In this document: one piece after another, positions 1 through 64,000 of the stretch | How positions within the stretch are numbered: position 1 is the first letter of the stretch | Layout of the letters: the number at the start of each line of letters is the position of its first letter | Assembly: GCF_003815675.1 (NCBI RefSeq) | Contig: NZ_CP033918.1 | Coordinates: 4,898,001 to 4,962,000 of the forward strand | From: Chryseobacterium sp. G0186 | Lineage (GTDB): Bacteria; Bacteroidota; Bacteroidia; Flavobacteriales; Weeksellaceae | Direction of reading: 5' to 3' | Length of the DNA: 64,000 nt | Program-made: the position numbers and the translations under genes | Notes under the pieces: generated by a model | The model's database searches: none | Told to the model about the DNA's origin: nothing | What the model saw: the letters and a program-made list of their open reading frames with translations, nothing else

Positions 1-202
1 TGAGATCCGTAATCCAGTTGTAGGAAAATGAATCAGTGTCGGATTTTCTGTCAAAGATCCAGTCATCCGGAATTTGAAGATGAGAACTAATCTCACTTTT
101 TTCCTTGAGCTGATCCATACTTTCTTTCGTGGGTTCCTTGTACCCAATACATGAACTCAGGCTTACAGAAAGAACCCCCAGTACAATTAATTTTTTATAC
201 AT
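1..202 (-). CDS. TolC/NodT-type outer-membrane efflux lipoprotein, N-terminal fragment
   Basis: The first 67 codons of a gene that runs off the left edge. It begins with a lipoprotein signal (MYKKLIVLG..., LSSC lipobox). The stretch ending near FSYNWITDL resembles the N-terminus of NodT-family outer-membrane factors of efflux pumps, where a Trp-containing segment precedes the first coiled-coil domain. The start codon lies one base after the stop of the HlyD adaptor gene upstream, so the two are almost certainly cotranscribed. An outer-membrane exit duct is the expected partner of that adaptor. The family call rests on a short fragment and on context. Confidence 0.65.
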   Translation of the reverse strand, partial: MYKKLIVLGVLSVSLSSCIGYKEPTKESMDQLKEKSEISSHLQIPDDWIFDRKSDTDSFSYNWITDL

Positions 203-203
203 C

Positions 204-1361
204 TTAATGAAGCTTAGGGATGAGGTAGTTGATTTTACTGCTAATGCGTACCATTACTTTTCTGATAAGATGCAGCGGTTTAATATGATCAGAATAGATC
301 ACAGCTGTGCCTCTTGCTCCGACGGTCAGCTGCTTTTGATCATCTACCAATACAAACTTTGCAATAAGTTTTCCATCAGTTTCAGGTAATTGTCTTGCGG
401 TATCCGGAAGTCCGGCAACAGATCCGTTTCCGCCCAGCATTCCGCCTGCATTATTCATGATCCCTTGGCTGGTCGCATCAATAACGTATTCAAGTTTGGC
501 TTTTACAACCTTTCCGGGTTCTGTTTTAAGAGCCAGTTCCACTTCATTACCATTTTTTACTGATTCCAATTCATTTTGAGCAAAAAAACCAATAACAGAT
601 TGCTGTTTTTGAATCAATACAAAGGCAGATTTGAAAGGAGCCATAATAGCCCCCTCATTCAACTGAACATTCGGAATAATACCGTCTGTAGGCGCCAGAA
701 CAACAGTTTGAGAAAGATTCCATTTTGCCTGATCCAGTTTTGCCTGAATTTCAGAAACAGATGAATTCTCTCCACCATAAGAAGCATTGGACTTTGTCTC
801 CAAAGATTGTTGTTGAGATTGCGCAGCACTGATACGGGACTGAAGATCGCGTACATTGGTAATGGCCTGCTCCAGATCAAACTTATTGGCAGCACCTGCC
901 TCTACCAATTCCTGATATTGGGCAACTCTTTTGTTTGCAAGATCCAGCTGAGACTGTAATCCTGTAATATTTTTTCTGGAAGCTGAGATATCTGTGGTAT
1001 AGGAATTTACAGTAGCCTTCATATTGCTGAGCTTAGCTTCCAGGGATTTAATTTCCTGTACATAAGGCTCTCGGTCGAGAACAAATAATGTATCCCCTTT
1101 CTTTACTTCCTGATTCGTGCTTACATATACCTTTTTCACCCTTCCCAAAACCTGGGTGGTGATGTCCACACTTCTGTTTCCAACCTTTACATCAGAAGTA
1201 ATGGGACAAAAATAATTAAGGCTCAATATTAAGGCTATACTCCCGAAAATAGGCAAAGAATAGACAACCACCTGGGTTGTAAATGTCCAGGGAATAAGTT
1301 TCAATTTTTTAATAAGTAGCCAGCAGATTCCGGCATATATGGCGATGAGTAATTCTAGCAT
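204..1361 (-). CDS. HlyD-family efflux periplasmic adaptor (YiaV/YibH-like)
   Basis: A 385-residue membrane-fusion protein. Two hydrophobic segments at about residues 3-16 and 28-50 anchor it in the inner membrane. A split lipoyl/barrel-sandwich domain follows (VLGRVKKVYVSTNQEVKKGDTLFVLD, continued near VLAPTDGIIPNVQLNEGAIM). Between its halves lies a long coiled-coil hairpin of about residues 100-210, rich in Gln, Ala and Ser. The C-terminus has the usual beta-barrel region. It should bridge an inner-membrane component to the TolC-type protein encoded next. The small DUF3302 protein directly upstream is the partner seen in the E. coli yiaW-yiaV pair. The substrate cannot be inferred. Confidence 0.88.
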   Translation of the reverse strand: MLELLIAIYAGICWLLIKKLKLIPWTFTTQVVVYSLPIFGSIALILSLNYFCPITSDVKVGNRSVDITTQVLGRVKKVYVSTNQEVKKGDTLFVLDREPYVQEIKSLEAKLSNMKATVNSYTTDISASRKNITGLQSQLDLANKRVAQYQELVEAGAANKFDLEQAITNVRDLQSRISAAQSQQQSLETKSNASYGGENSSVSEIQAKLDQAKWNLSQTVVLAPTDGIIPNVQLNEGAIMAPFKSAFVLIQKQQSVIGFFAQNELESVKNGNEVELALKTEPGKVVKAKLEYVIDATSQGIMNNAGGMLGGNGSVAGLPDTARQLPETDGKLIAKFVLVDDQKQLTVGARGTAVIYSDHIKPLHLIRKVMVRISSKINYLIPKLH

Positions 1362-1366
1362 ATTTT

Positions 1367-1729
1367 TTAGTTTTCAATTGTGTTAAGTTCTTTTTCTTCA
1401 ATGGGATCCGGATCTTTTTTCTGATCATTTTTTGTATCGCCATAATCATAGTTGGCCCAGATTAAGGCAATCGGCCATAAAAGGCCTCCGAAAACAAGTG
1501 AAAGGAGGCACATACTTTTTATGGCTTTCAGCTGAGGGTGGTTCTTCTCCTCAGCAACCTTTTCAGGATAAATATGAACTTTCCAGAAAAGATAGATGCC
1601 GGCAATAGGTAAAACAAGTAAAATGAACCAAGATGCGGCATTTGCTATAGTGTCTTCTACATGACCTGTTGATGCCTGAACAAACTGACATGATAATAAC
1701 AGGCAGAGAAGTAGGGATATTCTTTGCAT
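1367..1729 (-). CDS. DUF3302 inner-membrane protein (YiaW-like)
   Basis: A 120-residue protein with an N-terminal signal or anchor (MQRISLLLCLLLSCQFVQA) and two further hydrophobic segments at about 30-50 and 72-92. The core contains the stretches VHIYPEKVAEEKNHPQ and LLSLVFGGLLWPIALIWA, characteristic of DUF3302 proteins. The C-terminal tail is highly charged (Asp, Glu, Lys). It stands first in a three-gene operon, five bases ahead of the HlyD adaptor. DUF3302 proteins are known as small partners of HlyD-like adaptors; their exact role is not established. Confidence 0.85.
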   Translation of the reverse strand: MQRISLLLCLLLSCQFVQASTGHVEDTIANAASWFILLVLPIAGIYLFWKVHIYPEKVAEEKNHPQLKAIKSMCLLSLVFGGLLWPIALIWANYDYGDTKNDQKKDPDPIEEKELNTIEN

Positions 1730-1933
1730 AATATAATTGTATAAGGTAATAATGAAATGTAAAACAAGGGAGCAGCCATACCATATGAGGCAGCTACCTT
1801 AGACTAAAGGTGATTCTATAATAAATAATGTTTTGTGAATAATATTTTTCTCATTTTGCTTTTAATAATTTGTGTAACAGTATTTTGAGTAAGCAAAAAT
1901 AGACTGAATAAAGTGAGAAAAAGTATTCCTAAG

Positions 1934-2539
1934 TTATTTTTTTCTTTCGTTTCTTTTTTTATGAATTCGTGCCGTCATTCGGGAAAGAGAGTTGGGAGTG
2001 ATGCCCAGAAAATTAGCAATATACTTTCTGTTGGCATTTTGAGAAGTAAAAGGACGGCTTTCCAGAAACTCTTCATATCTGGAATGCGGAGAAGAAGAAC
2101 AGAATTGCTCAGTGCGCACTTTTAAGTTGCTGATGATCAGCTTTAAAGATTTCAGATACACATTATAAATACCTCTGTGCTGAAATGCCACTTCCTCAAA
2201 TTCACTCTTGTTAAATAGAAAAATCTGGCTTTCAATAACAGCTTCTATCGTGTATTTTCTTTCACTTTCACCAGAATAAGATTCCGGACTTTCCATAATG
2301 GCAGCCTCTTTTTCCGAGGGTAAAAAAAGATTACTTTCAATACCGTTTTCATCATCAAAGAAAAATCTCAGTAAACCATTGGAAAGTATAAATAAATGAT
2401 TGAAAGACTGCCCCGGTACAGCCAGTTTTTCTTTTTTACGAAGAAGTCTCGGACTACTCATACTTACCAAAACATTGATCTCCTCATCAGTTAATTCCTG
2501 AAAGAAAACAATATTCCTGAAAGTTTTAAAAGTATCCAT
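1934..2539 (-). CDS. Crp/Fnr-family transcriptional regulator
   Basis: A 201-residue protein with an N-terminal cyclic-nucleotide-binding-like beta-roll of about residues 10-120 (GLLRFFFDDENGIESNLFLPSEKE). A dimerisation helix and a C-terminal helix-turn-helix follow (RKYIANFLGITPNSLSRM). The pattern fits the short Crp/Fnr regulators common in Flavobacteriia. There is no N-terminal cysteine cluster, so it is not an Fe-S FNR sensor. It lies about 200 bases upstream of the efflux operon on the same strand and diverges from the glycosylasparaginase gene; either could be a target, but nothing in the sequence proves it. Confidence 0.85.
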   Translation of the reverse strand: MDTFKTFRNIVFFQELTDEEINVLVSMSSPRLLRKKEKLAVPGQSFNHLFILSNGLLRFFFDDENGIESNLFLPSEKEAAIMESPESYSGESERKYTIEAVIESQIFLFNKSEFEEVAFQHRGIYNVYLKSLKLIISNLKVRTEQFCSSSPHSRYEEFLESRPFTSQNANRKYIANFLGITPNSLSRMTARIHKKRNERKK

Positions 2540-2683
2540 TACAGCTGTAAAGATAAATCAAAATAAAGATCAATGGATGATAGATTATCACTACAATTCT
2601 GACCTCTGATCTAAAAATTAAATGGACGTTTCAATTATGTGGATTCCATTGAAGTTTTTTTAAGATATTTGCTTTGTATTATA

Positions 2684-2691
2684 TAATTTTG
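2684..2691 (+). promoter_or_regulatory. Putative Bacteroidota -7 box for the glycosylasparaginase gene
   Basis: TAATTTTG matches the Bacteroidota -7 consensus TAnnTTTG and ends seven bases before the ATG at 2699. No TTG lies at the usual spacing for a -33 element, so confidence is moderate. Confidence 0.4.
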
Positions 2692-2698
2692 AAATACA

Positions 2699-3694
2699 AT
2701 GAACAATAACCGAAGAAGTTTTATCAAAAAGCTGGGAATCGCAACTGCAGCACTTGCAGTAAACCCACTGGATTTAATGGCAGCTGAGTTACCTGAATAT
2801 AATAAAGCCGTAAATAAACCGATTGTTCTTTCTACCTGGAATTTTGGATTAAAAGCCAATGAAGAAGCCTGGAAGATTCTTGGAAAAGGTGGAAAAGCCT
2901 TGGATGCAGTTGAAAAAGGAGTTCGACTGGTAGAACTGGATCCCAATGAAAGAAGTGTTGGTTATGGCGGACGCCCCGACAGAGACGGGAGAGTAACATT
3001 GGATGCCTGTATCATGGATGATAACTATAATATCGGTTCAGTGGCATGCCTTGAGCATGTTAAAAACCCTATTTCCGTTGCCAGAGCAGTAATGGAAAAA
3101 ACGCCTCACGTAATGTTGGTGGGAGATGGGGCACTACAATTTGCTCTTTCACAAGGTTTTAAAAAAGAAAACTTGCTCACTTCAGAATCAGAAAAAGAAT
3201 GGAAAGAATGGCTGAAAACAAGCCAATATAAGCCCATTGCCAATATTGAAAATCACGATACCATAGGAATGATTGCATTGGATGCACAGGGAAATCTTTC
3301 CGGAGCATGTACTACCAGTGGAATGGCTTTTAAAATGCATGGCAGAGTTGGAGATTCCCCGATTATCGGTGCGGGTTTATTCGTAGATAATGAAGTAGGG
3401 GCAGCCACCGCAACAGGGCATGGTGAAGAAGTGATAAGAACAGTAGGTACCCATTTGGTTGTTGAACTCATGAGACAAGGGAGAAGCCCTCAGGAAGCCT
3501 GTAAAGAGGCTGTAGAAAGAATTGTAAAGATCAACCAGAGAAGAAACAAAAACTTAAAAGATATTCAGGTAGGTTTTATCGCCATCAACAAGAAAGGAGA
3601 ATATGGAGCGTACTGTATTCAGGACGGGTTCAACTTTGCGGTATACGATCAAAAAGGAAACCGCCTTGAAAAACCTGAATTTGCTTTAAAATAA
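2699..3694 (+). CDS. Glycosylasparaginase (N4-(beta-N-acetylglucosaminyl)-L-asparaginase), Tat-exported
   Basis: A 331-residue Ntn-hydrolase precursor that cleaves the GlcNAc-Asn bond of N-glycans. The N-terminus carries a twin-arginine motif (RRSFIKKLG) followed by a hydrophobic stretch, so it should leave the cytoplasm folded by the Tat route. The autoprocessing site is visible as NHDTIGMIALD; Thr188 would become the N-terminal nucleophile of the beta chain. The segment VGDSPIIGAGLFVDNEVGAATATGHGE is typical of the beta chain. The length is close to the well-studied F. meningosepticum enzyme. With the beta-mannosidase at 5846-8326 it suggests glycoprotein degradation, although the two genes are separated by unrelated ones. 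Confidence 0.93.
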   Translation: MNNNRRSFIKKLGIATAALAVNPLDLMAAELPEYNKAVNKPIVLSTWNFGLKANEEAWKILGKGGKALDAVEKGVRLVELDPNERSVGYGGRPDRDGRVTLDACIMDDNYNIGSVACLEHVKNPISVARAVMEKTPHVMLVGDGALQFALSQGFKKENLLTSESEKEWKEWLKTSQYKPIANIENHDTIGMIALDAQGNLSGACTTSGMAFKMHGRVGDSPIIGAGLFVDNEVGAATATGHGEEVIRTVGTHLVVELMRQGRSPQEACKEAVERIVKINQRRNKNLKDIQVGFIAINKKGEYGAYCIQDGFNFAVYDQKGNRLEKPEFALK

Positions 3695-3753
3695 TACGTT
3701 GAAATGTTTTCTGGAGCTTTGTATAAAATCCAACAAAATTTAAATAAACAAAA

Positions 3754-4320
3754 ATGAAGAGAATAATAATTGCTTCTATGTTTTTAATAATAGCATGTAA
3801 GGAAGAAAAGAAAGAGGTTGTGGCACAAACAGAACCTCAGGTAAAGGAAAATGTAGTAGAAGAAGCTAAAGCTTACTCACCTGTTAATGAATCAGAGGAA
3901 GCAAAAAAGTGGTTGGGAAAAAGTATCGAAGACTATTTTAAAGCTGACCTTAGTCATCAGGATAAGAATATGCAAAAAATGACGACCAAGGATTACTATG
4001 AATATAAGACTGATGCAATGAGTGTAGATCTGGATGTGGATGGAAGTCTTACAGAAAAAGAATTCAATGAAAAATGGAAAGCAAAGTTTGATCCTACGAA
4101 AGCAGGAATAGGAGTAGGCTTTCTTATTTCCGGACAGGATTGGGATCATATTACCGTCAAAAGTTGTGAATTAAAATCGTCTTCCAAGGATGCATATACT
4201 TTTAATGTGATGCTGGCAGATGATAGCTTTAAAGCAAAATATCCGTCCGTTATAAAAGTGGTAAAAGAAAATGGTTCTTTTCTGATTGCAGATATATTGC
4301 AGGAGGTACCTAATAATTAA
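3754..4320 (+). CDS. Putative lipoprotein of unknown function
   Basis: A 188-residue protein with a short lipoprotein signal (MKRIIIASMFLIIACKEEKK). A charged linker is followed by a compact domain from about residue 45. I do not recognise a family. Sequence such as WLGKSIEDYFK and the ending SFLIADILQEV resemble small NTF2-like or DUF3828-type periplasmic domains, but this is only an impression. It starts 60 bases after the glycosylasparaginase gene and ends 14 bases before cutC, so the three may be cotranscribed. Confidence 0.7.
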   Translation: MKRIIIASMFLIIACKEEKKEVVAQTEPQVKENVVEEAKAYSPVNESEEAKKWLGKSIEDYFKADLSHQDKNMQKMTTKDYYEYKTDAMSVDLDVDGSLTEKEFNEKWKAKFDPTKAGIGVGFLISGQDWDHITVKSCELKSSSKDAYTFNVMLADDSFKAKYPSVIKVVKENGSFLIADILQEVPNN

Positions 4321-4334
4321 TTAAATACAGGAAA

Positions 4335-4997
4335 ATGTCAAAAATAGAAATAGCATGTTTCAATCCCGAGTCAGCAATTATAGCCTTTGAAAACGGAGCC
4401 GACAGAATAGAATTGTGCGATGGATTAAGCGAGGGAGGAACGACTCCCGGTTTTGAAACCACAAAACAACTTCGCGAAAAAATAAATATTCCAATATATG
4501 TAATGATTCGTCCAAGAGGAGGAGATTTTACCTATTCAGATTCCGAGTTTGAACAAATGAAAACCGATGTAGATCACTTGAAATCGTTAAAAGTGGATGG
4601 TTTTGTATTTGGTATTTTGGATGAAAAAGATGAGGTGAATGTAGAGCAGAATAAGACCTTGGTAGAACTAGCTTCACCACTTCCGTGCACTTTTCATCGT
4701 GCTTTCGACAGAGCTAAAGGCTTGGAGGGTACTCTGGAAAAAGTAATTGAGTGTGGCTTCACAACCATTCTTACCTCAGGCCAAAAACCTAATGTATCAG
4801 AGGGGAAGGAAAACCTTAAAAAACTGGTGGAACTTGCGGATGGCAAATTGGAAATTCTTGTTGGTGGAGGTCTTCGTTCTTCCAATATTGAAGAGATACG
4901 AGCCTCTACAAAAGCAGGGTATTTCCATTCCTCAGCAATCACTGATGGTGGTTCTTTTGCCAACCCTGATGAGATAGTGGCGTTGAAGAATAAATGA
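4335..4997 (+). CDS. cutC: CutC-family protein
   Basis: A 220-residue TIM-barrel protein of the CutC family. Recognisable motifs are IEIACFNPESAIIAFENGADRIELC at the N-terminus, MIRPRGGDFTYSDSEFEQM near 60-78 and CTFHRAFDRAKG near 118-129. The glycine-rich motif near 175 (EILVGGGLRSSNIEEI) is also typical. CutC was named for copper homeostasis in E. coli, but its biochemical activity is unclear. The gene is slightly shorter than the E. coli form, as is common in Bacteroidota. It is followed by a repeat-rich 470-base region. Confidence 0.9.
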   Translation: MSKIEIACFNPESAIIAFENGADRIELCDGLSEGGTTPGFETTKQLREKINIPIYVMIRPRGGDFTYSDSEFEQMKTDVDHLKSLKVDGFVFGILDEKDEVNVEQNKTLVELASPLPCTFHRAFDRAKGLEGTLEKVIECGFTTILTSGQKPNVSEGKENLKKLVELADGKLEILVGGGLRSSNIEEIRASTKAGYFHSSAITDGGSFANPDEIVALKNK

Positions 4998-5016
4998 TGA
5001 GATAAATTTTGAATTA

Positions 5017-5203
5017 TTTTAAACGCAAAGTTTTTAAATAAGGCTGTTTCATATTTAAGAAAGCAAAGGAAAGCGGCTTTGCCGCTGACGAAGGTTTATG
5101 AATAATCAATAATCCGTTCGCTTCATCCAATCGATTGAAAATCGATTCAGTCTTTGCTCACTTAAAATAAAACACAACCAAAAATAAAACTTTGCGTTTA
5201 AAA
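5017..5203 (+). repeat. MITE-like intergenic element with 19-base terminal inverted repeats
   Basis: The left end TTTTAAACGCAAAGTTTTTA (5017-5036) is the near-perfect reverse complement of the right end TAAAACTTTGCGTTTAAAA (5185-5203). The 187-base element has no ORF of note. It contains an internal hairpin AATCGATT-GAA-AATCGATT near 5129-5147 and a smaller one around AGCGGCTTTGCCGCT. Its right half occurs again at 5340-5435, and a diverged relative lies at 41441-41531. This fits a non-autonomous mobile or REP-like element, but no transposase is nearby. Confidence 0.6.
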
Positions 5204-5298
5204 AAAATTAAGACAATAAAAACACACAAATGAATGACGGAAAATGAATTATCCTACAAAATAATAGGAGCCGCTATAGAAGTATATAAAAGCTTAGT
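5108..5298 (+). repeat. Direct repeat copy 1 (upstream region and 5' end of the GxxExxY gene)
   Basis: This stretch is repeated nearly base for base at 5340-5532, offset by 232-233 bases. The repeat covers the right half of the inverted-repeat element, the leader and the first 20 or so codons of the GxxExxY gene. The two copies differ by a few substitutions and one base in an A-run. Confidence 0.85.
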
Positions 5299-5344
5299 GG
5301 ACTATTTGAAAGTGTTTCTGCCACTGCAAAAACTTTATAAATAA
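5234..5344 (+). pseudogene. Truncated duplicate of the GxxExxY gene
   Basis: A 36-codon reading frame beginning MTENELSYKIIGAAIEV, matching the start of the intact gene at 5467. After about 20 codons the similarity stops; a short unrelated tail (with FLPLQ, reminiscent of the SLPLQ stretch in the full gene) leads to a stop at 5342-5344. The central and C-terminal nuclease-like part is missing. It looks like the remnant of a tandem duplication with an internal deletion. Confidence 0.7.
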
Positions 5345-5532
5345 TCCGTTCGCTTCATCCAATCGATTGAAAATCGATTCAGTCTTTGCTCACTTAAAAT
5401 AAAACACAACTAAAAATAAAACTTTGCGTTTAAAAAAAAATTAAGACAATAAAAACACACAAATGAATGACGGAAAATGAATTATCCTACAAAATAATAG
5501 GAGCAGCAATAGAAGTACATAAAAGTTTAGGC
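5340..5532 (+). repeat. Direct repeat copy 2
   Basis: The second copy of the 5108-5298 repeat. It includes the right-end sequence ACTTTGCGTTTAAAA of the inverted-repeat element and runs into the first codons of the intact GxxExxY gene. Confidence 0.85.
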
Positions 5533-5853
5533 GTTGGGTTGCTGGAAAAGGCGTACGAAACTGCTTTAGCATATGAGTTGAAGATATTGGGACTTAATGT
5601 AAAACAACAGGTATCTTTACCATTACAATATAAAGATGTTTCAATAGAAAATGCCTACAAAATTGACCTGATTGTGGAAGATAAAGTCATTATTGAAATT
5701 AAGTCTGTATTAGAATTAAATCCTATTTTTCATGCACAGGTACTGACTTATTTAAAACAATCCAATATGAAACTAGGTTTGCTTATTAATTTTAGCAGTG
5801 AACTTATCAAATACGGAATTCATAGAATTGTAAACAATCTTATTAATGAATAA
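5467..5853 (+). CDS. GxxExxY protein (PD-(D/E)XK-like)
   Basis: A 128-residue protein with the naming motif GLLEKAY (G-x-x-E-x-x-Y) at about residues 24-30. The stretch KIDLIVEDKVIIEIKSV at about 67-83 fits a PD-(D/E)XK nuclease-like core (Asp, then E-x-K). The family is widespread in Bacteroidota and its function is unknown. The ATG at 5467 is preferred over the one at 5463, which meets a stop after five codons. The 3' end overlaps the start of the beta-mannosidase gene by eight bases. A truncated copy of this gene lies immediately upstream. Confidence 0.85.
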   Translation: MTENELSYKIIGAAIEVHKSLGVGLLEKAYETALAYELKILGLNVKQQVSLPLQYKDVSIENAYKIDLIVEDKVIIEIKSVLELNPIFHAQVLTYLKQSNMKLGLLINFSSELIKYGIHRIVNNLINE

Positions 5854-8326
5854 AACTTTCCTTTTTGTCTTCTTTTTCATTCAAAATATCCTTTTTGCAC
5901 AGCTTTCCGAAAGAAACTTGTCTTCTGAAAACTGGCAGTTCAAAAATATAAAGGAGAAAAGCTGGCTGCCCGCAAAAGTGCCGGGAACAGTTCATCAGGA
6001 TCTGATCACAAATAAAATGATTCCTGATCCTTTCAAAGATGAGAATGAGAAGAAAGTACAGTGGATAGAAAACGAAGACTGGGAGTATCAGACTCATTTT
6101 AAGATTTCATCAAAAGAATTGGAATACAGTAATATTGATCTTGTTTTTAACGGATTGGATACATTTTCTGAGATTTATCTTAATGGAAAACTACTGAAGA
6201 GAACAGATAATATGTTCAGGAAATGGGAGATTCCTGTGAAGACAAACCTCAAAATTGGTGATAACGTACTACAGGTTAAATTTAAATCAGCAGTCAATAC
6301 CGGAAAAGAGCTGGCAAAAAAAGTACCTTTTACCATGCCGGAATCACCAAGGAGTTTTATCAGAAAAGCACAATACCAATTCGGCTGGGATTGGGGACCA
6401 AGATTAGTTACCGCAGGGATTTGGAAAGATGTGAAAATTGAGTTCTGGAATACAGCAAAAATTAATAACATTCAGGTTCAACAACATAGATTGACTGATG
6501 TTTTGGCTGAAGTTTCCTTTAATATCAATCTCTTTGCCGAAGAAGACGGAGAATATTTTACCAGGTTTAATTTAAATGGGGGAATTCATCGGTTTCATCT
6601 TAAAAAAGGCTCTAATACCATTGCTATTCCCTATAAAATTAAGAATCCGAAAATATGGCAGCCCAATGGATTGGGAATGCCTGACCGCTATACAACGAAA
6701 ATTACTCTGTATAAAAAAGAGGGCAAAATTATACGTGATATCAATGTTACCTATGGACTGAAAAAGGTTGAACTAGTTCAGAAAGAAGATGAAAAAGGTA
6801 AATCATTTTATTTTAAAGTCAATGGAAATCCTTTGTATATCAAAGGAACCAACTGGATACCTGCCGACAGTTTTTCCCCGAGAATTACAAAAGAAAAATA
6901 CCAGAAGCTGATCAAAGACGCCAAAGATGCCAACATGAATATGATTCGGGTCTGGGGCGGTGGAATTTATGAAGATGATGAATTTTACAAAGCTTGTGAC
7001 GAAAATGGAATCTTGGTTTGGCAGGACTTTATGTTTGCGGGAAGCTTTTATCCGGCAGATAACGAATTCCTTAATAATGTTAAGGAAGAAGTAAAAGATC
7101 AGATTGACAGACTTCAGAATCATCCTTCCATTGCGTTATGGTGTGGTAATAATGAAATTGATGAAGCTATAGTCAATTGGGGATATCAGAAGCAATTTAA
7201 ATATTCAAAAAGCGATTCATTGCAGGTTTGGAAGGATTATAAAAAATTATTTCACGAAGTTATTCCCAATACATTAAAAGAAAATCTTACTCCCGATAAA
7301 AATATCTACTGGCCAAGTTCGCCGTCAATCGGTTGGGGGCACAAGGAAAGCCTTACACAAGGTGATTCCCACTATTGGGGAGTGTGGTGGGGAGAGCAAC
7401 CCTTTGAAGCATATAATGAAAAAGTAGGACGTTTCATGTCTGAATATGGTTTTCAGGGGATGCCAAGTCTGGGTACAACAAAGTCTATGTTTTCAGGTGT
7501 TCCGGATCTAAATCTGGAAAATCCAACCATCCAGGCTCATGAAAAACATGCAAAAGGGTGGAACATTATCAACGAATACATGAAACGGGATTATAAAATT
7601 CCCACAGATTTTGTACAGTACAACTATGTTTCACAATTGCTGCAGGCGAGAGGAATGCAAATTGCCATGGAAGCGCATCGCCGTGCAAAACCTTATAATA
7701 TGGGAACTCTGTATTGGCAACTTAATGATTGCTGGCCGGTGGTATCATGGTCTTCCATTGATTATTCAGGAAACTGGAAAGCATTTCACTATCAGGCAAA
7801 AAGAAGCTTTGAACCTGTTTTATTATCCGTGGCAGAAACCAATAAAAGCTACAATATTTATCTGGTAAGCGATGAACTTAAAGAGATGAGGTTGAATACC
7901 CAAATTGAATTAATTGATTTTGAGGGTAAACAACTTTGGAAATCCAATACTTCCAGTCACCTGAAAGCAAATGCAAGTGAGAATATTTTGAACATTAATA
8001 AAACTGAACTTGCGAAATTTGATCTCTCAAAAACAGTATTAAAGATCAGCTCAGAAAATAATCCCATGAAAATTGAAAAATTATTCTTTTTCAAAAAGCC
8101 TAAGGATATACAACTTTTACAACCGAATATTACCATTAAAAAAATATCTTCAACAGAAATTGAAATCTCCACAGATGTTTTGCTAAAAGATGTTTATCTG
8201 ATCGGAGATACCCATTTCAGTGATAATTTTTTTGATCTATTACCAAAGACTTCAAAAAGAATTAAGCTCTCCAAGGCCCTGGAGAAAATTGAGGTAATGA
8301 GCCTTTGGGATGTTTTCAAGAATTAA
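5846..8326 (+). CDS. Beta-mannosidase, glycoside hydrolase family 2
   Basis: An 826-residue enzyme expected to release beta-linked mannose from glycans such as the N-glycan core. It has a signal peptide (MNKTFLFVFFFIQNILFAQ). A GH2 sugar-binding domain follows (SWLPAKVPGTVHQDLI near 40-55), then an immunoglobulin-like domain and a TIM barrel. The acid/base Glu is in WCGNNE at about residue 436 and the nucleophile Glu in MSEYGFQ at about 533. IRVWGGGIYEDDEFY near 370 is characteristic of the family. It overlaps the GxxExxY gene by eight bases. A periplasmic or surface location is likely; no T9SS domain is visible. Confidence 0.93.
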   Translation: MNKTFLFVFFFIQNILFAQLSERNLSSENWQFKNIKEKSWLPAKVPGTVHQDLITNKMIPDPFKDENEKKVQWIENEDWEYQTHFKISSKELEYSNIDLVFNGLDTFSEIYLNGKLLKRTDNMFRKWEIPVKTNLKIGDNVLQVKFKSAVNTGKELAKKVPFTMPESPRSFIRKAQYQFGWDWGPRLVTAGIWKDVKIEFWNTAKINNIQVQQHRLTDVLAEVSFNINLFAEEDGEYFTRFNLNGGIHRFHLKKGSNTIAIPYKIKNPKIWQPNGLGMPDRYTTKITLYKKEGKIIRDINVTYGLKKVELVQKEDEKGKSFYFKVNGNPLYIKGTNWIPADSFSPRITKEKYQKLIKDAKDANMNMIRVWGGGIYEDDEFYKACDENGILVWQDFMFAGSFYPADNEFLNNVKEEVKDQIDRLQNHPSIALWCGNNEIDEAIVNWGYQKQFKYSKSDSLQVWKDYKKLFHEVIPNTLKENLTPDKNIYWPSSPSIGWGHKESLTQGDSHYWGVWWGEQPFEAYNEKVGRFMSEYGFQGMPSLGTTKSMFSGVPDLNLENPTIQAHEKHAKGWNIINEYMKRDYKIPTDFVQYNYVSQLLQARGMQIAMEAHRRAKPYNMGTLYWQLNDCWPVVSWSSIDYSGNWKAFHYQAKRSFEPVLLSVAETNKSYNIYLVSDELKEMRLNTQIELIDFEGKQLWKSNTSSHLKANASENILNINKTELAKFDLSKTVLKISSENNPMKIEKLFFFKKPKDIQLLQPNITIKKISSTEIEISTDVLLKDVYLIGDTHFSDNFFDLLPKTSKRIKLSKALEKIEVMSLWDVFKN

Positions 8327-8356
8327 TATTTTAAAGAACCTATCAGTGATTTGAGA

Positions 8357-8453
8357 GATTAAAAATCTATTCAATTTGTTTAATCTGTGAATAAATAAAA
8401 GAATAAGCGGAATTATAAAAAACCTTATAGGTTTCCGAAACCTATAAGGTTTA
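8357..8453 (+). repeat. REP-like repeat, copy upstream of parDE, with 33-base hairpin
   Basis: The 3' part is a perfect hairpin: AAACCTTATAGGTTT, loop CCG, AAACCTATAAGGTTT (8420-8452). The preceding 60 bases (including TTTGTTTAATCTGTGA) match the copy at 9159-9252 with scattered differences. The two copies flank the parDE pair in the same orientation. The hairpin may also act as the terminator of the beta-mannosidase gene. Confidence 0.8.
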
Positions 8454-8532
8454 GAATAACAAAAGTTGAAACCACGTAAAACCATTATAAGATAAATAGA
8501 AAAGCATCCTGTGAGAAGAATTTCATAATATT

Positions 8533-8563
8533 TTGATTAAATTACCAAAAATTGGTAACTTTG
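8533..8563 (+). promoter_or_regulatory. parDE promoter with embedded palindromic operator
   Basis: A -33 TTG (8533-8535) and a -7 TAACTTTG (8556-8563, consensus TAnnTTTG) are separated by 20 bases. Between and into the -7 box lies the palindrome TTACCAAAAATTGGTAA (8542-8558; 7-base arms, 3-base centre). ParD antitoxins are ribbon-helix-helix repressors that bind palindromes in their own promoter, so this is the expected autoregulatory site. Confidence 0.7.
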
Positions 8564-8590
8564 ATGTATCGAATTTAAATTCAAAATAGT

Positions 8591-8836
8591 ATGGGACATA
8601 ATACATCCGTTTCTCTAGGTGAATATTTTGAGGACTTTGTTGATGGAAAGGTTGCTCAAGGTAGATATAAAAATGTGAGTGAAGTGATTCGAGCCGGATT
8701 AAGATTGTTGGAAGAAGAAGAAAATAGAATCCAGCTTCTTAAAAATGCAATTCAGGAAGGGATTGAAAGTGGAACAGCCACCCATTTTAATTCTGAAAAA
8801 CATCTTGAGTTTTTGAAGGGCAAAATGAAAAAATAA
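8591..8836 (+). CDS. parD: Type II toxin-antitoxin system antitoxin, ParD family
   Basis: An 81-residue protein with the ParD-type ribbon-helix-helix N-terminus: NTSVSLGEYFEDFVDGKV, then GRYKNVSEVIRAGLRLLEEEE. The acidic, flexible C-terminal half (about residues 45-81) would wrap around and neutralise the toxin. It stops directly before the toxin's ATG with no intervening base, indicating translational coupling. A palindromic operator lies in the promoter upstream. Confidence 0.92.
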   Translation: MGHNTSVSLGEYFEDFVDGKVAQGRYKNVSEVIRAGLRLLEEEENRIQLLKNAIQEGIESGTATHFNSEKHLEFLKGKMKK

Positions 8837-9136
8837 ATGGCTAAATATCTTTTTACCAATAAAGCTGTTGAAGATCTTTCCGAAATTTATGAATATACTT
8901 ATGAATTTTGGTCTGAATTTCAAGCTGATAAATATTACTCAGAATTGATATACTTCTGTCAAATGCTGTCGGAAAACCCGAAAATTGGGAAAAAGTATAA
9001 TGAAATAGGCTTTGATGTCTTTGGTTTCCTATCCAATAAGCATATTATTTTCCACAGAATTATAGGTGAAAATGAAATAGAAGTTATTAGAATTCTTGGC
9101 GCAGAAATGGATTTAAAAAACAGAATAAAAGAGTAA
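8837..9136 (+). CDS. parE: Type II toxin-antitoxin system toxin, RelE/ParE family
   Basis: A 99-residue ParE/RelE-fold protein. N-terminal AVEDLSEIYEYTYEFW and central MLSENPKIGKKYNEI match the ParE pattern, as does the C-terminal strand pair HIIFHRIIGENEIEVIRILGAEMD. ParE toxins of this group act on DNA gyrase; whether this one does cannot be read from the sequence. It forms a two-gene operon with parD and is followed by the second copy of the hairpin repeat. Confidence 0.9.
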   Translation: MAKYLFTNKAVEDLSEIYEYTYEFWSEFQADKYYSELIYFCQMLSENPKIGKKYNEIGFDVFGFLSNKHIIFHRIIGENEIEVIRILGAEMDLKNRIKE

Positions 9137-9158
9137 CCTTTTCATATGTTTGTTTATG

Positions 9159-9252
9159 GATTAATATCTGCTCAGTTTGTTTAATCTGTGAGTAAAAAAA
9201 AGTAAGCGTAATTGTAAAAAACCTTATAGGTTTCCGAAACCTATAAGGTTTA
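9159..9252 (+). repeat. REP-like repeat, copy downstream of parDE, with identical 33-base hairpin
   Basis: The hairpin at 9219-9251 is identical to the one at 8420-8452, and the preceding 60 bases are similar. It can also serve as the parDE terminator. Confidence 0.8.
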
Positions 9253-9363
9253 GCAGAATAAAGAAACCATTTTTTTCATCAGAATTCTACTCAAAAAAAT
9301 ATAAATTTTACTGTTCCTAACTCAAAAATCAGCCGTAAATTTGCAGCATATTTCTTTACAGTT

Positions 9364-10272
9364 ATGGTAAATTTTGTTCTGATTGCAGTATGTATTATTG
9401 CAGGAATGGTATTCAAAGCAACAAAATCTATCCACCCGGATGCCCACAAGGGGATCAATACCTGGATTCTTTATCTTGCTCTGCCGGCAGTTTCTTTTAA
9501 ATATCTGCCAAAAGTACAATGGACAACGGAGATGCTTTTTCCGATTGCAGCCACTTTTTTAATTTCTGTATTCTGCTTCTTTTATGTCATGTTTTACAGT
9601 AAAAGCAGAGGATATTCAAGGCGGTCCAGAAGTACACTGGAACTGGCAAGCGGATATAGTAATACTTCTTTCATAGGATTTCCTCTTATCAGTGCCTTTT
9701 ATGGAGAAGGCCTTTTAAGTATTGCCATTATTTGTGATCAAACCATGTTCTTTGCCCTTTCCACATTGGGAATTATTGCAGCTGTAAAAGGAGGGAGCAA
9801 ATCCGGAAAAGTAAGTGCTGTATTTATTCTGAAACGGTTAATTACATTTCCTCCGTTGGTTGGTTGTATCTCGGCCTTGGTGTTATCTCAATTCATCGAT
9901 TTTACATTTGCAGAACCTTTTTTTGATAAACTGGCAGCTACAGTAAGCCCTTTGGCTTTATTTTCAGTAGGATTACAATTGAAGTTTAACGGTTGGAAAA
10001 AATTGATTCCACAGATGTCTGCATCCATGCTTTATAAACTGATCCTTGCCCCGGCAATTGTCCTGGGAATGGCTTTGCTATTCGGAATAAAAGGAGATGT
10101 TGCAAAAATTACGGTATTTGAAGCAGCAATGCCTACTTTGGTAACCTCCAGTATTATTGCAGAACAGTTCAGGCTGAATACCAAGCTTACCAATCTTATT
10201 ATTGGAGTCAGTATTATTGTTGGATTTTTCACTTCGGCAATGTGGTACGAGATTACTCAGTTTTTCTTTTAG
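9364..10272 (+). CDS. AEC-family transporter (auxin efflux carrier-like)
   Basis: A 302-residue membrane protein with about ten hydrophobic segments arranged as two halves, as in the AEC (Mem_trans) family. Typical stretches are SGYSNTSFIGFPLISAFYGEGLL near 97-119 and FEAAMPTLVTSSIIAEQF near 256-273, the two conserved crossover-type segments. Bacterial members export or import organic acids or other small molecules; the substrate is unknown here. TAAATTTG at 9336-9343 fits the -7 consensus and lies 20 bases before the start codon. Confidence 0.85.
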   Translation: MVNFVLIAVCIIAGMVFKATKSIHPDAHKGINTWILYLALPAVSFKYLPKVQWTTEMLFPIAATFLISVFCFFYVMFYSKSRGYSRRSRSTLELASGYSNTSFIGFPLISAFYGEGLLSIAIICDQTMFFALSTLGIIAAVKGGSKSGKVSAVFILKRLITFPPLVGCISALVLSQFIDFTFAEPFFDKLAATVSPLALFSVGLQLKFNGWKKLIPQMSASMLYKLILAPAIVLGMALLFGIKGDVAKITVFEAAMPTLVTSSIIAEQFRLNTKLTNLIIGVSIIVGFFTSAMWYEITQFFF

Positions 10273-10425
10273 TATCAGACAAATATCGGTTTATATTTTC
10301 TTGCAGACGAAGCTGTATTTTCTAGCTTTTTTGATATTGATAAATGCATACTGGCTGTTCATTATGGCATGTGAGAGTTGCAGTTCTCTGAAGAAAAATC
10401 TAATTTTACACTTTAAATATTTCCC

Positions 10426-12873
10426 TTGCAATATACTCAGATTGTTTTACCGCTCAATTTAAAAGGATCCTTTACTTATAAGGTTCCAGAAGAACTCATG
10501 TCTGAAATTCAATTGGGAATGCGGGTTCTAGTACCATTTGGAGGTAAAAAGATTTATACGGGAATTGTTTTTGAGCTGCATGATCTTGCACCGGAGAACT
10601 TTACAGCAAAGGAAGTTATTAGCATCTTAGATGAAAAACCAATACTTCCTGAAGAGCAGATCAGCTTTTGGAACTGGCTTTCCGAGTATTATCTATGCAA
10701 TCTTGGCGAAATTTACAGATTTGCTTTTCCGTCTTCCCTAAAGCTGGAAAGTGAGACTTATTTAAAATTGAAACCCGGGGTTGTAGTTGATTTTGAAAAC
10801 CTGGATGTCAATGAAATGTACCTGATTCAGGCATTAGAGGTAAGACAGCTTGTGAACCTCACAGACATTGAGGCATTTATTCCCAAAAAGGAAATCATTA
10901 AAACCATCAATTCACTTATTGATCTGCAGTATATTGAGATTGATGAGAAAATTGCTGAAAAATATAAGGCTAAGGAAGTGGCCTATGTAAGAATTAACGG
11001 AGAGGTTCTCAATAATCAGAATCTCACAGAAATTCTTATAAAACTAAATAAAGCTCCCAAACAGAAGGATCTGTTTCTTCTTATTCTGGAGAAGCAGACG
11101 GAAAACCCTGATCTTCATATCAAAAAAGCTGGGTTATTTGAAGACGGCTACTTCGGAAGTTCTCATTTCAAGGCATTGGCAGATAAAGGTCTTGTTGAGG
11201 AGTATTATATGCAGAAAGACAGGATTGAAAGCTATGGAGGAGAAATTGAAGAGCTTGAAGACCTTTCAGAACAACAGAAAATTGCAAAATCAGAGATTGA
11301 TGAAGCTTTTGAAGAAAAGAAAAATGTTCTGCTTCATGGTGTTACATCATCAGGAAAAACCCATATCTATCTGGAGAAAATAGAGGAATGTATCAGGAAT
11401 GGACAAAACGTATTGTTTCTGCTTCCTGAAATATCACTGACCAAACAGATTACCCAACGACTGGAAAAAAAATATGGCAGACAGCTGGGCTTTTATCATC
11501 AAAAACTAACGGATTTTGAAAGGGTAGAAGTATGGAGAAGAATTAAGCAGAATGACATCCGCATCCTTGTAGGAACCCGGAATGCCTTGTTTTTACCTTA
11601 CCAGAACCTGGGGTTGATTGTAGTGGATGAAGAGCATGATTCTGCCTATAGACCCAGAGAGGTAACTCCTTATTTTAATGCTAAGGATTCAGCCTTGATA
11701 TTGGGTGGTTTGTATGAAGCAGGAGTGATTCTGGGCTCAGCAACACCATCAGTGGAAAGCTACTACAGAGCCAGAAAAGACAAAATGAAATACATTTTTC
11801 TGGAGGAAAGATTTGGGAATGTTAACCTTCCTGAATATGAACTGATCAACTTCAAGGAAGCTCAGGAGTCTAAAAAGATTTCCGGAAATTTTTCTTTGAA
11901 ACTGATTGATGAAATTAAGAAAACAATTGACGAGAAAAATCAGGCGATTGTTCTTCACAACAGACGTGGCTATGCCAATGTTGTGGAATGCGAAACGTGT
12001 GGTTATGTCAATTATTGCTCCAATTGTGATGTGGTAATGACCTATCACAAGGCTGCCAATGAAATGAAATGTCATTATTGCGGTCAAAAAGCTTCCAAGC
12101 CGAAAACCTGCCCGAAATGCAATTCTGAAAATCTAAACGAAAGAGGAGTGGGCGTAGAGCAGATCCATGAGGAGGTTTCCAAGCTATTCCCTGAAAATGA
12201 AGTAGACCGAATGGATGTAGATTCCATGCGTAAAAAATTTGCCTACGAAAAATTGTATGAAAAGATTGAAGAAGGGGAAACCGATATTGTGGTAGGTACG
12301 CAGATGATTTCCAAGGGACTTGATTTCGACCATATAGAACTGGTGGCTATTCCTAAGGCTGATTCCTTATTATATGTACAGGATTTCAGAGCAGAGGAAA
12401 GAGCATATCAGTTAATAACCCAGGTTTCCGGAAGAGCAGGGAGGGTTTCCGGGAAAGGAAGAATCCTTATTCAGACGTATAATCCTGATCATTCTGTATT
12501 TCAGCTGATCAAGATGAATAATCCTGCGAAGATCTATAAATATATCCTTACGGAGCGTCAGAAGTTTCATTATCCGCCTTTTACCAAGCTTATTATGATA
12601 GAGCTGAAGCATAGAAGGGATGATAAGGTGGACCGTGCTTCTCAGTTTTTAGGCTCAATTCTTAGAAAATATCTTCCTGAAGATTGTATTTTGGGGCCAG
12701 AAAGAGCCCAAATTGCAAGGCTTAATAATTTATATCAATTCCAAATTCTATTGAAATTACCCCGTGGGAAAAATTATGAAAGGTTCAAAGGATTGGTTTT
12801 GATAAGTTTGAAAGAATTTGATGAAATCACTGCTTATCAAAGCATTAAAAAAGACGTTTTTGTTGATTTTTAA
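10426..12873 (+). CDS. priA: Primosomal protein N' (replication restart helicase PriA)
   Basis: An 815-residue superfamily 2 helicase that reloads the replisome at stalled forks. The N-terminal DNA-binding domain starts QIVLPLNLKGSFTY. The helicase core has Walker A (HGVTSSGKT, about 303-311), the DEEH box (VVDEEHDSAYRP), LGSATPSVES and the late motif QVSGRAGR. Two zinc clusters lie at about 523-570 (CETC...CSNC and CHYC...CPKC). The start codon is TTG: an in-frame stop lies four codons upstream and no ATG is available before the conserved N-terminus. Confidence 0.95.
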   Translation: MQYTQIVLPLNLKGSFTYKVPEELMSEIQLGMRVLVPFGGKKIYTGIVFELHDLAPENFTAKEVISILDEKPILPEEQISFWNWLSEYYLCNLGEIYRFAFPSSLKLESETYLKLKPGVVVDFENLDVNEMYLIQALEVRQLVNLTDIEAFIPKKEIIKTINSLIDLQYIEIDEKIAEKYKAKEVAYVRINGEVLNNQNLTEILIKLNKAPKQKDLFLLILEKQTENPDLHIKKAGLFEDGYFGSSHFKALADKGLVEEYYMQKDRIESYGGEIEELEDLSEQQKIAKSEIDEAFEEKKNVLLHGVTSSGKTHIYLEKIEECIRNGQNVLFLLPEISLTKQITQRLEKKYGRQLGFYHQKLTDFERVEVWRRIKQNDIRILVGTRNALFLPYQNLGLIVVDEEHDSAYRPREVTPYFNAKDSALILGGLYEAGVILGSATPSVESYYRARKDKMKYIFLEERFGNVNLPEYELINFKEAQESKKISGNFSLKLIDEIKKTIDEKNQAIVLHNRRGYANVVECETCGYVNYCSNCDVVMTYHKAANEMKCHYCGQKASKPKTCPKCNSENLNERGVGVEQIHEEVSKLFPENEVDRMDVDSMRKKFAYEKLYEKIEEGETDIVVGTQMISKGLDFDHIELVAIPKADSLLYVQDFRAEERAYQLITQVSGRAGRVSGKGRILIQTYNPDHSVFQLIKMNNPAKIYKYILTERQKFHYPPFTKLIMIELKHRRDDKVDRASQFLGSILRKYLPEDCILGPERAQIARLNNLYQFQILLKLPRGKNYERFKGLVLISLKEFDEITAYQSIKKDVFVDF

Positions 12874-12938
12874 CAATTTTTAACAAACTTTACACTCTTT
12901 TATAACGCGGCAATGGTCCGTTATATAACAATAATTTC

Positions 12939-12946
12939 TACTTTTG
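12939..12946 (+). promoter_or_regulatory. Putative -7 box upstream of dacB
   Basis: TACTTTTG matches TAnnTTTG and lies about 90 bases before the dacB start in a 160-base non-coding gap after priA. No good TTG is found at -33. Confidence 0.4.
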
Positions 12947-13034
12947 GACGTTGATTAAGTGTTTGGCTCTTTAATTGAATGATTTAACCTGTCATTTTTT
13001 ATAGCGTCCAAACTATAGAACAAAAAGAAGATAG

Positions 13035-14504
13035 ATGGTAAATTTCAGAAAATATATTTCAAGTGCAGCGGTATTGGCATCTGGTTTTTTCCTAGCTCAA
13101 TCTACCGTTTCTACCGTTCTTTACTCTCAAAATTATGACAATCAGAAAAGCAGCTTAAACCTGCCGTCTCCCGTTAGCTCGATGGTGGAAAAGACTGTCT
13201 TGTCAGCTAAAGAACTTGTAGATATTAATGTAAACACAATGATGGCGGACCCTGTGCTGAAAAATGCAACCTGGGGATTCGTAGTGTATGACCCGAAAAC
13301 GAAGAAAGTAATCTCTTCGTACAATGAAAGTACTCCATTGGTTCCGGCTTCCACTACAAAGCTCTTAACTACGGAAACAGCCTTAAACCTTTTAGGGGAA
13401 AATTATCGCTGGATGACTCAATTGGAGTATTCCGGAACTGTTGATGAGAACGGAGTTTTAAATGGAAACCTTTATGTGGTAGGAAGCGGCGACCCGTCCC
13501 TAGGAACGAATAAGGCAGGAGCAGGATCTTACAGAGACATTATCTCAGATTTCATAGGTGGCCTCTCACGTGAGGGAATCCGAAAGGTAAATGGTGATAT
13601 TATTATTCAGACAGCGCTTTTCAAAGGCAATATTTCAATGCTTCCGGAAAATGTTGTATGGCTAGAAAACAATAATTACTATCTGCCGGCAGGATCTACT
13701 CGCGGAATTAATCCTTCCAATGAAAAATTGATTGTAAAAAAAGGAGGGTTCTCTACAGAAAAGAAGTTTTTCTATGTTTCACCGTATGCTCACCAGATGG
13801 TATATGCTGAAAAGTATGATGGAGACGGGATTTTAACAACAAAACTTCCTGATGCACCTGCTTATCTGGCCAATTCATTCAGAACTACATTGGTGAAAAG
13901 TGGAATTCCTGTTACCGGAAAAGTAACTCCTAAAATGACGGATGCAGCTCCTGAAAACAGAAAAATGATCTCCGCTTATAAATCTCCAACCTTAGGTGAT
14001 ATTGTATACTATACCAATCAGCATAGTGACAATTCATTAGCAGAAGCATTATTAAGAACAGTAGGATTCCAGAAAATGGGAGACCAAACATCAGAATCAG
14101 GACGAATTGTAGTTACTGATCACCTTAAAGATGCAGGTTTTGATATGATTGGTTTAAATTATATGGATGGAAGCGGACTTTCAAGAAGTAATAATGTAAC
14201 ACCCATTTCTCAGGTGAAGTTTTTAACTTCTTTAATGGATGAAAAGTATTACAGATCTTATTTGACTTCACTGCCAGTTGGAGGACAGTCCGGAACTTTG
14301 AAGAGAATGTTTCTGGGAGAAGGAAACGGACAGATTTTTGCGAAAACAGGAACCTTAAATAAAGTGAAAACATTGGCTGGATATATTAAAACCAACTCTG
14401 GTAAAACTCTTGTTTTTTCCCTAATGGTCAATAACTATGCAGGATCTGTGGATATGGTGAAGAAAAGAATGGAAAAGATTCTGGAACCCGCTTTAGAGCT
14501 TTAA
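13035..14504 (+). CDS. dacB: D-alanyl-D-alanine carboxypeptidase/endopeptidase (PBP4)
   Basis: A 489-residue peptidase S13 protein that trims or cleaves peptidoglycan cross-links in the periplasm. The serine motif is PASTTKLLTT (S-x-x-K, Ser about 105), the second motif HSDNSLAEAL (S-x-N) and the third FAKTGTLNKVKTLAGY (KTG). A signal peptide (about 1-22, ending FFLAQS) is present. A large insertion separates the first two motifs, as usual for PBP4. It is followed by a strong terminator, so it is probably monocistronic. Confidence 0.94.
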   Translation: MVNFRKYISSAAVLASGFFLAQSTVSTVLYSQNYDNQKSSLNLPSPVSSMVEKTVLSAKELVDINVNTMMADPVLKNATWGFVVYDPKTKKVISSYNESTPLVPASTTKLLTTETALNLLGENYRWMTQLEYSGTVDENGVLNGNLYVVGSGDPSLGTNKAGAGSYRDIISDFIGGLSREGIRKVNGDIIIQTALFKGNISMLPENVVWLENNNYYLPAGSTRGINPSNEKLIVKKGGFSTEKKFFYVSPYAHQMVYAEKYDGDGILTTKLPDAPAYLANSFRTTLVKSGIPVTGKVTPKMTDAAPENRKMISAYKSPTLGDIVYYTNQHSDNSLAEALLRTVGFQKMGDQTSESGRIVVTDHLKDAGFDMIGLNYMDGSGLSRSNNVTPISQVKFLTSLMDEKYYRSYLTSLPVGGQSGTLKRMFLGEGNGQIFAKTGTLNKVKTLAGYIKTNSGKTLVFSLMVNNYAGSVDMVKKRMEKILEPALEL

Positions 14505-14530
14505 AGTATTTATTTTATATATTATAAAGG

Positions 14531-14561
14531 CCTTTTAATCAATGATTAAAAGGTTTTTTTT
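14531..14561 (+). terminator. Intrinsic terminator after dacB
   Basis: Stem CCTTTTAATC, loop AAT, GATTAAAAGG, then a run of eight T (14554-14561). The ATG at 14542 lies inside this hairpin, which argues against it as the start of the next gene. Confidence 0.85.
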
Positions 14562-14589
14562 ATATTTGGACTCTACAATATTTCTACAT

Positions 14590-16521
14590 ATGAAAAAGTT
14601 TTATCTCCTGATGTTGGGGTTATTAGTATCCCAACCGTTTTATGCTCAAAAACATGATGAAAATATTGAAATGAAAGGATTGGTGGAAAAGGAAATGAAA
14701 TCCTTTACCAATAGAATGGTGGTAGGCAATATTAATCCGAATACCCTGAATTATGATCTACAGTACCAAAGAATGGATGTCAGTTTAAATCCTACTGTTA
14801 AAAATATTTCCGGATCTGTAACTTCACATTTTAAACCGACTCAGAATATGGGAAGTATTTATTTTGATTTTACAAATTTATTATCCGTATCTCAGGTACA
14901 ATACCACGGAATCAGTATTCCTTTTCAACAGCTTTCTACTAAAGAACTTAAAATTGATTTTCCAGCTTCCATTGCAGCCAATACTTTAGACTCATTAACA
15001 GTTCATTATTCGGGAACTCCGGATCCGTTTTATAATACGGTGATGACAGGAACCCAAGGGGGCACTGCTGTTCTTTCTACTTTAAATGAACCTTATGGTG
15101 CCCAGGATTGGTTTCCTACCAAGCAAAGTCTGAATGATAAAATTGAACGATTTGATTTCAAAATTACCACTCCATCACAATACAGTGTTGCGGCAAACGG
15201 TAAATTAATGTCTGAAACCAATCTCCCGGCAACTTCGCATAAGCTTACTTTCTGGAGAACAATGTATCCCACTCCCGCTTATCTGATTGCACTGGGTATC
15301 ACTAATTACACAAAGCTAAACAGCACGATCGGAAATCCGCCATTTCCATTTATGAACTATGTTTATCCTGCAACAGCCTCTAATCCTACATTAGTCTCTA
15401 ATATTGAATGGACAAAACAGGTGATGGATCTCTATGAGAACTATTTTGGACTGTATCCTTTCCGTAATGAAAAGTATGGACATATGGAATACCTTAATGG
15501 TGGGGGAATGGAGCATCAGACCATGTCTTCCATGAGTGGTTGGGGCAAAGGCCTGATTGCCCATGAACTGGCTCACCAGTGGTTTGGAGACAAAGTAACC
15601 TGTGGTGCCTGGAATGACATCTGGCTGAATGAGGGGTTTGCAACTTTTGGAGAACACATCACCAATGAAAAGTTGCTCATGACAAACACAGAATTTATGA
15701 ACTATCTGGCCAATCAAATCAGTTATATTACCGGATCAGCAGGAGGAACAGTGTATGTTCCTGATGCCAGCCTTACCAATGTTAATAGAATTTTTGATAG
15801 CAGGCTTTCTTATGCTAAAGGAGGTTATGTTTTAAGAATGCTAAAATGGATTCTAGGAGATACAGCATTTTATCAGGCTCTTAAAGACTATCATGCTAGA
15901 CCGGCTTTAGCTTATAATTATGTAAGAACTTCAGATTTTAATGCATCATTGCTTCAGTCTACTGGAAAGGACTTTACAGGATTTTTTAATGATTGGGTGT
16001 ATGGAGAAGGGTATCCAACTTATAATATAAAATGGAGACAGTTTGGAAATCAGGTTTTGTTTAATGTTTCCCAGACGCAAAGTATGCCGTCTGTGAGTTT
16101 TTTTGAAATGCCTTTGCCTATTAAGGTGAACGGAACGGGTGGTCAAACTGCTTATCTGGCGCTTAACAATACTTCAAATAATCAAAACTTTACAGAATCT
16201 GTTTCTTTCCCGATTGCAAGCATTCAGTTTAACTATGACTATCAAATCCTGCATAAAAATTCTGTAGTGATTCAGGATAATACCCTAAGTGTTTCTTCTG
16301 TAGAGAAAGATCATTTTGGTTTATATCCGAATCCTGCAAAAAATGAATTGTATCTCAATGGAGTTGATAGAGTTACAGAATATTCTATCCATGCCATAGA
16401 TGGAAAATTGATAAGAAAGGAAATGTATCAGCCGGGTAAGGCAATTGGAATTGCAGAACTGGTTCCCGGAACTTATATTTTTACGGTTAACGAAAAACAC
16501 ATTAAGTTCATTAAGCATTAA
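14590..16521 (+). CDS. M1-family aminopeptidase with T9SS sorting domain
   Basis: A secreted zinc metallopeptidase of the gluzincin M1 family. The zinc site is HELAHQWFGDKVT at about residue 325, with the third ligand in WLNEGFA. The exopeptidase motif is GGGMEHQTMSSM. The C-terminal 75 residues form a type A T9SS sorting domain (FGLYPNPAKNELYLNG... ending IFTVNEKHIKFIKH), so the enzyme should be exported by Sec and then across the outer membrane. I take the ATG at 14590 (643 residues) because MKKFYLLMLGLLVSQPFYAQ is a clean signal peptide, while the ATG at 14542 sits in the dacB terminator. Confidence 0.92.
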   Translation: MKKFYLLMLGLLVSQPFYAQKHDENIEMKGLVEKEMKSFTNRMVVGNINPNTLNYDLQYQRMDVSLNPTVKNISGSVTSHFKPTQNMGSIYFDFTNLLSVSQVQYHGISIPFQQLSTKELKIDFPASIAANTLDSLTVHYSGTPDPFYNTVMTGTQGGTAVLSTLNEPYGAQDWFPTKQSLNDKIERFDFKITTPSQYSVAANGKLMSETNLPATSHKLTFWRTMYPTPAYLIALGITNYTKLNSTIGNPPFPFMNYVYPATASNPTLVSNIEWTKQVMDLYENYFGLYPFRNEKYGHMEYLNGGGMEHQTMSSMSGWGKGLIAHELAHQWFGDKVTCGAWNDIWLNEGFATFGEHITNEKLLMTNTEFMNYLANQISYITGSAGGTVYVPDASLTNVNRIFDSRLSYAKGGYVLRMLKWILGDTAFYQALKDYHARPALAYNYVRTSDFNASLLQSTGKDFTGFFNDWVYGEGYPTYNIKWRQFGNQVLFNVSQTQSMPSVSFFEMPLPIKVNGTGGQTAYLALNNTSNNQNFTESVSFPIASIQFNYDYQILHKNSVVIQDNTLSVSSVEKDHFGLYPNPAKNELYLNGVDRVTEYSIHAIDGKLIRKEMYQPGKAIGIAELVPGTYIFTVNEKHIKFIKH

Positions 16522-16544
16522 AAAATAGATTTTCACTTAAATAA

Positions 16545-16588
16545 AACAAAGAAGCTTTCAGATTAGGAAGCTTCTTTGTTTTTTGGCG
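16545..16588. terminator. Bidirectional terminator between convergent genes
   Basis: A 13-bp stem: AACAAAGAAGCTT (16545-16557) and AAGCTTCTTTGTT (16568-16580), then TTTTT on the plus strand. It serves the aminopeptidase; the right arm overlaps the last codons of the minus-strand cupin gene. Confidence 0.75.
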
Positions 16589-17436
16589 GCTTTTGCTCCT
16601 CTTTCATGAGCTATTCTTACTTTATATCTGAACCATTTTTCCTTGAAGATATTTCGCATCATATTGTCGAAATTTCTTGTAATGATTAGGTTTTTAAACC
16701 CATGCCATTTTTCAAGGAAGCTTGAGGGGAGTGCTCTGACGGATATGGAATAGCCTCCGGTTTCATATTGTATATAATGCCACCATCCTGCGGGGATGTA
16801 AAGGGTTTCACCAGGATGAAGAACGGCTTCATAACCATTTAGGTAGAGGAGAGCAGGATATTTTCTGTAATCAGGTTTCTTGATATTGGAAAGACTGTGA
16901 AAATTATAAGGAAGCTTGTACATCAAATCAGATTGTTCCCTGGGAAATAACCAGATTCTTTTGATGCCCTGAAATTGGGTAATGAAGACATGAGACATAT
17001 CGATATCCATATGATTTCGTGTAGAGGATCCTTGCCCTCCGAAAAACATAAAAGGCAGCCATTTTAATATTTTTCCGTTGGTAGCATCATTGTAAAATAG
17101 ATCGTTTTTAAGTTCAGGTTTAATGTTGAGTAAATTAAATAGAAAAAGTCGATGCTCAGTCGGAGCTGAGTCTATAAGATCCAGATAATCTGAAAAAGTA
17201 GTCTGATCAATAGGCTGGCTCGCCACTCTGTCTATAGAATCAAGTTCGCTGCCATATATATCTACATGGTGGTTACCTGCTATTTCTTTAAAATAATCAT
17301 AATTCCACTTGGTAAAGGCCGGACTCTCAGGATCAACAAAATCTTCAAGAATAACCGGAATCTTAGGCTTCATATATTCATTTATAAAGGTTCTTGAAAC
17401 TTCTTTCTTTATTTTCTGTACCGGAATCAATTGCAT
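16558..17436 (-). CDS. Cupin-like/JmjC-domain protein (putative 2-oxoglutarate oxygenase)
   Basis: A 292-residue Cupin_8/JmjC-type protein. The iron ligands are visible as NHMDIDMSH (H-x-D, about residues 141-149) and the distal His in PAGWWHYIQY (about 217-226). PVILEDFVDPESPAFTKW near the N-terminus is the usual start of these folds. Relatives hydroxylate proteins or other substrates using Fe(II) and 2-oxoglutarate; the target is unknown. Its promoter region has a perfect -7 box (TATATTTG, read on the minus strand at 17460-17453). Next to it is a palindrome also found upstream of the TauE-type exporter. Confidence 0.85.
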   Translation of the reverse strand: MQLIPVQKIKKEVSRTFINEYMKPKIPVILEDFVDPESPAFTKWNYDYFKEIAGNHHVDIYGSELDSIDRVASQPIDQTTFSDYLDLIDSAPTEHRLFLFNLLNIKPELKNDLFYNDATNGKILKWLPFMFFGGQGSSTRNHMDIDMSHVFITQFQGIKRIWLFPREQSDLMYKLPYNFHSLSNIKKPDYRKYPALLYLNGYEAVLHPGETLYIPAGWWHYIQYETGGYSISVRALPSSFLEKWHGFKNLIITRNFDNMMRNIFKEKWFRYKVRIAHERGAKAAKKQRSFLI

Positions 17437-17460
17437 GTGTAGAATTTTAAAACAAATATA

Positions 17461-17493
17461 GTATTATCCTACTAATTCTGTAGACTAATAATG
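17461..17493 (-). promoter_or_regulatory. CTAC-N7-GTAG operator upstream of the cupin/JmjC gene
   Basis: Read on the minus strand the site is ATTAGTCTAC, seven bases, GTAGGATA. It matches the site at 27669-27696 almost base for base (ATTATTAGTCTAC and GTAGGATA identical, spacer different). It directly abuts the -7 box TATATTTG of the cupin gene. Confidence 0.6.
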
Positions 17494-17592
17494 TTAAAAC
17501 TGAATCCTGTATCAAATTTTAGAATTAAACTTATAAAGGGTTTTATTTTACAGCCTTTTTAGTAAATTAGCACATCTAAAAAATTACTAAAA

Positions 17593-18789
17593 ATGATTTC
17601 TGAAAAATACCTTCAACATTTACAGAACGAACTTCAAAATATTGAAAATGATGGACTTTTCAAAAGAGAAAGAATCATCACTTCTCAGCAGAGCGCAGAG
17701 ATTGAAGCTAACGGAAAAAAGCTTTTGAACTTCTGTGCCAATAATTATCTGGGATTATCCAACAATCCGGAGGTAATGAAAGCTTCTCAGGATATGATTG
17801 AATCTCACGGTTACGGAATGTCTTCTGTACGTTTTATCTGCGGAACACAAGATATTCACAAGGAATTAGAGCAGAAAATTGCTGATTTCCTGGGTCTTGA
17901 AGACACTATTCTTTATGCTGCTGCTTTTGATGCCAATGGTGGGGTTTTTGAACCTTTGTTTACTGAAGAGGATGCTATTATTTCAGATGAACTGAACCAC
18001 GCTTCCATCATTGATGGTGTTCGTCTTTGTAAGGCTGCAAGATACCGTTACAAAAACAACAATATGGCAGATCTTGAAGCACAGTTGATTGCTGCTTCAG
18101 AAAAAAATCACCGTTTTAAAATTATCGTTACGGACGGAGTTTTCTCAATGGATGGTATTGTTGCTGATTTAAAAGGAGTTTGTGATCTTGCTGATAAATA
18201 TGATGCACTGGTAATGGTTGATGATTCTCACGCAACAGGATTTATTGGTAAAACAGGTCGTGGAACTCATGAAGCAAATGAGGTAATGGGTAGAGTAGAC
18301 ATTATTACTTCTACGTTAGGTAAGGCTCTTGGTGGTGCTTTAGGAGGATTTACTTCCGGTAAAAAAGAGATCATCGATATGTTGAGACAGCGTTCACGTC
18401 CTTACTTATTCTCCAATTCATTGGCTCCGGGGATTGTAGGTGCTGCCTTGAAAGTCTTAAATATGATTTCAGATGATACTTCTCTTCGTGATAAAGTTAT
18501 GGAGAATGCAGAATACTTCAGAACAGAAATGAAAGCTAAAGGGTTTGATATTCCTGATGGAGATGCTGCTATTGTTCCGGTAATGCTTTATGACGCACCC
18601 CTTTCACAGAAAATGGCTGAAAAACTAATGGACGAGGGTATCTACGTGATTGGATTCTTCTATCCTGTAGTTCCAAAAGGAAAGGCGAGAATCAGAGTTC
18701 AATTGTCTGCAGCTCATACCAAGGAACATCTTGATAAAGCCATTGCTGCTTTTGAAAAGGTAGGAAAAGAGCTGGGAGTGATCTCTTAA
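17593..18789 (+). CDS. kbl: Glycine C-acetyltransferase (2-amino-3-ketobutyrate CoA ligase)
   Basis: A 398-residue PLP-dependent alpha-oxoamine synthase that, with threonine dehydrogenase, splits threonine into glycine and acetyl-CoA. The PLP lysine is in [10 protein letters not shown] at about residue 244. Other conserved motifs are [33 protein letters not shown] and [20 protein letters not shown]. The length equals the E. coli enzyme. Related 8-amino-7-oxononanoate synthases share the fold, but the KBL-type start [20 protein letters not shown] and RFICGTQ favour Kbl. A strong hairpin follows the gene. Confidence 0.93.
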
Positions 18790-18821
18790 TTTTGAGTTGA
18801 ATAAGATCAATACAATATAAT

Positions 18822-18858
18822 CTTCGGCTCGGGGTAGCTTTGCTGCCCCGAGCCGAAG
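18822..18858 (+). terminator. Strong hairpin after kbl
   Basis: A 13-bp GC-rich stem CTTCGGCTCGGGG / CCCCGAGCCGAAG with a short loop. There is no clear T-run after it, so it may be a terminator or a 3' stabilising hairpin. Confidence 0.6.
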
Positions 18859-18935
18859 TGTTTTCCGGATAAATCCAATTTGATTATATTTTCCTAATCA
18901 AAAGAAAAATATTTTTAACAATTATATAATAAGCT

Positions 18936-18943
18936 TATCTTTG
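18936..18943 (+). promoter_or_regulatory. Putative -7 box of hemJ
   Basis: TATCTTTG matches TAnnTTTG and lies 17 bases before the hemJ start. Confidence 0.4.
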
Positions 18944-18960
18944 CTGTTAATTTTTTCTGA

Positions 18961-19512
18961 ATGCTTTATACAATCATCAAAGCGCTGCACATTATTTTTA
19001 TGGTAAGCTATTTTGCGGGAATTTTTTATCTCGTAAGAATTTTCGTTTACTATAAAGACACCGATGAATTTCCGGAAGAAAAAAAGAAAATCTTGAGGGA
19101 GCAGTATACATTTATGGCCCGCAGGCTGTGGAATATCATCACCGTTCCTGCCGGAGTTATTATGGCCGTATGCGGATTGGTTATGATCTTTTTAAACCCG
19201 GGATTAATGAAGATGGGGTGGTTTCACCTGAAACTGACATTCCTGATCGGTCTTGCCATTTATCACTTCTGGTGCTGGAAGAAAGTACTTCAATTAAAGG
19301 CATTGAGTGGAAATACCTTGGAAATCGCCAATATTAAATTGAGACAGGCTAATGAAATTGCTACATTCATTTTGTTTCTTGTTGTATTTACCGTGATTTT
19401 AAAATCTATGGTAATTGAATATTGGTGGCAATTAATTACAGGATTTTTCGTTCTTGTATTTCTGATCATGATGACCGTAAAACTTGTTAATAAGAATAAA
19501 AAAAAGAAATAA
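18961..19512 (+). CDS. hemJ: Protoporphyrinogen oxidase HemJ
   Basis: A 183-residue membrane protein of the HemJ/UPF0093 family with five hydrophobic segments. The conserved first segment with its histidine (YTIIKALHIIFMVSYFAG) is present. So are the RRLWNIITVPAGVIMAVCGL segment and the WFHLKLTFLIGLAIYHFWCWK segment. HemJ oxidises protoporphyrinogen IX to protoporphyrin IX in heme synthesis. The C-terminal extension (two hydrophobic stretches and a lysine tail) is longer than in the shortest homologues. A hairpin follows and separates it from gldF. Confidence 0.9.
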   Translation: MLYTIIKALHIIFMVSYFAGIFYLVRIFVYYKDTDEFPEEKKKILREQYTFMARRLWNIITVPAGVIMAVCGLVMIFLNPGLMKMGWFHLKLTFLIGLAIYHFWCWKKVLQLKALSGNTLEIANIKLRQANEIATFILFLVVFTVILKSMVIEYWWQLITGFFVLVFLIMMTVKLVNKNKKKK

Positions 19513-19513
19513 T

Positions 19514-19563
19514 AGTAAAAGTGGAGGATGCGTTTTAATGCATCGCTACTTTTTACTTTTTTA
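19514..19563 (+). terminator. Hairpin terminator after hemJ
   Basis: Outer arms AGTAAAAGT / ACTTTTTACT and inner arms GATGC / GCATC form an interrupted stem, followed by a T-rich run. Confidence 0.6.
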
Positions 19564-19573
19564 CTAAAAAACT

Positions 19574-20302
19574 ATGATTGCAATTTTAAAGAAAGAACTT
19601 TGGAGTTACTTTGGAAACTGGAGTGCATGGGTGATCATTGCCGCTTTCAGCTTAATAGCGACTCTTTTCCTGTTCTTTTTCGACAACGATTCTAATATTT
19701 TTGAGATCGGGGCAGCATCGCTGCAGAGTTATTTTGTTTTAGTTCCGTGGCTGCTGATGTTTATCATTCCGGCACTTTCCATGAAAACTTTTGCCGAAGA
19801 ACAGCAAACAGGAACCTTAAACTGGCTTTTTTCACAACCATTAAAAGTTTCAGATCTTGTAACAGGAAAGTTCCTTTCCGTATGGATTGTCGGGATTTTA
19901 TGCCTTATTCCTTCATTGATCTATCTTTATACCGTATACGTTCTGGGAATTCCGGAGGGAAATATTGACCTTGGAATGACCTTTGGGAGCTATATCGGGT
20001 TGATTATTTTGATTGCAGCATTTTCAGGAGTTGGGATTTTGGCTTCTTCATTATCACAAAACCAGATTATGGCTTATCTGTTGGGTGTTTTCATGTGCTT
20101 TATCATGTATTTTGGAATCGAACAGCTGGCGAGCTATAAACTGTTGGGCGGAGCCGATTTTATTCTTCAGAACATAGGTTTCTATCAGCATTTTCTTGGC
20201 TTTACAAGAGGTCTTATCGATGTAAAGGATGTTGCCTATTTTATTCTGGTAATCGGTGCTTCATTAGTATTGTCTAATCATTTTATTAACAAAAAGAAGT
20301 AG
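19574..20302 (+). CDS. gldF: Gliding motility ABC transporter permease GldF
   Basis: A 242-residue ABC-2 type permease with six hydrophobic segments. Typical stretches are ILKKELWSYFGNWSAWVIIAAF at the N-terminus and SMKTFAEEQQTGTLNWLFSQPLKVSDLVTGKF near 75-106. In Flavobacterium johnsoniae GldA, GldF and GldG form an ABC transporter linked to gliding. gldG starts four bases after this gene, giving the usual gldF-gldG pair; gldA is not in the window. The ATP-binding subunit must therefore be encoded elsewhere. Confidence 0.92.
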   Translation: MIAILKKELWSYFGNWSAWVIIAAFSLIATLFLFFFDNDSNIFEIGAASLQSYFVLVPWLLMFIIPALSMKTFAEEQQTGTLNWLFSQPLKVSDLVTGKFLSVWIVGILCLIPSLIYLYTVYVLGIPEGNIDLGMTFGSYIGLIILIAAFSGVGILASSLSQNQIMAYLLGVFMCFIMYFGIEQLASYKLLGGADFILQNIGFYQHFLGFTRGLIDVKDVAYFILVIGASLVLSNHFINKKK

Positions 20303-20306
20303 AATT

Positions 20307-21977
20307 ATGAAGAAGATCAATGCTAAATCTCCATTTGGAATTTTCTTATTTGCTATTGTTCCTTTAGTTATTATTCTTACCTATTCAGGGATCAGACTGG
20401 ATCTGACAAAGGAAAAAAGATATACACTCTCTGAAAGTACTGTTAAGGTATTGGAATCCGTTAAAAAGCCTTTAACCGTAGAAGTTTACCTTGAGGGTGA
20501 TTTCCCGGCAAGCTTTAAGCAGCTTCAGGGCGAAACAAAGTTTATGCTTGAGGAATTCAGAAAAATTAACCCGAAGATTGATTTCAAATTCATCGATCCT
20601 GTAAAATCTAAAATTCCATTGGATAGCCTGGAATCTATGGGAATGCAGGCATCATACCTTCCGGACTCAAAAGATGGGAAGTTCTCCCAGATTACCATTT
20701 TCCCATATGCTGTTATCAAATATGATAAAGCAGGAGTTTCTATTCCTTTAATTGTACAGCAAACAGGAATTGATGCCGATCAACAACTGACAAGATCTAT
20801 TGAAGGATTGGAATACAGCCTTGTTTCAAATATTAAAAATATCGCTGCCGATAAAAGAAAAAAAGTAGGAATTCTGGTAAATCAGGATGAGTTGAGTCCC
20901 GATGAATTTCAGGGATTTGTACAATTGGCAATGGAAAATTATGATGCAGGGCCAATTATTCCTAAAAATCAGACAGAACTTAGCCTGGAAGATCTTCCTT
21001 TATTGAAGCAGATGAGTGCCTTGGTGATTGCAAAACCAAGAAAAGCATTTACCGATAATGAAAAAGTAATTCTTGATCAATTCATCATGAATGGTGGGAA
21101 AACATTGTGGATGATTGATGCTGTGAACGCTGAAATGGATACTTTAACAAGGTCTAAAAAAGTAATGCCTTTCCCGATTGACGTTAATATGACAGACTTC
21201 TTCTTCAACTACGGAATAAGAATCAATACGGCATTGGTAAAGGATGTAAAGAAATTTGCCTTATTGAAGCTGGTAACAGGGGAAGTAAGCGGAAACCCTC
21301 AGTTTACAAGCCTGCCGTGGCCTTATTATCCATTAGGTATTGCTGAAAACAATAATCCTATTACCCGAAATATCAACCCTGTAAAGTTTGAATTCCCGAC
21401 TTCCATTGACACATTAGGCGGAAGAAAGAATATCAAGACAAAGGTGCTTTTTGAATCCAGTGAAAAAACATTGCTGAAACAGGTTCCGAACTATGTTGAT
21501 CTAAAGGAGATCGCAAGTGTAGACAGCCTTGGACAAATGGAAAAACCAAGCACACCAAGAATCTTTGCTGTAGCATTAGAGGGGAAATTTAATTCTGCTT
21601 ATGCTTCAAGGATTGAAAGAAAATCTTACCCCGGATTTAAGGCAGAAAGCCCTGAAAATAAAATGATCGTTATTGCAGATGGTGATGTTGGAAGAAATAA
21701 AGTGATTAAAGGTAAACCACTTCCTCTGGGAGCAGATATGCTGACCAATGAGCAGTTTGGAAACGAGCAGTTCCTTAGAAATGCATTGGACTATTTACTG
21801 GATGACAGCAATCTGATGGATTTGAGAAACAGAAATATCGAAGAAAGACTTCTGGACAGACACAGAATAGAAGAAGAGAAAACCACCTGGCAGTGGCTGA
21901 ACTTATTACTCCCGCTGGCTATTATCGGCCTTATTGGAGGATTGTTCTTCTGGTTGAGAAAGAAGAAATTTGGATAG
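20307..21977 (+). CDS. gldG: Gliding motility-associated ABC transporter substrate-binding protein GldG
   Basis: A 556-residue protein with one N-terminal (about 9-28) and one C-terminal (about 527-549) membrane helix and a large extracytoplasmic region between them. Conserved features are LDLTKEKRYTLSESTVKVLESVKKPLTVEVYLEGDFPASFKQL near the N-terminus and the DUF4350/ABC-type domain with GGKTLWMIDAVNAEMD. The stretch NEQFLRNALDYLLDDSNLMDLRNR near the end is also typical. It works with GldF and GldA. A terminator follows directly. Confidence 0.93.
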   Translation: MKKINAKSPFGIFLFAIVPLVIILTYSGIRLDLTKEKRYTLSESTVKVLESVKKPLTVEVYLEGDFPASFKQLQGETKFMLEEFRKINPKIDFKFIDPVKSKIPLDSLESMGMQASYLPDSKDGKFSQITIFPYAVIKYDKAGVSIPLIVQQTGIDADQQLTRSIEGLEYSLVSNIKNIAADKRKKVGILVNQDELSPDEFQGFVQLAMENYDAGPIIPKNQTELSLEDLPLLKQMSALVIAKPRKAFTDNEKVILDQFIMNGGKTLWMIDAVNAEMDTLTRSKKVMPFPIDVNMTDFFFNYGIRINTALVKDVKKFALLKLVTGEVSGNPQFTSLPWPYYPLGIAENNNPITRNINPVKFEFPTSIDTLGGRKNIKTKVLFESSEKTLLKQVPNYVDLKEIASVDSLGQMEKPSTPRIFAVALEGKFNSAYASRIERKSYPGFKAESPENKMIVIADGDVGRNKVIKGKPLPLGADMLTNEQFGNEQFLRNALDYLLDDSNLMDLRNRNIEERLLDRHRIEEEKTTWQWLNLLLPLAIIGLIGGLFFWLRKKKFG

Positions 21978-21984
21978 AAAATAG

Positions 21985-22012
21985 AAAGAGAAGCATTTTG
22001 CTTCTCTTTTTT
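21985..22012. terminator. Terminator between convergent gldG and serine hydrolase genes
   Basis: Stem AAAGAGAAGC, loop ATTTT, GCTTCTCTTT, then TTT. Confidence 0.8.
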
Positions 22013-22033
22013 GTTTCAGAACACATATGTCCA

Positions 22034-23269
22034 TCAGTTTCTATCCTGTACTTGATACTTTTCCAATACATTCCATATCCCATAAAAAGCATCATTTCCT
22101 TTCTTATCTGAAAAATTGGTGTTGAAGATCATGATTCTTCCCAGGTTGTTTTTAGGATCAAAGAAGAGCATAGACATTACTCCGGGATCTCCTCCTGTGT
22201 GGCCAATATAGCCTGTATAACCAAATCCCATAAATATTCCTACATTATAAGATTCACTGTAGGGGTTTTTATCATTTCTTTCCGTGAAGTTGGAGGCGGT
22301 AAGTTGTGGCTTAAAATATTCCTGATAGCTTTTCTGTGTGAGAATGGTGCCTTTTCCGTTGTAGCCTTTAATAAGTTCTGTTAAATATTTACTCAGATCC
22401 TTGATACTCGTCATCAATCCGCCATCCGGATAGGTAGCTGAAAGGTAATAAGGTAAAGCGGTATCAGGGCTTTCATACAGTCTGGAAAATTTTGAAAACT
22501 GGATGTCTTTATATTTCCAACCGGAATCTTTCATTTGTAAAGGCTTCAAAATATATTCTTTCGTAAATACATCAAATTCCTGTCCGGTTGCCCGTTCAAC
22601 AATCAATGCAGCTAATGCAGTTCCCACATTAGAATATTCATAGATGCTTCCAGGGACATGGGAAGAGAAGCTGTTTTTATTCCATTTTCCGTTTTCTGCC
22701 AATACATTTTCTAGGAAAGTATTCATTGAAATGATCGAATCTGAGGGATTGAATATTTGCTCATCATCAAAATTAAGCTTTGCTCCCTGCAAATCCTGAT
22801 TCGGTTTCAGGAAATAATTTTTAGAAAGATAGAATTCATTATCCATAATGGAAGAAGTATGGGTGGCCAGTTGCCGGATCGTAATGGGCGTTTTGGGAAA
22901 ATTTGGATTGGAAATTTTAAATGGAATATATTTTTGAATCGGATCATCCAGATTAAGCTTCCCGAGTTCCTGAGCTTTTAAAAGAGCAATGCCTACAAAT
23001 GTTTTCGATACTGAAGCAATATTCTGTATGGTATTCTCAGTATAAGATTTTCTCTTTTTCAAGTCTGAAAAACCAAATCCTTTTTCATAAAGTGTTGTTT
23101 GATCATCAACAATAGAAACCGCAAAACCATTAAAATTTCCCTGTTGGTATAAGGTTCTAATCTCTTTGTATAATGAATCTCGGCTATTATGATTAGCCTG
23201 GCTATTTTTCATTGTATGGCAAGAAATGAGCAGAAAATAAGCTACAAAAAGTAATGTATTTTTTTTCAT
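22034..23269 (-). CDS. Serine hydrolase, beta-lactamase/class C-like lipoprotein
   Basis: A 411-residue protein of the beta-lactamase-related (AmpC/PbpX/EstB) family with a lipoprotein signal (LLISC, Cys17). The nucleophile motif is NIASVSKTFVG (S86-x-x-K89). The YxN motif appears as YEYSNVG and the third motif as GHTGGDPG near 365. ATHTSSIMD and DGGLMTSIKDLSKYL are also typical. Members include esterases, D-aminopeptidases and penicillin-binding proteins; true beta-lactamase activity is not implied. Confidence 0.87.
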   Translation of the reverse strand: MKKNTLLFVAYFLLISCHTMKNSQANHNSRDSLYKEIRTLYQQGNFNGFAVSIVDDQTTLYEKGFGFSDLKKRKSYTENTIQNIASVSKTFVGIALLKAQELGKLNLDDPIQKYIPFKISNPNFPKTPITIRQLATHTSSIMDNEFYLSKNYFLKPNQDLQGAKLNFDDEQIFNPSDSIISMNTFLENVLAENGKWNKNSFSSHVPGSIYEYSNVGTALAALIVERATGQEFDVFTKEYILKPLQMKDSGWKYKDIQFSKFSRLYESPDTALPYYLSATYPDGGLMTSIKDLSKYLTELIKGYNGKGTILTQKSYQEYFKPQLTASNFTERNDKNPYSESYNVGIFMGFGYTGYIGHTGGDPGVMSMLFFDPKNNLGRIMIFNTNFSDKKGNDAFYGIWNVLEKYQVQDRN

Positions 23270-23456
23270 ATGTTTTTAATAATAAGAAACTTAATCAAGC
23301 GGTTTTGTTACATTATTTTTAAAATTAAGTAAAAATACCCGTTCCTCAAAACACGTATTTATACGCTATGACCACGCTTTTATTCTCTCTAATTTTGTTG
23401 TGCAGGAGGGGGTGATACCATAATTTCCTCTGTAAATACCATTAAAACACTATATC

Positions 23457-24854
23457 ATGCCAACAAAACAACACAACAGATTTCTTCTTCAAATGATGGA
23501 GGGAGTGAGCAATTTACGAATCGTAATAACAGATCATAGTATTTCTTCAGGGCAGCCTTGGGAAAATACACCGGATATTATTCAAAAATCCGGAAATACA
23601 TGGGAAATAGACGTTCAGGCAGGGAGGTATGGGACTGATACGGTGGCTCAATGGTTTAAAAATAAAATATCCGGAGGAGAAGCCATAGGCTGCAGTTCCA
23701 ATGATGCTTTGCCGGGAAAGCTGAACTTTGCTTTCACCTGTACCTTATCTTTTGATTATCAGAACAGGCATTGTGAGTTGCATGATGTTCAAATCGGGCA
23801 GGGGCATAATTCAAAGTCAGAGAATAACTGGTGGATTGGAAGCCGTAATCTTAAAAAGGTATCTGGAATTTATATTTTAAAAACAGATCAGAATACTCAT
23901 TTTAATTGTAATCTTTCGGTGTCGGGAGTCAATCAGTTTTATTGTAAATTAAATGCTTCAGAATGGATGAGTAAGCTGGATCAAAATGCATCATTGAAGT
24001 CCTTGAGTATTCCTGGAACCCATGATTCCGGGACGTATAAGATTTCATCAGCTTCATTCGGGGCAAGGTGTCAGAACTACGACATTAAGCAACAGCTGGA
24101 AAATGGCATCCGTTTTCTGGACATAAGGCTCGTTAATTCTTCCAATACATCAGATCCTTTAGATCTTTATCATGGGATTATCTCCTGCGATGTAACCTTT
24201 GGGCAAGTATTGAATGCCTGTCAGGATTTTTTAAGAAATCATCCGTCAGAAACCATTTTAATGTCTGTAAATAACGAAAAAAGCGGACAGGATATTTCTG
24301 AAAACTTCATTAAATACCTTAAGAAATATAATACCCTTTACTTTCAGGGAAATACAATTCCGGGACTTGATCAGGCCAAGGGTAAGATTTTATTTTTATA
24401 CAGGTTTGAATTAAATGTAGGAAGCTCAGGAATTGATAAAAATAAGACAGGTGTAAGGTTCGGGCCGTGGCAGGATGATACCACCTTTGAGAGCCATAAT
24501 TCAACAGGACAGCAATTCTATATTGAAGACAATTACCAAAGTTATGATACCCACAAAAAAGTAAAATATGTACAGGAAAACCTGGAAAGAGCAATGAAAA
24601 GTAATACTGAGAATAATGCTATTCTCTATCTGAGCTTTAACAGTATTGCATTCGGAGCATTCCATCATACCCCTTATCAATATGCCTGGGGAGGATCAGG
24701 AGTAGATCCGGCGATGAATCCTTGGTTAAAACAATATACTCAATATTCAGCAAAAAAACGATTGGGGATCATTCCTCTTGATTTCTACAATAATGGAGGA
24801 GGAAACCCGATTGAAAATGGTCTGGTTGAAAATATTATTCAGTCCAATCATTAA
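23457..24854 (+). CDS. Phosphatidylinositol-specific phospholipase C domain protein
   Basis: A 465-residue protein. The C-terminal two thirds is a bacterial PI-PLC X domain: LSIPGTHDSGTYK (first catalytic His, about 188) and GIRFLDIRLV, then DLYHGIISCDVTFGQVLNAC (second His, about 238) and HPSETILMSVNNE. The first 155 residues form an extra domain with Trp- and Cys-containing beta-like sequence (NTWEIDVQAG, SENNWWIGSRNL) that I do not recognise. No Sec signal, lipobox or T9SS domain is visible, which is unusual for this family. TAATTTTG near 23389 may be its -7 box. A terminator follows. Confidence 0.82.
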   Translation: MPTKQHNRFLLQMMEGVSNLRIVITDHSISSGQPWENTPDIIQKSGNTWEIDVQAGRYGTDTVAQWFKNKISGGEAIGCSSNDALPGKLNFAFTCTLSFDYQNRHCELHDVQIGQGHNSKSENNWWIGSRNLKKVSGIYILKTDQNTHFNCNLSVSGVNQFYCKLNASEWMSKLDQNASLKSLSIPGTHDSGTYKISSASFGARCQNYDIKQQLENGIRFLDIRLVNSSNTSDPLDLYHGIISCDVTFGQVLNACQDFLRNHPSETILMSVNNEKSGQDISENFIKYLKKYNTLYFQGNTIPGLDQAKGKILFLYRFELNVGSSGIDKNKTGVRFGPWQDDTTFESHNSTGQQFYIEDNYQSYDTHKKVKYVQENLERAMKSNTENNAILYLSFNSIAFGAFHHTPYQYAWGGSGVDPAMNPWLKQYTQYSAKKRLGIIPLDFYNNGGGNPIENGLVENIIQSNH

Positions 24855-24860
24855 AATATA

Positions 24861-24903
24861 AAAAAATAGGCCGCTTCATCATATTGAAACAGCCTATTTT
24901 TAT
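24861..24903. terminator. Terminator downstream of the PI-PLC gene
   Basis: Arms AAAATAGGC / GCCTATTTT with additional inner pairing TTC / GAA, followed by T-rich sequence; A-rich before, so it could work in both directions. Confidence 0.65.
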
Positions 24904-24991
24904 TTGACTTTAAAATTTTATCTCAGTCTCAGAGTATAGATTTTTCATCAGTCTCTGGAATTAGCGGGAGATAAAAACTCAAGGTAAGATT

Positions 24992-25807
24992 TTAATTTTC
25001 CAACACCGGAATAATATGTTCCCAGTTCAGTTGTTGAGCATAATCCAAGGCTGTTTTACCCGCTTTCGACTGAATGCTTTTATCTGCTCCGGATTCCAGA
25101 ATAACCTTTACGGTCGTTAGATTTCCTGCAATGGTTTCCTTGTGAAGAAGACTGAGCCCATCCTCATCGATGTGCTTGATATCATCAGGGTTTTGCTGCA
25201 AAAACTCAACAAATTTCTCTTTCATGTTTTTGCTCATCGGATGTTCGATAAGATTTCCAGGTTCTTCTTTCTGATGATTAACCACCAGAATATCATTGAA
25301 ATCACCGAAATCCAATTGCCAGGCATTATCATGATCTTTTCTTTCTGCAACTGACATTTCTGAACGCATCTGCTGAATACTAAATCCTCCATAGGCCTTG
25401 GGAAGAGGTTCCGAAGAAGAAGAAAATAGTTTAGAGAGCCCTTTAGGTTTCTGTACATTCGGAATAATAGCAAAAAGCCAGTCACTGATATTGGTAAGAG
25501 GTATTTCAACATAATCTCCAACCTGTATATTCCTAAGGTCATTGGGTTCATTTATCAGGTATCCTTTTACCGTGTCACCATCAAAGGAAACGTCATTGAT
25601 CCACATATGTTCAACGATTATTTCTCCTGTTTCAGCTTGCTCTGAAAAAGCTACTTTTACACATGAAATAGTAAGACCGGGGATTATTCTTCTGTATTCC
25701 CAGGATTGTTCACGCCAAAAATATTTAAAAGTTTCCTGTGCTTTATGGAATGCCTTAATCATTTCAGGATCATTCCCATCCGCATAAAAAATTGAATTTT
25801 CTTCCAT
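24992..25807 (-). CDS. DUF2314 domain protein with C-terminal ankyrin repeats
   Basis: About 271 residues from the ATG at 25807 (MEENSIFYADGND). A longer frame opens at 25921, but its first 38 residues would overlap the upstream gene and look non-native. The N-terminal half is a DUF2314 domain (FKYFWREQSWEYRRIIPGL, VEHMWINDVSFDGDTVKGYL, NDLRNIQVGDYVEIPL). The last 80 residues carry ankyrin-type repeats (DEDGLSLLHKETIAGNLTTVKVILESGADKSIQSKAGKTALDYAQ). No signal peptide, so probably cytoplasmic. Function unknown. It is 47 bases downstream of the next hypothetical gene. Confidence 0.78.
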   Translation of the reverse strand: MEENSIFYADGNDPEMIKAFHKAQETFKYFWREQSWEYRRIIPGLTISCVKVAFSEQAETGEIIVEHMWINDVSFDGDTVKGYLINEPNDLRNIQVGDYVEIPLTNISDWLFAIIPNVQKPKGLSKLFSSSSEPLPKAYGGFSIQQMRSEMSVAERKDHDNAWQLDFGDFNDILVVNHQKEEPGNLIEHPMSKNMKEKFVEFLQQNPDDIKHIDEDGLSLLHKETIAGNLTTVKVILESGADKSIQSKAGKTALDYAQQLNWEHIIPVLEN

Positions 25808-25854
25808 GTAATAAGTTGTGGTTGGTTTGATGTAAGTATTGATGAGCAATACTT

Positions 25855-26493
25855 TTAGTTTTTTAAAGCTTCCTTGGGAAGTAATGCTGCTGTTTTGTAA
25901 TAACTGATGTCTGTAGGGCACTGTTCCTGAAGTTCATGGAATGTCTCATAGTCATAATGGGCCCAATTTTGTTCATTATCAGGATCAGAGGCTTTATTAA
26001 TGGCAAGTTCCAGTTTTCCATCCTCCTGATAGCTGCATTCTATGGCTGCATATTTTTCACCATTTTCATCCGTTGTATACCAACACTTTATTGTTTTTTC
26101 AAGTTGTGGTTCATTGGTTTCGTTGTCTATTACCTGCGAGCAGATAAAATTTTCGGGATCATCCGTTTTAAAAACAGTCTTGGAAATCAGAGGCTGATCA
26201 TCTACAGATAATGAATAGAGTTTATTGGTGGAAATAATGAATCCATCAGTAGATTCCTTTTTTTCAATGTCAAAGAAGTCAGATTTTTCTTTCAGATAGG
26301 TAAGAACCTCCTCTTCATTTTCACTTTCACTTAGGAAATAATTGATATTGTATATACTGTCATCATTGATGAATTCAATTTCTTTCAGTACATCAGAATC
26401 TTTTTCATAATAATACAGATGATATTCATTTAGCTTTACAGCATTGCTTTTGGAAATGACCTCTCCAAAAATGTTTTTGTACACTTTTCTCAT
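25855..26493 (-). CDS. Hypothetical protein
   Basis: A 212-residue acidic protein with no signal peptide and no family I recognise. The sequence is rich in Glu, Asp and Tyr (YHLYYYEKDSDVLKEIEFINDD near the N-terminus; YDYETFHELQEQCPTDISYY near the C-terminus). It probably shares a transcript with the DUF2314/ankyrin gene 47 bases downstream. Both resemble proteins often found in polymorphic immunity or accessory clusters, but no toxin gene is visible here, so that is only a thought. Confidence 0.65.
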   Translation of the reverse strand: MRKVYKNIFGEVISKSNAVKLNEYHLYYYEKDSDVLKEIEFINDDSIYNINYFLSESENEEEVLTYLKEKSDFFDIEKKESTDGFIISTNKLYSLSVDDQPLISKTVFKTDDPENFICSQVIDNETNEPQLEKTIKCWYTTDENGEKYAAIECSYQEDGKLELAINKASDPDNEQNWAHYDYETFHELQEQCPTDISYYKTAALLPKEALKN

Positions 26494-26608
26494 TTTTAAT
26501 CATGTTATTTAGTTTCATCTATTAGTTTAAGTGGTATAGGGGCAAAGATAGGGTTTCTTTTTTATCTTAACCTATAAAGTGCAAAACAGTATTTATTTCG
26601 TAAGTATA

Positions 26609-27037
26609 TCAAATGTCCTTTATAAAATCTTCATATTCGTAATAAAATCTTTCAAAACCATCCATTTTGTCATAAAAGAATTCAAAAATTTCTCGCCATG
26701 TATTTTTATTGAAGACAGAAACTCCATGTTTTTCCACCCAAATGCGGCTTATTATTTTTCCGTTTTCCAGGGTAAAATGTTCCTCTTTTTGGAAATCTCC
26801 AACAAAATCCTTTAAAATATCCTCCAGGGACCATATTTTTTCATAATAGGCATTTCGGAATATTTCATCTTTCATTTCGATATCAAGGGAAACCTCTACT
26901 TTTTTATTGTCTGCAGAGAACTTAAATGACATATCCTTGACTTTGGTATCATACAGGAGCCATTTTCTGGGAAAAGATTTTCCAAAAGCTGTCCAAAACT
27001 CCTTTTTTATTTGCTGCGCTTCTTGTTTACTGAACAT
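26609..27037 (-). CDS. DUF4268 domain protein
   Basis: A 142-residue protein that appears to consist of one DUF4268 domain. The diagnostic start is FSKQEAQQIKKEFWTAFGKSFPRKWLLYDTK, followed by KVEVSLDIEMKDEIFRNAYYEKIWSLEDIL. DUF4268 occurs alone in Bacteroidota or as the tail of nuclease-like proteins. No catalytic residues can be assigned. It reads away from the Rrf2 gene. Confidence 0.78.
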   Translation of the reverse strand: MFSKQEAQQIKKEFWTAFGKSFPRKWLLYDTKVKDMSFKFSADNKKVEVSLDIEMKDEIFRNAYYEKIWSLEDILKDFVGDFQKEEHFTLENGKIISRIWVEKHGVSVFNKNTWREIFEFFYDKMDGFERFYYEYEDFIKDI

Positions 27038-27241
27038 AAGGGCAAACTTAATGATTTAATGGCAAAAAGGCAAAAAGCTTATTCGTAAATACAGCCTGGA
27101 AGGCAAATATGGATTTGTTTTAAGTAAATCATTTAGACCCTGGCCTCAGAAAAAATCATGTTTAAAATTCTGTAATTGTTTAGAATGCTCAGCTTTCTTC
27201 CCTTATTTCACATATTAAACAATTTTCTTATTTTTGCTGTA

Positions 27242-27649
27242 ATGCTTTCAAAAAAATCTCAATATGCGTTTAAGGCACTTTCATATCTTGTAGAAAAAAG
27301 AAATGACGGGCCCATTCTTATTTCCGAAATTGCTGAACATAAAAAGATTCCTTTAAAGTTTTTGGAAAATATTCTGCTTGAACTGAAAAAAGCGGAAATC
27401 CTTGACAGTAAAAAAGGAAAAGGAGGGGGATATTTTCTGAAAGAAAACCCTGAAAATGTAAAATTAGCCAAAATTATCCGTCTCGTAAATGGTCCTATTG
27501 CCATGCTTCCCTGTGTAAGTCTGAACTTTTATGAAAAATGTGAAGACTGTAATGAAGATCATTGCGGATTGCATGACGTACTGATCGAAGTTCGGGATGC
27601 CTCACTGAATATTTTGGAAAGGAAAACTTTAATGGATCTGGTCGACTGA
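27242..27649 (+). CDS. Rrf2-family transcriptional regulator
   Basis: A 135-residue winged-helix regulator from the ATG at 27242 (MLSKKSQYAFKALSYLVEKRN). A longer frame opens at 27176, but only the inner start gives the canonical Rrf2 N-terminus, and TATTTTTG at 27229-27236 would be its -7 box. The recognition region is ISEIAEHKKIPLKFLENILLELKKAEIL. Near the C-terminus a cysteine-rich stretch (LPCVSLNFYEKCEDCNEDHC) could hold an Fe-S cluster or sense thiols, as in IscR, RsrR or CymR-type members. The TauE-type exporter downstream and the operator at 27669 suggest a role in sulfur metabolism. Confidence 0.85.
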   Translation: MLSKKSQYAFKALSYLVEKRNDGPILISEIAEHKKIPLKFLENILLELKKAEILDSKKGKGGGYFLKENPENVKLAKIIRLVNGPIAMLPCVSLNFYEKCEDCNEDHCGLHDVLIEVRDASLNILERKTLMDLVD

Positions 27650-27668
27650 CCTGGTCCTTTTTTTTGAA

Positions 27669-27696
27669 TTATTAGTCTACTTGTTTGGTAGGATAG
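27669..27696 (+). promoter_or_regulatory. CTAC-N7-GTAG operator upstream of the TauE-type exporter
   Basis: GTCTAC, seven bases, GTAGGATA, preceded by ATTATTA. It is nearly identical to the site upstream of the cupin/JmjC gene (17461-17493, minus strand). It lies just after the Rrf2 gene. A candidate -33 TTG (27685-27687) sits inside it, 20 bases before GATATTTG (27708-27715). Confidence 0.6.
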
Positions 27697-27737
27697 TATT
27701 TTTATTGGATATTTGTAAGACTTCAAATGAACAAACT

Positions 27738-27845
27738 ATGATTCCAAAAGAAGATACAACTATAATGAAACAGTATGCAGCAGGAGAGATGTGGAGCGGG
27801 AACGAAGCTCGTAATACCAAAGTAAGTAAACTAACAATTTTGTAG
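27738..27845 (+). CDS. Possible small ORF (35 residues) coupled to the exporter gene
   Basis: An ATG at 27738 opens a 35-codon frame (MIPKEDTTIMKQYAAGEMWS...) that ends TAG one base before the ATG of the TauE-type gene. The position downstream of an operator and the tight coupling make translation plausible. I recognise no family; it may be a regulatory leader peptide or the remnant of a longer gene. Confidence 0.35.
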   Translation: MIPKEDTTIMKQYAAGEMWSGNEARNTKVSKLTIL

Positions 27846-27846
27846 G

Positions 27847-28734
27847 ATGGTTATTACACGGAAGATTCAAATAAGGCTCAATGTATTTTTTGTAACAGTT
27901 GCTGTTTTGCTGATTACTTTTTTTTCCATGTATGAATTGGGATATTTGGATGAACTTTTCAATATTCTTGCTAAGGACAATCATGTCTTTTACTGGATGC
28001 TTCTGGTAGGCGTTTTTGCAGAAATTGTAGCCGGATCAATGGGAATGGGCTATGGAGTGATCTGTACAACGACATTGCTGCTGCTGAACATTCCGCCGCA
28101 TATTGTAAGTGCAAGCATCCATTCCGCCGAAAGTTTTACAACGGCAGCAGGAAGCATAAGTCATATTAAACTAAAAAATGTAAGCAAAAGTCTGGTGAAA
28201 AAACTGGCTATTCCGGCTGTCATTGGCGCTGTCATTGGTGCCATAAGTCTAACCTATCTGGGGGAATATTATGCCAAAATCACCAAGACAATGATTGCCT
28301 TTTATACCCTGTATCTAGGAATACAGATTTTGTCAAATGCTTTTAAAGAAAAACAGAGCAAGGCTCTTAAAAGAAAAACAAATCTGACAAGACTGGGAGT
28401 AATCGGAGGATTTATAGATTCCTTTGCAGGAGGTGGCTGGGGTCCGCTTGTTACGGGGACATTAATTAAGAATGCCTTTACCCCAAGATTTGCGGTCGGA
28501 AGTTCTACAGTTGCTAAATTTATATTAACCATTACTGCGGCCATTACATTCTTTTTTACCCTTGGAATTCAGCATTGGAATATCATTCTTGGGCTTTTGA
28601 TCGGAGGTATTATTACGGCTCCTTTTTCTGCCATGCTTACCGCAAAACTTCCGGTGAAGAAAATGTTTTTGGTCATTGGAATTCTGGTCATCGTGATGAG
28701 TTCTATAACTATTTATAAATCAGTGTTCAGTTAA
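27847..28734 (+). CDS. TauE/SafE-family membrane transporter
   Basis: A 295-residue protein with eight or nine membrane segments in two similar halves. Hallmarks are AEIVAGSMGMGYGVICTTTLLLLNIPPHIVSASIHSAESFTT (first repeat) and IGGFIDSFAGGGWGPLVTGTLIKNAFTPRFAVGSSTVAKF (second repeat). TauE/SafE proteins export sulfite, sulfoacetate or other sulfur anions. The Rrf2 regulator upstream is consistent with control by sulfur status, but the substrate is not shown by the sequence. Confidence 0.87.
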   Translation: MVITRKIQIRLNVFFVTVAVLLITFFSMYELGYLDELFNILAKDNHVFYWMLLVGVFAEIVAGSMGMGYGVICTTTLLLLNIPPHIVSASIHSAESFTTAAGSISHIKLKNVSKSLVKKLAIPAVIGAVIGAISLTYLGEYYAKITKTMIAFYTLYLGIQILSNAFKEKQSKALKRKTNLTRLGVIGGFIDSFAGGGWGPLVTGTLIKNAFTPRFAVGSSTVAKFILTITAAITFFFTLGIQHWNIILGLLIGGIITAPFSAMLTAKLPVKKMFLVIGILVIVMSSITIYKSVFS

Positions 28735-28823
28735 AAATTACTGATTTATATTGAAAAATAAAGCGGATAAAAAGATATTTGGCTTTAAAAATATTCTACT
28801 TTTACATCACTAAATATTAAAAC

Positions 28824-29114
28824 ATGAATTTACATATCATTGCACTTTTTAAGTTTAATGAAAATTATTTGATGGAAGCAGTAGAGCTGTTTCAGAACCT
28901 TGTAAAAGAAACAAGAAAAGAAGAGGGGTGTCTTCAGTATGACCTTGTTGAAGACAAAGATAACAAAGGAATTTTCTTTTTGATTGAGCTTTGGGAAAGT
29001 GTTGATCATCATAACAGACACAACGGGCAGGATCATTTGCTGGATTTTCGCAAGGAGGCGTCCAAGATCATGGAAAGCTCTGCTCAGGTTTATAAAGGAT
29101 TCAAGATATATTAG
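28824..29114 (+). CDS. Antibiotic biosynthesis monooxygenase (ABM) domain protein
   Basis: A 96-residue single ABM/YgiN-like domain (dimeric alpha-beta barrel). Typical features are ALFKFNENYLMEAVELFQNLVKETRKEEGCLQYDLVED and the later IELWESVDHHNRH. Members are quinol monooxygenases or small heme- or substrate-degrading enzymes. It ends just before a perfect terminator and faces the HmuY-like gene. Confidence 0.82.
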   Translation: MNLHIIALFKFNENYLMEAVELFQNLVKETRKEEGCLQYDLVEDKDNKGIFFLIELWESVDHHNRHNGQDHLLDFRKEASKIMESSAQVYKGFKIY

Positions 29115-29172
29115 AAAGAAGAGAAGCAGCTTGCTACTCTGAAAAAAACTCTCGATCCCAATCATTACAAAA

Positions 29173-29205
29173 GGCGATTTCAACATGTTGAAATCGCCCT
29201 TTTAT
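29173..29205. terminator. Bidirectional terminator, perfect 26-base palindrome
   Basis: GGCGATTTCAACA / TGTTGAAATCGCC (29173-29198) flanked by A-run and T-run. It lies between convergent genes. Confidence 0.85.
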
Positions 29206-29239
29206 TAGAAAAAATAGAAAGTATTAGAAATAAAATATT

Positions 29240-30556
29240 TTATTTTACGATAAGCTTTTTCGTTTCCGAATTGCCACCATATGTAATCTTCACCAGATAA
29301 TTTCCTGAAGGAAGATGGGATAGGTTCATATCCTGTCTGTAGAATCCGGCCTGATTAGCAAGCTCTGCAGAATGTACCTTTTTCCCTGTAAGGTCATAAA
29401 CTTCTACGCTCCCTTTGTTATTTGCTTTTTCTTTTACATCAAAAAGAACAGTTACTTTTTTATCAGCAGTAGTTGGGTTAGGGTAAATTCCGAATGAAGC
29501 TTTTTTGCTTACCTCAGTAATTCCCAGTGTTCCCGTAATTTTTTTGTATTTAAAATGCATATTTCCGTTCTGTGAACCTCCGTTGGAAGTAAAATACATT
29601 CTGTAATAATCCGATCCTTGCTTGATGTAATAAACAGCATCAGAATAAACTCCCATAGTAGGCTTCCATGAGTGGCCAATAGTGGTGATATTACTGGAGA
29701 ATGCATTATTGGCAGGAACATTTGCAGTTGCCGTTTCCTGTACTTCAGGACGTACTTTTGCTACAGAAATATTTGAATTTTGAATAACTCCGGACATTCT
29801 GTACTTCATTGTTTGTGGATTTCCTTGCGTATCAATGTAAGGATAATCTGTAAAGTATCTTGTAAACATCAGATTCCAAGCACTTCTTGATGGTTCCATG
29901 CTCGGTACCTTTGCACCTGATGTGAAAGAGAAATAATTGAAGAAAGAATCATCTGCTCCGTTGGCGATAGTTCTTGTTTCTGTAGCTCCCCAAGAAGAAC
30001 CGTTCCACTTAGAATATTTGAAGGTATATCCTGCATAGGCATCTACAATGGCAAATTTGATATATTCTCCTGAAGCATATTTTAAAACAAAAATGGCTTT
30101 TCCATCAATGTGGTGATTGGTCGTATTATATACTCCCCAACCTGTTGAAGGAATGTTAGGGTTAGGAGCAGTAACAGGACCTTGTTCAAAAGCTCCCTGG
30201 CTGATGTCTGTAATCTGATCAGGGTTGTAAAGGGGCTCTCCCCAAGAAGCTTCATTGCTGATGCTGATGTTATCCCAGTCAGCCATATTCACTGAGGCTG
30301 TGTATACTTCAATGTTAAGGGCATCATTAATTCTTGTACCAAATGCATAAGGAGAGGTTCTGTAAAAAGCTACATCCCATGTGTTGGCAGGTTGTGACAC
30401 CATATTGTTGGTACCAAAGTCGAAAAACACACGGTTCTGGTAGCTGGCTCCCATAGACAGGTTAACCGTTGTATATCCGTTAGCATCTGTTTGTGCCAAT
30501 ACTGTCTGTTGAACAGTAAGAGCAAGCAAAGAAGATAAAAGTAATTTTGTTTTCAT
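29240..30556 (-). CDS. HmuY-like secreted protein with T9SS sorting domain
   Basis: A 438-residue protein with a signal peptide (MKTKLLLSSLLALTVQQTVLAQ). An HmuY-like region follows (FFDFGTNNMVSQPANTWDVAFYRTSPYAFGTRI, KAIFVLKYASGEYIKFAIVDAY). The C-terminus is a T9SS domain (FGIYPNPTTADKKVTVLFDV ... NYLVKITYGGNSETKKLIVK). HmuY proteins take heme from host carriers; the sorting domain implies release to or display on the surface. A second HmuY protein, built as a lipoprotein, is at 33782-34915. The promoter carries a Fur-like inverted repeat, so iron control is likely. Confidence 0.85.
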   Translation of the reverse strand: MKTKLLLSSLLALTVQQTVLAQTDANGYTTVNLSMGASYQNRVFFDFGTNNMVSQPANTWDVAFYRTSPYAFGTRINDALNIEVYTASVNMADWDNISISNEASWGEPLYNPDQITDISQGAFEQGPVTAPNPNIPSTGWGVYNTTNHHIDGKAIFVLKYASGEYIKFAIVDAYAGYTFKYSKWNGSSWGATETRTIANGADDSFFNYFSFTSGAKVPSMEPSRSAWNLMFTRYFTDYPYIDTQGNPQTMKYRMSGVIQNSNISVAKVRPEVQETATANVPANNAFSSNITTIGHSWKPTMGVYSDAVYYIKQGSDYYRMYFTSNGGSQNGNMHFKYKKITGTLGITEVSKKASFGIYPNPTTADKKVTVLFDVKEKANNKGSVEVYDLTGKKVHSAELANQAGFYRQDMNLSHLPSGNYLVKITYGGNSETKKLIVK

Positions 30557-30574
30557 AACTTATTTTTTAGATCC

Positions 30575-30630
30575 TTATTTAGAATTATTCCACAAAAGTA
30601 TATAATTATTTTTAATTATTCTAAATAAAA
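30575..30630 (-). promoter_or_regulatory. Iron-regulated-type promoter of the HmuY/T9SS gene
   Basis: Inverted boxes TTATTTAGAATTATT (30575-30589) and AATTATTCTAAATAA (30614-30628) flank a minus-strand -7 box TACTTTTG (30600-30593). The whole 56 bases is nearly identical to 31568-31622. The arms resemble half-sites of a Fur box; that identity is inferred. Confidence 0.6.
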
Positions 30631-30682
30631 ACATGATTTTTATCGTGTTTCATTAGAATTATCTTAGAAATTAGAACATAGA

Positions 30683-30712
30683 AAAGCCGAAAGGAACAGT
30701 CCCTCCGGCTTT
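30683..30712 (-). terminator. Terminator of the 30742-31557 gene
   Basis: On the minus strand AAAGCCGGAGGGA, loop, TCCTTTCGGCTTT then TC-rich sequence. It separates the two minus-strand T9SS genes. Confidence 0.65.
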
Positions 30713-30741
30713 ATATAAGTCAAATAATAGTCTAATAAACC

Positions 30742-31557
30742 TTATTTTTTGATAAACTTTGATTGGATGGTTTTCCCCTCAGCAGTTTCAATCGCTATAA
30801 TGTAAACTCCTGTCTGAAGTCCATTGATATTAAATTTTTGTCCGTTCAATTTTCCTTCTGCTACTTTCATACCTGCAGAAGAGTAGATTTGGATGTTCTT
30901 AGGATCTTTTTTCGCTACAAAGTCAAGGGATGCATTGTCTGCATTAACAAAGAACTTAACTTCATTTTGTGCAAATGCTTTGTCACTCACTGCCAATGAA
31001 GCTGTTGTATCATAAACAACATCATCAATTTGTGCTGCCACGTGCATCGTGGAAGGGGTGAATTTAAACACAATATAAGATGTTGTGGATGCAGGGATAG
31101 GCATATTGATGTTTAAAATAGTTCCTATCACAGATACTGTAATTGGGTCTCCTACAGGAACAAAGGTTGACATATCTGTTGGACTGGATGCCAATCCTAC
31201 CTGAATAGTTGCAGGACCAGGAGATGGAGATACCAAAGTTGTGGTAAATTTCAGACTCTTGTCTCCTGCAGGAGCCTGGATCTGTGGAGAAATTAAATAA
31301 GATACACCTGTAGGGTTCGTTCCAGAATATGATTGAACAGCTCTGTTGTTACTTGTGTTCGTTACGATCATTCTTGGTGGAACAGGAAAAGGTGCTTCAT
31401 TCATAACCAAAGGGGCTACCACTGCAGACCAGCCAAACTGAGGAAAAGTAGCATTTCCGGCAGTGAAGTTATTGAAGTTTTCGTTGATGGTTGGTACTTG
31501 CGCCTTAGCGGTAAAGGCTGTAAGCATCAATGCTCCTAAAAGTAATTTTAGTTTCAT
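30742..31557 (-). CDS. Secreted choice-of-anchor J-like protein with T9SS sorting domain
   Basis: A 271-residue protein with a signal peptide (MKLKLLLGALMLTAFTAKAQ). A beta-sandwich domain resembling cleaved-adhesin/choice-of-anchor J follows (NENFNNFTAGNATFPQFGWSAV, SYLISPQIQAPAGDKSLKFTTTLV, AAQIDDVVYD). The C-terminus is a T9SS domain (IQIYSSAGMKVAEGKLNGQKFNINGLQTGVYIIAIETAEGKTIQSKFIKK). It is divergent from the heme receptor and shares its Fur-like regulatory region, which points to a role in iron or heme acquisition. The domain name is from general pattern only. Confidence 0.8.
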   Translation of the reverse strand: MKLKLLLGALMLTAFTAKAQVPTINENFNNFTAGNATFPQFGWSAVVAPLVMNEAPFPVPPRMIVTNTSNNRAVQSYSGTNPTGVSYLISPQIQAPAGDKSLKFTTTLVSPSPGPATIQVGLASSPTDMSTFVPVGDPITVSVIGTILNINMPIPASTTSYIVFKFTPSTMHVAAQIDDVVYDTTASLAVSDKAFAQNEVKFFVNADNASLDFVAKKDPKNIQIYSSAGMKVAEGKLNGQKFNINGLQTGVYIIAIETAEGKTIQSKFIKK

Positions 31558-31567
31558 GCTGTTATAT

Positions 31568-31622
31568 TTATTTAGAATTATTACACAAAAGTATATATTT
31601 ATTTTTAATGATTCTAAATAAA
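31568..31622. promoter_or_regulatory. Divergent Fur-like regulatory region, T9SS gene / heme receptor
   Basis: TTATTTAGAATTATT (31568-31582) and the inverted ATTTTTAATGATTCTAAAT (31601-31619). A minus-strand -7 box TACTTTTG (31593-31586) lies between them, and the receptor's -7 box TATATTTG follows at 31627-31634. Almost the same sequence is found at 30575-30630. Confidence 0.6.
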
Positions 31623-31626
31623 GTTT

Positions 31627-31634
31627 TATATTTG
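31627..31634 (+). promoter_or_regulatory. -7 box of the heme uptake operon
   Basis: TATATTTG matches TAnnTTTG and lies 19 bases before the receptor ATG, directly after the Fur-like box. Confidence 0.55.
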
Positions 31635-31653
31635 TCGAAAATTTTTTAGCCTT

Positions 31654-33768
31654 ATGCAGAAGAAAGTGCTTTCCATTCTATCATTATCCATTGCATTTTG
31701 GATGAATGCACAAAAAAAGGATTCTCTTAATCAAAAGAAAATTGAAGAAGTTGTCATCACAGGACAATATATGCAACGCTCTATCAACAAATCTATCTAT
31801 AAGGTTGAAGTCATAGATGCCGAGCAGATCAAAAACATGGCAGCAACCAACGTGGCTGAAGTTTTGAATCAAAGTCTTAATATACAAATCACAGCAGATA
31901 CAAGATCCGGAAACTCCACTGCTAATATGATGGGGTTGGATGGAAGCTATGTTAAAATCCTGATTGATAATATTCCTGTAGTAGGAGATACAGGATTGGG
32001 AAGCAATATTGACCTGACTAAACTTTCACTGAATAATATCGAAAGAATCGAGATTGTAAAGGGAAGTATGGGGGTAGAATACGGAAACGGAGCACTTGCA
32101 GGGGTTATTAATATCATTACCAAGAAAGGTAATTCAAAAAAGGTAAGCGTAAGAGCCTCTCTTCAGGAAGAAACCGTTAGAAATAATTACGATATTAAGA
32201 AAAAAGGAAACGGAAGACACATCCAGAATGTGAACGTAGACTATAATATTGATGATAACTGGTTTGCCAATATTAACTTCAACCATAACCAGTTTATGGG
32301 GTATGAGGGAAATAAAATGGGGTATAAATATTTAGAACGTGATCTGAAAAGAGGATATGAATGGAATCCTAAAGACCAGTATGATGCTTCTGCTTTAATC
32401 CGATATTCAAAAAATAAAACCTCTTTCTATTATAAGCTTTCCTATCTGAATGAGAAGTTTAATTTCTATAATCCTGAAGTGAATGTAGATCCTCTTAATG
32501 ATGGAAATGGTGGGGCTTTATACAGAAGTGTAGACAGAAGATATAATACCAGCCGATGGATTCACCAGTTTAATATTCAAACCAATCTTGGACATATTCA
32601 GTATATGGGAGATTTCTCTTTCCAAAACCAGGATAGAAAGTTTCAGGATTACAACTATGATATTCCCAACAGGTCTATCATAGACAAAGAGGAGGAAAGA
32701 TCTTATTATAAGACGAATGTAATATATTCAAGAGGGATGTTCAGCAACTTCCTTAATAATAAAACGGTTGATTTTCAATTGGGGTATGAGTTAGACTACA
32801 CGGATGGCTATGCTTCATTGATTGCCGGTAAATTTTTCACAAAAGCAATAAACAGAACACTTTTTACTTACTCAAACTTTATTTCCGGAGAATGGAATAT
32901 TTCTGATAAATTCTCTGTAAGACCCGGAGCGAGGCTTTCTGTAAGTGAAAAATTCAATAATCAGTTTAATTACTCGCTTTCCGCTAGATACAAGACTTCT
33001 GAGAATTCAAACCTTAGACTTGTAGCAGGTACAGCAAATCGTTTTCCTACCTATGAAGAGCTTTATACGTTTTTCGTAAACCTTAATCATGATATTCAGG
33101 GGAATCCTGATCTTACTCCGGAAAAAGGCTTCTCTACGGGAGCATTCTGGGACCAGAGTTTTATCACGAAAAATGATTGGAAGATTGCATACAGTGTAAG
33201 CGGATTATATCTTGATGTGCGAGACAAAATAGAAATGCTTCTTATAAAGGATCCGTCTACCTACCAGTTTAGGAATATGGATAAATATAGAAATATGTTG
33301 TTCTCAGCCAATGTAGATTTCAAAAAAGATCAGCTTGCTCTTTCTTTAAGAGGTGCTTTGGGAGGAACATCAGTCGCTATGAAGTCAATGTATCATACTT
33401 CACCTACTGATTATCAGTTCCAGTTCCAGGCAGGGGCTATCGCTAACTATAAACTGCAAAATCCGGGAACTTCATTTGCCCTTTATTATAAATACACAGG
33501 CCCAGGAAGATTATATGTGTTTGAAAACGAAACCAATGGTTTTAAGCTTGGAAAAACGGATGGTTTTCATATGATGGACTTTATTGTAAGTCAGCCTTTC
33601 TGGAATGATCATCTGGAACTATCGGCAGGGGTGAAAAATATCTTTGATGTTACCAGTATCAATTCCACAGCTATGAAAGCAGAAGCTCATGCTACCACAG
33701 CGCCTACAGGTATCGTGAATTTATATTATGGCAGAAGCTATTTTGCCAGATTAACGTTTCAATTTTAA
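31654..33768 (+). CDS. hmuR: TonB-dependent outer-membrane heme receptor
   Basis: A 704-residue receptor with a signal peptide (MQKKVLSILSLSIAFWMNAQ) and a TonB box (IEEVVITGQ). The plug domain spans about 45-155 (NVAEVLNQSLNIQITADTRSGNSTANMMGLDGSYVKILIDNIPVVG, GSMGVEYGNGALAGVINIITK). A 22-strand barrel ends in aromatic YFARLTFQF. NPDLTPEKGFSTGAFWDQ is the usual late barrel motif. It is the first gene of an operon with HmuY, HmuT, HmuU, HmuV and HemS homologues, so heme is the likely ligand. The gene symbol is by analogy. Confidence 0.87.
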   Translation: MQKKVLSILSLSIAFWMNAQKKDSLNQKKIEEVVITGQYMQRSINKSIYKVEVIDAEQIKNMAATNVAEVLNQSLNIQITADTRSGNSTANMMGLDGSYVKILIDNIPVVGDTGLGSNIDLTKLSLNNIERIEIVKGSMGVEYGNGALAGVINIITKKGNSKKVSVRASLQEETVRNNYDIKKKGNGRHIQNVNVDYNIDDNWFANINFNHNQFMGYEGNKMGYKYLERDLKRGYEWNPKDQYDASALIRYSKNKTSFYYKLSYLNEKFNFYNPEVNVDPLNDGNGGALYRSVDRRYNTSRWIHQFNIQTNLGHIQYMGDFSFQNQDRKFQDYNYDIPNRSIIDKEEERSYYKTNVIYSRGMFSNFLNNKTVDFQLGYELDYTDGYASLIAGKFFTKAINRTLFTYSNFISGEWNISDKFSVRPGARLSVSEKFNNQFNYSLSARYKTSENSNLRLVAGTANRFPTYEELYTFFVNLNHDIQGNPDLTPEKGFSTGAFWDQSFITKNDWKIAYSVSGLYLDVRDKIEMLLIKDPSTYQFRNMDKYRNMLFSANVDFKKDQLALSLRGALGGTSVAMKSMYHTSPTDYQFQFQAGAIANYKLQNPGTSFALYYKYTGPGRLYVFENETNGFKLGKTDGFHMMDFIVSQPFWNDHLELSAGVKNIFDVTSINSTAMKAEAHATTAPTGIVNLYYGRSYFARLTFQF

Positions 33769-33781
33769 ATAATAAGTTACT

Positions 33782-34915
33782 ATGAAATATTTAAAAATAG
33801 TTTCCGTTCTTTCCGTAATGTTAGCAGCACAGTCTTGTGTTTCTGCTGATGAGGACAAGGTTCCTGCACCGCCTATTACCGGTTCTTCCGTGAACGTGCC
33901 GGTGGGAGGGCCTACTGAACCTAATCAGGTATGGATTGACCTGAGTGATATGGTTAAAGAAGAAAAAGAGCCAAGAAAAACGGTTAATAAACGAACAGAT
34001 TGGGATCTTGGATTTTATACCGGTGATGATTTCAGGGTAATTATGAACGGATCACTGGCAATGACTGTAATCAAAATACCTAATGCTACGGAAATCAGTA
34101 AAGTAAAAGAAGCAGACATAGAAAGTTTAAAGGAAATTGCTCAGGTAGGAACGTTTGACTCTGAGAATATGAAGTACATAGACAATCCTAATGGAGACTT
34201 CTTGAATCAAACTTCAGGTATTGAAGCCATAAAGGCCAATGATGCTGAAAACCCTATTTATTTAGTTAACCTGGGAAGAGAGATTCCTCCGTCTAATAAT
34301 ATTGGAGCAGGTTCTGTTTCATTATCAGGCGACCCGAGAGGGTGGAAGAAAGTTCAGATTCTAAGAGCTACTAATGGCTACAAAATTCGTTATGCAGATC
34401 TTAATGCCGGAAGCGAGGGTGTTAAGGAATATATTATAACAAAAGATCCTGAATATAATTTTGCTTTTTTCAATCTTAAAACAGGAACTCCGGTAAAGAT
34501 TCAGCCTAAGAAAAAAAGTTGGGATATTGCCTTTACAACATTTACCAACGAAGTATTTATGTCACCTGGAAATAGTGCAGGAAGTTACTTTTACGCAGAC
34601 TTTATAACAACCAATACGCTGGACGGAGTTGGAGCTTATCAGGTAAATGTTACAGGTAACCTTGAGCAGGCATATACCGCATTTAAATTAAAAGATGTGG
34701 ATGCAAGCAAATTTGTGTTCAATGATCATAGAGCCATTGGAGATAAATGGAGAACCACTACCGGGACATCGGATAACCCTGTTCCGTTTGTATATTCAAA
34801 CCGTTTCTTCATCCTGAAGGATACAAATGGCTTTTACTTTAAGCTGAAATTCAGCGCTATGAAGAATACAAAAGGAGAACGTGGATTTACGGCCTTTGCA
34901 TTCGATCCATTATAA
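33782..34915 (+). CDS. hmuY: HmuY-family heme-binding lipoprotein
   Basis: A 377-residue lipoprotein (signal ending MLAAQSCVSADED). It contains HmuY features: VNKRTDWDLGFYTGDDFRVIMNGSLAMTV and PVKIQPKKKSWDIAFTTFTNEVF, with an apparent duplicated pattern (WDLGF and WDIAF). In Porphyromonas HmuY captures heme at the surface and hands it to HmuR. Here it sits 13 bases after the receptor gene, as expected. Longer than Porphyromonas HmuY, which is near 216 residues. Confidence 0.88.
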   Translation: MKYLKIVSVLSVMLAAQSCVSADEDKVPAPPITGSSVNVPVGGPTEPNQVWIDLSDMVKEEKEPRKTVNKRTDWDLGFYTGDDFRVIMNGSLAMTVIKIPNATEISKVKEADIESLKEIAQVGTFDSENMKYIDNPNGDFLNQTSGIEAIKANDAENPIYLVNLGREIPPSNNIGAGSVSLSGDPRGWKKVQILRATNGYKIRYADLNAGSEGVKEYIITKDPEYNFAFFNLKTGTPVKIQPKKKSWDIAFTTFTNEVFMSPGNSAGSYFYADFITTNTLDGVGAYQVNVTGNLEQAYTAFKLKDVDASKFVFNDHRAIGDKWRTTTGTSDNPVPFVYSNRFFILKDTNGFYFKLKFSAMKNTKGERGFTAFAFDPL

Positions 34916-34936
34916 TAAATCAAATAATAGTATATC

Positions 34937-35815
34937 ATGAAGAAATTCATCCTCGCAGCTTCTGTTCTTGTAGCAGTATATTCATGCAAAAAAGAAGAAG
35001 GTGCCAAAAAAGAAAATACAACTGAAGCTACATCTGAAGCTCCAAAAAGTAATAATAAAATTGTAACCCTAAACGGTGGTATTACGGAAATTGTAAGTGC
35101 TTTGGGTCACGAAAAAGAAATTGTAGGAACAGACGTTACCAGTACATATCCTGCAAGTTTAAAAGCTACTGCTAAAGATTTAGGACACGTAAGATCAATG
35201 ACTATTGAGCCGATTATGGCTGTAAGTCCTACCTTAATTCTTGCTTCCGATAAGGACATTAACCCGGAATTATTAGGAAAGATCAAGACTTCAGGCATCA
35301 AAACAGAGGTTTTCAAGCAGGAATATACGGTTGAGGGTACTAAAAAACTTATTGAAAGCGTTGCAAAAGCTATTGGAAATACAGATTATCAGAAATTAAA
35401 TGATAAAATAGATGCAGACCTGAAGCAGGTACAGCCTCTTGCTAAAAAACCAAAGGTATTGTTCATCTATGCCAGAGGAAACATGTTAATGGTTGCCGGT
35501 AAAAATACACCAATGGCTTCTCTAATTAACCTTGCAGGAGGAGAAAATTCAGTCGTTGATTTTGAAGATTTCAAACCATTGACTCCGGAAGCAGTTGTAA
35601 AGGCTAATCCAGATGTTCTGTTCTTCTTTGAGACAGGATTACAGGGAGCAGGAGGAAACGAAGGAGCGCTTAAAATGCCGGGAGTTTCCCAAACCAATGC
35701 CGGGAAAAATAAAAAGATCATCGCAATGGATGGAGGGTTAGTGTCAGGTTTTGGACCGAGACTAGGAGAAGCAGCAGTAGGATTAAACAAACTTTTAATT
35801 GAAAACGCAAAGTAA
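34937..35815 (+). CDS. hmuT: Heme ABC transporter substrate-binding lipoprotein
   Basis: A 292-residue class III periplasmic-binding protein of the HmuT/BtuF type. A lipoprotein signal (VLVAVYSCKKEEG) is followed by KIVTLNGGITEIVSALGHEKEIVGTDVTSTYP. Later motifs are DLGHVRSMTIEPIMAVSPTLILAS and LINLAGGENSVVDFEDFKPLTPEAVVKANPDVLFFFE. It would carry heme across the periplasm to the permease encoded next, whose start overlaps this gene by 17 bases. Confidence 0.9.
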   Translation: MKKFILAASVLVAVYSCKKEEGAKKENTTEATSEAPKSNNKIVTLNGGITEIVSALGHEKEIVGTDVTSTYPASLKATAKDLGHVRSMTIEPIMAVSPTLILASDKDINPELLGKIKTSGIKTEVFKQEYTVEGTKKLIESVAKAIGNTDYQKLNDKIDADLKQVQPLAKKPKVLFIYARGNMLMVAGKNTPMASLINLAGGENSVVDFEDFKPLTPEAVVKANPDVLFFFETGLQGAGGNEGALKMPGVSQTNAGKNKKIIAMDGGLVSGFGPRLGEAAVGLNKLLIENAK

Positions 35816-36839
35816 ACTATACTTTTATCTTATCATAAGTGCCATACTGTTGGTTATACTGGCAATTGTGGCACTTTATATTGGTGTTTATGACTTTAAT
35901 GGCGTGTCACCATTCACGGTCTTGGGGCAATTTATTAAAGGAGACCCTAATCTGTCATTAAGTGATAAGTATGTGATCTGGGATGTAAGAACCTCCAGGG
36001 TTATCATGGCCATTTTAATTGGAAGTATGCTGGCGGTTTCAGGAACCACATTGCAGGGATTATTTAAAAATCCCCTGGCTACAGGTGAAGCGATAGGTTT
36101 AACTTCTGGAGCAACACTATTAGCTGCATTTGCAATCGTTTTAGGAGGACATTTTAAGCAATATCTTCCGGAAATAGTACAGTTTTCATTAGTTGGTATT
36201 TCTGCATTTTTAGGAGCTTTATTGGCAATGATGCTCGTATATAGGATTTCTACAAGTGCTGGAAAAACAAATGTAGTGATGATGTTGTTAAGTGGAGTAG
36301 CCATTACCTCCATCGGATTTTCAATTACAGGTTTTCTTATTTACATCTCAAAAGATGAACAGTTAAGAGACCTTTCATTCTGGAATATGGGAAGTTTGGC
36401 CGCTGCCACATGGACAAAGAATATTGTTTTAACGGTGGTTATCATTATTTCCTATGCCATTTTACTTCCGAAGGGAAAAGCATTGAATGCCATGATGCTG
36501 GGTGAAAGAGACGCCCAACACCTGGGAATAAACGTTGAGCGATTAAAGAAACAGATTGTAATTATCACTTCCTTAATGATAGGAACCTGTGTGGCATTTT
36601 CAGGGACTATTGGTTTTGTAGGTCTTATTGTACCTTATATTTTAAGACTTTTATTTAAATCAAATTATGTTTTTATTTTGCCGTTGTCAGCAGTTTTAGG
36701 GAGTATTTTACTTTTAATTGCTGATACCATCAGTAGAAGCATTGTAGCACCATCAGAACTGCCTATTGGTATTTTAACCTCACTGATTGGAGGACCGATT
36801 TTTATTGCTATTTTAATTAAATTTAAAAAATCACTCTAA
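35799..36839 (+). CDS. hmuU: Heme ABC transporter permease (FecCD family)
   Basis: A 346-residue permease with nine or ten membrane segments. Family signatures are VIWDVRTSRVIMAILIGSMLAVSGTTLQGLFKNPLATGEAIGLTSGA (about 44-105). Further on are LGINVERLKKQIVIITSLMIGTCVAFSGTIGFVGLIVPYILRLL and PSELPIGILTSLIGGPIFI. It overlaps hmuT by 17 bases and ends on the base where the ATPase gene begins, a tightly coupled operon. Confidence 0.93.
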   Translation: MKTQSKLYFYLIISAILLVILAIVALYIGVYDFNGVSPFTVLGQFIKGDPNLSLSDKYVIWDVRTSRVIMAILIGSMLAVSGTTLQGLFKNPLATGEAIGLTSGATLLAAFAIVLGGHFKQYLPEIVQFSLVGISAFLGALLAMMLVYRISTSAGKTNVVMMLLSGVAITSIGFSITGFLIYISKDEQLRDLSFWNMGSLAAATWTKNIVLTVVIIISYAILLPKGKALNAMMLGERDAQHLGINVERLKKQIVIITSLMIGTCVAFSGTIGFVGLIVPYILRLLFKSNYVFILPLSAVLGSILLLIADTISRSIVAPSELPIGILTSLIGGPIFIAILIKFKKSL

Positions 36840-37612
36840 TGATAAAAGCACATCAGATCAATTATCTTCACAAGGATTTTAAAATTCTTGATAGTGTGGA
36901 TGTCTCTTTAGAATACGGAGAGTTTTTAGCAATAGTAGGGCCGAATGGGGCAGGAAAGTCAAGTCTTTTAAGTATTTTGGCCAATGAAGTAAAAGAAGGA
37001 AAGTCTAATATTCTATTCAAAGAAAAACCCATTGCAGATTGGGAAGTAAAGGAGCTGTCTCAGCACAAATCCAAATTTTCTCAGCATAATTCCAACGAAA
37101 TTCCACTACAGGTGAAAGATGTTGTGATGATGGGAAGATATCCTTACTTTGATGCACAACCCGGAAAGGAGGATCTTGAAGCAATGAATAATATGATGTA
37201 TGAAACAGATATTTTTCATCTGAAAGATAGAGACTATAACACATTATCCGGAGGAGAGAAGCAGCGTGTTCATCTTTCAAGAGTTATGGCTCAGTTGCAG
37301 AACAAAATTGCCCATAAGCTGGTTTTTTTGGACGAACCTCTGAATAATCTGGATATAAAACATCAATACAGAGCATTAGAAATCATCAAGAACTTCACCC
37401 AAAAAGCCAATAGTGCTATTGTAGTTTTACATGATCTGAACCTTGCTGCACAATTTGCAGATAAGATCTTATTAATGAAATCAGGAAGAGTTTTTGCGTA
37501 TGGAACCCCACAGGAAGTTTTTACGGCAGACATTATAAGTAAGGCCTATAACTTTCCCTGTACCATTTGTGAACACCCTATTACCAATAACCCAATGATC
37601 ATTTTTGGATAA
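36839..37612 (+). CDS. hmuV: Heme ABC transporter ATP-binding protein
   Basis: A 257-residue ABC ATPase. Walker A is VGPNGAGKSSLLS (about 34-46), the signature LSGGEKQRVHLSRVMA (about 137-152), Walker B KLVFLDEPLNNLD and the H-loop VVLHDLNLAAQFADK. It powers the HmuU permease. The ending has ICEHPITNNPMIIFG, typical of heme/siderophore ATPases. The stop is followed two bases later by the methyltransferase gene. Confidence 0.94.
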   Translation: MIKAHQINYLHKDFKILDSVDVSLEYGEFLAIVGPNGAGKSSLLSILANEVKEGKSNILFKEKPIADWEVKELSQHKSKFSQHNSNEIPLQVKDVVMMGRYPYFDAQPGKEDLEAMNNMMYETDIFHLKDRDYNTLSGGEKQRVHLSRVMAQLQNKIAHKLVFLDEPLNNLDIKHQYRALEIIKNFTQKANSAIVVLHDLNLAAQFADKILLMKSGRVFAYGTPQEVFTADIISKAYNFPCTICEHPITNNPMIIFG

Positions 37613-37614
37613 CC

Positions 37615-38265
37615 ATGGAAAAAGAAGAACTCAAAATCCTCGCACAAAATTTGGCCAATCCCCAGGGAGAAAAAGGCATAGAAATAGGTGAAATGATGAA
37701 TGCCACTAATATCAGTATGACGTTAGAAAGCATCAGAACACTTCTGATAGAAGATAATGAACATATTCTTGAAATAGGACCCGGAAATGCAGGTCACCTG
37801 AAAAGTGTTTTAAATCTTGCTCAGAATCTGAAATATACAGGAATAGACATTTCTGAAACCATGCAGAACGAAGCCAAAAAGTTGAACAAGGATTTCAAAG
37901 ATAAGGCCGATTTCATATTGTATGAGGGCAAAAAGCTTCCTTTTAAAGACCAATCGTTTGATAAAATAGTGACCGTCAATACCGTTTATTTCTGGGAAGA
38001 TCCTGTGGATTTTTTAAATGAAATTTATAGGGTTTTGAAAGACAGTGGAACATTTGTTCTTACTTTCGGGCAGCGGGATTTCATGGAAAAACTACCATTT
38101 ACCGCCTATGATTTTACTTTGTACAACAATAGCGAAATGGAAGAACTGGTTTCCAAGAGCCATTTTAAAAGAATGAAAACTTCCGAAAAAGAAGAAGAAA
38201 TAAAAAGCAAGACAGGAAACGAAACAATACAAAGAATTTATACAATTTTAACCATAAAAAAATAA
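37615..38265 (+). CDS. Class I SAM-dependent methyltransferase in the heme operon
   Basis: A 216-residue Rossmann-fold methyltransferase. Motif I is ILEIGPGNAGHLKSVL (about 56-71), followed by YTGIDISETMQNEAKK (motif II region), LPFKDQSFDKIVTVNTVYFW and EIYRVLKDSGTFVLTF. No signal peptide, so cytoplasmic. Its place between hmuV and the heme-degrading factor suggests a role in heme or tetrapyrrole handling, but the substrate is unknown. Confidence 0.83.
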   Translation: MEKEELKILAQNLANPQGEKGIEIGEMMNATNISMTLESIRTLLIEDNEHILEIGPGNAGHLKSVLNLAQNLKYTGIDISETMQNEAKKLNKDFKDKADFILYEGKKLPFKDQSFDKIVTVNTVYFWEDPVDFLNEIYRVLKDSGTFVLTFGQRDFMEKLPFTAYDFTLYNNSEMEELVSKSHFKRMKTSEKEEEIKSKTGNETIQRIYTILTIKK

Positions 38266-38269
38266 AATA

Positions 38270-39298
38270 ATGAGCACATTAGTTAATGATTTAAAGGAAA
38301 AATGGGACGCTCTGAAGGCAGAAAATCCACATGTAAGAATAAGAAATGCTGCTGCTCAATTAGGAGTAAGCGAAGCTGAATTATTAGTGACCAGCATAGG
38401 AGAAGAAGTAACGGTTTTAAATCCGGACTTTCCGGGAATTCTAACCGAAGCAGAGCAATTGGGAAAAGTAATGGCTCTTACCCGTAACGATGAATGTGTT
38501 CATGAGAGAAAAGGAACTTACCTGAACGGAGATTTCAGCAGCCCGCACGCACAACTTTTCGTTGGGGAAGATATTGACCTTAGAATTTTCCTTAACCATT
38601 GGAAATTTGCCTTTGCAGTAGTGGAGGGAGATAAAAAAAGTCTTCAGTTCTTCGGAAAAGACGGATTGGCTTTACATAAAATTTACTTGACAAAAAATAG
38701 TAATGAAGCAGCTTTCGACGCTATCGTTGAAAAATTTAAGGCTGAAGATCAAAATCAGGCATTTACTTTTGAAGCCGTAGCTCCAAAGCAGGCAGAAAAA
38801 GCAGACGCAGAAATAGATGCAGAAGGATTCAAAAAAGCTTGGACAGAATTAAAGGATACACACGATTTCTTTATGATGACCAGAAAATACGGAGTAAGCA
38901 GAACTCAGGCCTTAAGATTGGCTCCGGAAGGATTTGCTAAGAAAATAGACAACGCTAAAGTGGTGAATATCCTTGAAGATGCTTCTGAAAAGAATACACC
39001 CATCATGGCTTTCGTTGGAAACAGAGGAATTATCCAGATTCACACAGGAAACGTAAAGAAAACACTTTGGCACCAGCAGTGGTTCAATGTTATGGACCCT
39101 GACTTCAATCTTCACTTGGATGTAACGAAAATTGCAGAAGCATGGATCGTTAAAAAACCAACTGAAGACGGAGAAGTTACGGCAATCGAAGTATTCAATA
39201 AGGAAGGAGATTTCATCGTTCAGTTCTTTGGAAAAAGAAAACCTGGAATTCCAGAACTTCAAGAGTGGAAAGATCTAGTGGCAGCACTTGACAATTAA
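38270..39298 (+). CDS. hmuS: Hemin-degrading factor (HemS/HmuS family)
   Basis: A 342-residue protein made of two similar halves, as in HemS/ChuS/ShuS. N-half: NPHVRIRNAAAQLGVSEAELLVTS and LTRNDECVHERKGTYLNG. C-half: FFMMTRKYGVSRTQALRLAPEGFA and VGNRGIIQIHTGNVKKT. It binds heme in the cytoplasm and releases iron or passes heme on. It ends the hmu operon, with a hairpin terminator 20 bases downstream. Confidence 0.92.
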   Translation: MSTLVNDLKEKWDALKAENPHVRIRNAAAQLGVSEAELLVTSIGEEVTVLNPDFPGILTEAEQLGKVMALTRNDECVHERKGTYLNGDFSSPHAQLFVGEDIDLRIFLNHWKFAFAVVEGDKKSLQFFGKDGLALHKIYLTKNSNEAAFDAIVEKFKAEDQNQAFTFEAVAPKQAEKADAEIDAEGFKKAWTELKDTHDFFMMTRKYGVSRTQALRLAPEGFAKKIDNAKVVNILEDASEKNTPIMAFVGNRGIIQIHTGNVKKTLWHQQWFNVMDPDFNLHLDVTKIAEAWIVKKPTEDGEVTAIEVFNKEGDFIVQFFGKRKPGIPELQEWKDLVAALDN

Positions 39299-39317
39299 TA
39301 ATTAGATGATTTGAATA

Positions 39318-39358
39318 GGGCCGTTTTGTTTGTAAAATTCAAGGCGGTCTTTTTTATG
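39318..39358 (+). terminator. Terminator of the hmu operon
   Basis: Arms GGCCGTTTTG / CAAGGCGGTC (10 pairs with some G-U) followed by a run of T. Confidence 0.65.
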
Positions 39359-39424
39359 GTAAAGAGTAAAATGTAAATTCTTCTTTTTACCTGAAATTAA
39401 TTAATTTGTGGTTAAATATATAGT

Positions 39425-40297
39425 ATGAAAAATATTCTCATTGCAATTCTGCTTGCAGGCTTTTGTTCATTACACGCACAGAACCTTAAAGCATATCAAT
39501 TTTATGATCAGAAAGGAAAAGAAGTAAAGACGAATAAGTTGGTTAAAGAATTAGCTGATTACGATGTTGTTTTCTTTGGAGAAAATCATAACAGTTCCAT
39601 CAATCACTGGCTTCAGCTTAAAATTACAGAAGCTTTATACGAAAAGAAAAATGGACAGATTATCTTGGGAGCAGAAATGTTTGAAAGAGATAACCAGTCT
39701 CAGTTGAACCAATATTTAAGCGGAAAATTTGATGCGAAAACATTAAAGGATTCTGCCCGTTTATGGAACAATTATGCAACGGACTACAAGCCCTTGGTAG
39801 ATTTTGCTAAAAATAAGAAATTGAATTTCATTGCAACAAATATCCCAAGAAGATATGCCTCCCAAACAGCCAAAGAAGGGTTGGAATCTTTGAATAAGTT
39901 AACAGAGAAGGAAAAAACGTACATCGCTCAATTGCCCATTAAAGTAACTTTGGATACTCCAGGATACCCTGAAATGAAAGCCATGATGGGAGATCATGCA
40001 GAGGGAACAAAAGTGATGAACTTTATCTCGGCTCAGGCAACCAAAGATGCGACAATGGCAGAATCTATCCTGAAAAATATTCAGTCAGGAAAAACCTTTA
40101 TCCATTATAACGGTAACTATCACAGTAAAGAATTTGGAGGAACATATTGGTATCTTAAGCAGAAAAATCCAAACCTGAAAATGGTCGTAATCTCTGTATT
40201 TGAATCAGAAGACCCCGAATTGAAAGTGCCTGCAAAGGATTATATTCCTACAGAATTTAATCTGATTATTCCAAGTGACATGACGAAGACTTTTTAA
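39425..40297 (+). CDS. ChaN-family (heme-binding) exported protein
   Basis: A 290-residue protein with a signal peptide (MKNILIAILLAGFCSLHAQ). The ChaN domain starts FFGENHNSSINHWLQLKITEALYEKK and continues with ILGAEMFERDNQSQLNQYL. Later motifs are MNFISAQATKDATMAESIL and KTFIHYNGNYHSKEFGG. ChaN-type proteins bind stacked heme at a dimer interface, which fits the position after the hmu operon. The operon terminator suggests it has its own promoter. No lipobox cysteine is evident. Confidence 0.85.
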   Translation: MKNILIAILLAGFCSLHAQNLKAYQFYDQKGKEVKTNKLVKELADYDVVFFGENHNSSINHWLQLKITEALYEKKNGQIILGAEMFERDNQSQLNQYLSGKFDAKTLKDSARLWNNYATDYKPLVDFAKNKKLNFIATNIPRRYASQTAKEGLESLNKLTEKEKTYIAQLPIKVTLDTPGYPEMKAMMGDHAEGTKVMNFISAQATKDATMAESILKNIQSGKTFIHYNGNYHSKEFGGTYWYLKQKNPNLKMVVISVFESEDPELKVPAKDYIPTEFNLIIPSDMTKTF

Positions 40298-40348
40298 GGT
40301 CTGGTTATCGGTAAAATTAATCATCAGAATAATTTCAATATCAATAAG

Positions 40349-40371
40349 AACGGGCTTTAGCCCGTTTTTTT
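40349..40371 (+). terminator. Terminator of the ChaN gene, GGGCTTTAGCCC type
   Basis: AACGGGCTTTAGCCCGTT followed by a T-run. The core is the same hairpin that recurs at 40491, 40531 and 40683. Confidence 0.75.
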
Positions 40372-40433
40372 ATGTCAAGATTTTAAATACTCTTAGCTAA
40401 ATTAATGTATTATTTCTGATTTGAAGGATTGTT

Positions 40434-40661
40434 TCTCGCAGATCACGCGGATTTTACAGATTTTCAATTTAAAAACAATATCAATAGGGGTGGGCTTTAG
40501 CCCGCCCATTAAGAAGATATTCCACCCGAAGGGCTTTAGCCCAAACCTGAAAATAATAGATTTCATGAGCATACAGATTTATAATCATATAGATTCCTAC
40601 GGAATGACAAACAGAAAGTCCCAGTCTTTAAAAATCTGCTCAATCAGCATAATCTGCGAGA
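40434..40661 (+). repeat. Inverted-repeat element carrying GGGCTTTAGCCC hairpins
   Basis: The left arm (40434-40464, starting TCTCGCAGATCACGCGG) is an imperfect reverse complement of the right arm (40631-40661, ending ATAATCTGCGAGA); both are 31 bases. Inside are TGGGCTTTAGCCCGCCCA (40491-40508) and GGGCTTTAGCCC (40531-40542). The words CAATAGGGG and GGCTTTAGCCC occur together at 40482-40503 and again at 40672-40693. It resembles a REP/MITE-type non-coding element. Confidence 0.6.
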
Positions 40662-40739
40662 GAAATAAATTCAATAGGGGTAGGCTTTAGCCCAAAGCTA
40701 ATTTACATTAACAAATGCCATTGTTTATCCTACAATCTT

Positions 40740-40747
40740 TACCTTTG
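40740..40747 (+). promoter_or_regulatory. Putative -7 box of the deformylase-like gene
   Basis: TACCTTTG matches TAnnTTTG and lies 17 bases before the start codon at 40765. Confidence 0.45.
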
Positions 40748-40764
40748 TATCACATTCCATCCAC

Positions 40765-41394
40765 ATGAAAAAACTATCCATTCTGCTTATCTTTTTTATA
40801 GGAGTACTCCATGCACAGAAACTTACCCCTAATGAAATTTCAATAATCAATAAGGGAGATGTCAATACTGCGTTGCCAATCTATCAGACGACAGATGACC
40901 ATCAGCATAAGACCCTGCTAAGCCTTTCCTCAGAAATCGATCCGATTGATCCGAACACTGCTGTTTTAGTTAAGAGAATGAAAGAATCTTTACTTTCAAC
41001 CGATGGAGGAGTGGGGATTGCTGCTCCACAGGTGGGAATCAATAGAAAAGTAATTTGGGTTCAGCGATTTGATAAAGACGGAACACCATTAGAATACTTT
41101 ATCAATCCTGTGATCGTCTGGAAATCAGATTTGCAGAACCTTGGCCCTGAGGGTGATTTATCCATTCCTGATTTCAGGGATCAGTTTTATAGAAGCAAAG
41201 TGATTCAGTTAGAATATGTGGATTTAAAAGGACAGAAATATTCAGAAATAGTGGAGGGATTTACCGCTGTTATTTTCCAGCATGAGATCGATCATCTTTT
41301 CGGAATCCTGATCTCTGATAAAAAAGAAAAAGAGAAAAATACTTCTTATAAAAAGGTAGATGCCTATCAGAAAAGTGATTTGAATAAAAGATAG
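40765..41394 (+). CDS. Exported peptide deformylase-like protein with Cys-to-Asp change
   Basis: A 209-residue protein with the three deformylase motifs. Motif 1 is GGVGIAAPQVG (about 81-91), motif 3 is FQHEIDHLFG (about 171-180, H-E-x-x-H). Motif 2, normally EGCLS with the metal-ligand Cys, reads EGDLSIPDF, so the Cys is replaced by Asp. There is also an apparent signal peptide (MKKLSILLIFFIGVLHAQ), so the protein should be periplasmic, where formyl-Met removal on ribosomes cannot take place. It is probably a paralogue with another role; a housekeeping def gene should exist elsewhere. Confidence 0.85.
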   Translation: MKKLSILLIFFIGVLHAQKLTPNEISIINKGDVNTALPIYQTTDDHQHKTLLSLSSEIDPIDPNTAVLVKRMKESLLSTDGGVGIAAPQVGINRKVIWVQRFDKDGTPLEYFINPVIVWKSDLQNLGPEGDLSIPDFRDQFYRSKVIQLEYVDLKGQKYSEIVEGFTAVIFQHEIDHLFGILISDKKEKEKNTSYKKVDAYQKSDLNKR

Positions 41395-41440
41395 GAAAAA
41401 AAGAATAAGAAGTAAATAAGGCAGAGCTATTATGGATACA

Positions 41441-41531
41441 GCTTCATCAAATCGATGTATCGATTCAACTCTTTGCTTTCTTATTATATTCTACATCCTT
41501 ATTTCTTTGCGTTAAAGAAAATTAAGAACAC
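41441..41531 (+). repeat. Diverged partial copy of the 5017-5203 element
   Basis: CTTCATCAAATCGATGTATC and CTCTTTGC, then CTTTGCGTT, AAGAAAATTAAGA, in the same order and spacing as in the right half of the element at 5017-5203. Confidence 0.45.
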
Positions 41532-41572
41532 TTAAAAGTATGCCCATTCAGGAAAGCTGGTGGTTAAAAATA

Positions 41573-41608
41573 AAATGGAGCTGTTTTGAATAAAAACAGC
41601 TCCATTTA
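41573..41608. terminator. Bidirectional terminator, deformylase-like gene / ohr
   Basis: AAATGGAGCTGTTTT / AAAACAGCTCCATTT with a short loop; T-rich on both sides. Confidence 0.75.
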
Positions 41609-41633
41609 TAATTATATATGTAAAAAAATTGGA

Positions 41634-42059
41634 TTAATCATTGTTGGTCACAGAAAGCTTAACCTCAATATTATTTCTTGTTGCATTAGAATATGGGCAA
41701 ATCTGGTGAGCTTTCTCTGTTAAAGACTGTGCTTCTTCAAGAGAAACTCCCGGAATATTTACATCCAGTTCTGCTGCCAATCCGAAACCTCCATTTTCAA
41801 TCTGTCCTATACTGATTTGTGCTGTAACAGTTGTTTCACCGGTTTTTATTTTAGCTAAGCTGATTACTCTGTTTAATGCACTGTCAAAGCATGCAGAATA
41901 TCCGGCTGCAAAAAGCATTTCAGGATTCGTGAAGTCGTCATTTGCACCTCCCAATGCCTTAGGCATTTTTACATTCAGATCTAAAACTCCGTTTTCACTT
42001 TTAACGTGGCCATTTCTTCCACCTGTAGCGGTTACTTTTGTTGTATATAGCGTTTTCAT
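41634..42059 (-). CDS. ohr: Organic hydroperoxide resistance protein (Ohr/OsmC family)
   Basis: A 141-residue Ohr peroxidase. The two redox cysteines are in AGYSACFDSALNRV (about 53-66) and HQICPYSNATRNN (about 117-129). It reduces organic hydroperoxides using a lipoylated or thiol partner. The start codon directly follows the stop of the MarR-type regulator gene, so the two are cotranscribed. Confidence 0.94.
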   Translation of the reverse strand: MKTLYTTKVTATGGRNGHVKSENGVLDLNVKMPKALGGANDDFTNPEMLFAAGYSACFDSALNRVISLAKIKTGETTVTAQISIGQIENGGFGLAAELDVNIPGVSLEEAQSLTEKAHQICPYSNATRNNIEVKLSVTNND

Positions 42060-42494
42060 TTATTTTTCTATTTTGTTTAATATTTTCAGTACTGTTTCTT
42101 TAAGTTCCAGAAGCTCTTCAGGTTGTATACCCAGCCTTTCCTGTATTTTACCCGGAATGGCGCAGGCTTTTTTCTGTAGTTCTTTTCCAGCCTCTGCTAA
42201 AAATACTTCAACAACTCTTTCGTCCTCTTTTTTTCGTTTTCTAAGGATAAATCCTTTAGTCTCCAGTCTTTTAAGAAGAGGAGTTAAAGTTCCGCTGTCC
42301 AGAAACAGTTTTTCTCCAATATGACTTACCGTAAGTCCGTCACTGTCCCATAATATCATCATAACAAGATATTGAGGGTAGGTAATGTCCAGCTCATCAA
42401 GAAAAGGACGATAAAGTCCGGTGATCTCCTTGGCAATCACATATAAAGGGAAACAGATCTGGTTTTCTAACTTGGGTGTTTTTGAATTTTCCAT
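42060..42494 (-). CDS. ohrR: MarR-family redox regulator OhrR
   Basis: 144 residues from the ATG at 42494 (MENSKTPKLENQICFPLYV). A longer frame opens at 42560, but it would overlap the nitroreductase gene and precede the conserved N-terminus. The sensing cysteine of OhrR is visible in QICFPLYVIAKEITGLYRPFLDELDITYPQYLVMMILW. The winged helix is LTVSHIGEKLFLDSGTLTPLLKRLETKGFI, followed by RKRKKEDERVVEVFLAEAG. It should repress ohr until oxidised. The likely operator is upstream of the nitroreductase, at 43245-43262. Confidence 0.92.
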   Translation of the reverse strand: MENSKTPKLENQICFPLYVIAKEITGLYRPFLDELDITYPQYLVMMILWDSDGLTVSHIGEKLFLDSGTLTPLLKRLETKGFILRKRKKEDERVVEVFLAEAGKELQKKACAIPGKIQERLGIQPEELLELKETVLKILNKIEK

Positions 42495-42525
42495 AAATTG
42501 GGGTACGAAAGATTCGATGAAGGTA

Positions 42526-43158
42526 TTACTTTTTAATGATAAACTCATCCATTGGAACACGGACTTTTTTCATAGAAGCTAGCCAGTCATTAGCTTCATC
42601 ACGGTATCCAAGGTATAAAAGGCTTACACTTTTCAGGCCTAGCTCCTTTAAACCAAGTACTTCATCCACTACTGCATTACTGAATCCTTCTGCAGGAGTA
42701 CTGTCTATTTTAAGCTCAGCTGCCTGTGCAAGGGCAAATCCTAAGGCAATATAAGTCTGACGTGCCGTGTGGGCAAAATGCTCTTCAGGAGTTTGTGCTC
42801 CATACATTTCCTTGATTTTATCAGTATAACTTCCAAAACGTCCTCTTGGCAGATCTCTTACATCAGTATGATAATCATACACCTTGTCAATCTTCTCATT
42901 AGAATAGCTGTCCCATGCTGCAAAAACCAAAACATGAGAAGAATCTCTCATCACTTCAGGGTTTAAGGCTCCGGCAACCATTTTATCTTTTAATTCTTGG
43001 TTCTCCACTACAATGATACGGAAAGGCTGTAACCCTGATGAGGTAGGAGCAAGCCTAATCGCTTCCAAAATTGTATTTAAATCTTCCTGTGATACTTTTT
43101 TTGTTGGGTCATATGCTTTTACAGCATGTCTCCAGTTTAAATTTTCTATTAATGACAT
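42526..43158 (-). CDS. NAD(P)H-dependent nitroreductase-family oxidoreductase
   Basis: A 210-residue FMN-dependent nitroreductase of the NfsB/YdgI type. Features are NLNWRHAVKAYDPTKKVSQEDLNTILEAIRLAPTSSGLQPFRIIVV, TARQTYIALGFALAQAAELKIDSTPAEGF and LLYLGYRDEANDWLASMKKVRVPMDEFI. It is the first gene of the nitroreductase-ohrR-ohr operon, with the OhrR-type palindrome in its promoter, so it is probably induced by organic peroxides or quinones. Confidence 0.9.
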   Translation of the reverse strand: MSLIENLNWRHAVKAYDPTKKVSQEDLNTILEAIRLAPTSSGLQPFRIIVVENQELKDKMVAGALNPEVMRDSSHVLVFAAWDSYSNEKIDKVYDYHTDVRDLPRGRFGSYTDKIKEMYGAQTPEEHFAHTARQTYIALGFALAQAAELKIDSTPAEGFSNAVVDEVLGLKELGLKSVSLLYLGYRDEANDWLASMKKVRVPMDEFIIKK

Positions 43159-43228
43159 TTTCTTTTGGTTTTTAAATTAAACTACTTTTTGTTCCTAAGT
43201 TTTAGGTTTCAGGAATAAAATAACACTG

Positions 43229-43262
43229 CAAATATACAACTATTTAAATTGCATGCAATTTA
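43229..43262 (-). promoter_or_regulatory. Promoter and OhrR-type operator of the nitroreductase-ohrR-ohr operon
   Basis: An 18-base perfect palindrome TAAATTGCATGCAATTTA (43245-43262). On the minus strand the -7 box is TATATTTG (43236-43229) and a -33 TTG lies at 43258-43256, spaced by 19 bases and inside the palindrome. OhrR-type operators have the same AATTG/CAATT arms, and the regulator is encoded in the operon. Confidence 0.75.
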
Positions 43263-43410
43263 ATTTTAAAAAATTTTATTGTTGTCGATTTTTAATGATC
43301 AAAAAACAATTGATAAAACACGCCTCTTTATTTGCTTTTTTCCGCATGATTCGGATTTTTTTCTGTTGCAAGTATTCTAACCTTTGCAGTAGAATTTTAA
43401 ACTAAAAACA

Positions 43411-44163
43411 ATGCAGAAATTTAAAAACAAAACAGCTTTAATTACAGGAGGAACCAACGGAATGGGTTTCGCCACAGCGGAAGAGTTTATCAAACAGGGA
43501 GGAACTGTTATTATTACAGGAAGAAGTAAGGAAACAGTACATAATGCCTTGGAAAAGCTAGGCGAAAATGCTTTGGGAATAGTATCTAATGCCGGGAGTA
43601 TAAATGATATAATGAAATTAAAGGAAGAGGTAAGACAATATACAGAAAATGTAGATGTACTCTTTGTAAATGCCGGATATGGGAAGTTTGCACCCATTGA
43701 AAATGTGGATGAAGAGCATTTCGATGAACTCTTTAATGTATTGGTAAAAGGACCATTCTTCACTGTTCAGCAGATACTACCTTTGATGAAAAAGGGAAGT
43801 TCAATTATTTTTAACACTTCAGTGGCAACGGATATCGCGATGCCTAACTTTTCGGTGTATTCTGCGGCGAAGTCAGCCGTACAGTCTTTCATCAAAACAT
43901 TTGCTGTAGAACTTACAGAAAGGGGAATTCGGGTGAATGGAGTAAGTCCGGGACATATTAAAACCAATATTTTTAACAATACGGGATTAACTCCGGAGCA
44001 AATAGAAGGAGCAGTTCAGGATATTATTCCTACAATACCTTTTAAAAGACAGGGAGAACCGTCTGAGATTGCCCATGTAGTTCTGTTTCTTGCATCAGAA
44101 GAAGCTTCCTATGTTCATGGAGCTGAAGTAAAAGTGGATGCAGGTATTTCAGTGATCAGATAA
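43411..44163 (+). CDS. SDR-family NAD(P)-dependent oxidoreductase
   Basis: A 250-residue classical short-chain dehydrogenase. The nucleotide-binding motif is TGGTNGMGFATAEEF (about 12-26), followed by VDVLFVNAGYG (NNAG-type motif). The catalytic Ser is in IIFNTSVATD and YxxxK in YSAAKSAVQSF. The C-terminal pattern EIAHVVLFLASEEASYVHGAEVKVDAG is typical. Substrate unknown. It diverges from the nitroreductase operon and could be under the same regulator. Confidence 0.9.
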   Translation: MQKFKNKTALITGGTNGMGFATAEEFIKQGGTVIITGRSKETVHNALEKLGENALGIVSNAGSINDIMKLKEEVRQYTENVDVLFVNAGYGKFAPIENVDEEHFDELFNVLVKGPFFTVQQILPLMKKGSSIIFNTSVATDIAMPNFSVYSAAKSAVQSFIKTFAVELTERGIRVNGVSPGHIKTNIFNNTGLTPEQIEGAVQDIIPTIPFKRQGEPSEIAHVVLFLASEEASYVHGAEVKVDAGISVIR

Positions 44164-44194
44164 AGCGATCAATCTTGAAAATAAAATTCAGTGA

Positions 44195-44506
44195 TTATTT
44201 AACTTCATTGATCTGTTTGATGATATTGGTGTTATTTTCAACACCTATATTGTAGGTTTTTCCCTTTTTAAAACTTAGATTAACCTTTTCCATCAATATT
44301 TTATAGTCAGAAGATTTTTTTGAGAGATAAAAGACCTGGGCACTTATTCCGATGGCTACCCGTACAACTTCTTCCGGTTTATCCGGATCTTCAAGAATAT
44401 TGTTGATTGTTGCATTATTATACCAGGTTAATTTCTGGGATTCAGAGTTAGAAGAACAGGAGGTAATCATGGTAAATAGGAATAATAAATAAATCCAGGC
44501 TTTCAT
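44195..44506 (-). CDS. Small putative lipoprotein
   Basis: A 103-residue protein with a lipobox (FLFTMITSCSSNSES). No family recognised. The rest is a small domain ending KKGKTYNIGVENNTNIIKQINEVK. It lies downstream of the protein-glutaminase gene on the same strand, but a terminator stands between them. Confidence 0.65.
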   Translation of the reverse strand: MKAWIYLLFLFTMITSCSSNSESQKLTWYNNATINNILEDPDKPEEVVRVAIGISAQVFYLSKKSSDYKILMEKVNLSFKKGKTYNIGVENNTNIIKQINEVK

Positions 44507-44529
44507 AATAATAAATTTTTTGAAGAAAA

Positions 44530-44562
44530 AGCTCCTGCAATATATAAATAAATGCAGGAGCT
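44530..44562 (-). terminator. Terminator of the protein-glutaminase gene
   Basis: AGCTCCTGCA / TGCAGGAGCT with a 13-base AT-rich loop; on the minus strand followed by TTTTTC. Confidence 0.75.
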
Positions 44563-44576
44563 CTATAAAAGATGAG

Positions 44577-45539
44577 TTAGAATCCGCAATGTGCTGTACT
44601 AGGTACCGGAGCTGAACAACCCGAAAGAGCAGAGAATGCTGTTAACGTACAATTGGTATTTACCAGATTGTTATCATACAATAAAGATCCTGATGTGCTT
44701 CTGTAGTAAACATTCCCAGGGGTATTGGCAAAAGATGAAACAGAAGTAGAACCACAAGTTGAGTTTGTACATGCAGCTCTCCATGCAGTATCAGTAATAG
44801 GACCTGTGGAGTTTAGAGAAGGGTCAATAATTCTTTTTTCAACTACACCGGATGCATTTTTAAAGCTTACAAGGATAGCCACGTGATATACCCATGATAC
44901 ACAGCAGGTACCGGTAGAAGCTCTTAAATTGCCATATACAAATTGTTTCTCACATTCATATCCGGCATTGTTTAAGATCTGTCTCATTTTGTGAGCTCTT
45001 GCATAGCATCCGTCTACAGGATATCTGAAAGTGATACATGGAGAAGAAGCCGTAGAAGTTCCGCAAGATTGGTTTTTGATCTGAGTAAATAAACTGTTTA
45101 GGGTAGCAAGGTTAGGAATAACACTGGCTAATCTTCTTGCTACTCCGTCTTCTTTTATTTCTTTAGTGAAAGTAGTCTTAAAGAAACGGATATCTTCCGA
45201 AGTTGGGCTTTCTACCTTCGCAATTTCATTGGAATTAGCCTTAAGGAAAATATGAACCGGAGATTCATCTTTTACAGCCTGACTGATCATGGAAATGTAA
45301 GCTTTGTTTTCCTCAGTGTCTTTGATTTCGTAAGGCTGGGCTGAAAGAATAAAGGAAACTTTATATTTTCCATCTTCTTTATCGATTCCTACAGGAACAG
45401 TCCTCCCAAAGTCCTTCATGGCAACTTGTTGATTCTCTTTGGAAGTCGCATTTGAGTCTTGATTCGCATTAGAATCTGAACAGGCATTAAATGACAATGC
45501 TGCCACAAATACCATCATTGATAACAGAAATTTTTTCAT
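44577..45539 (-). CDS. Protein-glutamine glutaminase (protein deamidase) precursor
   Basis: A 320-residue prepro-enzyme that deamidates glutamine side chains in proteins, closely like the Chryseobacterium proteolyticum enzyme. A signal with Cys20 (LSFNACSDS), then a propeptide, then the mature part starting LASVIPNLATLNSLF after Arg136. The catalytic triad matches: Cys178 in VDGCYARAHK, His219 in WVYHVAIL and Asp239 in RIIDPSL (mature 42, 83, 103). Many cysteines indicate disulfides. The propeptide should block the active site until it is removed outside the cell. The unusual feature is the lipobox-like Cys20 in the signal region. Confidence 0.95.
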   Translation of the reverse strand: MKKFLLSMMVFVAALSFNACSDSNANQDSNATSKENQQVAMKDFGRTVPVGIDKEDGKYKVSFILSAQPYEIKDTEENKAYISMISQAVKDESPVHIFLKANSNEIAKVESPTSEDIRFFKTTFTKEIKEDGVARRLASVIPNLATLNSLFTQIKNQSCGTSTASSPCITFRYPVDGCYARAHKMRQILNNAGYECEKQFVYGNLRASTGTCCVSWVYHVAILVSFKNASGVVEKRIIDPSLNSTGPITDTAWRAACTNSTCGSTSVSSFANTPGNVYYRSTSGSLLYDNNLVNTNCTLTAFSALSGCSAPVPSTAHCGF

Positions 45540-45844
45540 AGTTTTTATATTTGGTGGTTAATGAATTAAATTCACTATTTAGTGATATTAAAATTATAAA
45601 AAATTATAATATCCACAAGTTTTTTTTGAAAAAATTTAAATTAATACATTGAATAGTGGTTTTGAGATCTATTAAATGTAAATAATTAGGTTCTGATTGC
45701 GTTTTTATGTTGGGTAAAATCGGTAATTAAGAATGATTTTAATCAACCAATATTCATTTATAAGTAAAAAAAACAGAACCCTTTTCAGCAATTGAAAAGG
45801 GTTCTGTTTATAAGATAATAAGGAAAAGACCTTACTTGAAAAAA
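45540..45844. other. 305-base gap without a gene
   Basis: Very AT-rich. It holds the protein-glutaminase promoter region (minus strand, near 45540-45660) and the lipB terminator at 45771-45809. I see nothing else. Confidence 0.6.
45771..45809 (-). terminator. Terminator of lipB and the trp read-through
   Basis: AAACAGAACCCTTTTCA / TGAAAAGGGTTCTGTTT (17-bp stem, 5-base loop), followed on the minus strand by a run of T. Confidence 0.85.
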
Positions 45845-46573
45845 TTATTTGTAGATCAGTTCTGCCTGGAAAACATCAGTAAAGTGTTTTCTAATACTGG
45901 CTTTTACATGTTCCACCTCTTCCGGAGTCAGTTCTCTTTCAAGTTCTCTTTGTAAGGAAGTAACCTGCTTATCCTTGATTCCACATGGAATAATGTATTC
46001 AAAATAACGCATGTCTGTATTCACATTCAATGCAAAGCCGTGAAGCGTTACCCATCTTGAAGCCTTTACCCCCATGGCGCAGATCTTTCTGGCATAAGGT
46101 TTCCCAGGATCCAGCCATACGCCGGTTTCTCCCTGAGAACGCTCTCCTTTAAGTCCAAATTCGCCAATGGTTCTGATGATAACCTCTTCCAGATTTCTCA
46201 TGTAAAGATGAATATCAGTAAAGAAGTTTTCAAGATCAAGAACAGGGTAGCCTACAATTTGTCCGTATCCATGATAAGTAATATCTCCACCACGATTCAC
46301 CTTAACGAAAGTAGCTTCAATTTCTTTCAGTTTATCAATGCCGGCAAGCATATTTTCTTCATGGCCGCTTTTCCCAAGGGTGTATACATGTGGATGTTCT
46401 ACCAAAAGGAAATGGTTGGGAGTTGTAATATGCTCTTCTGCGGGAAGATCTCTGTTCTTTATTTTGGTATCAATAATAGCCTTCATCAGTTGTTCCTGAT
46501 AATCCCAGGCGGGCTGGTATTCTTTGATTCCTAAATCTTCAAATTCTACTGCTTTATTTTGATTTGTATTCAT
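45845..46573 (-). CDS. lipB: Lipoyl(octanoyl) transferase
   Basis: A 242-residue enzyme that moves octanoyl from acyl carrier protein to lipoyl domains. Signatures are VNRGGDITYHGYGQIVGYPVLDL (about 93-115) and the lysine-bearing ICAMGVKASRWVTLHGFALNVN, with the thiol in EYIIPCGI. It follows trpA by 31 bases on the same strand. A candidate -7 box of its own (TAAATTTG, minus strand 46597-46590) lies in the gap, so it may be both in the trp transcript and independently expressed. Confidence 0.94.
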   Translation of the reverse strand: MNTNQNKAVEFEDLGIKEYQPAWDYQEQLMKAIIDTKIKNRDLPAEEHITTPNHFLLVEHPHVYTLGKSGHEENMLAGIDKLKEIEATFVKVNRGGDITYHGYGQIVGYPVLDLENFFTDIHLYMRNLEEVIIRTIGEFGLKGERSQGETGVWLDPGKPYARKICAMGVKASRWVTLHGFALNVNTDMRYFEYIIPCGIKDKQVTSLQRELERELTPEEVEHVKASIRKHFTDVFQAELIYK

Positions 46574-46604
46574 TTCAATTTTTGATATACAAATTTAGTG
46601 AATT

Positions 46605-47339
46605 TTAAGCTTTTATAGAATGGATAAAATCTATGGCATTCTTCTTCCAATCTTTATCCTGAAGCAAGACATTCACAAAGGCTGTTCCGATGATTCCTCC
46701 ATCTGCTTTCTCAGTTACATTTTCAAAGTCATCCTTTGATTTTATCCCGAAACCAATCATTACAGGGTTCTTTAAAGGTAAACCAGCCAGTCTTGCCAGA
46801 TAGTTCTCGTTCTTCAGTACGGCATTTTCGTTACCTGTTGTTGAAGATGAACTTACAGCATAGAGAAATCCTGAACTTAAAGAGTCAAGGTATTGTATTC
46901 TTTCATCTGATGTTTCCGGAGTAACCAGAAACGTAAAGTTGAGGTTGTATTGCTTTAAAATAGGCTGATAGTTTTTTTCAAATTCAATAGGAGGAAGATC
47001 CGGAAGAATAAGCCCGGAAACACCACTTTCTGAACATTCCTTACAAAACTTTTCAAAGCCAAAGCTTAAAACAGGATTGATATATCCCATCAAAATAATT
47101 GGAACCCTTATTTCATTTTTGATGGATTTTAACTGGGAGAAAAGCTTTTCAATGGTCATCCCATTTTGTAAAGCCAGTTCGTGTGCTTTCTGAATAACAG
47201 GTCCGTCTGCTACCGGATCAGAATAAGGCATTCCGATTTCAATCATATCCGCACCGGAATCCTGAATCAGTTGTATAATGGCTGCGGTATCTTCCAGTTG
47301 TGGAATTCCTGCAGTGAAATATATATTTAGTTTTTTCAT
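46605..47339 (-). CDS. trpA: Tryptophan synthase alpha subunit
   Basis: A 244-residue TIM barrel that splits indole-3-glycerol phosphate into indole and glyceraldehyde 3-phosphate. Conserved motifs are YFTAGIPQLEDTAAIIQLI and GADMIEIGMPYSDPVADGPVIQKAHELAL (catalytic Glu and Asp regions). The phosphate site MIGFGIKSKDDFENV is near 194. The length is at the short end for TrpA. It is separated from trpB by a 124-base spacer with inverted repeats, unusual inside this operon. Confidence 0.95.
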   Translation of the reverse strand: MKKLNIYFTAGIPQLEDTAAIIQLIQDSGADMIEIGMPYSDPVADGPVIQKAHELALQNGMTIEKLFSQLKSIKNEIRVPIILMGYINPVLSFGFEKFCKECSESGVSGLILPDLPPIEFEKNYQPILKQYNLNFTFLVTPETSDERIQYLDSLSSGFLYAVSSSSTTGNENAVLKNENYLARLAGLPLKNPVMIGFGIKSKDDFENVTEKADGGIIGTAFVNVLLQDKDWKKNAIDFIHSIKA

Positions 47340-47463
47340 TTTTTTCTTGTATTAAAGTATAAAGTACAATGTACAATGTCGGATGTATAAAGTATGTAAC
47401 ATTATGGGAAATAAATACATTGTACATGGTACACCCGACAGCCGACATTTTACATCCGACATT
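47340..47463. repeat. Inverted-repeat spacer between trpB and trpA
   Basis: AATGTCGGATGTA (47375-47387) is the exact reverse complement of TACATCCGACATT (47451-47463). Inside are repeated GTACAATGTACAATG-type words and two CGACATTTTACA copies. No ORF. Either an inserted repeat element or a processing/regulatory hairpin. Confidence 0.6.
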
Positions 47464-48642
47464 TTACAAATTCTTCAGATACGTTTCCATATCCTTATCT
47501 CCACGACCGCTCAGACAAATGACAACAATATCGTCTTCTTTAAATTTCTTTTTATCTAAGACCGCCAGGGCATGGGAGCTTTCCAGAGCCGGGATAATTC
47601 CTTCCAGTTTTGTTAAATCAAAGGCACATTTTAAAGCTTCATCATCATTGATACTGAAAAATTCTGCTCTTTTTTCCTTAAATAAATGAGCATGAAAGGG
47701 TCCGATTCCCGGATAATCCAGGCCTGCAGAAATAGAGTGCGGCTCAATGACCTGTCCGTCCGAAGTTTGCATCACAAGGCTTTTGCTTCCGTGAAGTACG
47801 CCGAGTGTTCCAAGAAATGTGGTAGCAGCAGATTTTCCGGATTCAACGCCCAGACCACCCGCCTCAGCAGCAATAATCTTCACTTCTTTTTCATTAACGA
47901 AATGATAGAATGTTCCCGCAGCATTGCTTCCTCCGCCTACGCAGGCAATCACATAATCCGGATTTTCTCTTCCGACTTTCTCATGAAGCTGTTCTCTGAT
48001 TTCCTTTGAAATGATGCTTTGAAACCTTGCAACAAGATCAGGGAAAGGATGAGGTCCTACCACACTCCCAATCACATAATGAGTGGTCACAGGATTGTTG
48101 ATCCAGTCTCTTAAAGCTTCATTTACGGCATCTTTCAATGTTTTTGAACCTGAGGTAGCCGGAATCACTTCGGCACCTAACATTTTCATTCTTGCCACAT
48201 TTGGGGCTTGTCTCTGAATATCAATTTCACCCATGTAGACAATACACTCAAGGCCAAGCAAGGCACAGGCTGTAGCGGTGGCAACACCATGCTGTCCGGC
48301 TCCGGTTTCAGCAATGATCCTCGTTTTTCCAAGACGCTTTGCAAGGAGAACCTGCCCCAATGCATTATTTATTTTATGAGCTCCGGTATGGTTAAGATCT
48401 TCTCTTTTTAAATAAATCCGGGTTTTGTATTTCTCGCTCAGATTCTTGGCAAAATAAAGTGGAGTAGCTCTTCCTACATAGTTGGTAAGCAAATCCTGAT
48501 ATTCACTTTGGAATTCTTCAGATTCTATGATCTCAAGATAGTTTTTTTGTAATTCTTCTACATTCGGATAGAGCATTTCCGGGATGAAAGCACCTCCAAA
48601 TTCTCCATAATATCCGTTTTCATCGGGGTTTTTATAATTCAT
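47464..48642 (-). CDS. trpB: Tryptophan synthase beta subunit
   Basis: A 392-residue PLP enzyme joining indole and serine. The PLP lysine is in [24 protein letters not shown] (about 83-106). Other signatures are [14 protein letters not shown] and the phosphate loop [15 protein letters not shown]. It starts four bases after the GNAT gene and is translated in the trp operon. Confidence 0.96.
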
Positions 48643-48646
48643 TTCT

Positions 48647-49192
48647 TTATTCTTTAGTAATTAAGTAAGCGTTATTTTTTGTACTCAGCTGATTGAGCAT
48701 CTTTTTCTTTTCGTCTGATGTGTTGAAAACTAAAATATCATCATCTTCAGCGTTGATCCATTCAGATCCCATATTTTCCTTGATCATTTTAGCCTTGTTA
48801 TAAAGGATTTCAATCTCACATTTTTCATAGAAAGGGCGAAGTTCGGAATGACAAAAGCCAATGGTTTCAAGATTTCTTCTCTTAACATTCTCTGTAAAGT
48901 ACTGAACCAATTTTGCTCCGTATCCCTTTTTTCTGTGGGCAGCGACAAGTCCTGCGGCTTCGGCAAAAGAATGTTTTTCTTCAATAATCCTCAGGGTAAA
49001 ATCAAAATTAACCCTCATAATGGCTAATATGGCCTCCTCTTCATCTAATAGAAAATGAAATTCCGAGTCTTTAAAAAAAGTACGGAAATAAGCAGGTTTC
49101 ATTGTATTCCATTCAGAAATATCCCAAAGCTTTATGATTTGTTCTATTTCCGTTTCTTTTAATTCGTTGGGTTGTTTTATTTGGTATTTCAT
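48647..49192 (-). CDS. GNAT-family N-acetyltransferase inside the trp operon
   Basis: About 181 residues from the ATG at 49192 ([20 protein letters not shown]); an ATG three codons upstream (49201) is possible. The acetyl-CoA-binding motif A reads [21 protein letters not shown] (about 87-107). The substrate is unknown. It is inserted between trpF and trpB with a gap of only four bases to trpB, so it is coexpressed with the tryptophan genes. Confidence 0.83.
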
Positions 49193-49231
49193 ATGAATCA
49201 AAGTTAATGAAGAGTTCCAAAGGATCTGAGT

Positions 49232-49936
49232 TTAAATAGCCCCGTTAGGACTTTTTTGGATGGTGGAACTGAATTTTTTAATTCTTTCTATATCCTTATC
49301 ACCGGGATTAATTTCAAATTTTGAATTAATGTCAATGGCAAACGGCTTTTGAATTAACGACTGAATATTTGTTATATTTTCTTCTGAAATGCCACCACTC
49401 AGAAAATAAGGTAATGGAATTTCAAATTCGTTCAATAAATTCCAGTCAAACTGTTGTCCTGTTCCTCCAAATGCTTTGCTGTCAGTATCAAACAGGTAGT
49501 AGGTAACAGGCGGTAGGTTGTAGCTTGTCGACTGGTCATTAAGAATCTGGGTTATTTTATTTCTGTTTTCAGTAGTATCATTTCCGATTCTGATGACCTT
49601 GATGATTTTAATTTCCGGGTTTAATTTTTTTCTTAAATCAGCCATAAAATCTTCACTTTCATCACCATGTAACTGAATCAGATTAAGCTTCCCTTTTTCA
49701 GCTACTTCGATAATTTTTTCAGTTATTTCATTCACAAAAACACCAACTTTTCCCTGATGATCAACTTTTGAAATATCATCAAGACTTAAATGATTCAATA
49801 CATATCTTGGTGATTTTTCATAGAAAATGAAGCCAAGAAAATCTACTTTCATGGTCATCAATTCCTGAATTTGTTCAGTTTTTGTTAAACCACAGACTTT
49901 AAGGGAAAGATTGCTATATGCTGGTTGTGGGTTCAT
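49232..49936 (-). CDS. trpF: Phosphoribosylanthranilate isomerase
   Basis: A 234-residue TIM barrel. The catalytic Cys is in LKVCGLTKTEQIQEL (about 12-26) and the Asp in LFDTDSKAFGGTGQQFDW (about 146-163). FLSGGISEENI is the phosphate-binding loop. It performs the Amadori step of tryptophan synthesis. It lies 44 bases downstream of trpC. Confidence 0.94.
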   Translation of the reverse strand: MNPQPAYSNLSLKVCGLTKTEQIQELMTMKVDFLGFIFYEKSPRYVLNHLSLDDISKVDHQGKVGVFVNEITEKIIEVAEKGKLNLIQLHGDESEDFMADLRKKLNPEIKIIKVIRIGNDTTENRNKITQILNDQSTSYNLPPVTYYLFDTDSKAFGGTGQQFDWNLLNEFEIPLPYFLSGGISEENITNIQSLIQKPFAIDINSKFEINPGDKDIERIKKFSSTIQKSPNGAI

Positions 49937-49980
49937 TAGGGCTATTTGTTAGTTGTTGAAAATATTAAAGTGGTTATTCC

Positions 49981-50754
49981 TTAGATTGTTAAAGAAAAAT
50001 CCTCAAATGCCTTTGCCGGATCTGCATTCCTCATAAAATATTCTCCCATCAGAAAACCATCAAATCCTTTTTCTTTTAAGTATTTAAAATCTTCTATTGT
50101 ATAAATTCCGCTTTCTGCAACAGATAATGTGTCTTTGGGAAGCTGATCTTTTAATTGTACAGAATGCTGTAAATCGACCTTGAAGTCTTTTAGATTCCTG
50201 TTATTAATTCCAACCAGATCAATTTTTGTATTACAATGCTTCAATTCTTCTTCGGTATGAATTTCCAGTAAAACCTCCATATTCAAGGCATGGGCCAATT
50301 CTGTGAATTCTTGAACCTGACTGGGTGAAAGACAGGCTGCAATTAGTAAAATTACATCGGCGCCAATGCTTTTTGCCTCATAAAACTGGTATTCATCAAT
50401 CATAAAATCCTTTCTCAGAATCGGAATATTGATGTGACTTCTTACATTCAGAATATCATCAAAGCTTCCTCCAAAAAAATCCTTATCTGTTAAAATGGAA
50501 ATTCCACTGGCTCCAAACTTTTCATAGGCAGAAGTTACGTCCAAAGGATTAACACTGTTATTGATAATTCCTTTTGATGGTGATTGTCTTTTGAATTCAG
50601 CGATGATACCACTTCCATTTTTGATGGAGTCTTTCAGAGACTGGCTTTTTCTTTCAAAAAATTCAGAATCTTTCAATTGTTCAATAGAAATTCTGGATTT
50701 TGAAGCTGTAATTTCTTCTTTTTTTCTTTCAATAATTGTATCTAATATGGTCAT
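49981..50754 (-). CDS. trpC: Indole-3-glycerol phosphate synthase
   Basis: A 257-residue TIM barrel, not fused to TrpF. Signatures are IIAEFKRQSPSKGIIN (about 49-64), ILTDKDFFGGSFDDI, IPILRKDFMIDEYQFYEAKSIGADVILLI and LVGINNRNLKDFKVD. AESGIYTIEDF and FLMGEYFMR complete the phosphate site. It catalyses ring closure with decarboxylation. Confidence 0.95.
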   Translation of the reverse strand: MTILDTIIERKKEEITASKSRISIEQLKDSEFFERKSQSLKDSIKNGSGIIAEFKRQSPSKGIINNSVNPLDVTSAYEKFGASGISILTDKDFFGGSFDDILNVRSHINIPILRKDFMIDEYQFYEAKSIGADVILLIAACLSPSQVQEFTELAHALNMEVLLEIHTEEELKHCNTKIDLVGINNRNLKDFKVDLQHSVQLKDQLPKDTLSVAESGIYTIEDFKYLKEKGFDGFLMGEYFMRNADPAKAFEDFSLTI

Positions 50755-50799
50755 GGTAGGGGGTAGAAGTTAGAATGATGTTAAACTGCTTTTGATTTT

Positions 50800-51831
50800 T
50801 TAATTAATAAGAAGTTCTAATGCTTTTAATGCTTTTCCACTTTCAAGGCTGTCTTTCGCCAGGAGAAGACAATCATCATAGGTTCCAAACTTGTGGGTAT
50901 GGTAAAGCGCTACAGCGGCGTTGGCCAACACCACAGAATTCTGTTGCTCAGTTCCTTTTCCTTCCAGAATATTCATAAATATCTTTGCGGTTTCCTGAAT
51001 GGTATCTCCTGCCTTAATATCTTCAAGGGTTACAGGATTGAAACCTAAATCTTCTGCAGAATAGATTTCCTCTCCTTTTTTGGTGATGATCTTGCTGTCA
51101 TGGGTAAGGCTGATCTCATCATAACCATCCAGTCCGTGAACAAGAATAAACTCTTTTTCTTCTTTTTGCAGAAAGTATTGATAGATTCTTGCGATTTCCA
51201 GATTGTAAACACCAATCATTGAGTACTGAGGTTTTGCAGGGTTTACCAATGGTCCCAGAAGATTAAAAAAGGTTCTTAACCCCAAAGATTTTCTCAATAA
51301 ACCAACAGACTGAAGGGCAGGGTGGAAGTAAGGAGCATGCAAAAAGCAGATATTGGCTCTCTCAAGATCTTCATTTAGCTGTTCTGAGCTGTTTTTGAAC
51401 TGATATCCCAATTCTTCCAGCACATTGGATGAGCCTGTAGTGGTTGAAGCCCCATAATTTCCATGTTTTGTTACTTTCTGCCCGGCTCCGGCCACCACAA
51501 AGCTTGCCAATGTTGATATATTGATTGTGTTTTTTCCGTCACCTCCTGTTCCTACAATATCAATGGCATCACTGGCATCAATATTTACAGGGACAGCCAT
51601 CTGTAATAAGGCTTCTCTGAACCCTTCCAATTCCTTCAATGTGATATTTCGCATCAGAAAAACACTGATAAAAGCGGTTACTTCTGCGGCATTGAACTTA
51701 TTTTGGGCAATCTCAATCATCATCGCCTTTGCCTCAGGTTTTGATAAGGTGTGATGATTAAACAGGTATTGCAGTATTTCTTTCATTTGAGGAGTTTTTA
51801 TTGTTGAGGGATTTTGAATTACTGTTGTCAT
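50800..51831 (-). CDS. trpD: Anthranilate phosphoribosyltransferase
   Basis: A 343-residue protein with the phosphoribosyl-binding motif VGTGGDGKNTINISTLASFVVAGAGQKVTKHGNYGASTTTGSSNVLEELG (about 91-140). RTFFNLLGPLVNPAKP is also conserved. It joins anthranilate to PRPP. It begins two bases after trpG and is a separate gene from it. Confidence 0.95.
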   Translation of the reverse strand: MTTVIQNPSTIKTPQMKEILQYLFNHHTLSKPEAKAMMIEIAQNKFNAAEVTAFISVFLMRNITLKELEGFREALLQMAVPVNIDASDAIDIVGTGGDGKNTINISTLASFVVAGAGQKVTKHGNYGASTTTGSSNVLEELGYQFKNSSEQLNEDLERANICFLHAPYFHPALQSVGLLRKSLGLRTFFNLLGPLVNPAKPQYSMIGVYNLEIARIYQYFLQKEEKEFILVHGLDGYDEISLTHDSKIITKKGEEIYSAEDLGFNPVTLEDIKAGDTIQETAKIFMNILEGKGTEQQNSVVLANAAVALYHTHKFGTYDDCLLLAKDSLESGKALKALELLIN

Positions 51832-51833
51832 TT

Positions 51834-52442
51834 CTAATGATTTAAAAAGTTTCGGATAATCACTTCTCCATCAGGGGTCAAAATGCTTTCAGGGTGAAAC
51901 TGTACTCCGTGTACATCATATGTCTTGTGTTGCAGAGCCATGATCATTCCGTCTTTATCTACTGCTGTAATCTCCAGTTCCTCCGGGAAATTTACAGGAT
52001 TAACAGCCCAGCTGTGATATCTTCCGACTTCCAAACCTGATGTTAGGTTTTTGAAAATCTTGGTATTTTCTTTTACCAACTCAGTAGTGGTAGCTACTCC
52101 ATGAAAAATTTCAGACAGATTGATAAGGTTTCCGCCAAAAGCCTCTGCGATGGCCTGCTGACCTAAACATACCCCCAGAATACTTTTAGTAGGCGCATAT
52201 TCTTTAATCAGATCCAGTAAAATTCCCGCTTCTTCAGGAATTCCCGGACCGGGAGAAAGGATAATCTTATCATATTTTCCGATTTCTTCCAGGGTAATTT
52301 GATCATTTCTTACCACATCCACTCTTTGGTTAAGGATTCTTTCGATGATCTGAACCAAGTTATAGGTAAAACTGTCGTAGTTATCGAAAACAAGAACTTT
52401 AAGAGGCTGATTATCGGTTGCAGGTGTTATATTGTTGTTCAT
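51834..52442 (-). CDS. trpG: Anthranilate synthase component II (glutamine amidotransferase)
   Basis: A 202-residue class I amidotransferase: VFDNYDSFTYNLVQIIE, the nucleophile loop GVCLGQQAIAEAFGG (Cys about 95) and HGVQFHPESILTPDG (His, Glu). It supplies ammonia to TrpE. It starts 41 bases after trpE. Confidence 0.95.
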   Translation of the reverse strand: MNNNITPATDNQPLKVLVFDNYDSFTYNLVQIIERILNQRVDVVRNDQITLEEIGKYDKIILSPGPGIPEEAGILLDLIKEYAPTKSILGVCLGQQAIAEAFGGNLINLSEIFHGVATTTELVKENTKIFKNLTSGLEVGRYHSWAVNPVNFPEELEITAVDKDGMIMALQHKTYDVHGVQFHPESILTPDGEVIIRNFLNH

Positions 52443-52483
52443 TTCTTTTGTTTTTTCTAGTTGCTGAGATTCTATTGTTTTGG

Positions 52484-53908
52484 CTAATCCTGAACGATTT
52501 TTTCTGCTTTTTCAACAGCTTTTTTCAGGGCGTTCAGTTTATTGTTTACCTCCTGCAGTTCATTTTCAGGGATAGATTTTGCTACAATACCAGCTCCTGC
52601 CTGATAATAAAGTGTATTGTTTTTACTTAAAAAGGTTCTGATCATAATAGCCTGATTACAGCTTCCGTTTAAACCAACCATCCCGATACATCCTCCATAA
52701 TATCCACGGGAATCTTTCTCATATTGGTTAATCAGTTGAAGTGCTTTGTGCTTAGGCGCTCCGCTTAGGGTCCCCTGAGGAAAAGTTGCTGAAATCATTT
52801 CCAGAGGATTAATCTGTTCAGGGAGATCAGCTGTTACCTCACTTACCATATGGATTACGTGGGAGAAAAGCTGAATTTCCTTAAGCTTCGTAACGGTTAC
52901 ATTTTTTCCCAACTTTCCAAGATCATTGCGGGCAAGGTCTACCAGCATGGTATGTTCTGCATTTTCTTTTGGGTCTTTTTTTAACTCTTCAATAGCCTGA
53001 AGATCGATATCCAGATTTCCCGTTCTTTTTGAAGTCCCGGCAATAGGATGGATAATGGCTTTATGATCTTTAATGATGAGCTGACTTTCAGGGCTGGATC
53101 CAAATAATTTGTAGTTTCCGTAATCAAAATAAAACAGGTAAGGGGAGGGGTTGATATTTCTTAAAGCACGATAAACATTAAATTCATCTCCTTTGAATTT
53201 CTGTTCAAATCTTCGGCTCAGTACCAGTTGAAATACATCACCTCTCATGCAGTGCTTTTGGGCTGTTTTAACCAGTTCAATATATTCTTCATCAGTAATA
53301 TTGGAGGTTTCTTCACTGTTTTTTTCAAAAGGATAAACCGGAGTATTCTGATTTTTGATGAGGTTTTCCAGAAGATGCAGTTCAGATTTCACTCCGCTTA
53401 TTTGGTTTTCAATAATGTGCATTTCATCATTGAAATGATTGATGGCAATAACGTATTGGTACAATCTGTATCTGAGAATAGGAATTTCCACTTCCGGGCT
53501 TTGTGCCTTAAAATTGACGCTTTCAAAAAATTGTACCGCTTCAAAGCTTGTATATCCAAAAAGACTCTGAGCGGTCTGTTCAATAGGATCATTGGTCTTT
53601 TCGCAGTCAAAAACAGTACGGAATTCTTCAAAAATATCTGTGATTTCACGTTCTTTGATCAATTGTTTTACCGGAGCTGACTCAGGAAGCTTGATTTCAA
53701 ATTCATTTAAATTTTTCACTTCAATTCCGGCAATGGCATTGATGGCAATAAAGGAAAAATTATTATCAATACTTTTTGAATCTGAACTTTCCAGAAGAAT
53801 GGTATCCCTGAATTTGTCCCGTATCTTAAGGTAAATATTCATAGGAGTATGAAGATCTCCCAGTGTTTTTTTCGAAACGGTTTTTATTTTAATTTTTTGA
53901 GTAAACAT
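52484..53908 (-). CDS. trpE: Anthranilate synthase component I
   Basis: A 474-residue chorismate-utilising enzyme. The N-terminal part holds the feedback element LLESSDSKSIDNNFSFIAI, whose LLES motif is linked to tryptophan inhibition in other TrpE proteins. The catalytic domain has FQLVLSRRFEQKF, SPSPYLFYF-type NPSPYLFYFDYG, HPIAGTSKRTG, KENAEHTMLVDLARNDLGK and FPQGTLSGAPKHKAL. It is the first structural gene of the operon, 34 bases downstream of the attenuator terminator. Confidence 0.95.
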   Translation of the reverse strand: MFTQKIKIKTVSKKTLGDLHTPMNIYLKIRDKFRDTILLESSDSKSIDNNFSFIAINAIAGIEVKNLNEFEIKLPESAPVKQLIKEREITDIFEEFRTVFDCEKTNDPIEQTAQSLFGYTSFEAVQFFESVNFKAQSPEVEIPILRYRLYQYVIAINHFNDEMHIIENQISGVKSELHLLENLIKNQNTPVYPFEKNSEETSNITDEEYIELVKTAQKHCMRGDVFQLVLSRRFEQKFKGDEFNVYRALRNINPSPYLFYFDYGNYKLFGSSPESQLIIKDHKAIIHPIAGTSKRTGNLDIDLQAIEELKKDPKENAEHTMLVDLARNDLGKLGKNVTVTKLKEIQLFSHVIHMVSEVTADLPEQINPLEMISATFPQGTLSGAPKHKALQLINQYEKDSRGYYGGCIGMVGLNGSCNQAIMIRTFLSKNNTLYYQAGAGIVAKSIPENELQEVNNKLNALKKAVEKAEKIVQD

Positions 53909-53941
53909 CTTTTGTTCTATTTTTTTGTAAGGTTTAGGAAT

Positions 53942-53975
53942 AAAAAAAGGCTTTAACGGAATCCGTCAAAGCCTA
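53942..53975 (-). terminator. trp attenuator terminator
   Basis: On the minus strand AGGCTTTGACGG, loop ATT, CCGTTAAAGCCT, then seven T. It lies between the Trp-rich leader peptide and trpE, so it should end transcription when tryptophan is plentiful. Confidence 0.88.
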
Positions 53976-54006
53976 GTATATTGTTTTGTGTGTATCTGCT
54001 GTTGGG

Positions 54007-54084
54007 TTAACAACATGACAATAACTTCAGACCCGACGAAGAGTTTGAAAGCCACCACCAAATATTGTTGCTATTATTAAACAT
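54007..54084 (-). CDS. trpL: trp leader peptide with three consecutive Trp codons
   Basis: A 25-codon frame starting ATG at 54084 and ending TAA at 54009-54007; peptide starts MFNNSNNIWWWLSNSSSG. Codons 9-11 (54060-54052) are TGG TGG TGG. An intrinsic terminator follows 31 bases after the stop and trpE 34 bases after that. This is the layout of classic ribosome-mediated attenuation: a ribosome stalled on the Trp codons would let an antiterminator form. By hand, TTCGTCGGG in the leader (54040-54032) can pair with part of the terminator's 5' arm (TTTGACGGA). That fold is a hypothesis. Confidence 0.85.
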   Translation of the reverse strand: MFNNSNNIWWWLSNSSSGLKLLSCC

Positions 54085-54088
54085 GGGA

Positions 54089-54120
54089 CAAATGTAGAGA
54101 TTTTTTTAATACGAAAACAA
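54089..54120 (-). promoter_or_regulatory. trp operon promoter, possibly giving a leaderless transcript
   Basis: Minus strand -33 TTG (54120-54118), 21 bases, -7 box TACATTTG (54096-54089, consensus TAnnTTTG). Only four bases separate the box from the trpL ATG, so transcription would begin at or very near the start codon. Confidence 0.65.
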
Positions 54121-54159
54121 AAAAAATAAAAAAATAATAAAAACTTATTTTGAGATGTA

Positions 54160-54804
54160 TTACTTCAGCTGCTTGAGTTCCTTTTTCAATTCTTCAATCT
54201 TCAATCTGGAGTTCTCATCCTCATATGAATCTACATAATCTTCCAGAGCTGAGATGTATTCCTCAATAAATTCCCTGTTGGTTTTGTCCGCTTCATACTT
54301 AATTCTTGCAGAATTAACAGGGGCTAGTTTTGAGTATTTTAAGGCTGCCTTTCCCTCATCTGAGCGGTTGTAAAGAATGACAATATTTTTTTCATATCCA
54401 GGAATGTATTTTACAGGAAAAGTCTGTTCTGTTTGTGGAATTCTGATGGTATTTTCAATCGGATAAATGGCAGCAGTAGTGGTAGAGAAAAAGGTAGAAA
54501 TGTATTTTCCATCCTGCTTTTTTACAATGGCTTCATAGTCATGAATGTACATGTCGTTGAATGTAGAGTTGGTTTCCACATCAGAGGTGATGACTGCAGT
54601 GCTTTCTACGCCGTAGGTATTCAGAAACCAGGCATTCAAAAATTGCCCGCCAAAACCATTTACAATAGCCAGGGGAATGATGGGAATCAGAAACCATGCT
54701 TTTTTAGTGAGGTACGATAATAATCCAAAGAATATAAAGAGAAGTATCAAAGTATAAAAACCATGATGACTGGTGAAAAACAGAATTTTAGAAAGTAAAA
54801 TCAT
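54160..54804 (-). CDS. Hypothetical membrane protein
   Basis: A 214-residue protein with two N-terminal membrane segments (about 15-32 and 36-55), then an extracytoplasmic or cytoplasmic beta-rich domain (ESTAVITSDVETNSTFNDMYIHDYEAIVKKQDGKYISTFFSTT). The C-terminus is a charged helix likely to form a coiled coil (SRLKIEELKKELKQLK). The middle domain resembles DUF3592-type modules only loosely. It precedes the trp leader on the same strand. Confidence 0.65.
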   Translation of the reverse strand: MILLSKILFFTSHHGFYTLILLFIFFGLLSYLTKKAWFLIPIIPLAIVNGFGGQFLNAWFLNTYGVESTAVITSDVETNSTFNDMYIHDYEAIVKKQDGKYISTFFSTTTAAIYPIENTIRIPQTEQTFPVKYIPGYEKNIVILYNRSDEGKAALKYSKLAPVNSARIKYEADKTNREFIEEYISALEDYVDSYEDENSRLKIEELKKELKQLK

Positions 54805-54967
54805 GTTTAAAATTACTATTATCTTTTAATATATCGATGCTATTGATAGCGATTATGAAATAAATTGTATCCAAATAGAGTATTGATTTTTATAAAAATC
54901 CTAATAAATATCAGGTTTTTCAGGGTAAATAAATTCTTCTCACTGTTTAGATCTATTATAAATAAGT

Positions 54968-55005
54968 TATATTTGCTGTTTATTTATTTTTAATAAGACT
55001 AAATA
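54968..55005 (+). promoter_or_regulatory. Promoter and Fur-like box upstream of the PepSY/TonB receptor genes
   Basis: -7 box TATATTTG (54968-54975), then TTATTTTTAATAAGACTAAA (54984-55003), sharing ATTTTTAAT and CTAAATA with the boxes at 30606, 31599 and 62123. It ends nine bases before the PepSY start codon. Confidence 0.55.
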
Positions 55006-55014
55006 GTAATAATC

Positions 55015-56223
55015 ATGAAGCAGATTAATAAGAAAAAGCCTAAGGGTACATTTAAAAAATATATTCTAAAAGCTCATTTATGGCTCGGACTGCTTTCTGG
55101 AATCATTGTTTTAATCGTTTCTTTGTCAGGTGCATTCTTCGTTTTTAATGAAGATATTACAGCTATATTACGTAAGGAGCAGACTTTTCATGGTGAGAAA
55201 GATATTCAGCATAAAAAGCCTATCCCGATACGGAGGTTAAAAGACATGGTGAATGCCCAGCTGAAAAATGAAATTGTAAAAGCAGAAGAAGTTACCATTC
55301 CTATAGATCCTGCCCGTTCCTACCAATTCGGATTGATTAAAGGTAACCCCGACGGATGGAACCACTTCAATAGCATTATTGTTTATAAAAATGTATATGT
55401 TAATCAATATACCGGTAAGGTAATCGCAATCTATGATGTAAAAAATAATCCATTTTTTATCTGTATGGCCCTTCATCGTTCATTGTTGCTAAGCAATACA
55501 ATTGGAAGTACTATTGTGGGAGTGTCTACTATTATTTTTGTGATAATGCTGATTACCGGAATTATCCTGTGGTGGCCAAAGAATAAAAAGATGCGTCAGC
55601 AGCGTCTATGGTTCCAATGGGAGAAGGTAAAAGGCTGGCGACGCAAAAACTATGATGTACACAACATTCTTGGCTTTTATGCTTCCTTTCTTGCCATTAT
55701 TGTAGCTATTACCGGTATTATGTACTCATTTCGCATTACTCAAATGTGGGTATACGTATTGCTTAATGGTTTTTCCTCCGCTACACCAGATTACAGTCAG
55801 TATAAAACAACTGCACCCGAATCCATTGAAACAACAACAACTATAGATCGCATTATAGAACAGGTAAAAATACATTACCCAAAGGCATATTCTTTTGGAA
55901 TTGACCTAGAAGATCATGCAGAAGCAGATCATAAACATGATAATCTAAGCATTTGGATCAAGGAAAAAGAATTTACCTATGCAGAATCTTCGATGATGAT
56001 CTTCGATGAACATTCAGGGAAACTTCTGTTGAGTCGTCCACATGGAGACAAGCCTATGGCAGAAAGAGCCACAGATGCTACTTATGACTTGCATGTAGGA
56101 GCCTTTTTTGGGATGCCCGGGAAAATATTAGCATTTATAATGAGTCTATTTTGTGCCTCGTTACCAATAACCGGATTTATGATCTGGTGGGGCCGTAGAA
56201 ATAAAAAGAAAACAACAACCTAA
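55015..56223 (+). CDS. PepSY-domain iron-regulated membrane protein (PiuB-like)
   Basis: A 402-residue membrane protein with four main membrane segments. They are HLWLGLLSGIIVLIVSLSGAFFVF (about 22-45), a segment ending ITGIILWWPK (about 165-190), HNILGFYASFLAIIVAITGIMYSF (about 216-239) and AFIMSLFCASLPITGFMIWW near 380. Conserved histidines in these segments may bind heme. Such PepSY proteins are found with siderophore receptors and some act as ferric-siderophore reductases. It sits ten bases before a TonB-type receptor gene. Confidence 0.87.
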   Translation: MKQINKKKPKGTFKKYILKAHLWLGLLSGIIVLIVSLSGAFFVFNEDITAILRKEQTFHGEKDIQHKKPIPIRRLKDMVNAQLKNEIVKAEEVTIPIDPARSYQFGLIKGNPDGWNHFNSIIVYKNVYVNQYTGKVIAIYDVKNNPFFICMALHRSLLLSNTIGSTIVGVSTIIFVIMLITGIILWWPKNKKMRQQRLWFQWEKVKGWRRKNYDVHNILGFYASFLAIIVAITGIMYSFRITQMWVYVLLNGFSSATPDYSQYKTTAPESIETTTTIDRIIEQVKIHYPKAYSFGIDLEDHAEADHKHDNLSIWIKEKEFTYAESSMMIFDEHSGKLLLSRPHGDKPMAERATDATYDLHVGAFFGMPGKILAFIMSLFCASLPITGFMIWWGRRNKKKTTT

Positions 56224-56233
56224 ATCTATTATC

Positions 56234-58357
56234 ATGAAGAAACACTATATATGGTTACCTTTAATGGCGAGCCTGAATGTCTACGGACAGACGGAAAGTC
56301 TGAATGATTCTTTGCAGACAGAAAAAACTTCAGAGATCAGCGGCATTGTAATAAAAGGTAGTAAAGCGATCTTTCAGCAGAAAGCCGATAAAATGATTTT
56401 TAATGTAGAGAATAGTGTGCTGTCCGATGGTACTACAGTACTGGAATTACTGGGTAAAACACCGGGTGTGGTAGTTTCGCAGGAGGGTGAGCTGTCTTTA
56501 CGTGGAAAGAAAGGAGTAAGTGTAATGATTAACGGTAAGCTCAGTTCCCTGTCCACTAAGGAACTGGCCAATTTATTACGTTCTACCAACTCTACACTGG
56601 TGAAAAATATTGAGATTATTGCTAACCCTTCTTCCAAATATGATGCTGCGGGAAATGCCGGTATTATTAATATTGTGCTTAAAAAGAGCTCATTGGAAGG
56701 TTTTAGCGGAAACTATTACCTGAATGGTGGAAGAGGTCGTAAAAACAGAATAAATACCGGATTGAGTCTAAATTATACGCATAAAAAACTATCTCTCCAC
56801 GGAGATTACAGTTATACTTTCCGTGGTGAGGAAGAAAGACGAACCTTTGGCCAGGTTTTCTTTGATGAAAATAATCCCCAGCAAATGGCTAGGAGAACAG
56901 ATCAGAATTCAACAACGAATGAGCCTTTAACGTCCAATAATTTTAAATTTGGAGCAGATTATGCTTTCAGTGATAAAACGACTATTGGTGCTTTATTCGA
57001 TGCTAAAATAGGTCGCTATGAAGATTTTTCGAGTGGTGAAAACAGAATATTTCAGCCTGTAGATAATCTGTTTGCTCATGTACTTTCGGATAACAAAAGC
57101 AAAGAAAACTGGTACGATTATACTTATAATCTAAAGGGTACACACATCTTCAATGATAAGGAGTATAAGGTAGATGTGGATCTGGAATACGAAACTTCAC
57201 GTTTCAATTCTCTCCAGAATCAGCTCTCAGATGCCTTGGTGAATCAGGGAACAGAGAAGTTTAACAACAGAAAAGGCAGTATTGCTTCCCGCCTGAAAGT
57301 CTTCAATGCCAAGGTAGATTTCACCCTTCCTTTTAGCGAAATGCATAGCCTGGAAACAGGGCTGAAGTCCACGATAAAGTCTAATAATAATCCGTCAGAG
57401 TATTTTGTACAGCAAGGTGATGAATGGATCAATGATAATAAGGCAAGTAATGAATATGTGTATAAAGAACAGATCCATGCATTGTATGCCAACTATAAGT
57501 TAAATTTGAAGAAATGGACGTTCCAACTGGGATTGAGAACGGAAATAACCCATACGGACATTAATCAGAAAACATCTCAGGAGCAACGAAAAAGGGATTA
57601 CACCAATCTATTCCCAAGTGGATCAGTTAAATATCAGATGAATGATCAACATGGATTCTATGCCTCCTACAGTAAAAGGATCAACAGACCGAGTCACTTC
57701 GATCTTAACCCATTCCGTTTCTATGATGATCCATTCAATTATTGGCAAGGAAATCCCAATCTGAATCCGGAGTTTACCCACGCAACAGAACTGGGGTATA
57801 CCTGGGGAAAATATATTATTGCATCGGCTTACTTTAGTGTAACAAATGATGTAATGACAGAAGTATACAACTATCAGCCAGACACAGGAATTCTGGTAAA
57901 AACGCAGGATAACCTGAACAAATCTTATGTATATGGCGCCAACATAACGGCAACTACAAAGCTTTTCAACTGGTGGTCGCTTACCTCCATGCTTAATGTA
58001 TTCAACAATGAATATAAGGGCAATTACCAGAATTACTCAATAAACACTTCACAGCTAGCGTTGACACTGAATGCCCAAAACAGTTTCACTATTGCAAAGG
58101 GATTGAAAGCAGAAGCAAATGCGCAGTATTTCTCGAAATCAAACATTGGCTTATTTATCCGTGATGCGTACTTTGACTTGACGTTGGGAGTTTCAAAAAC
58201 ATTGTGGAAAGATAAGGCAACTGTAAAATTAGCGGTAACAGACTTATTAAAGACCAATAATTACCGTGTAACGGGAGATAATTTCAGTTCTACCATCCGA
58301 CAAAAATACAACCTGGACAGCAGGGTAGTAACATTGTCATTCAATTACAAGCTTTAG
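56234..58357 (+). CDS. TonB-dependent receptor / outer-membrane beta-barrel protein
   Basis: A 707-residue outer-membrane protein with a signal peptide (MKKHYIWLPLMASLNVYGQ). A plug domain covers about 40-150 (KMIFNVENSVLSDGTTVLELLGKTPGVVVSQEGELSLRGKKGVSVMINGK, PSSKYDAAGNAGIINIVLKK). The barrel has YASYSKRINRPSHFDLNPFRFYDDPFNYWQGNPNLNPEFTHATELGY and ends VVTLSFNYKL. It lacks an N-terminal carboxypeptidase-like domain. Neighbouring PepSY and Fur-like box suggest ferric-siderophore uptake. Confidence 0.85.
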   Translation: MKKHYIWLPLMASLNVYGQTESLNDSLQTEKTSEISGIVIKGSKAIFQQKADKMIFNVENSVLSDGTTVLELLGKTPGVVVSQEGELSLRGKKGVSVMINGKLSSLSTKELANLLRSTNSTLVKNIEIIANPSSKYDAAGNAGIINIVLKKSSLEGFSGNYYLNGGRGRKNRINTGLSLNYTHKKLSLHGDYSYTFRGEEERRTFGQVFFDENNPQQMARRTDQNSTTNEPLTSNNFKFGADYAFSDKTTIGALFDAKIGRYEDFSSGENRIFQPVDNLFAHVLSDNKSKENWYDYTYNLKGTHIFNDKEYKVDVDLEYETSRFNSLQNQLSDALVNQGTEKFNNRKGSIASRLKVFNAKVDFTLPFSEMHSLETGLKSTIKSNNNPSEYFVQQGDEWINDNKASNEYVYKEQIHALYANYKLNLKKWTFQLGLRTEITHTDINQKTSQEQRKRDYTNLFPSGSVKYQMNDQHGFYASYSKRINRPSHFDLNPFRFYDDPFNYWQGNPNLNPEFTHATELGYTWGKYIIASAYFSVTNDVMTEVYNYQPDTGILVKTQDNLNKSYVYGANITATTKLFNWWSLTSMLNVFNNEYKGNYQNYSINTSQLALTLNAQNSFTIAKGLKAEANAQYFSKSNIGLFIRDAYFDLTLGVSKTLWKDKATVKLAVTDLLKTNNYRVTGDNFSSTIRQKYNLDSRVVTLSFNYKL

Positions 58358-58407
58358 AATATTTAGTTTTATAGCTAAAGTGACGAAGCAAAATGGTCTA
58401 ATGGCAT

Positions 58408-58446
58408 AAAAAAGCCGTTCTCAAAAATTGAGAACGGCTTTTTTAT
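58408..58446. terminator. Bidirectional terminator between the two halves of the iron locus
   Basis: AAAAAGCCGTTCTCAA / TTGAGAACGGCTTTTT with a 3-base loop. It lies between convergent genes. Confidence 0.85.
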
Positions 58447-58486
58447 CAGTTGAGATTTTATTTTCTGAGAAATTTATAGACTGGGA

Positions 58487-59689
58487 TTAGTCATATAATT
58501 TATCAAAACGGGCAAACCCTGAAATATTATTGGGAAGTTTCATTCCTTTGGTTATTTTATCAGTTTGCAGATCGTAGATCCATACATAATTGCCAACTTT
58601 ATTAGTATTTACAGCAATGTATAGCTTTTTATCCTGAACAAATAAGCCTTGTTCATAAGGTTCATCTCCAGGCAGCTCATCCAGTACCCGAACCAATTGC
58701 TTTGTTGCGATATCTATAATAGCATAACGACCATTATAACTATTTCCTAATGCCGGATCTCGGTACAGAACCACCATCTTATTATTCCCAATATAATCGA
58801 TCACTGTTTCCAGAGATTTACCACCTACAAGATCGGTAAGGTTGATCTGATAGCCTGTATCAGGTGAGGTAGCCCCTTTAAGGGTCCTGAAAAGATAAAT
58901 TTGATTTGATCCGGCTCCTACACGCGGAAAGCAGGTATAATAAAAGGCTTCATTATCCTTTCTAAAAGCTGTTTTGAAATAGGGAGAACCATTAGCTACT
59001 CCGGAGCTTCTAGTATCAGTTACCGAGTTTTTTACTTTGAAGGTTTTATAATCTATGACAGCAAAGTTGTAATATTCCGGAGTGATCCATTTGCCATTGC
59101 GGAAACTATACTGTAAATAAATATCTCCGTCCATATAAGTCATAGCACCCAGCGTATAGAAATTATAAGCATCCGGAAAAGGCTGAAAGCCCTCGATCTC
59201 ACCCTGACGGATAACACTAAGGTCTGAAGCATTGAAAACAGAATAACGGATATGCTGACCATCACCTGTTTCTCCCACAATAACTAATGTATTGTCATCT
59301 ATCCATACATAGCTGGAAATATCACTGATATAAGTATAAGGGACTTCTTTTACAGTAGTCAGTCTATCCTGTGTATATTTAAACTTCTTGAAGACTCCCT
59401 GATCGGTTTTGTAGTTATAGATAAAACCATTTTTTACAATGTAGGAGTAGGTTCCTTTGGAATTAATCTCGTCTCCTTCTTTAGTAATATCCATTTCGCC
59501 CTTTGTAAGGTCGTTGGTAGCCGTCATATAGTGTACGGTATTGGGCCAGCTTCCTAAAGCGGAAAGTAGAAAGTATTTATAGTCTTTTTCGCCACTTCCT
59601 GAGTCTCCATAGTCTGGTTCACGTTCACAACCAATGATGGTTAAACAGGCAAGCATTAAAAATATACTGTTTCTGAAATATTGTGTCAT
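58487..59689 (-). CDS. DUF4374 domain lipoprotein
   Basis: A 400-residue lipoprotein (LTIIGCEREPDYG) with a likely beta-propeller built of repeated units, such as KFKYTQDRLTTVKEVPYTYISDISSYVWIDDNTLVIVGETGDG and YNNKMVVLYRDPALGNSYNGRYAIIDIATKQLVRVLDELPG-like segments. DUF4374 genes are regularly next to TonB receptors for siderophores in Bacteroidota. It lies six bases after the receptor gene at 59696-62056, the expected arrangement. Role: probably surface ligand capture, inferred. Confidence 0.85.
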   Translation of the reverse strand: MTQYFRNSIFLMLACLTIIGCEREPDYGDSGSGEKDYKYFLLSALGSWPNTVHYMTATNDLTKGEMDITKEGDEINSKGTYSYIVKNGFIYNYKTDQGVFKKFKYTQDRLTTVKEVPYTYISDISSYVWIDDNTLVIVGETGDGQHIRYSVFNASDLSVIRQGEIEGFQPFPDAYNFYTLGAMTYMDGDIYLQYSFRNGKWITPEYYNFAVIDYKTFKVKNSVTDTRSSGVANGSPYFKTAFRKDNEAFYYTCFPRVGAGSNQIYLFRTLKGATSPDTGYQINLTDLVGGKSLETVIDYIGNNKMVVLYRDPALGNSYNGRYAIIDIATKQLVRVLDELPGDEPYEQGLFVQDKKLYIAVNTNKVGNYVWIYDLQTDKITKGMKLPNNISGFARFDKLYD

Positions 59690-59695
59690 AGTTTT

Positions 59696-62056
59696 TTACT
59701 TAAATAGATATCTAAATTTTACATAGAAAGCACGTCCCTGCTTCTGAAGTTTGAAATTATCGTATGCCAGCGCATCACTAAGGTTGGTTACATCGAACGC
59801 CAAATTATACCTCCCGTTCTTCATGGAATAACTTATCCCTATGTTGTGGAGCGTTTGTCTTGGGATAATCGGAATGTTTCTTGGATTTCCATAGGTTTTC
59901 CAGTTTTTGTAGAACCATTCAGTCATCTGTAGTCCATAGTAAAGCTCTACACGGCTGTCTTTCTGAAGCCAGTCATCTTTACCAATGCTTACATTCACAT
60001 TCCCAAATAACCAAGGTTGGTTGGGTACATCTTTTTTGTAGGTTGCTGAAATTACATCTTCGCTGTTGTTGGCAAATTTTGTATTGTCATAAGCTTTATT
60101 GTAGCTTACATTCATTGACACATTCAAAAGTCTTTTGTATTGGTAGTTCAGCTCTCCCTCCAACCCACGGGTAAGGATATTGGAAAGGTTCTCGTATTTG
60201 AAGGTACTGTTGTATAAATTAGGAACCGTGTAGATAAAATCCTTTGTGTCACGTATGTATCCTGCACCTTCTATACGGAAAGAATGTTGTCCCCAATGAT
60301 GATTAAAGTACAACCCTACATTTACATTGTTACTGGTTTCAGGCTTCAAATTCATATTACTTGTTACTGCAACACCATCTCCGAAGATTTCCTGAGGTTC
60401 CACCAAACGATAAGAACGTTCAAATGATCCCTTTATCCCTAGTTCTCTTGTAATTCTTACCGTAGTAGCAAATCCGTAACCCCAGCTGCTGAAATTATCT
60501 TTTGCCGGATTGTCTGTCCTGGTTACCGGATCGAAAACCATTTTCTGAAGCCCTACACGGTAGTATTTACCAAAGAAAATATTAGTCCAGTGCTTATTGA
60601 AAAAATCCTGCTGATAGGCCATAGACAGGATCTGCTTGTTCATCTTCGCCGGAGGTACATCCTCTTTTCTCTCCTCAAGTTGATTGAAGGTAGTATTTTT
60701 TAAATAATCAAATACATAGTTAAAGATAAGTTTGTGATGATCAGCTATTCTATAGGTAGCTCCCATCTGTGAGTAAAAACGATCTTCATGCTGCATGATT
60801 ATACTTCTGCCTCCTTTTTCACTGGTAGCAGAAGGTTCGAAAGTACCATCCCAACTATATTTACGCATAAGAGTATCAGTTGCTTTCTGAATACTTTTAG
60901 AGAAACCTGCGTAAACATTCACATCTAAACGGCCGTTGAAGAGATTAGATTTTTTATACTTCATAAAGTAGTTGTGAGCTTCTCCATTTTGTTTTACCCC
61001 GCCATATACTACTTCCTGATTGGAACCTGTCTGTATCTGTTTATCAAAAAGCGATTGTGACATTCCTACAAAGAAAGAATCTGCCCAGCTTTTGTTTTCT
61101 AATCCAATCTCAGCCATACCAAAAACAGATTGATATCTGTCGTTAAACCTTTTTACATTTCTTGGTTCATATTCATTTTTGGCAGTATTCCAGATTTTCA
61201 TATCTTTCATCAAATAATTGTTATCCGAGTGATTATAAAAACTGCTGATGCGCAGGATAAGCCCCGTTTTATCATCTTTAAACTGCCCATTCAGATTAAT
61301 ACGCTGTGTATTAAAAGATCCTACACTGATACCGGCGTCCAGGTAATTTTTACTGCTTCCTGGAGTAATAATATTTACCGCACCACCCATAGCATCTGTG
61401 CTTAAATGAATTGGAACAACGCCTTTATAAATCTCCACACGATCTGCCATGTTGACCGGCAATGTGCTCAGATCTACACCTTTCCCGAGCATTTCCAAAG
61501 GAACGCCATCAATAAAGAATTTTACGGCTTTACCAGACATTCCGTTGATAGAGAAGTTATAATCGGAACCTACACCACCTTGCTGGCGAACTTTAATCCC
61601 TGTGGTTCTGTTCAGAACCTGATTAAGATCGGCTGTGGTATTGGCTAATTTAGCTACATCTATGGCATTAACGGTAAAAGCACCGTCCTGCAGTGCTTTT
61701 ACTTTACCTTTGCCGTGTATGGTAACTTCCTCTACAGCCGACTGATCCTCAGATAACTGAATGTTTACCTGAGATCCTTCGCTCCCGAAATTTACTTTCC
61801 TACGAAGCTTTTTATAGCCGTCCAGACTGAAGATCAGGATGGCTTCTCCTTTCTTGTAGCTAATTTTGAAATTTCCGTTTTGATCGGTTTGTGCTTTAAT
61901 TTTTGTGTTTTCAATAAAAATGTTTACTCCACTTACTCCCTGTTTTGTAGGGCTCTGTACAACTCCCTGAACCGGAAAACTGTTGTCCTGTGCACTGATG
62001 AGAGAGATTGAGAGAGTAAAAATGAGAAAGATAAAAATACGCTGATACAATTTCAT
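59696..62056 (-). CDS. TonB-dependent siderophore receptor
   Basis: A 786-residue receptor with a signal peptide (ending SISLISAQD). A carboxypeptidase-regulatory-like domain follows (VQGVVQSPTKQGVSGVNIFIENTKIKAQTDQNGNFKISY, about 28-66), then the TonB box region (SAVEEVTIHGKG). The plug has LNQVLNRTTGIKVRQQGGVGSDYNFSINGMSGKAVKFFIDGVPLE and VYKGVVPIHLSTDAMGGAVNIIT-like sequence. The 22-strand barrel ends AFYVKFRYLFK. It is cotranscribed with the DUF4374 lipoprotein gene and has a Fur-like box 67 bases upstream. Confidence 0.9.
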   Translation of the reverse strand: MKLYQRIFIFLIFTLSISLISAQDNSFPVQGVVQSPTKQGVSGVNIFIENTKIKAQTDQNGNFKISYKKGEAILIFSLDGYKKLRRKVNFGSEGSQVNIQLSEDQSAVEEVTIHGKGKVKALQDGAFTVNAIDVAKLANTTADLNQVLNRTTGIKVRQQGGVGSDYNFSINGMSGKAVKFFIDGVPLEMLGKGVDLSTLPVNMADRVEIYKGVVPIHLSTDAMGGAVNIITPGSSKNYLDAGISVGSFNTQRINLNGQFKDDKTGLILRISSFYNHSDNNYLMKDMKIWNTAKNEYEPRNVKRFNDRYQSVFGMAEIGLENKSWADSFFVGMSQSLFDKQIQTGSNQEVVYGGVKQNGEAHNYFMKYKKSNLFNGRLDVNVYAGFSKSIQKATDTLMRKYSWDGTFEPSATSEKGGRSIIMQHEDRFYSQMGATYRIADHHKLIFNYVFDYLKNTTFNQLEERKEDVPPAKMNKQILSMAYQQDFFNKHWTNIFFGKYYRVGLQKMVFDPVTRTDNPAKDNFSSWGYGFATTVRITRELGIKGSFERSYRLVEPQEIFGDGVAVTSNMNLKPETSNNVNVGLYFNHHWGQHSFRIEGAGYIRDTKDFIYTVPNLYNSTFKYENLSNILTRGLEGELNYQYKRLLNVSMNVSYNKAYDNTKFANNSEDVISATYKKDVPNQPWLFGNVNVSIGKDDWLQKDSRVELYYGLQMTEWFYKNWKTYGNPRNIPIIPRQTLHNIGISYSMKNGRYNLAFDVTNLSDALAYDNFKLQKQGRAFYVKFRYLFK

Positions 62057-62122
62057 TATTTATAATTATTATAAATAGCAAAATTAAAGTATCCCTCTGG
62101 ATTTCCAAAGGAAAACGCTTAT

Positions 62123-62145
62123 TTATTTTTAATTATTCTAATTAA
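62123..62145 (-). promoter_or_regulatory. Fur-like box upstream of the siderophore receptor
   Basis: ATTTTTAATTATTCTAAT on the plus strand, matching the boxes at 30606 and 31599 at most positions. A minus-strand TAATTTTG between it and the receptor could be the -7 box. Confidence 0.5.
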
Positions 62146-62268
62146 TATTAAAAATTATTGACCTATAAAATTAAATAAACATTGTAGATCAGATAAATGC
62201 ATAATTGAAAAGGGAAGATTCAAGTCCATATTTTTTGCTTCTAATGTATTTTACAATGTTGAAATAAA

Positions 62269-62724
62269 TCAATGTACCGGTTCTGAAAGCAGTATGTCAG
62301 GAGATCCGCTGTAGAAGACAATAAGAGTAGCACCTTTATCCCCGGTTTTTCCCCGATGAGCTATATTAACCATTTCCGGAAGTACCTGTCCCTGTTTTAT
62401 CCATTGCGTTTTGCCATCTTCTTTTCTTTCAATCTGAATTTCGCCTTTTTCTACATAAGCAGCATTGATAACCGGATGTTTGTGCCAGTCCAACGCTTTA
62501 TTGGGAGGAACAGAGATTTTAAGGACTGATATTTCTGGCTGTCCGCTTGGATAGCTGGAGTATAATGTCCCATCCCATGACTTTGTGGTTTTCAATAAAG
62601 TTACCGATTCTATTTTATCAGAATATTCTGACGGCTGATCCTGTGATGAAGAATTGTCACAAGATAAAGTGAGGGCAAAGAGTACAACACATAATGCTGA
62701 ACACAATAAATTTTCCTTTGTCAT
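62269..62724 (-). CDS. Cupin-domain lipoprotein
   Basis: A 151-residue lipoprotein (LFALTLSCDNSSSQD) with a single cupin. Metal ligands are likely in LDWHKHPVINAAYVEKGEIQIE (H-x-H, then Glu) and the distal His in MVNIAHRGKTGDKG. Function unknown; it stands alone, divergent from the small lipoprotein gene. Confidence 0.8.
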   Translation of the reverse strand: MTKENLLCSALCVVLFALTLSCDNSSSQDQPSEYSDKIESVTLLKTTKSWDGTLYSSYPSGQPEISVLKISVPPNKALDWHKHPVINAAYVEKGEIQIERKEDGKTQWIKQGQVLPEMVNIAHRGKTGDKGATLIVFYSGSPDILLSEPVH

Positions 62725-62927
62725 AAACTTAGATTAATATTTTGTTTTGTTTTTGATCATTTGGTTATGCAAAAATAATCATCAAATTTAAAATTCCCTT
62801 ATGTTTGAATTATATTTTATTATTTGTTGAATTTAATTTTCAGTCGTTAAAAATATTTTTCAAAGAAAACATTTGTCATAAGTTTAAAAGTTTATTTTTT
62901 ATATTTTTGCTACCAAATTAGAAAACA

Positions 62928-63146
62928 ATGAAAAAAGTATTAGCAATTGCATTTATCGGAGGTTTATTGGTAGCTAGCTGCTCTAAGAAAGTAGATCACT
63001 CATTACAGGACAGCAACACTATGATGGAAGAGCCGGAAACAACTACTGTAGTAGATTCTACGGCTAAGCCTGCTGCTCCAGCTGCTGCAACACCAACTAC
63101 ACCTGCTCCTGAAGCTGCTAAAACAGATTCTACAGCGAAAAAATAA
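62928..63146 (+). CDS. Small Ala/Pro/Thr-rich lipoprotein
   Basis: A 72-residue lipoprotein: signal MKKVLAIAFIGGLLVASCSKK, then a low-complexity tail of Ala, Pro and Thr (AKPAAPAAATPTTPAPEAAK) likely to be unstructured. Its stop overlaps the start of the cytochrome gene by one base. TATTTTTG at 62902-62909 may be the -7 box. Possibly a linker or spacer protein; function unknown. Confidence 0.72.
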   Translation: MKKVLAIAFIGGLLVASCSKKVDHSLQDSNTMMEEPETTTVVDSTAKPAAPAAATPTTPAPEAAKTDSTAKK

Positions 63147-63517
63147 TGAAAAACTTGTTTTTGGCAGGAACTCTGGGTCTTTTGATCTTTTCCTGTTCTA
63201 AAAAAGAAAATACGGCAGAAGTCGCATCTTCTGATGCTGCACCAGTGTCAGCTCCGGCAAAATCCAATCTTTCAGGTGATCAGATCATGGAAACTTTGGA
63301 TTGCTCAGGCTGTCACTCTGTCAATGAGAGAATGATAGGACCTTCTTATCAGGAAATAGCAGCTAAATATTCTGAAAAGGATGTTGAGTTGCTTGCTTCC
63401 AAGATTATAGAGGGCGGAAGTGGAGTTTGGGGAGGTGTCCCAATGGCTGCCCATCCACAGGTATCTAAGGAAGATGCCAAAAAAATGGTAGAGTATATTT
63501 TAAGTCAGAAGAAATAA
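63146..63517 (+). CDS. c-type cytochrome lipoprotein
   Basis: A 123-residue class I cytochrome c. Lipoprotein signal (LLIFSCSKKEN), an Ala/Ser/Pro linker, then heme motif CSGCH (Cys53, Cys56, His57) and the axial Met in GGVPM (about residue 100). MIGPSYQEIAAKY fits the c551/c552 type. It would carry electrons in the periplasm, tethered to a membrane. It overlaps the small lipoprotein gene by one base and precedes rlmF by three bases. Confidence 0.9.
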   Translation: MKNLFLAGTLGLLIFSCSKKENTAEVASSDAAPVSAPAKSNLSGDQIMETLDCSGCHSVNERMIGPSYQEIAAKYSEKDVELLASKIIEGGSGVWGGVPMAAHPQVSKEDAKKMVEYILSQKK

Positions 63518-63520
63518 AAT

Positions 63521-64000
63521 ATGTCCACCGAAAAATCCAGTCTGCATACAAGAAATCTGCATCGGAATCCCTATGATTTTGATCAGCTTATTTCTTGTGT
63601 GCCGGAACTGAAACACTTTGTTTTTATGAATGCCTATCAAACGGCAACCATCAACTTTAGTATTCCGAAGGCAGTTAAACTTCTTAACAAAGCCTTACTT
63701 CTACACTTTTATAATATTAAAAACTGGGATATTCCCGATGCCAATCTATGTCCTCCCATTCCGGGACGGGCAGATTATGTACATTATATTGCCGATCTGA
63801 TTACCGACCAACAGGGTAGAATTCCTACTGGGATTTCTGTAAAAGGATTAGATGTGGGGGTAGGAGCAAATCTTGTTTACCCTTTAATTGCCCACCAGTC
63901 CTATGGTTGGAAAATGTTGGGAACAGATATCAATCAGGATTCATTGAAGAATGCGCAGAATATTTTGGATCAGAATCCGGATCTTTCAAATGCCATTCAA
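63521..64000 (+). CDS. rlmF: 23S rRNA (adenine(1618)-N(6))-methyltransferase, N-terminal part
   Basis: 160 codons from the ATG at 63521 to the window edge. HTRNLHRNPYDFDQLISCVPEL, INFSIPKAVKLLNKALL and LCPPIPGRADYVHYIADLI are characteristic of RlmF. The SAM-binding motif is LDVGVGANLVYPLIA. It methylates A1618 of 23S rRNA. The NPPF catalytic motif lies beyond the edge. Confidence 0.92.
   Translation, partial: MSTEKSSLHTRNLHRNPYDFDQLISCVPELKHFVFMNAYQTATINFSIPKAVKLLNKALLLHFYNIKNWDIPDANLCPPIPGRADYVHYIADLITDQQGRIPTGISVKGLDVGVGANLVYPLIAHQSYGWKMLGTDINQDSLKNAQNILDQNPDLSNAIQ

Follow-up and report, generated by a model that had tools for sequence, protein, structure and literature searches.

Attenuation of transcription requires a ribosome that follows close behind RNA polymerase. 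Ahead of trpE in Chryseobacterium sp. G0186, a short open reading frame (ORF) with a run of Trp codons starts so near a promoter box that this coupling would begin on a 5'-terminal AUG, and it would do so in a phylum without Shine-Dalgarno sites, whose mRNAs are mostly leadered. The question raised by this locus is whether it is a ribosome-mediated trp attenuator read from a leaderless transcript. The DNA analyzed here, referred to as the window, is a stretch of 64,000 nucleotides, in which a preliminary description had placed a complete attenuation unit at 53942..54120, made up of a promoter, a 25-codon peptide with three Trp codons, a terminator with a T-run, and trpE. All of these elements were found, and the coordinates are right. 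The strand had been left unstated; the box, the ORF, the terminator, and trpE all lie on the minus strand.

The gene that would be controlled by this unit is trpE (52484..53908, minus strand), the first structural gene, encoding anthranilate synthase component I. Its best NCBIfam match, trpE_most, scored 409.7 bits, which is below the equivalog cut-off of 517.7, and its identity is therefore based on both Pfam domains, which scored above their cut-offs, and on the operon context. Among the matches listed, the nearest relatives are from Chryseobacterium, with 94% identity to C. aurantiacum. Profile searches identified the genes that follow on the minus strand as a trpG-type glutamine amidotransferase gene (51834..52442), trpD (50800..51831), trpC (49981..50754), trpF, encoding PRA isomerase (49232..49936), trpB (47464..48642), and trpA (46605..47339), with a gene for a GNAT-type acetyltransferase (48647..49201) between trpF and trpB in the same run. 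A protein with a Gln_deamidase_2 domain (PF18626, glutaminase) is encoded at 44577-45539 of the window, also on the minus strand.

The promoter element is a -7 box, TACATTTG (54089..54096, minus strand), that fits the consensus TAnnTTTG, for which both sequence and position have been published (PMC9723704, PMC6847099). As the preliminary description had noted, the box ends four bases before an ATG; the spacer, TCCC, occupies 54085..54088 on the minus strand. In Flavobacterium psychrophilum the TAnnTTTG box is reported at -12 to -5 (PMC9723704), and in Flavobacterium johnsoniae a distance of 4 or 5 nt from box to start site, with the G at -5, is given for 241 of 434 candidate promoters, those deemed probable (PMC6847099). 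Given this published spacing, the 4-nt gap predicts that +1 is the A of the ATG, at 54084. The leaderless mRNA that had been claimed for this locus thus follows, as a prediction, from published flavobacterial promoter geometry, and by box spacing the trp leader mRNA of Chryseobacterium should be leaderless, with a start codon predicted at or near the 5' end. Such mRNAs are a small class in the phylum. Leaders longer than 10 nt were reported in 87% of the transcripts from the probable promoters of F. johnsoniae (PMC6847099), leaderless mRNAs make up 5.5% in F. psychrophilum (PMC9723704), and about 3.7% of the 5' untranslated regions of Bacteroides thetaiotaomicron are shorter than 10 nt (PMC7366714). 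Shine-Dalgarno sites are absent from Bacteroidota as a rule (PMC6847099).

The ATG at 54084 opens a 25-amino-acid leader peptide, trpL (MFNNSNNIWWWLSNSSSGLKLLSCC; 54007..54084, minus strand), with a stop codon that ends at 54007. Its codons 9 to 11, at 54052..54060 on the minus strand, are three consecutive Trp codons and the predicted site of ribosome stalling, so that a short ORF carrying codons of the regulated amino acid lies ahead of the operon. A search of NCBIfam with the leader peptide gave no match. Between this ORF and trpE lies an intrinsic terminator, AGGCTTTGACGG-ATT-CCGTTAAAGCCT, with a 12-bp stem of -17.0 kcal/mol (53948..53974, minus strand), identified by terminator scan, folding, and covariation and followed by a T-run (53941..53947, minus strand). 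A scan of 1.4 kb showed no other terminator-like site, the mean for shuffled sequences being 0.7. The leader as a whole folds better than all 200 of its shuffles (z, -3.2).

Conservation was assessed in 116 loci of the genus, consisting of 36 loci (the window included) and the best 80 of 261, with some species probably present in both; these gave 97 distinct promoter-to-terminator sequences, a count from which the locus of Chryseobacterium aahli (L156) was left out. Every one of the 116 loci has a Trp-run leader before trpE. The preliminary description had proposed conservation of the Trp codons in relatives as a test, and all 97 distinct leaders of the genus have TGG TGG TGG, as do most other leaders examined. 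A hairpin precedes a T-run in all 196 leaders, and in a terminator alignment of 26 leaders 96.1% of cells were paired, with 18 double changes, a result matched by 0 of 500 shuffles.

The distance from box to start codon is also conserved. In the genus it is 4 nt at 114 of 116 loci, 113 of them with ATG and one with GTG, and 5 nt in L006. The GTG is the trpL start codon of C. aahli, at exactly the same 4 nt. In the remaining locus, L127 from Chryseobacterium sp. E1, box and ATG are 2 nt apart, and the same spacing rule would place +1 within the ATG itself; this is the sole genus leader outside the leaderless geometry. The rest of the family was represented by 74 loci from 18 other genera, 73 of which have a Trp-run leader. 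Of these 73 leaders, 52 have a gap of 4 to 6 nt, and they represent 14 of the 18 genera. L202 belongs to the 52 solely by way of a near-box ATG (gap, 5) whose reading frame continues into the leader peptide. Genera wholly without such a gap are g26 (2 leaders), g29 (3), g38 (1), and g49 (1), and partial misses occur in g42 (4/5), g28 (6/14), g45 (3/15), and g41 (1/2). In g28, the trpL ATG of L185, L190, L194, L202, L207, and L210 lies 52 to 54 nt from the box, and these leaders perhaps represent a natural change from leaderless to leadered. Counted over distinct upstream sequences, TAnnTTTG lies 4 to 6 nt ahead of the start codon in 96 of 97 for the genus, where shuffles predict 0.58, and in 49 of 70 for the rest of the family, where they predict 0.29. 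Where several in-frame ATGs were available, the one with a gap of 3 to 7 was taken, a rule that slightly biases these counts toward the leaderless reading.

Most of the order-level loci examined have a Trp-run leader ahead of trpE. Among 38 loci outside the family, gaps of 4 to 7 were found in 8 of 27 from family f3, the other 19 comprising 18 at 16 to 20 and one at 8; the 11 loci from other families, five of them without a Trp-run leader, include no leaderless type, and 8 further order-level loci include none either. Two order-level loci of family f2, L042 and L046, have two tandem Trp-run leader peptides before trpE, each with its own terminator hairpin, and to judge from their sequences these are probably tandem attenuators.

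An attenuator also needs an alternative to its terminator. The preliminary description had named none; the pairing search and the folds point to a putative antiterminator strand, UCGUCGGGUCUG, at 54028..54039 on the minus strand. These 12 nt (nt 46 to 57) lie inside the peptide ORF, about 13 nt past the last Trp codon and just outside the predicted stalled ribosome, and they can pair with the 5' arm of the terminator. A ribosome-free structure of the 1:2 type is predicted by the folds for 53987..54062 (minus strand), a region that includes the Trp codons. In the mechanism that we propose, translation would begin at the 5'-terminal AUG and, when charged tRNA-Trp is scarce, the ribosome would stall at codons 9 to 11, covering about the first 42 nt. 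Nucleotides 46 to 57 would then pair with the terminator 5' arm, and RNA polymerase would read through into trpE. With plentiful tryptophan, the ribosome would move on, nt 46 to 57 would refold with the Trp-codon region, and the terminator would form and end transcription. What is inferred in this scheme is where transcription starts, that initiation is leaderless, that the ribosome stalls, that the RNA refolds, and that the switch responds to tryptophan.

The antiterminator of the window itself is unremarkable, being equalled by 7 of 100 shuffles. Pairing reached by no more than 5 of 100 shuffles was found in 53 of 92 distinct genus leaders; elsewhere in the family the figure is 50 of 72 distinct leaders. 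Among the matches listed, the strand starts mostly at nt 43 to 50. By the same shuffle test, significant pairing was found in 0 of 14 leaders of g40, g47, and g29 together and in 0 of 1 of g49, while 1 of 5 leaders of g42 and 1 of 8 order-level loci passed. Strand and arm covary between genera, TCGTC occurring with GACG, CGCTG with CAGCG, and GCAG with CTGC. In an alignment of 26 leaders, drawn from groups in which pairing had already been found and placed in register by the predicted duplex, 88.7% of cells pair, versus at most 52.8% when the strands are slid. Both sides have changed in 11 cells, and 3 of 500 shuffles give at least that many; counted by pairs, double changes occur in 3, which is no more than shuffles give (278/500). 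An alternative antiterminator that can be reached on stalling is thus indicated by prediction and by covariation in chosen leaders, and is weak on a single sequence.

The fold of the complete leader at equilibrium contains the terminator in every state tried and so cannot discriminate between states, which were therefore compared before the terminator 3' arm is made. With nt 1 to 42 blocked, the antiterminator is favored by 10.2 kcal/mol (-20.3 versus -10.1); with no ribosome, it is favored by just 1.6 kcal/mol (-22.5 versus -20.9). The preliminary description had called for folds with and without a ribosome on the Trp codons. The stalled state does favor the antiterminator, but the antiterminator also dominates at equilibrium without a ribosome (P, 0.86) and with a ribosome at the stop codon (P, 0.90). 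In this species' folds a ribosome at the stop codon leaves the strand unmasked, because the peptide in this genus extends past it. Several other genera, some with a shorter peptide, have their stop codon inside the strand or close to it, and there a ribosome at that codon would mask the strand classically. Since the antiterminator dominates at equilibrium even without a ribosome, termination with plentiful Trp would rest on the order of folding. Equilibrium folds cannot show folding order, and the folds leave the preference for termination under these conditions unexplained.

Several other explanations of the locus were weighed. It might be an ordinary leadered trp attenuator whose transcript starts further upstream, from another promoter or by read-through, with the TACATTTG box not serving as the main promoter. 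A gene on the same strand (54160..54804, minus strand; no Pfam or NCBIfam match) lies 75 nt upstream of the leader, the scan found no terminator-like site between the two, and leadered read-through transcripts may come from it. A similar upstream gene is present at 78 of 110 genus loci tested; other genera, represented by 73 upstream pieces of about 0.6 kb, gave no such gene, yet the spacing mostly persists there. The other amino acid leaders of the genus are also leadered in their spacing. His leaders (e.g., MKPIFLALHHYYHHLC) before hisG have gaps of 16 to 20 in 12 of 12 genus genomes (L238-L249), and a gap of 17 in the genome of the window; thr leaders, Thr-rich near the end and located before a long aspartokinase gene, have gaps of 10 to 11 at 8 of 8 loci (L260-L267), and a gap of 10 in this genome; and a Lys-rich leader peptide before an aspartokinase gene of the same genome (L272; G000:C1 near 251750) has a gap of 17. 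No box 3 to 6 nt before an ATG was found in 520 nt of 12 his, 8 ilvD, 8 thr-type, and 6 lysC-type loci. These gaps of 10 to 20 agree with a leadered transcript as the custom of the genus; equally, they indicate that leaderless spacing sets trp apart from the other leaders examined and is not a general habit of attenuators in these cells. A spurious box is not expected to stay fixed at a start codon, as this one does in almost the whole genus and, at 4 to 6 nt, in most other leaders of the family, and we consider a leadered transcript unlikely. The Lys-rich peptides at L272 and L273 are MILSNLKKGKKQYLRPTS and MILSNLKKAKKQNLRRTS, respectively, and a hairpin and T-run are visible in L273; a Lys-rich leader before an aspartokinase gene is a candidate lysine attenuator.

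The locus could also be a coincidence of an A+T-rich intergenic region, in which a chance ORF precedes what is really the terminator of the upstream gene. A box, 4 nt, and an ATG do occur often by themselves: the pattern TANNTTTGNNNNATG is found 146 times in this genome, versus 89 for the reversed control. Of 30 such places fetched, 18 open ORFs of at least 86 amino acids, 10 open ORFs of at most 7, and two open ORFs of 37 and 44 (L076 and L079); the 18 long ORFs make a set of leaderless genes in this genome likely. Chance is refuted by the comparison, given the Trp-run leader at all genus loci and most order-level loci and the covariation of the terminator, and we assign it next to no probability. 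Finally, the leaderless transcript could be real while the ORF with its three Trp codons acts mainly in another way, such as a stable regulatory peptide or a terminated, trans-acting small RNA, attenuation in cis being minor. In Sinorhizobium meliloti, the peptide peTrpL and the RNA rnTrpL are reported to act in trans (PMC7298713), and in Chryseobacterium the peptide beyond the Trp codons is almost invariant within the genus, down to single codons across the antiterminator strand. RNA pairing accounts for that invariance over the strand, and between genera the peptide differs greatly, even in frame, while most genera retain the Trp codons, the antiterminator RNA, and the terminator. The motif GGGTCTG is read as SGL here and as RV-stop in some other genera, and this difference in frame indicates that conservation acts on the RNA rather than on the peptide. 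A mainly trans-acting role seems to us very improbable. The reading that we prefer, a ribosome-mediated trp attenuator whose transcript starts at or within one base of the leader-peptide AUG, is by far the most probable of these. It is supported, at the level of sequence and comparison, by the spacing from box to ATG, the Trp codons, the terminator, and an antiterminator with compensatory changes.

A family of trp leaders from Bacteroidota has been catalogued since 2010 as Rfam RF01692 (Bacteroid-trp, Bacteroidete tryptophan peptide leader RNA) (PMC2864571). The leader described here resembles it in its position before trpE, its run of Trp codons, and a terminator arm, and it is likewise a Trp-codon leader at the orthologous position before Bacteroidota trp genes. 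RF01692 was not matched by the Chryseobacterium leader, either in the window at the gathering threshold (49 bits) or in 53850-54200 at an E value of 10. Of 11 family loci tested, two reached the cut-off, and L195 was intermediate (42.7 versus 49 bits); the model thus misses many orthologous leaders, 9 of 11 in this family. Of 20 same-order loci tested, 11 scored above the cut-off, including L332, L335, and L225, which are of the leaderless type. In g40 and g29, genera that match RF01692, the antiterminator proposed here was not found. Weak Rfam matches to STnc290, Spd-sr07, and speF, below the cut-off and on the other strand, were taken as chance. Leader-peptide attenuation upstream of amino acid operons has been inferred by transcriptomics in F. 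psychrophilum, and the section on attenuation in that report names no trp case and no leaderless leader (PMC9723704). In the wider literature, taken as titles and the beginnings of abstracts with few subscription journals, no leaderless attenuator in Bacteroidota appeared among the matches listed.

The trp leader of Escherichia coli has a long 5' leader, a Shine-Dalgarno site, and two Trp codons, and works by the logic of a stalled ribosome, an antiterminator, and a terminator. Chryseobacterium trpL would share that logic and differs in its predicted leaderless mRNA. The contrast with the enterobacterial model drawn in the preliminary description is right, but the leaderless layout was already known from S. 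meliloti and Streptomyces lividans. S. meliloti is an alphaproteobacterium, and its trpL has the leaderless layout that is predicted for Chryseobacterium. The S. meliloti RNA begins with the trpL ATG, its peptide is 14 amino acids long versus 25 here, and its action in trans is documented (PMC7298713). In the actinobacterium S. lividans, trpL1 is described as leaderless, encoding MFAHSTRNWWWTAHPAAH with three consecutive Trp residues; termination before its trpE, which is monocistronic, was judged Rho independent, and leaderless transcripts account for 17% of primary start sites (PMC8079986). Several other leader peptides of S. lividans are reported to be leaderless too, whereas the his and thr leaders of Chryseobacterium are not.

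A broader proposal, which we regard as possible but doubtful, is that selection holds the trp attenuator of this family, unlike the his and thr leaders of the genus, in leaderless form. Once the 5'-terminal AUG is clear of RNA polymerase, a ribosome would load on it at once, with no need for an upstream Kozak-like A-rich context, and the switch would read both charged tRNA-Trp and the capacity for leaderless initiation; independent origin in at least three phyla would point to a shared advantage. Natural pairs exist: a single cell has a leaderless-type trp leader together with his and thr leaders that are leadered, and related genera differ in having trp leaders of one type or the other. Such pairs make the purpose of a leader-free leader peptide directly testable. 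The mechanism itself is of a known kind, leaderless trp attenuators having been reported previously in two other phyla. The apparent novelty is that, in a phylum free of Shine-Dalgarno sites, the trp leader, and not his or thr, has the leaderless form, in most genera of the family and with an antiterminator backed by covariation.
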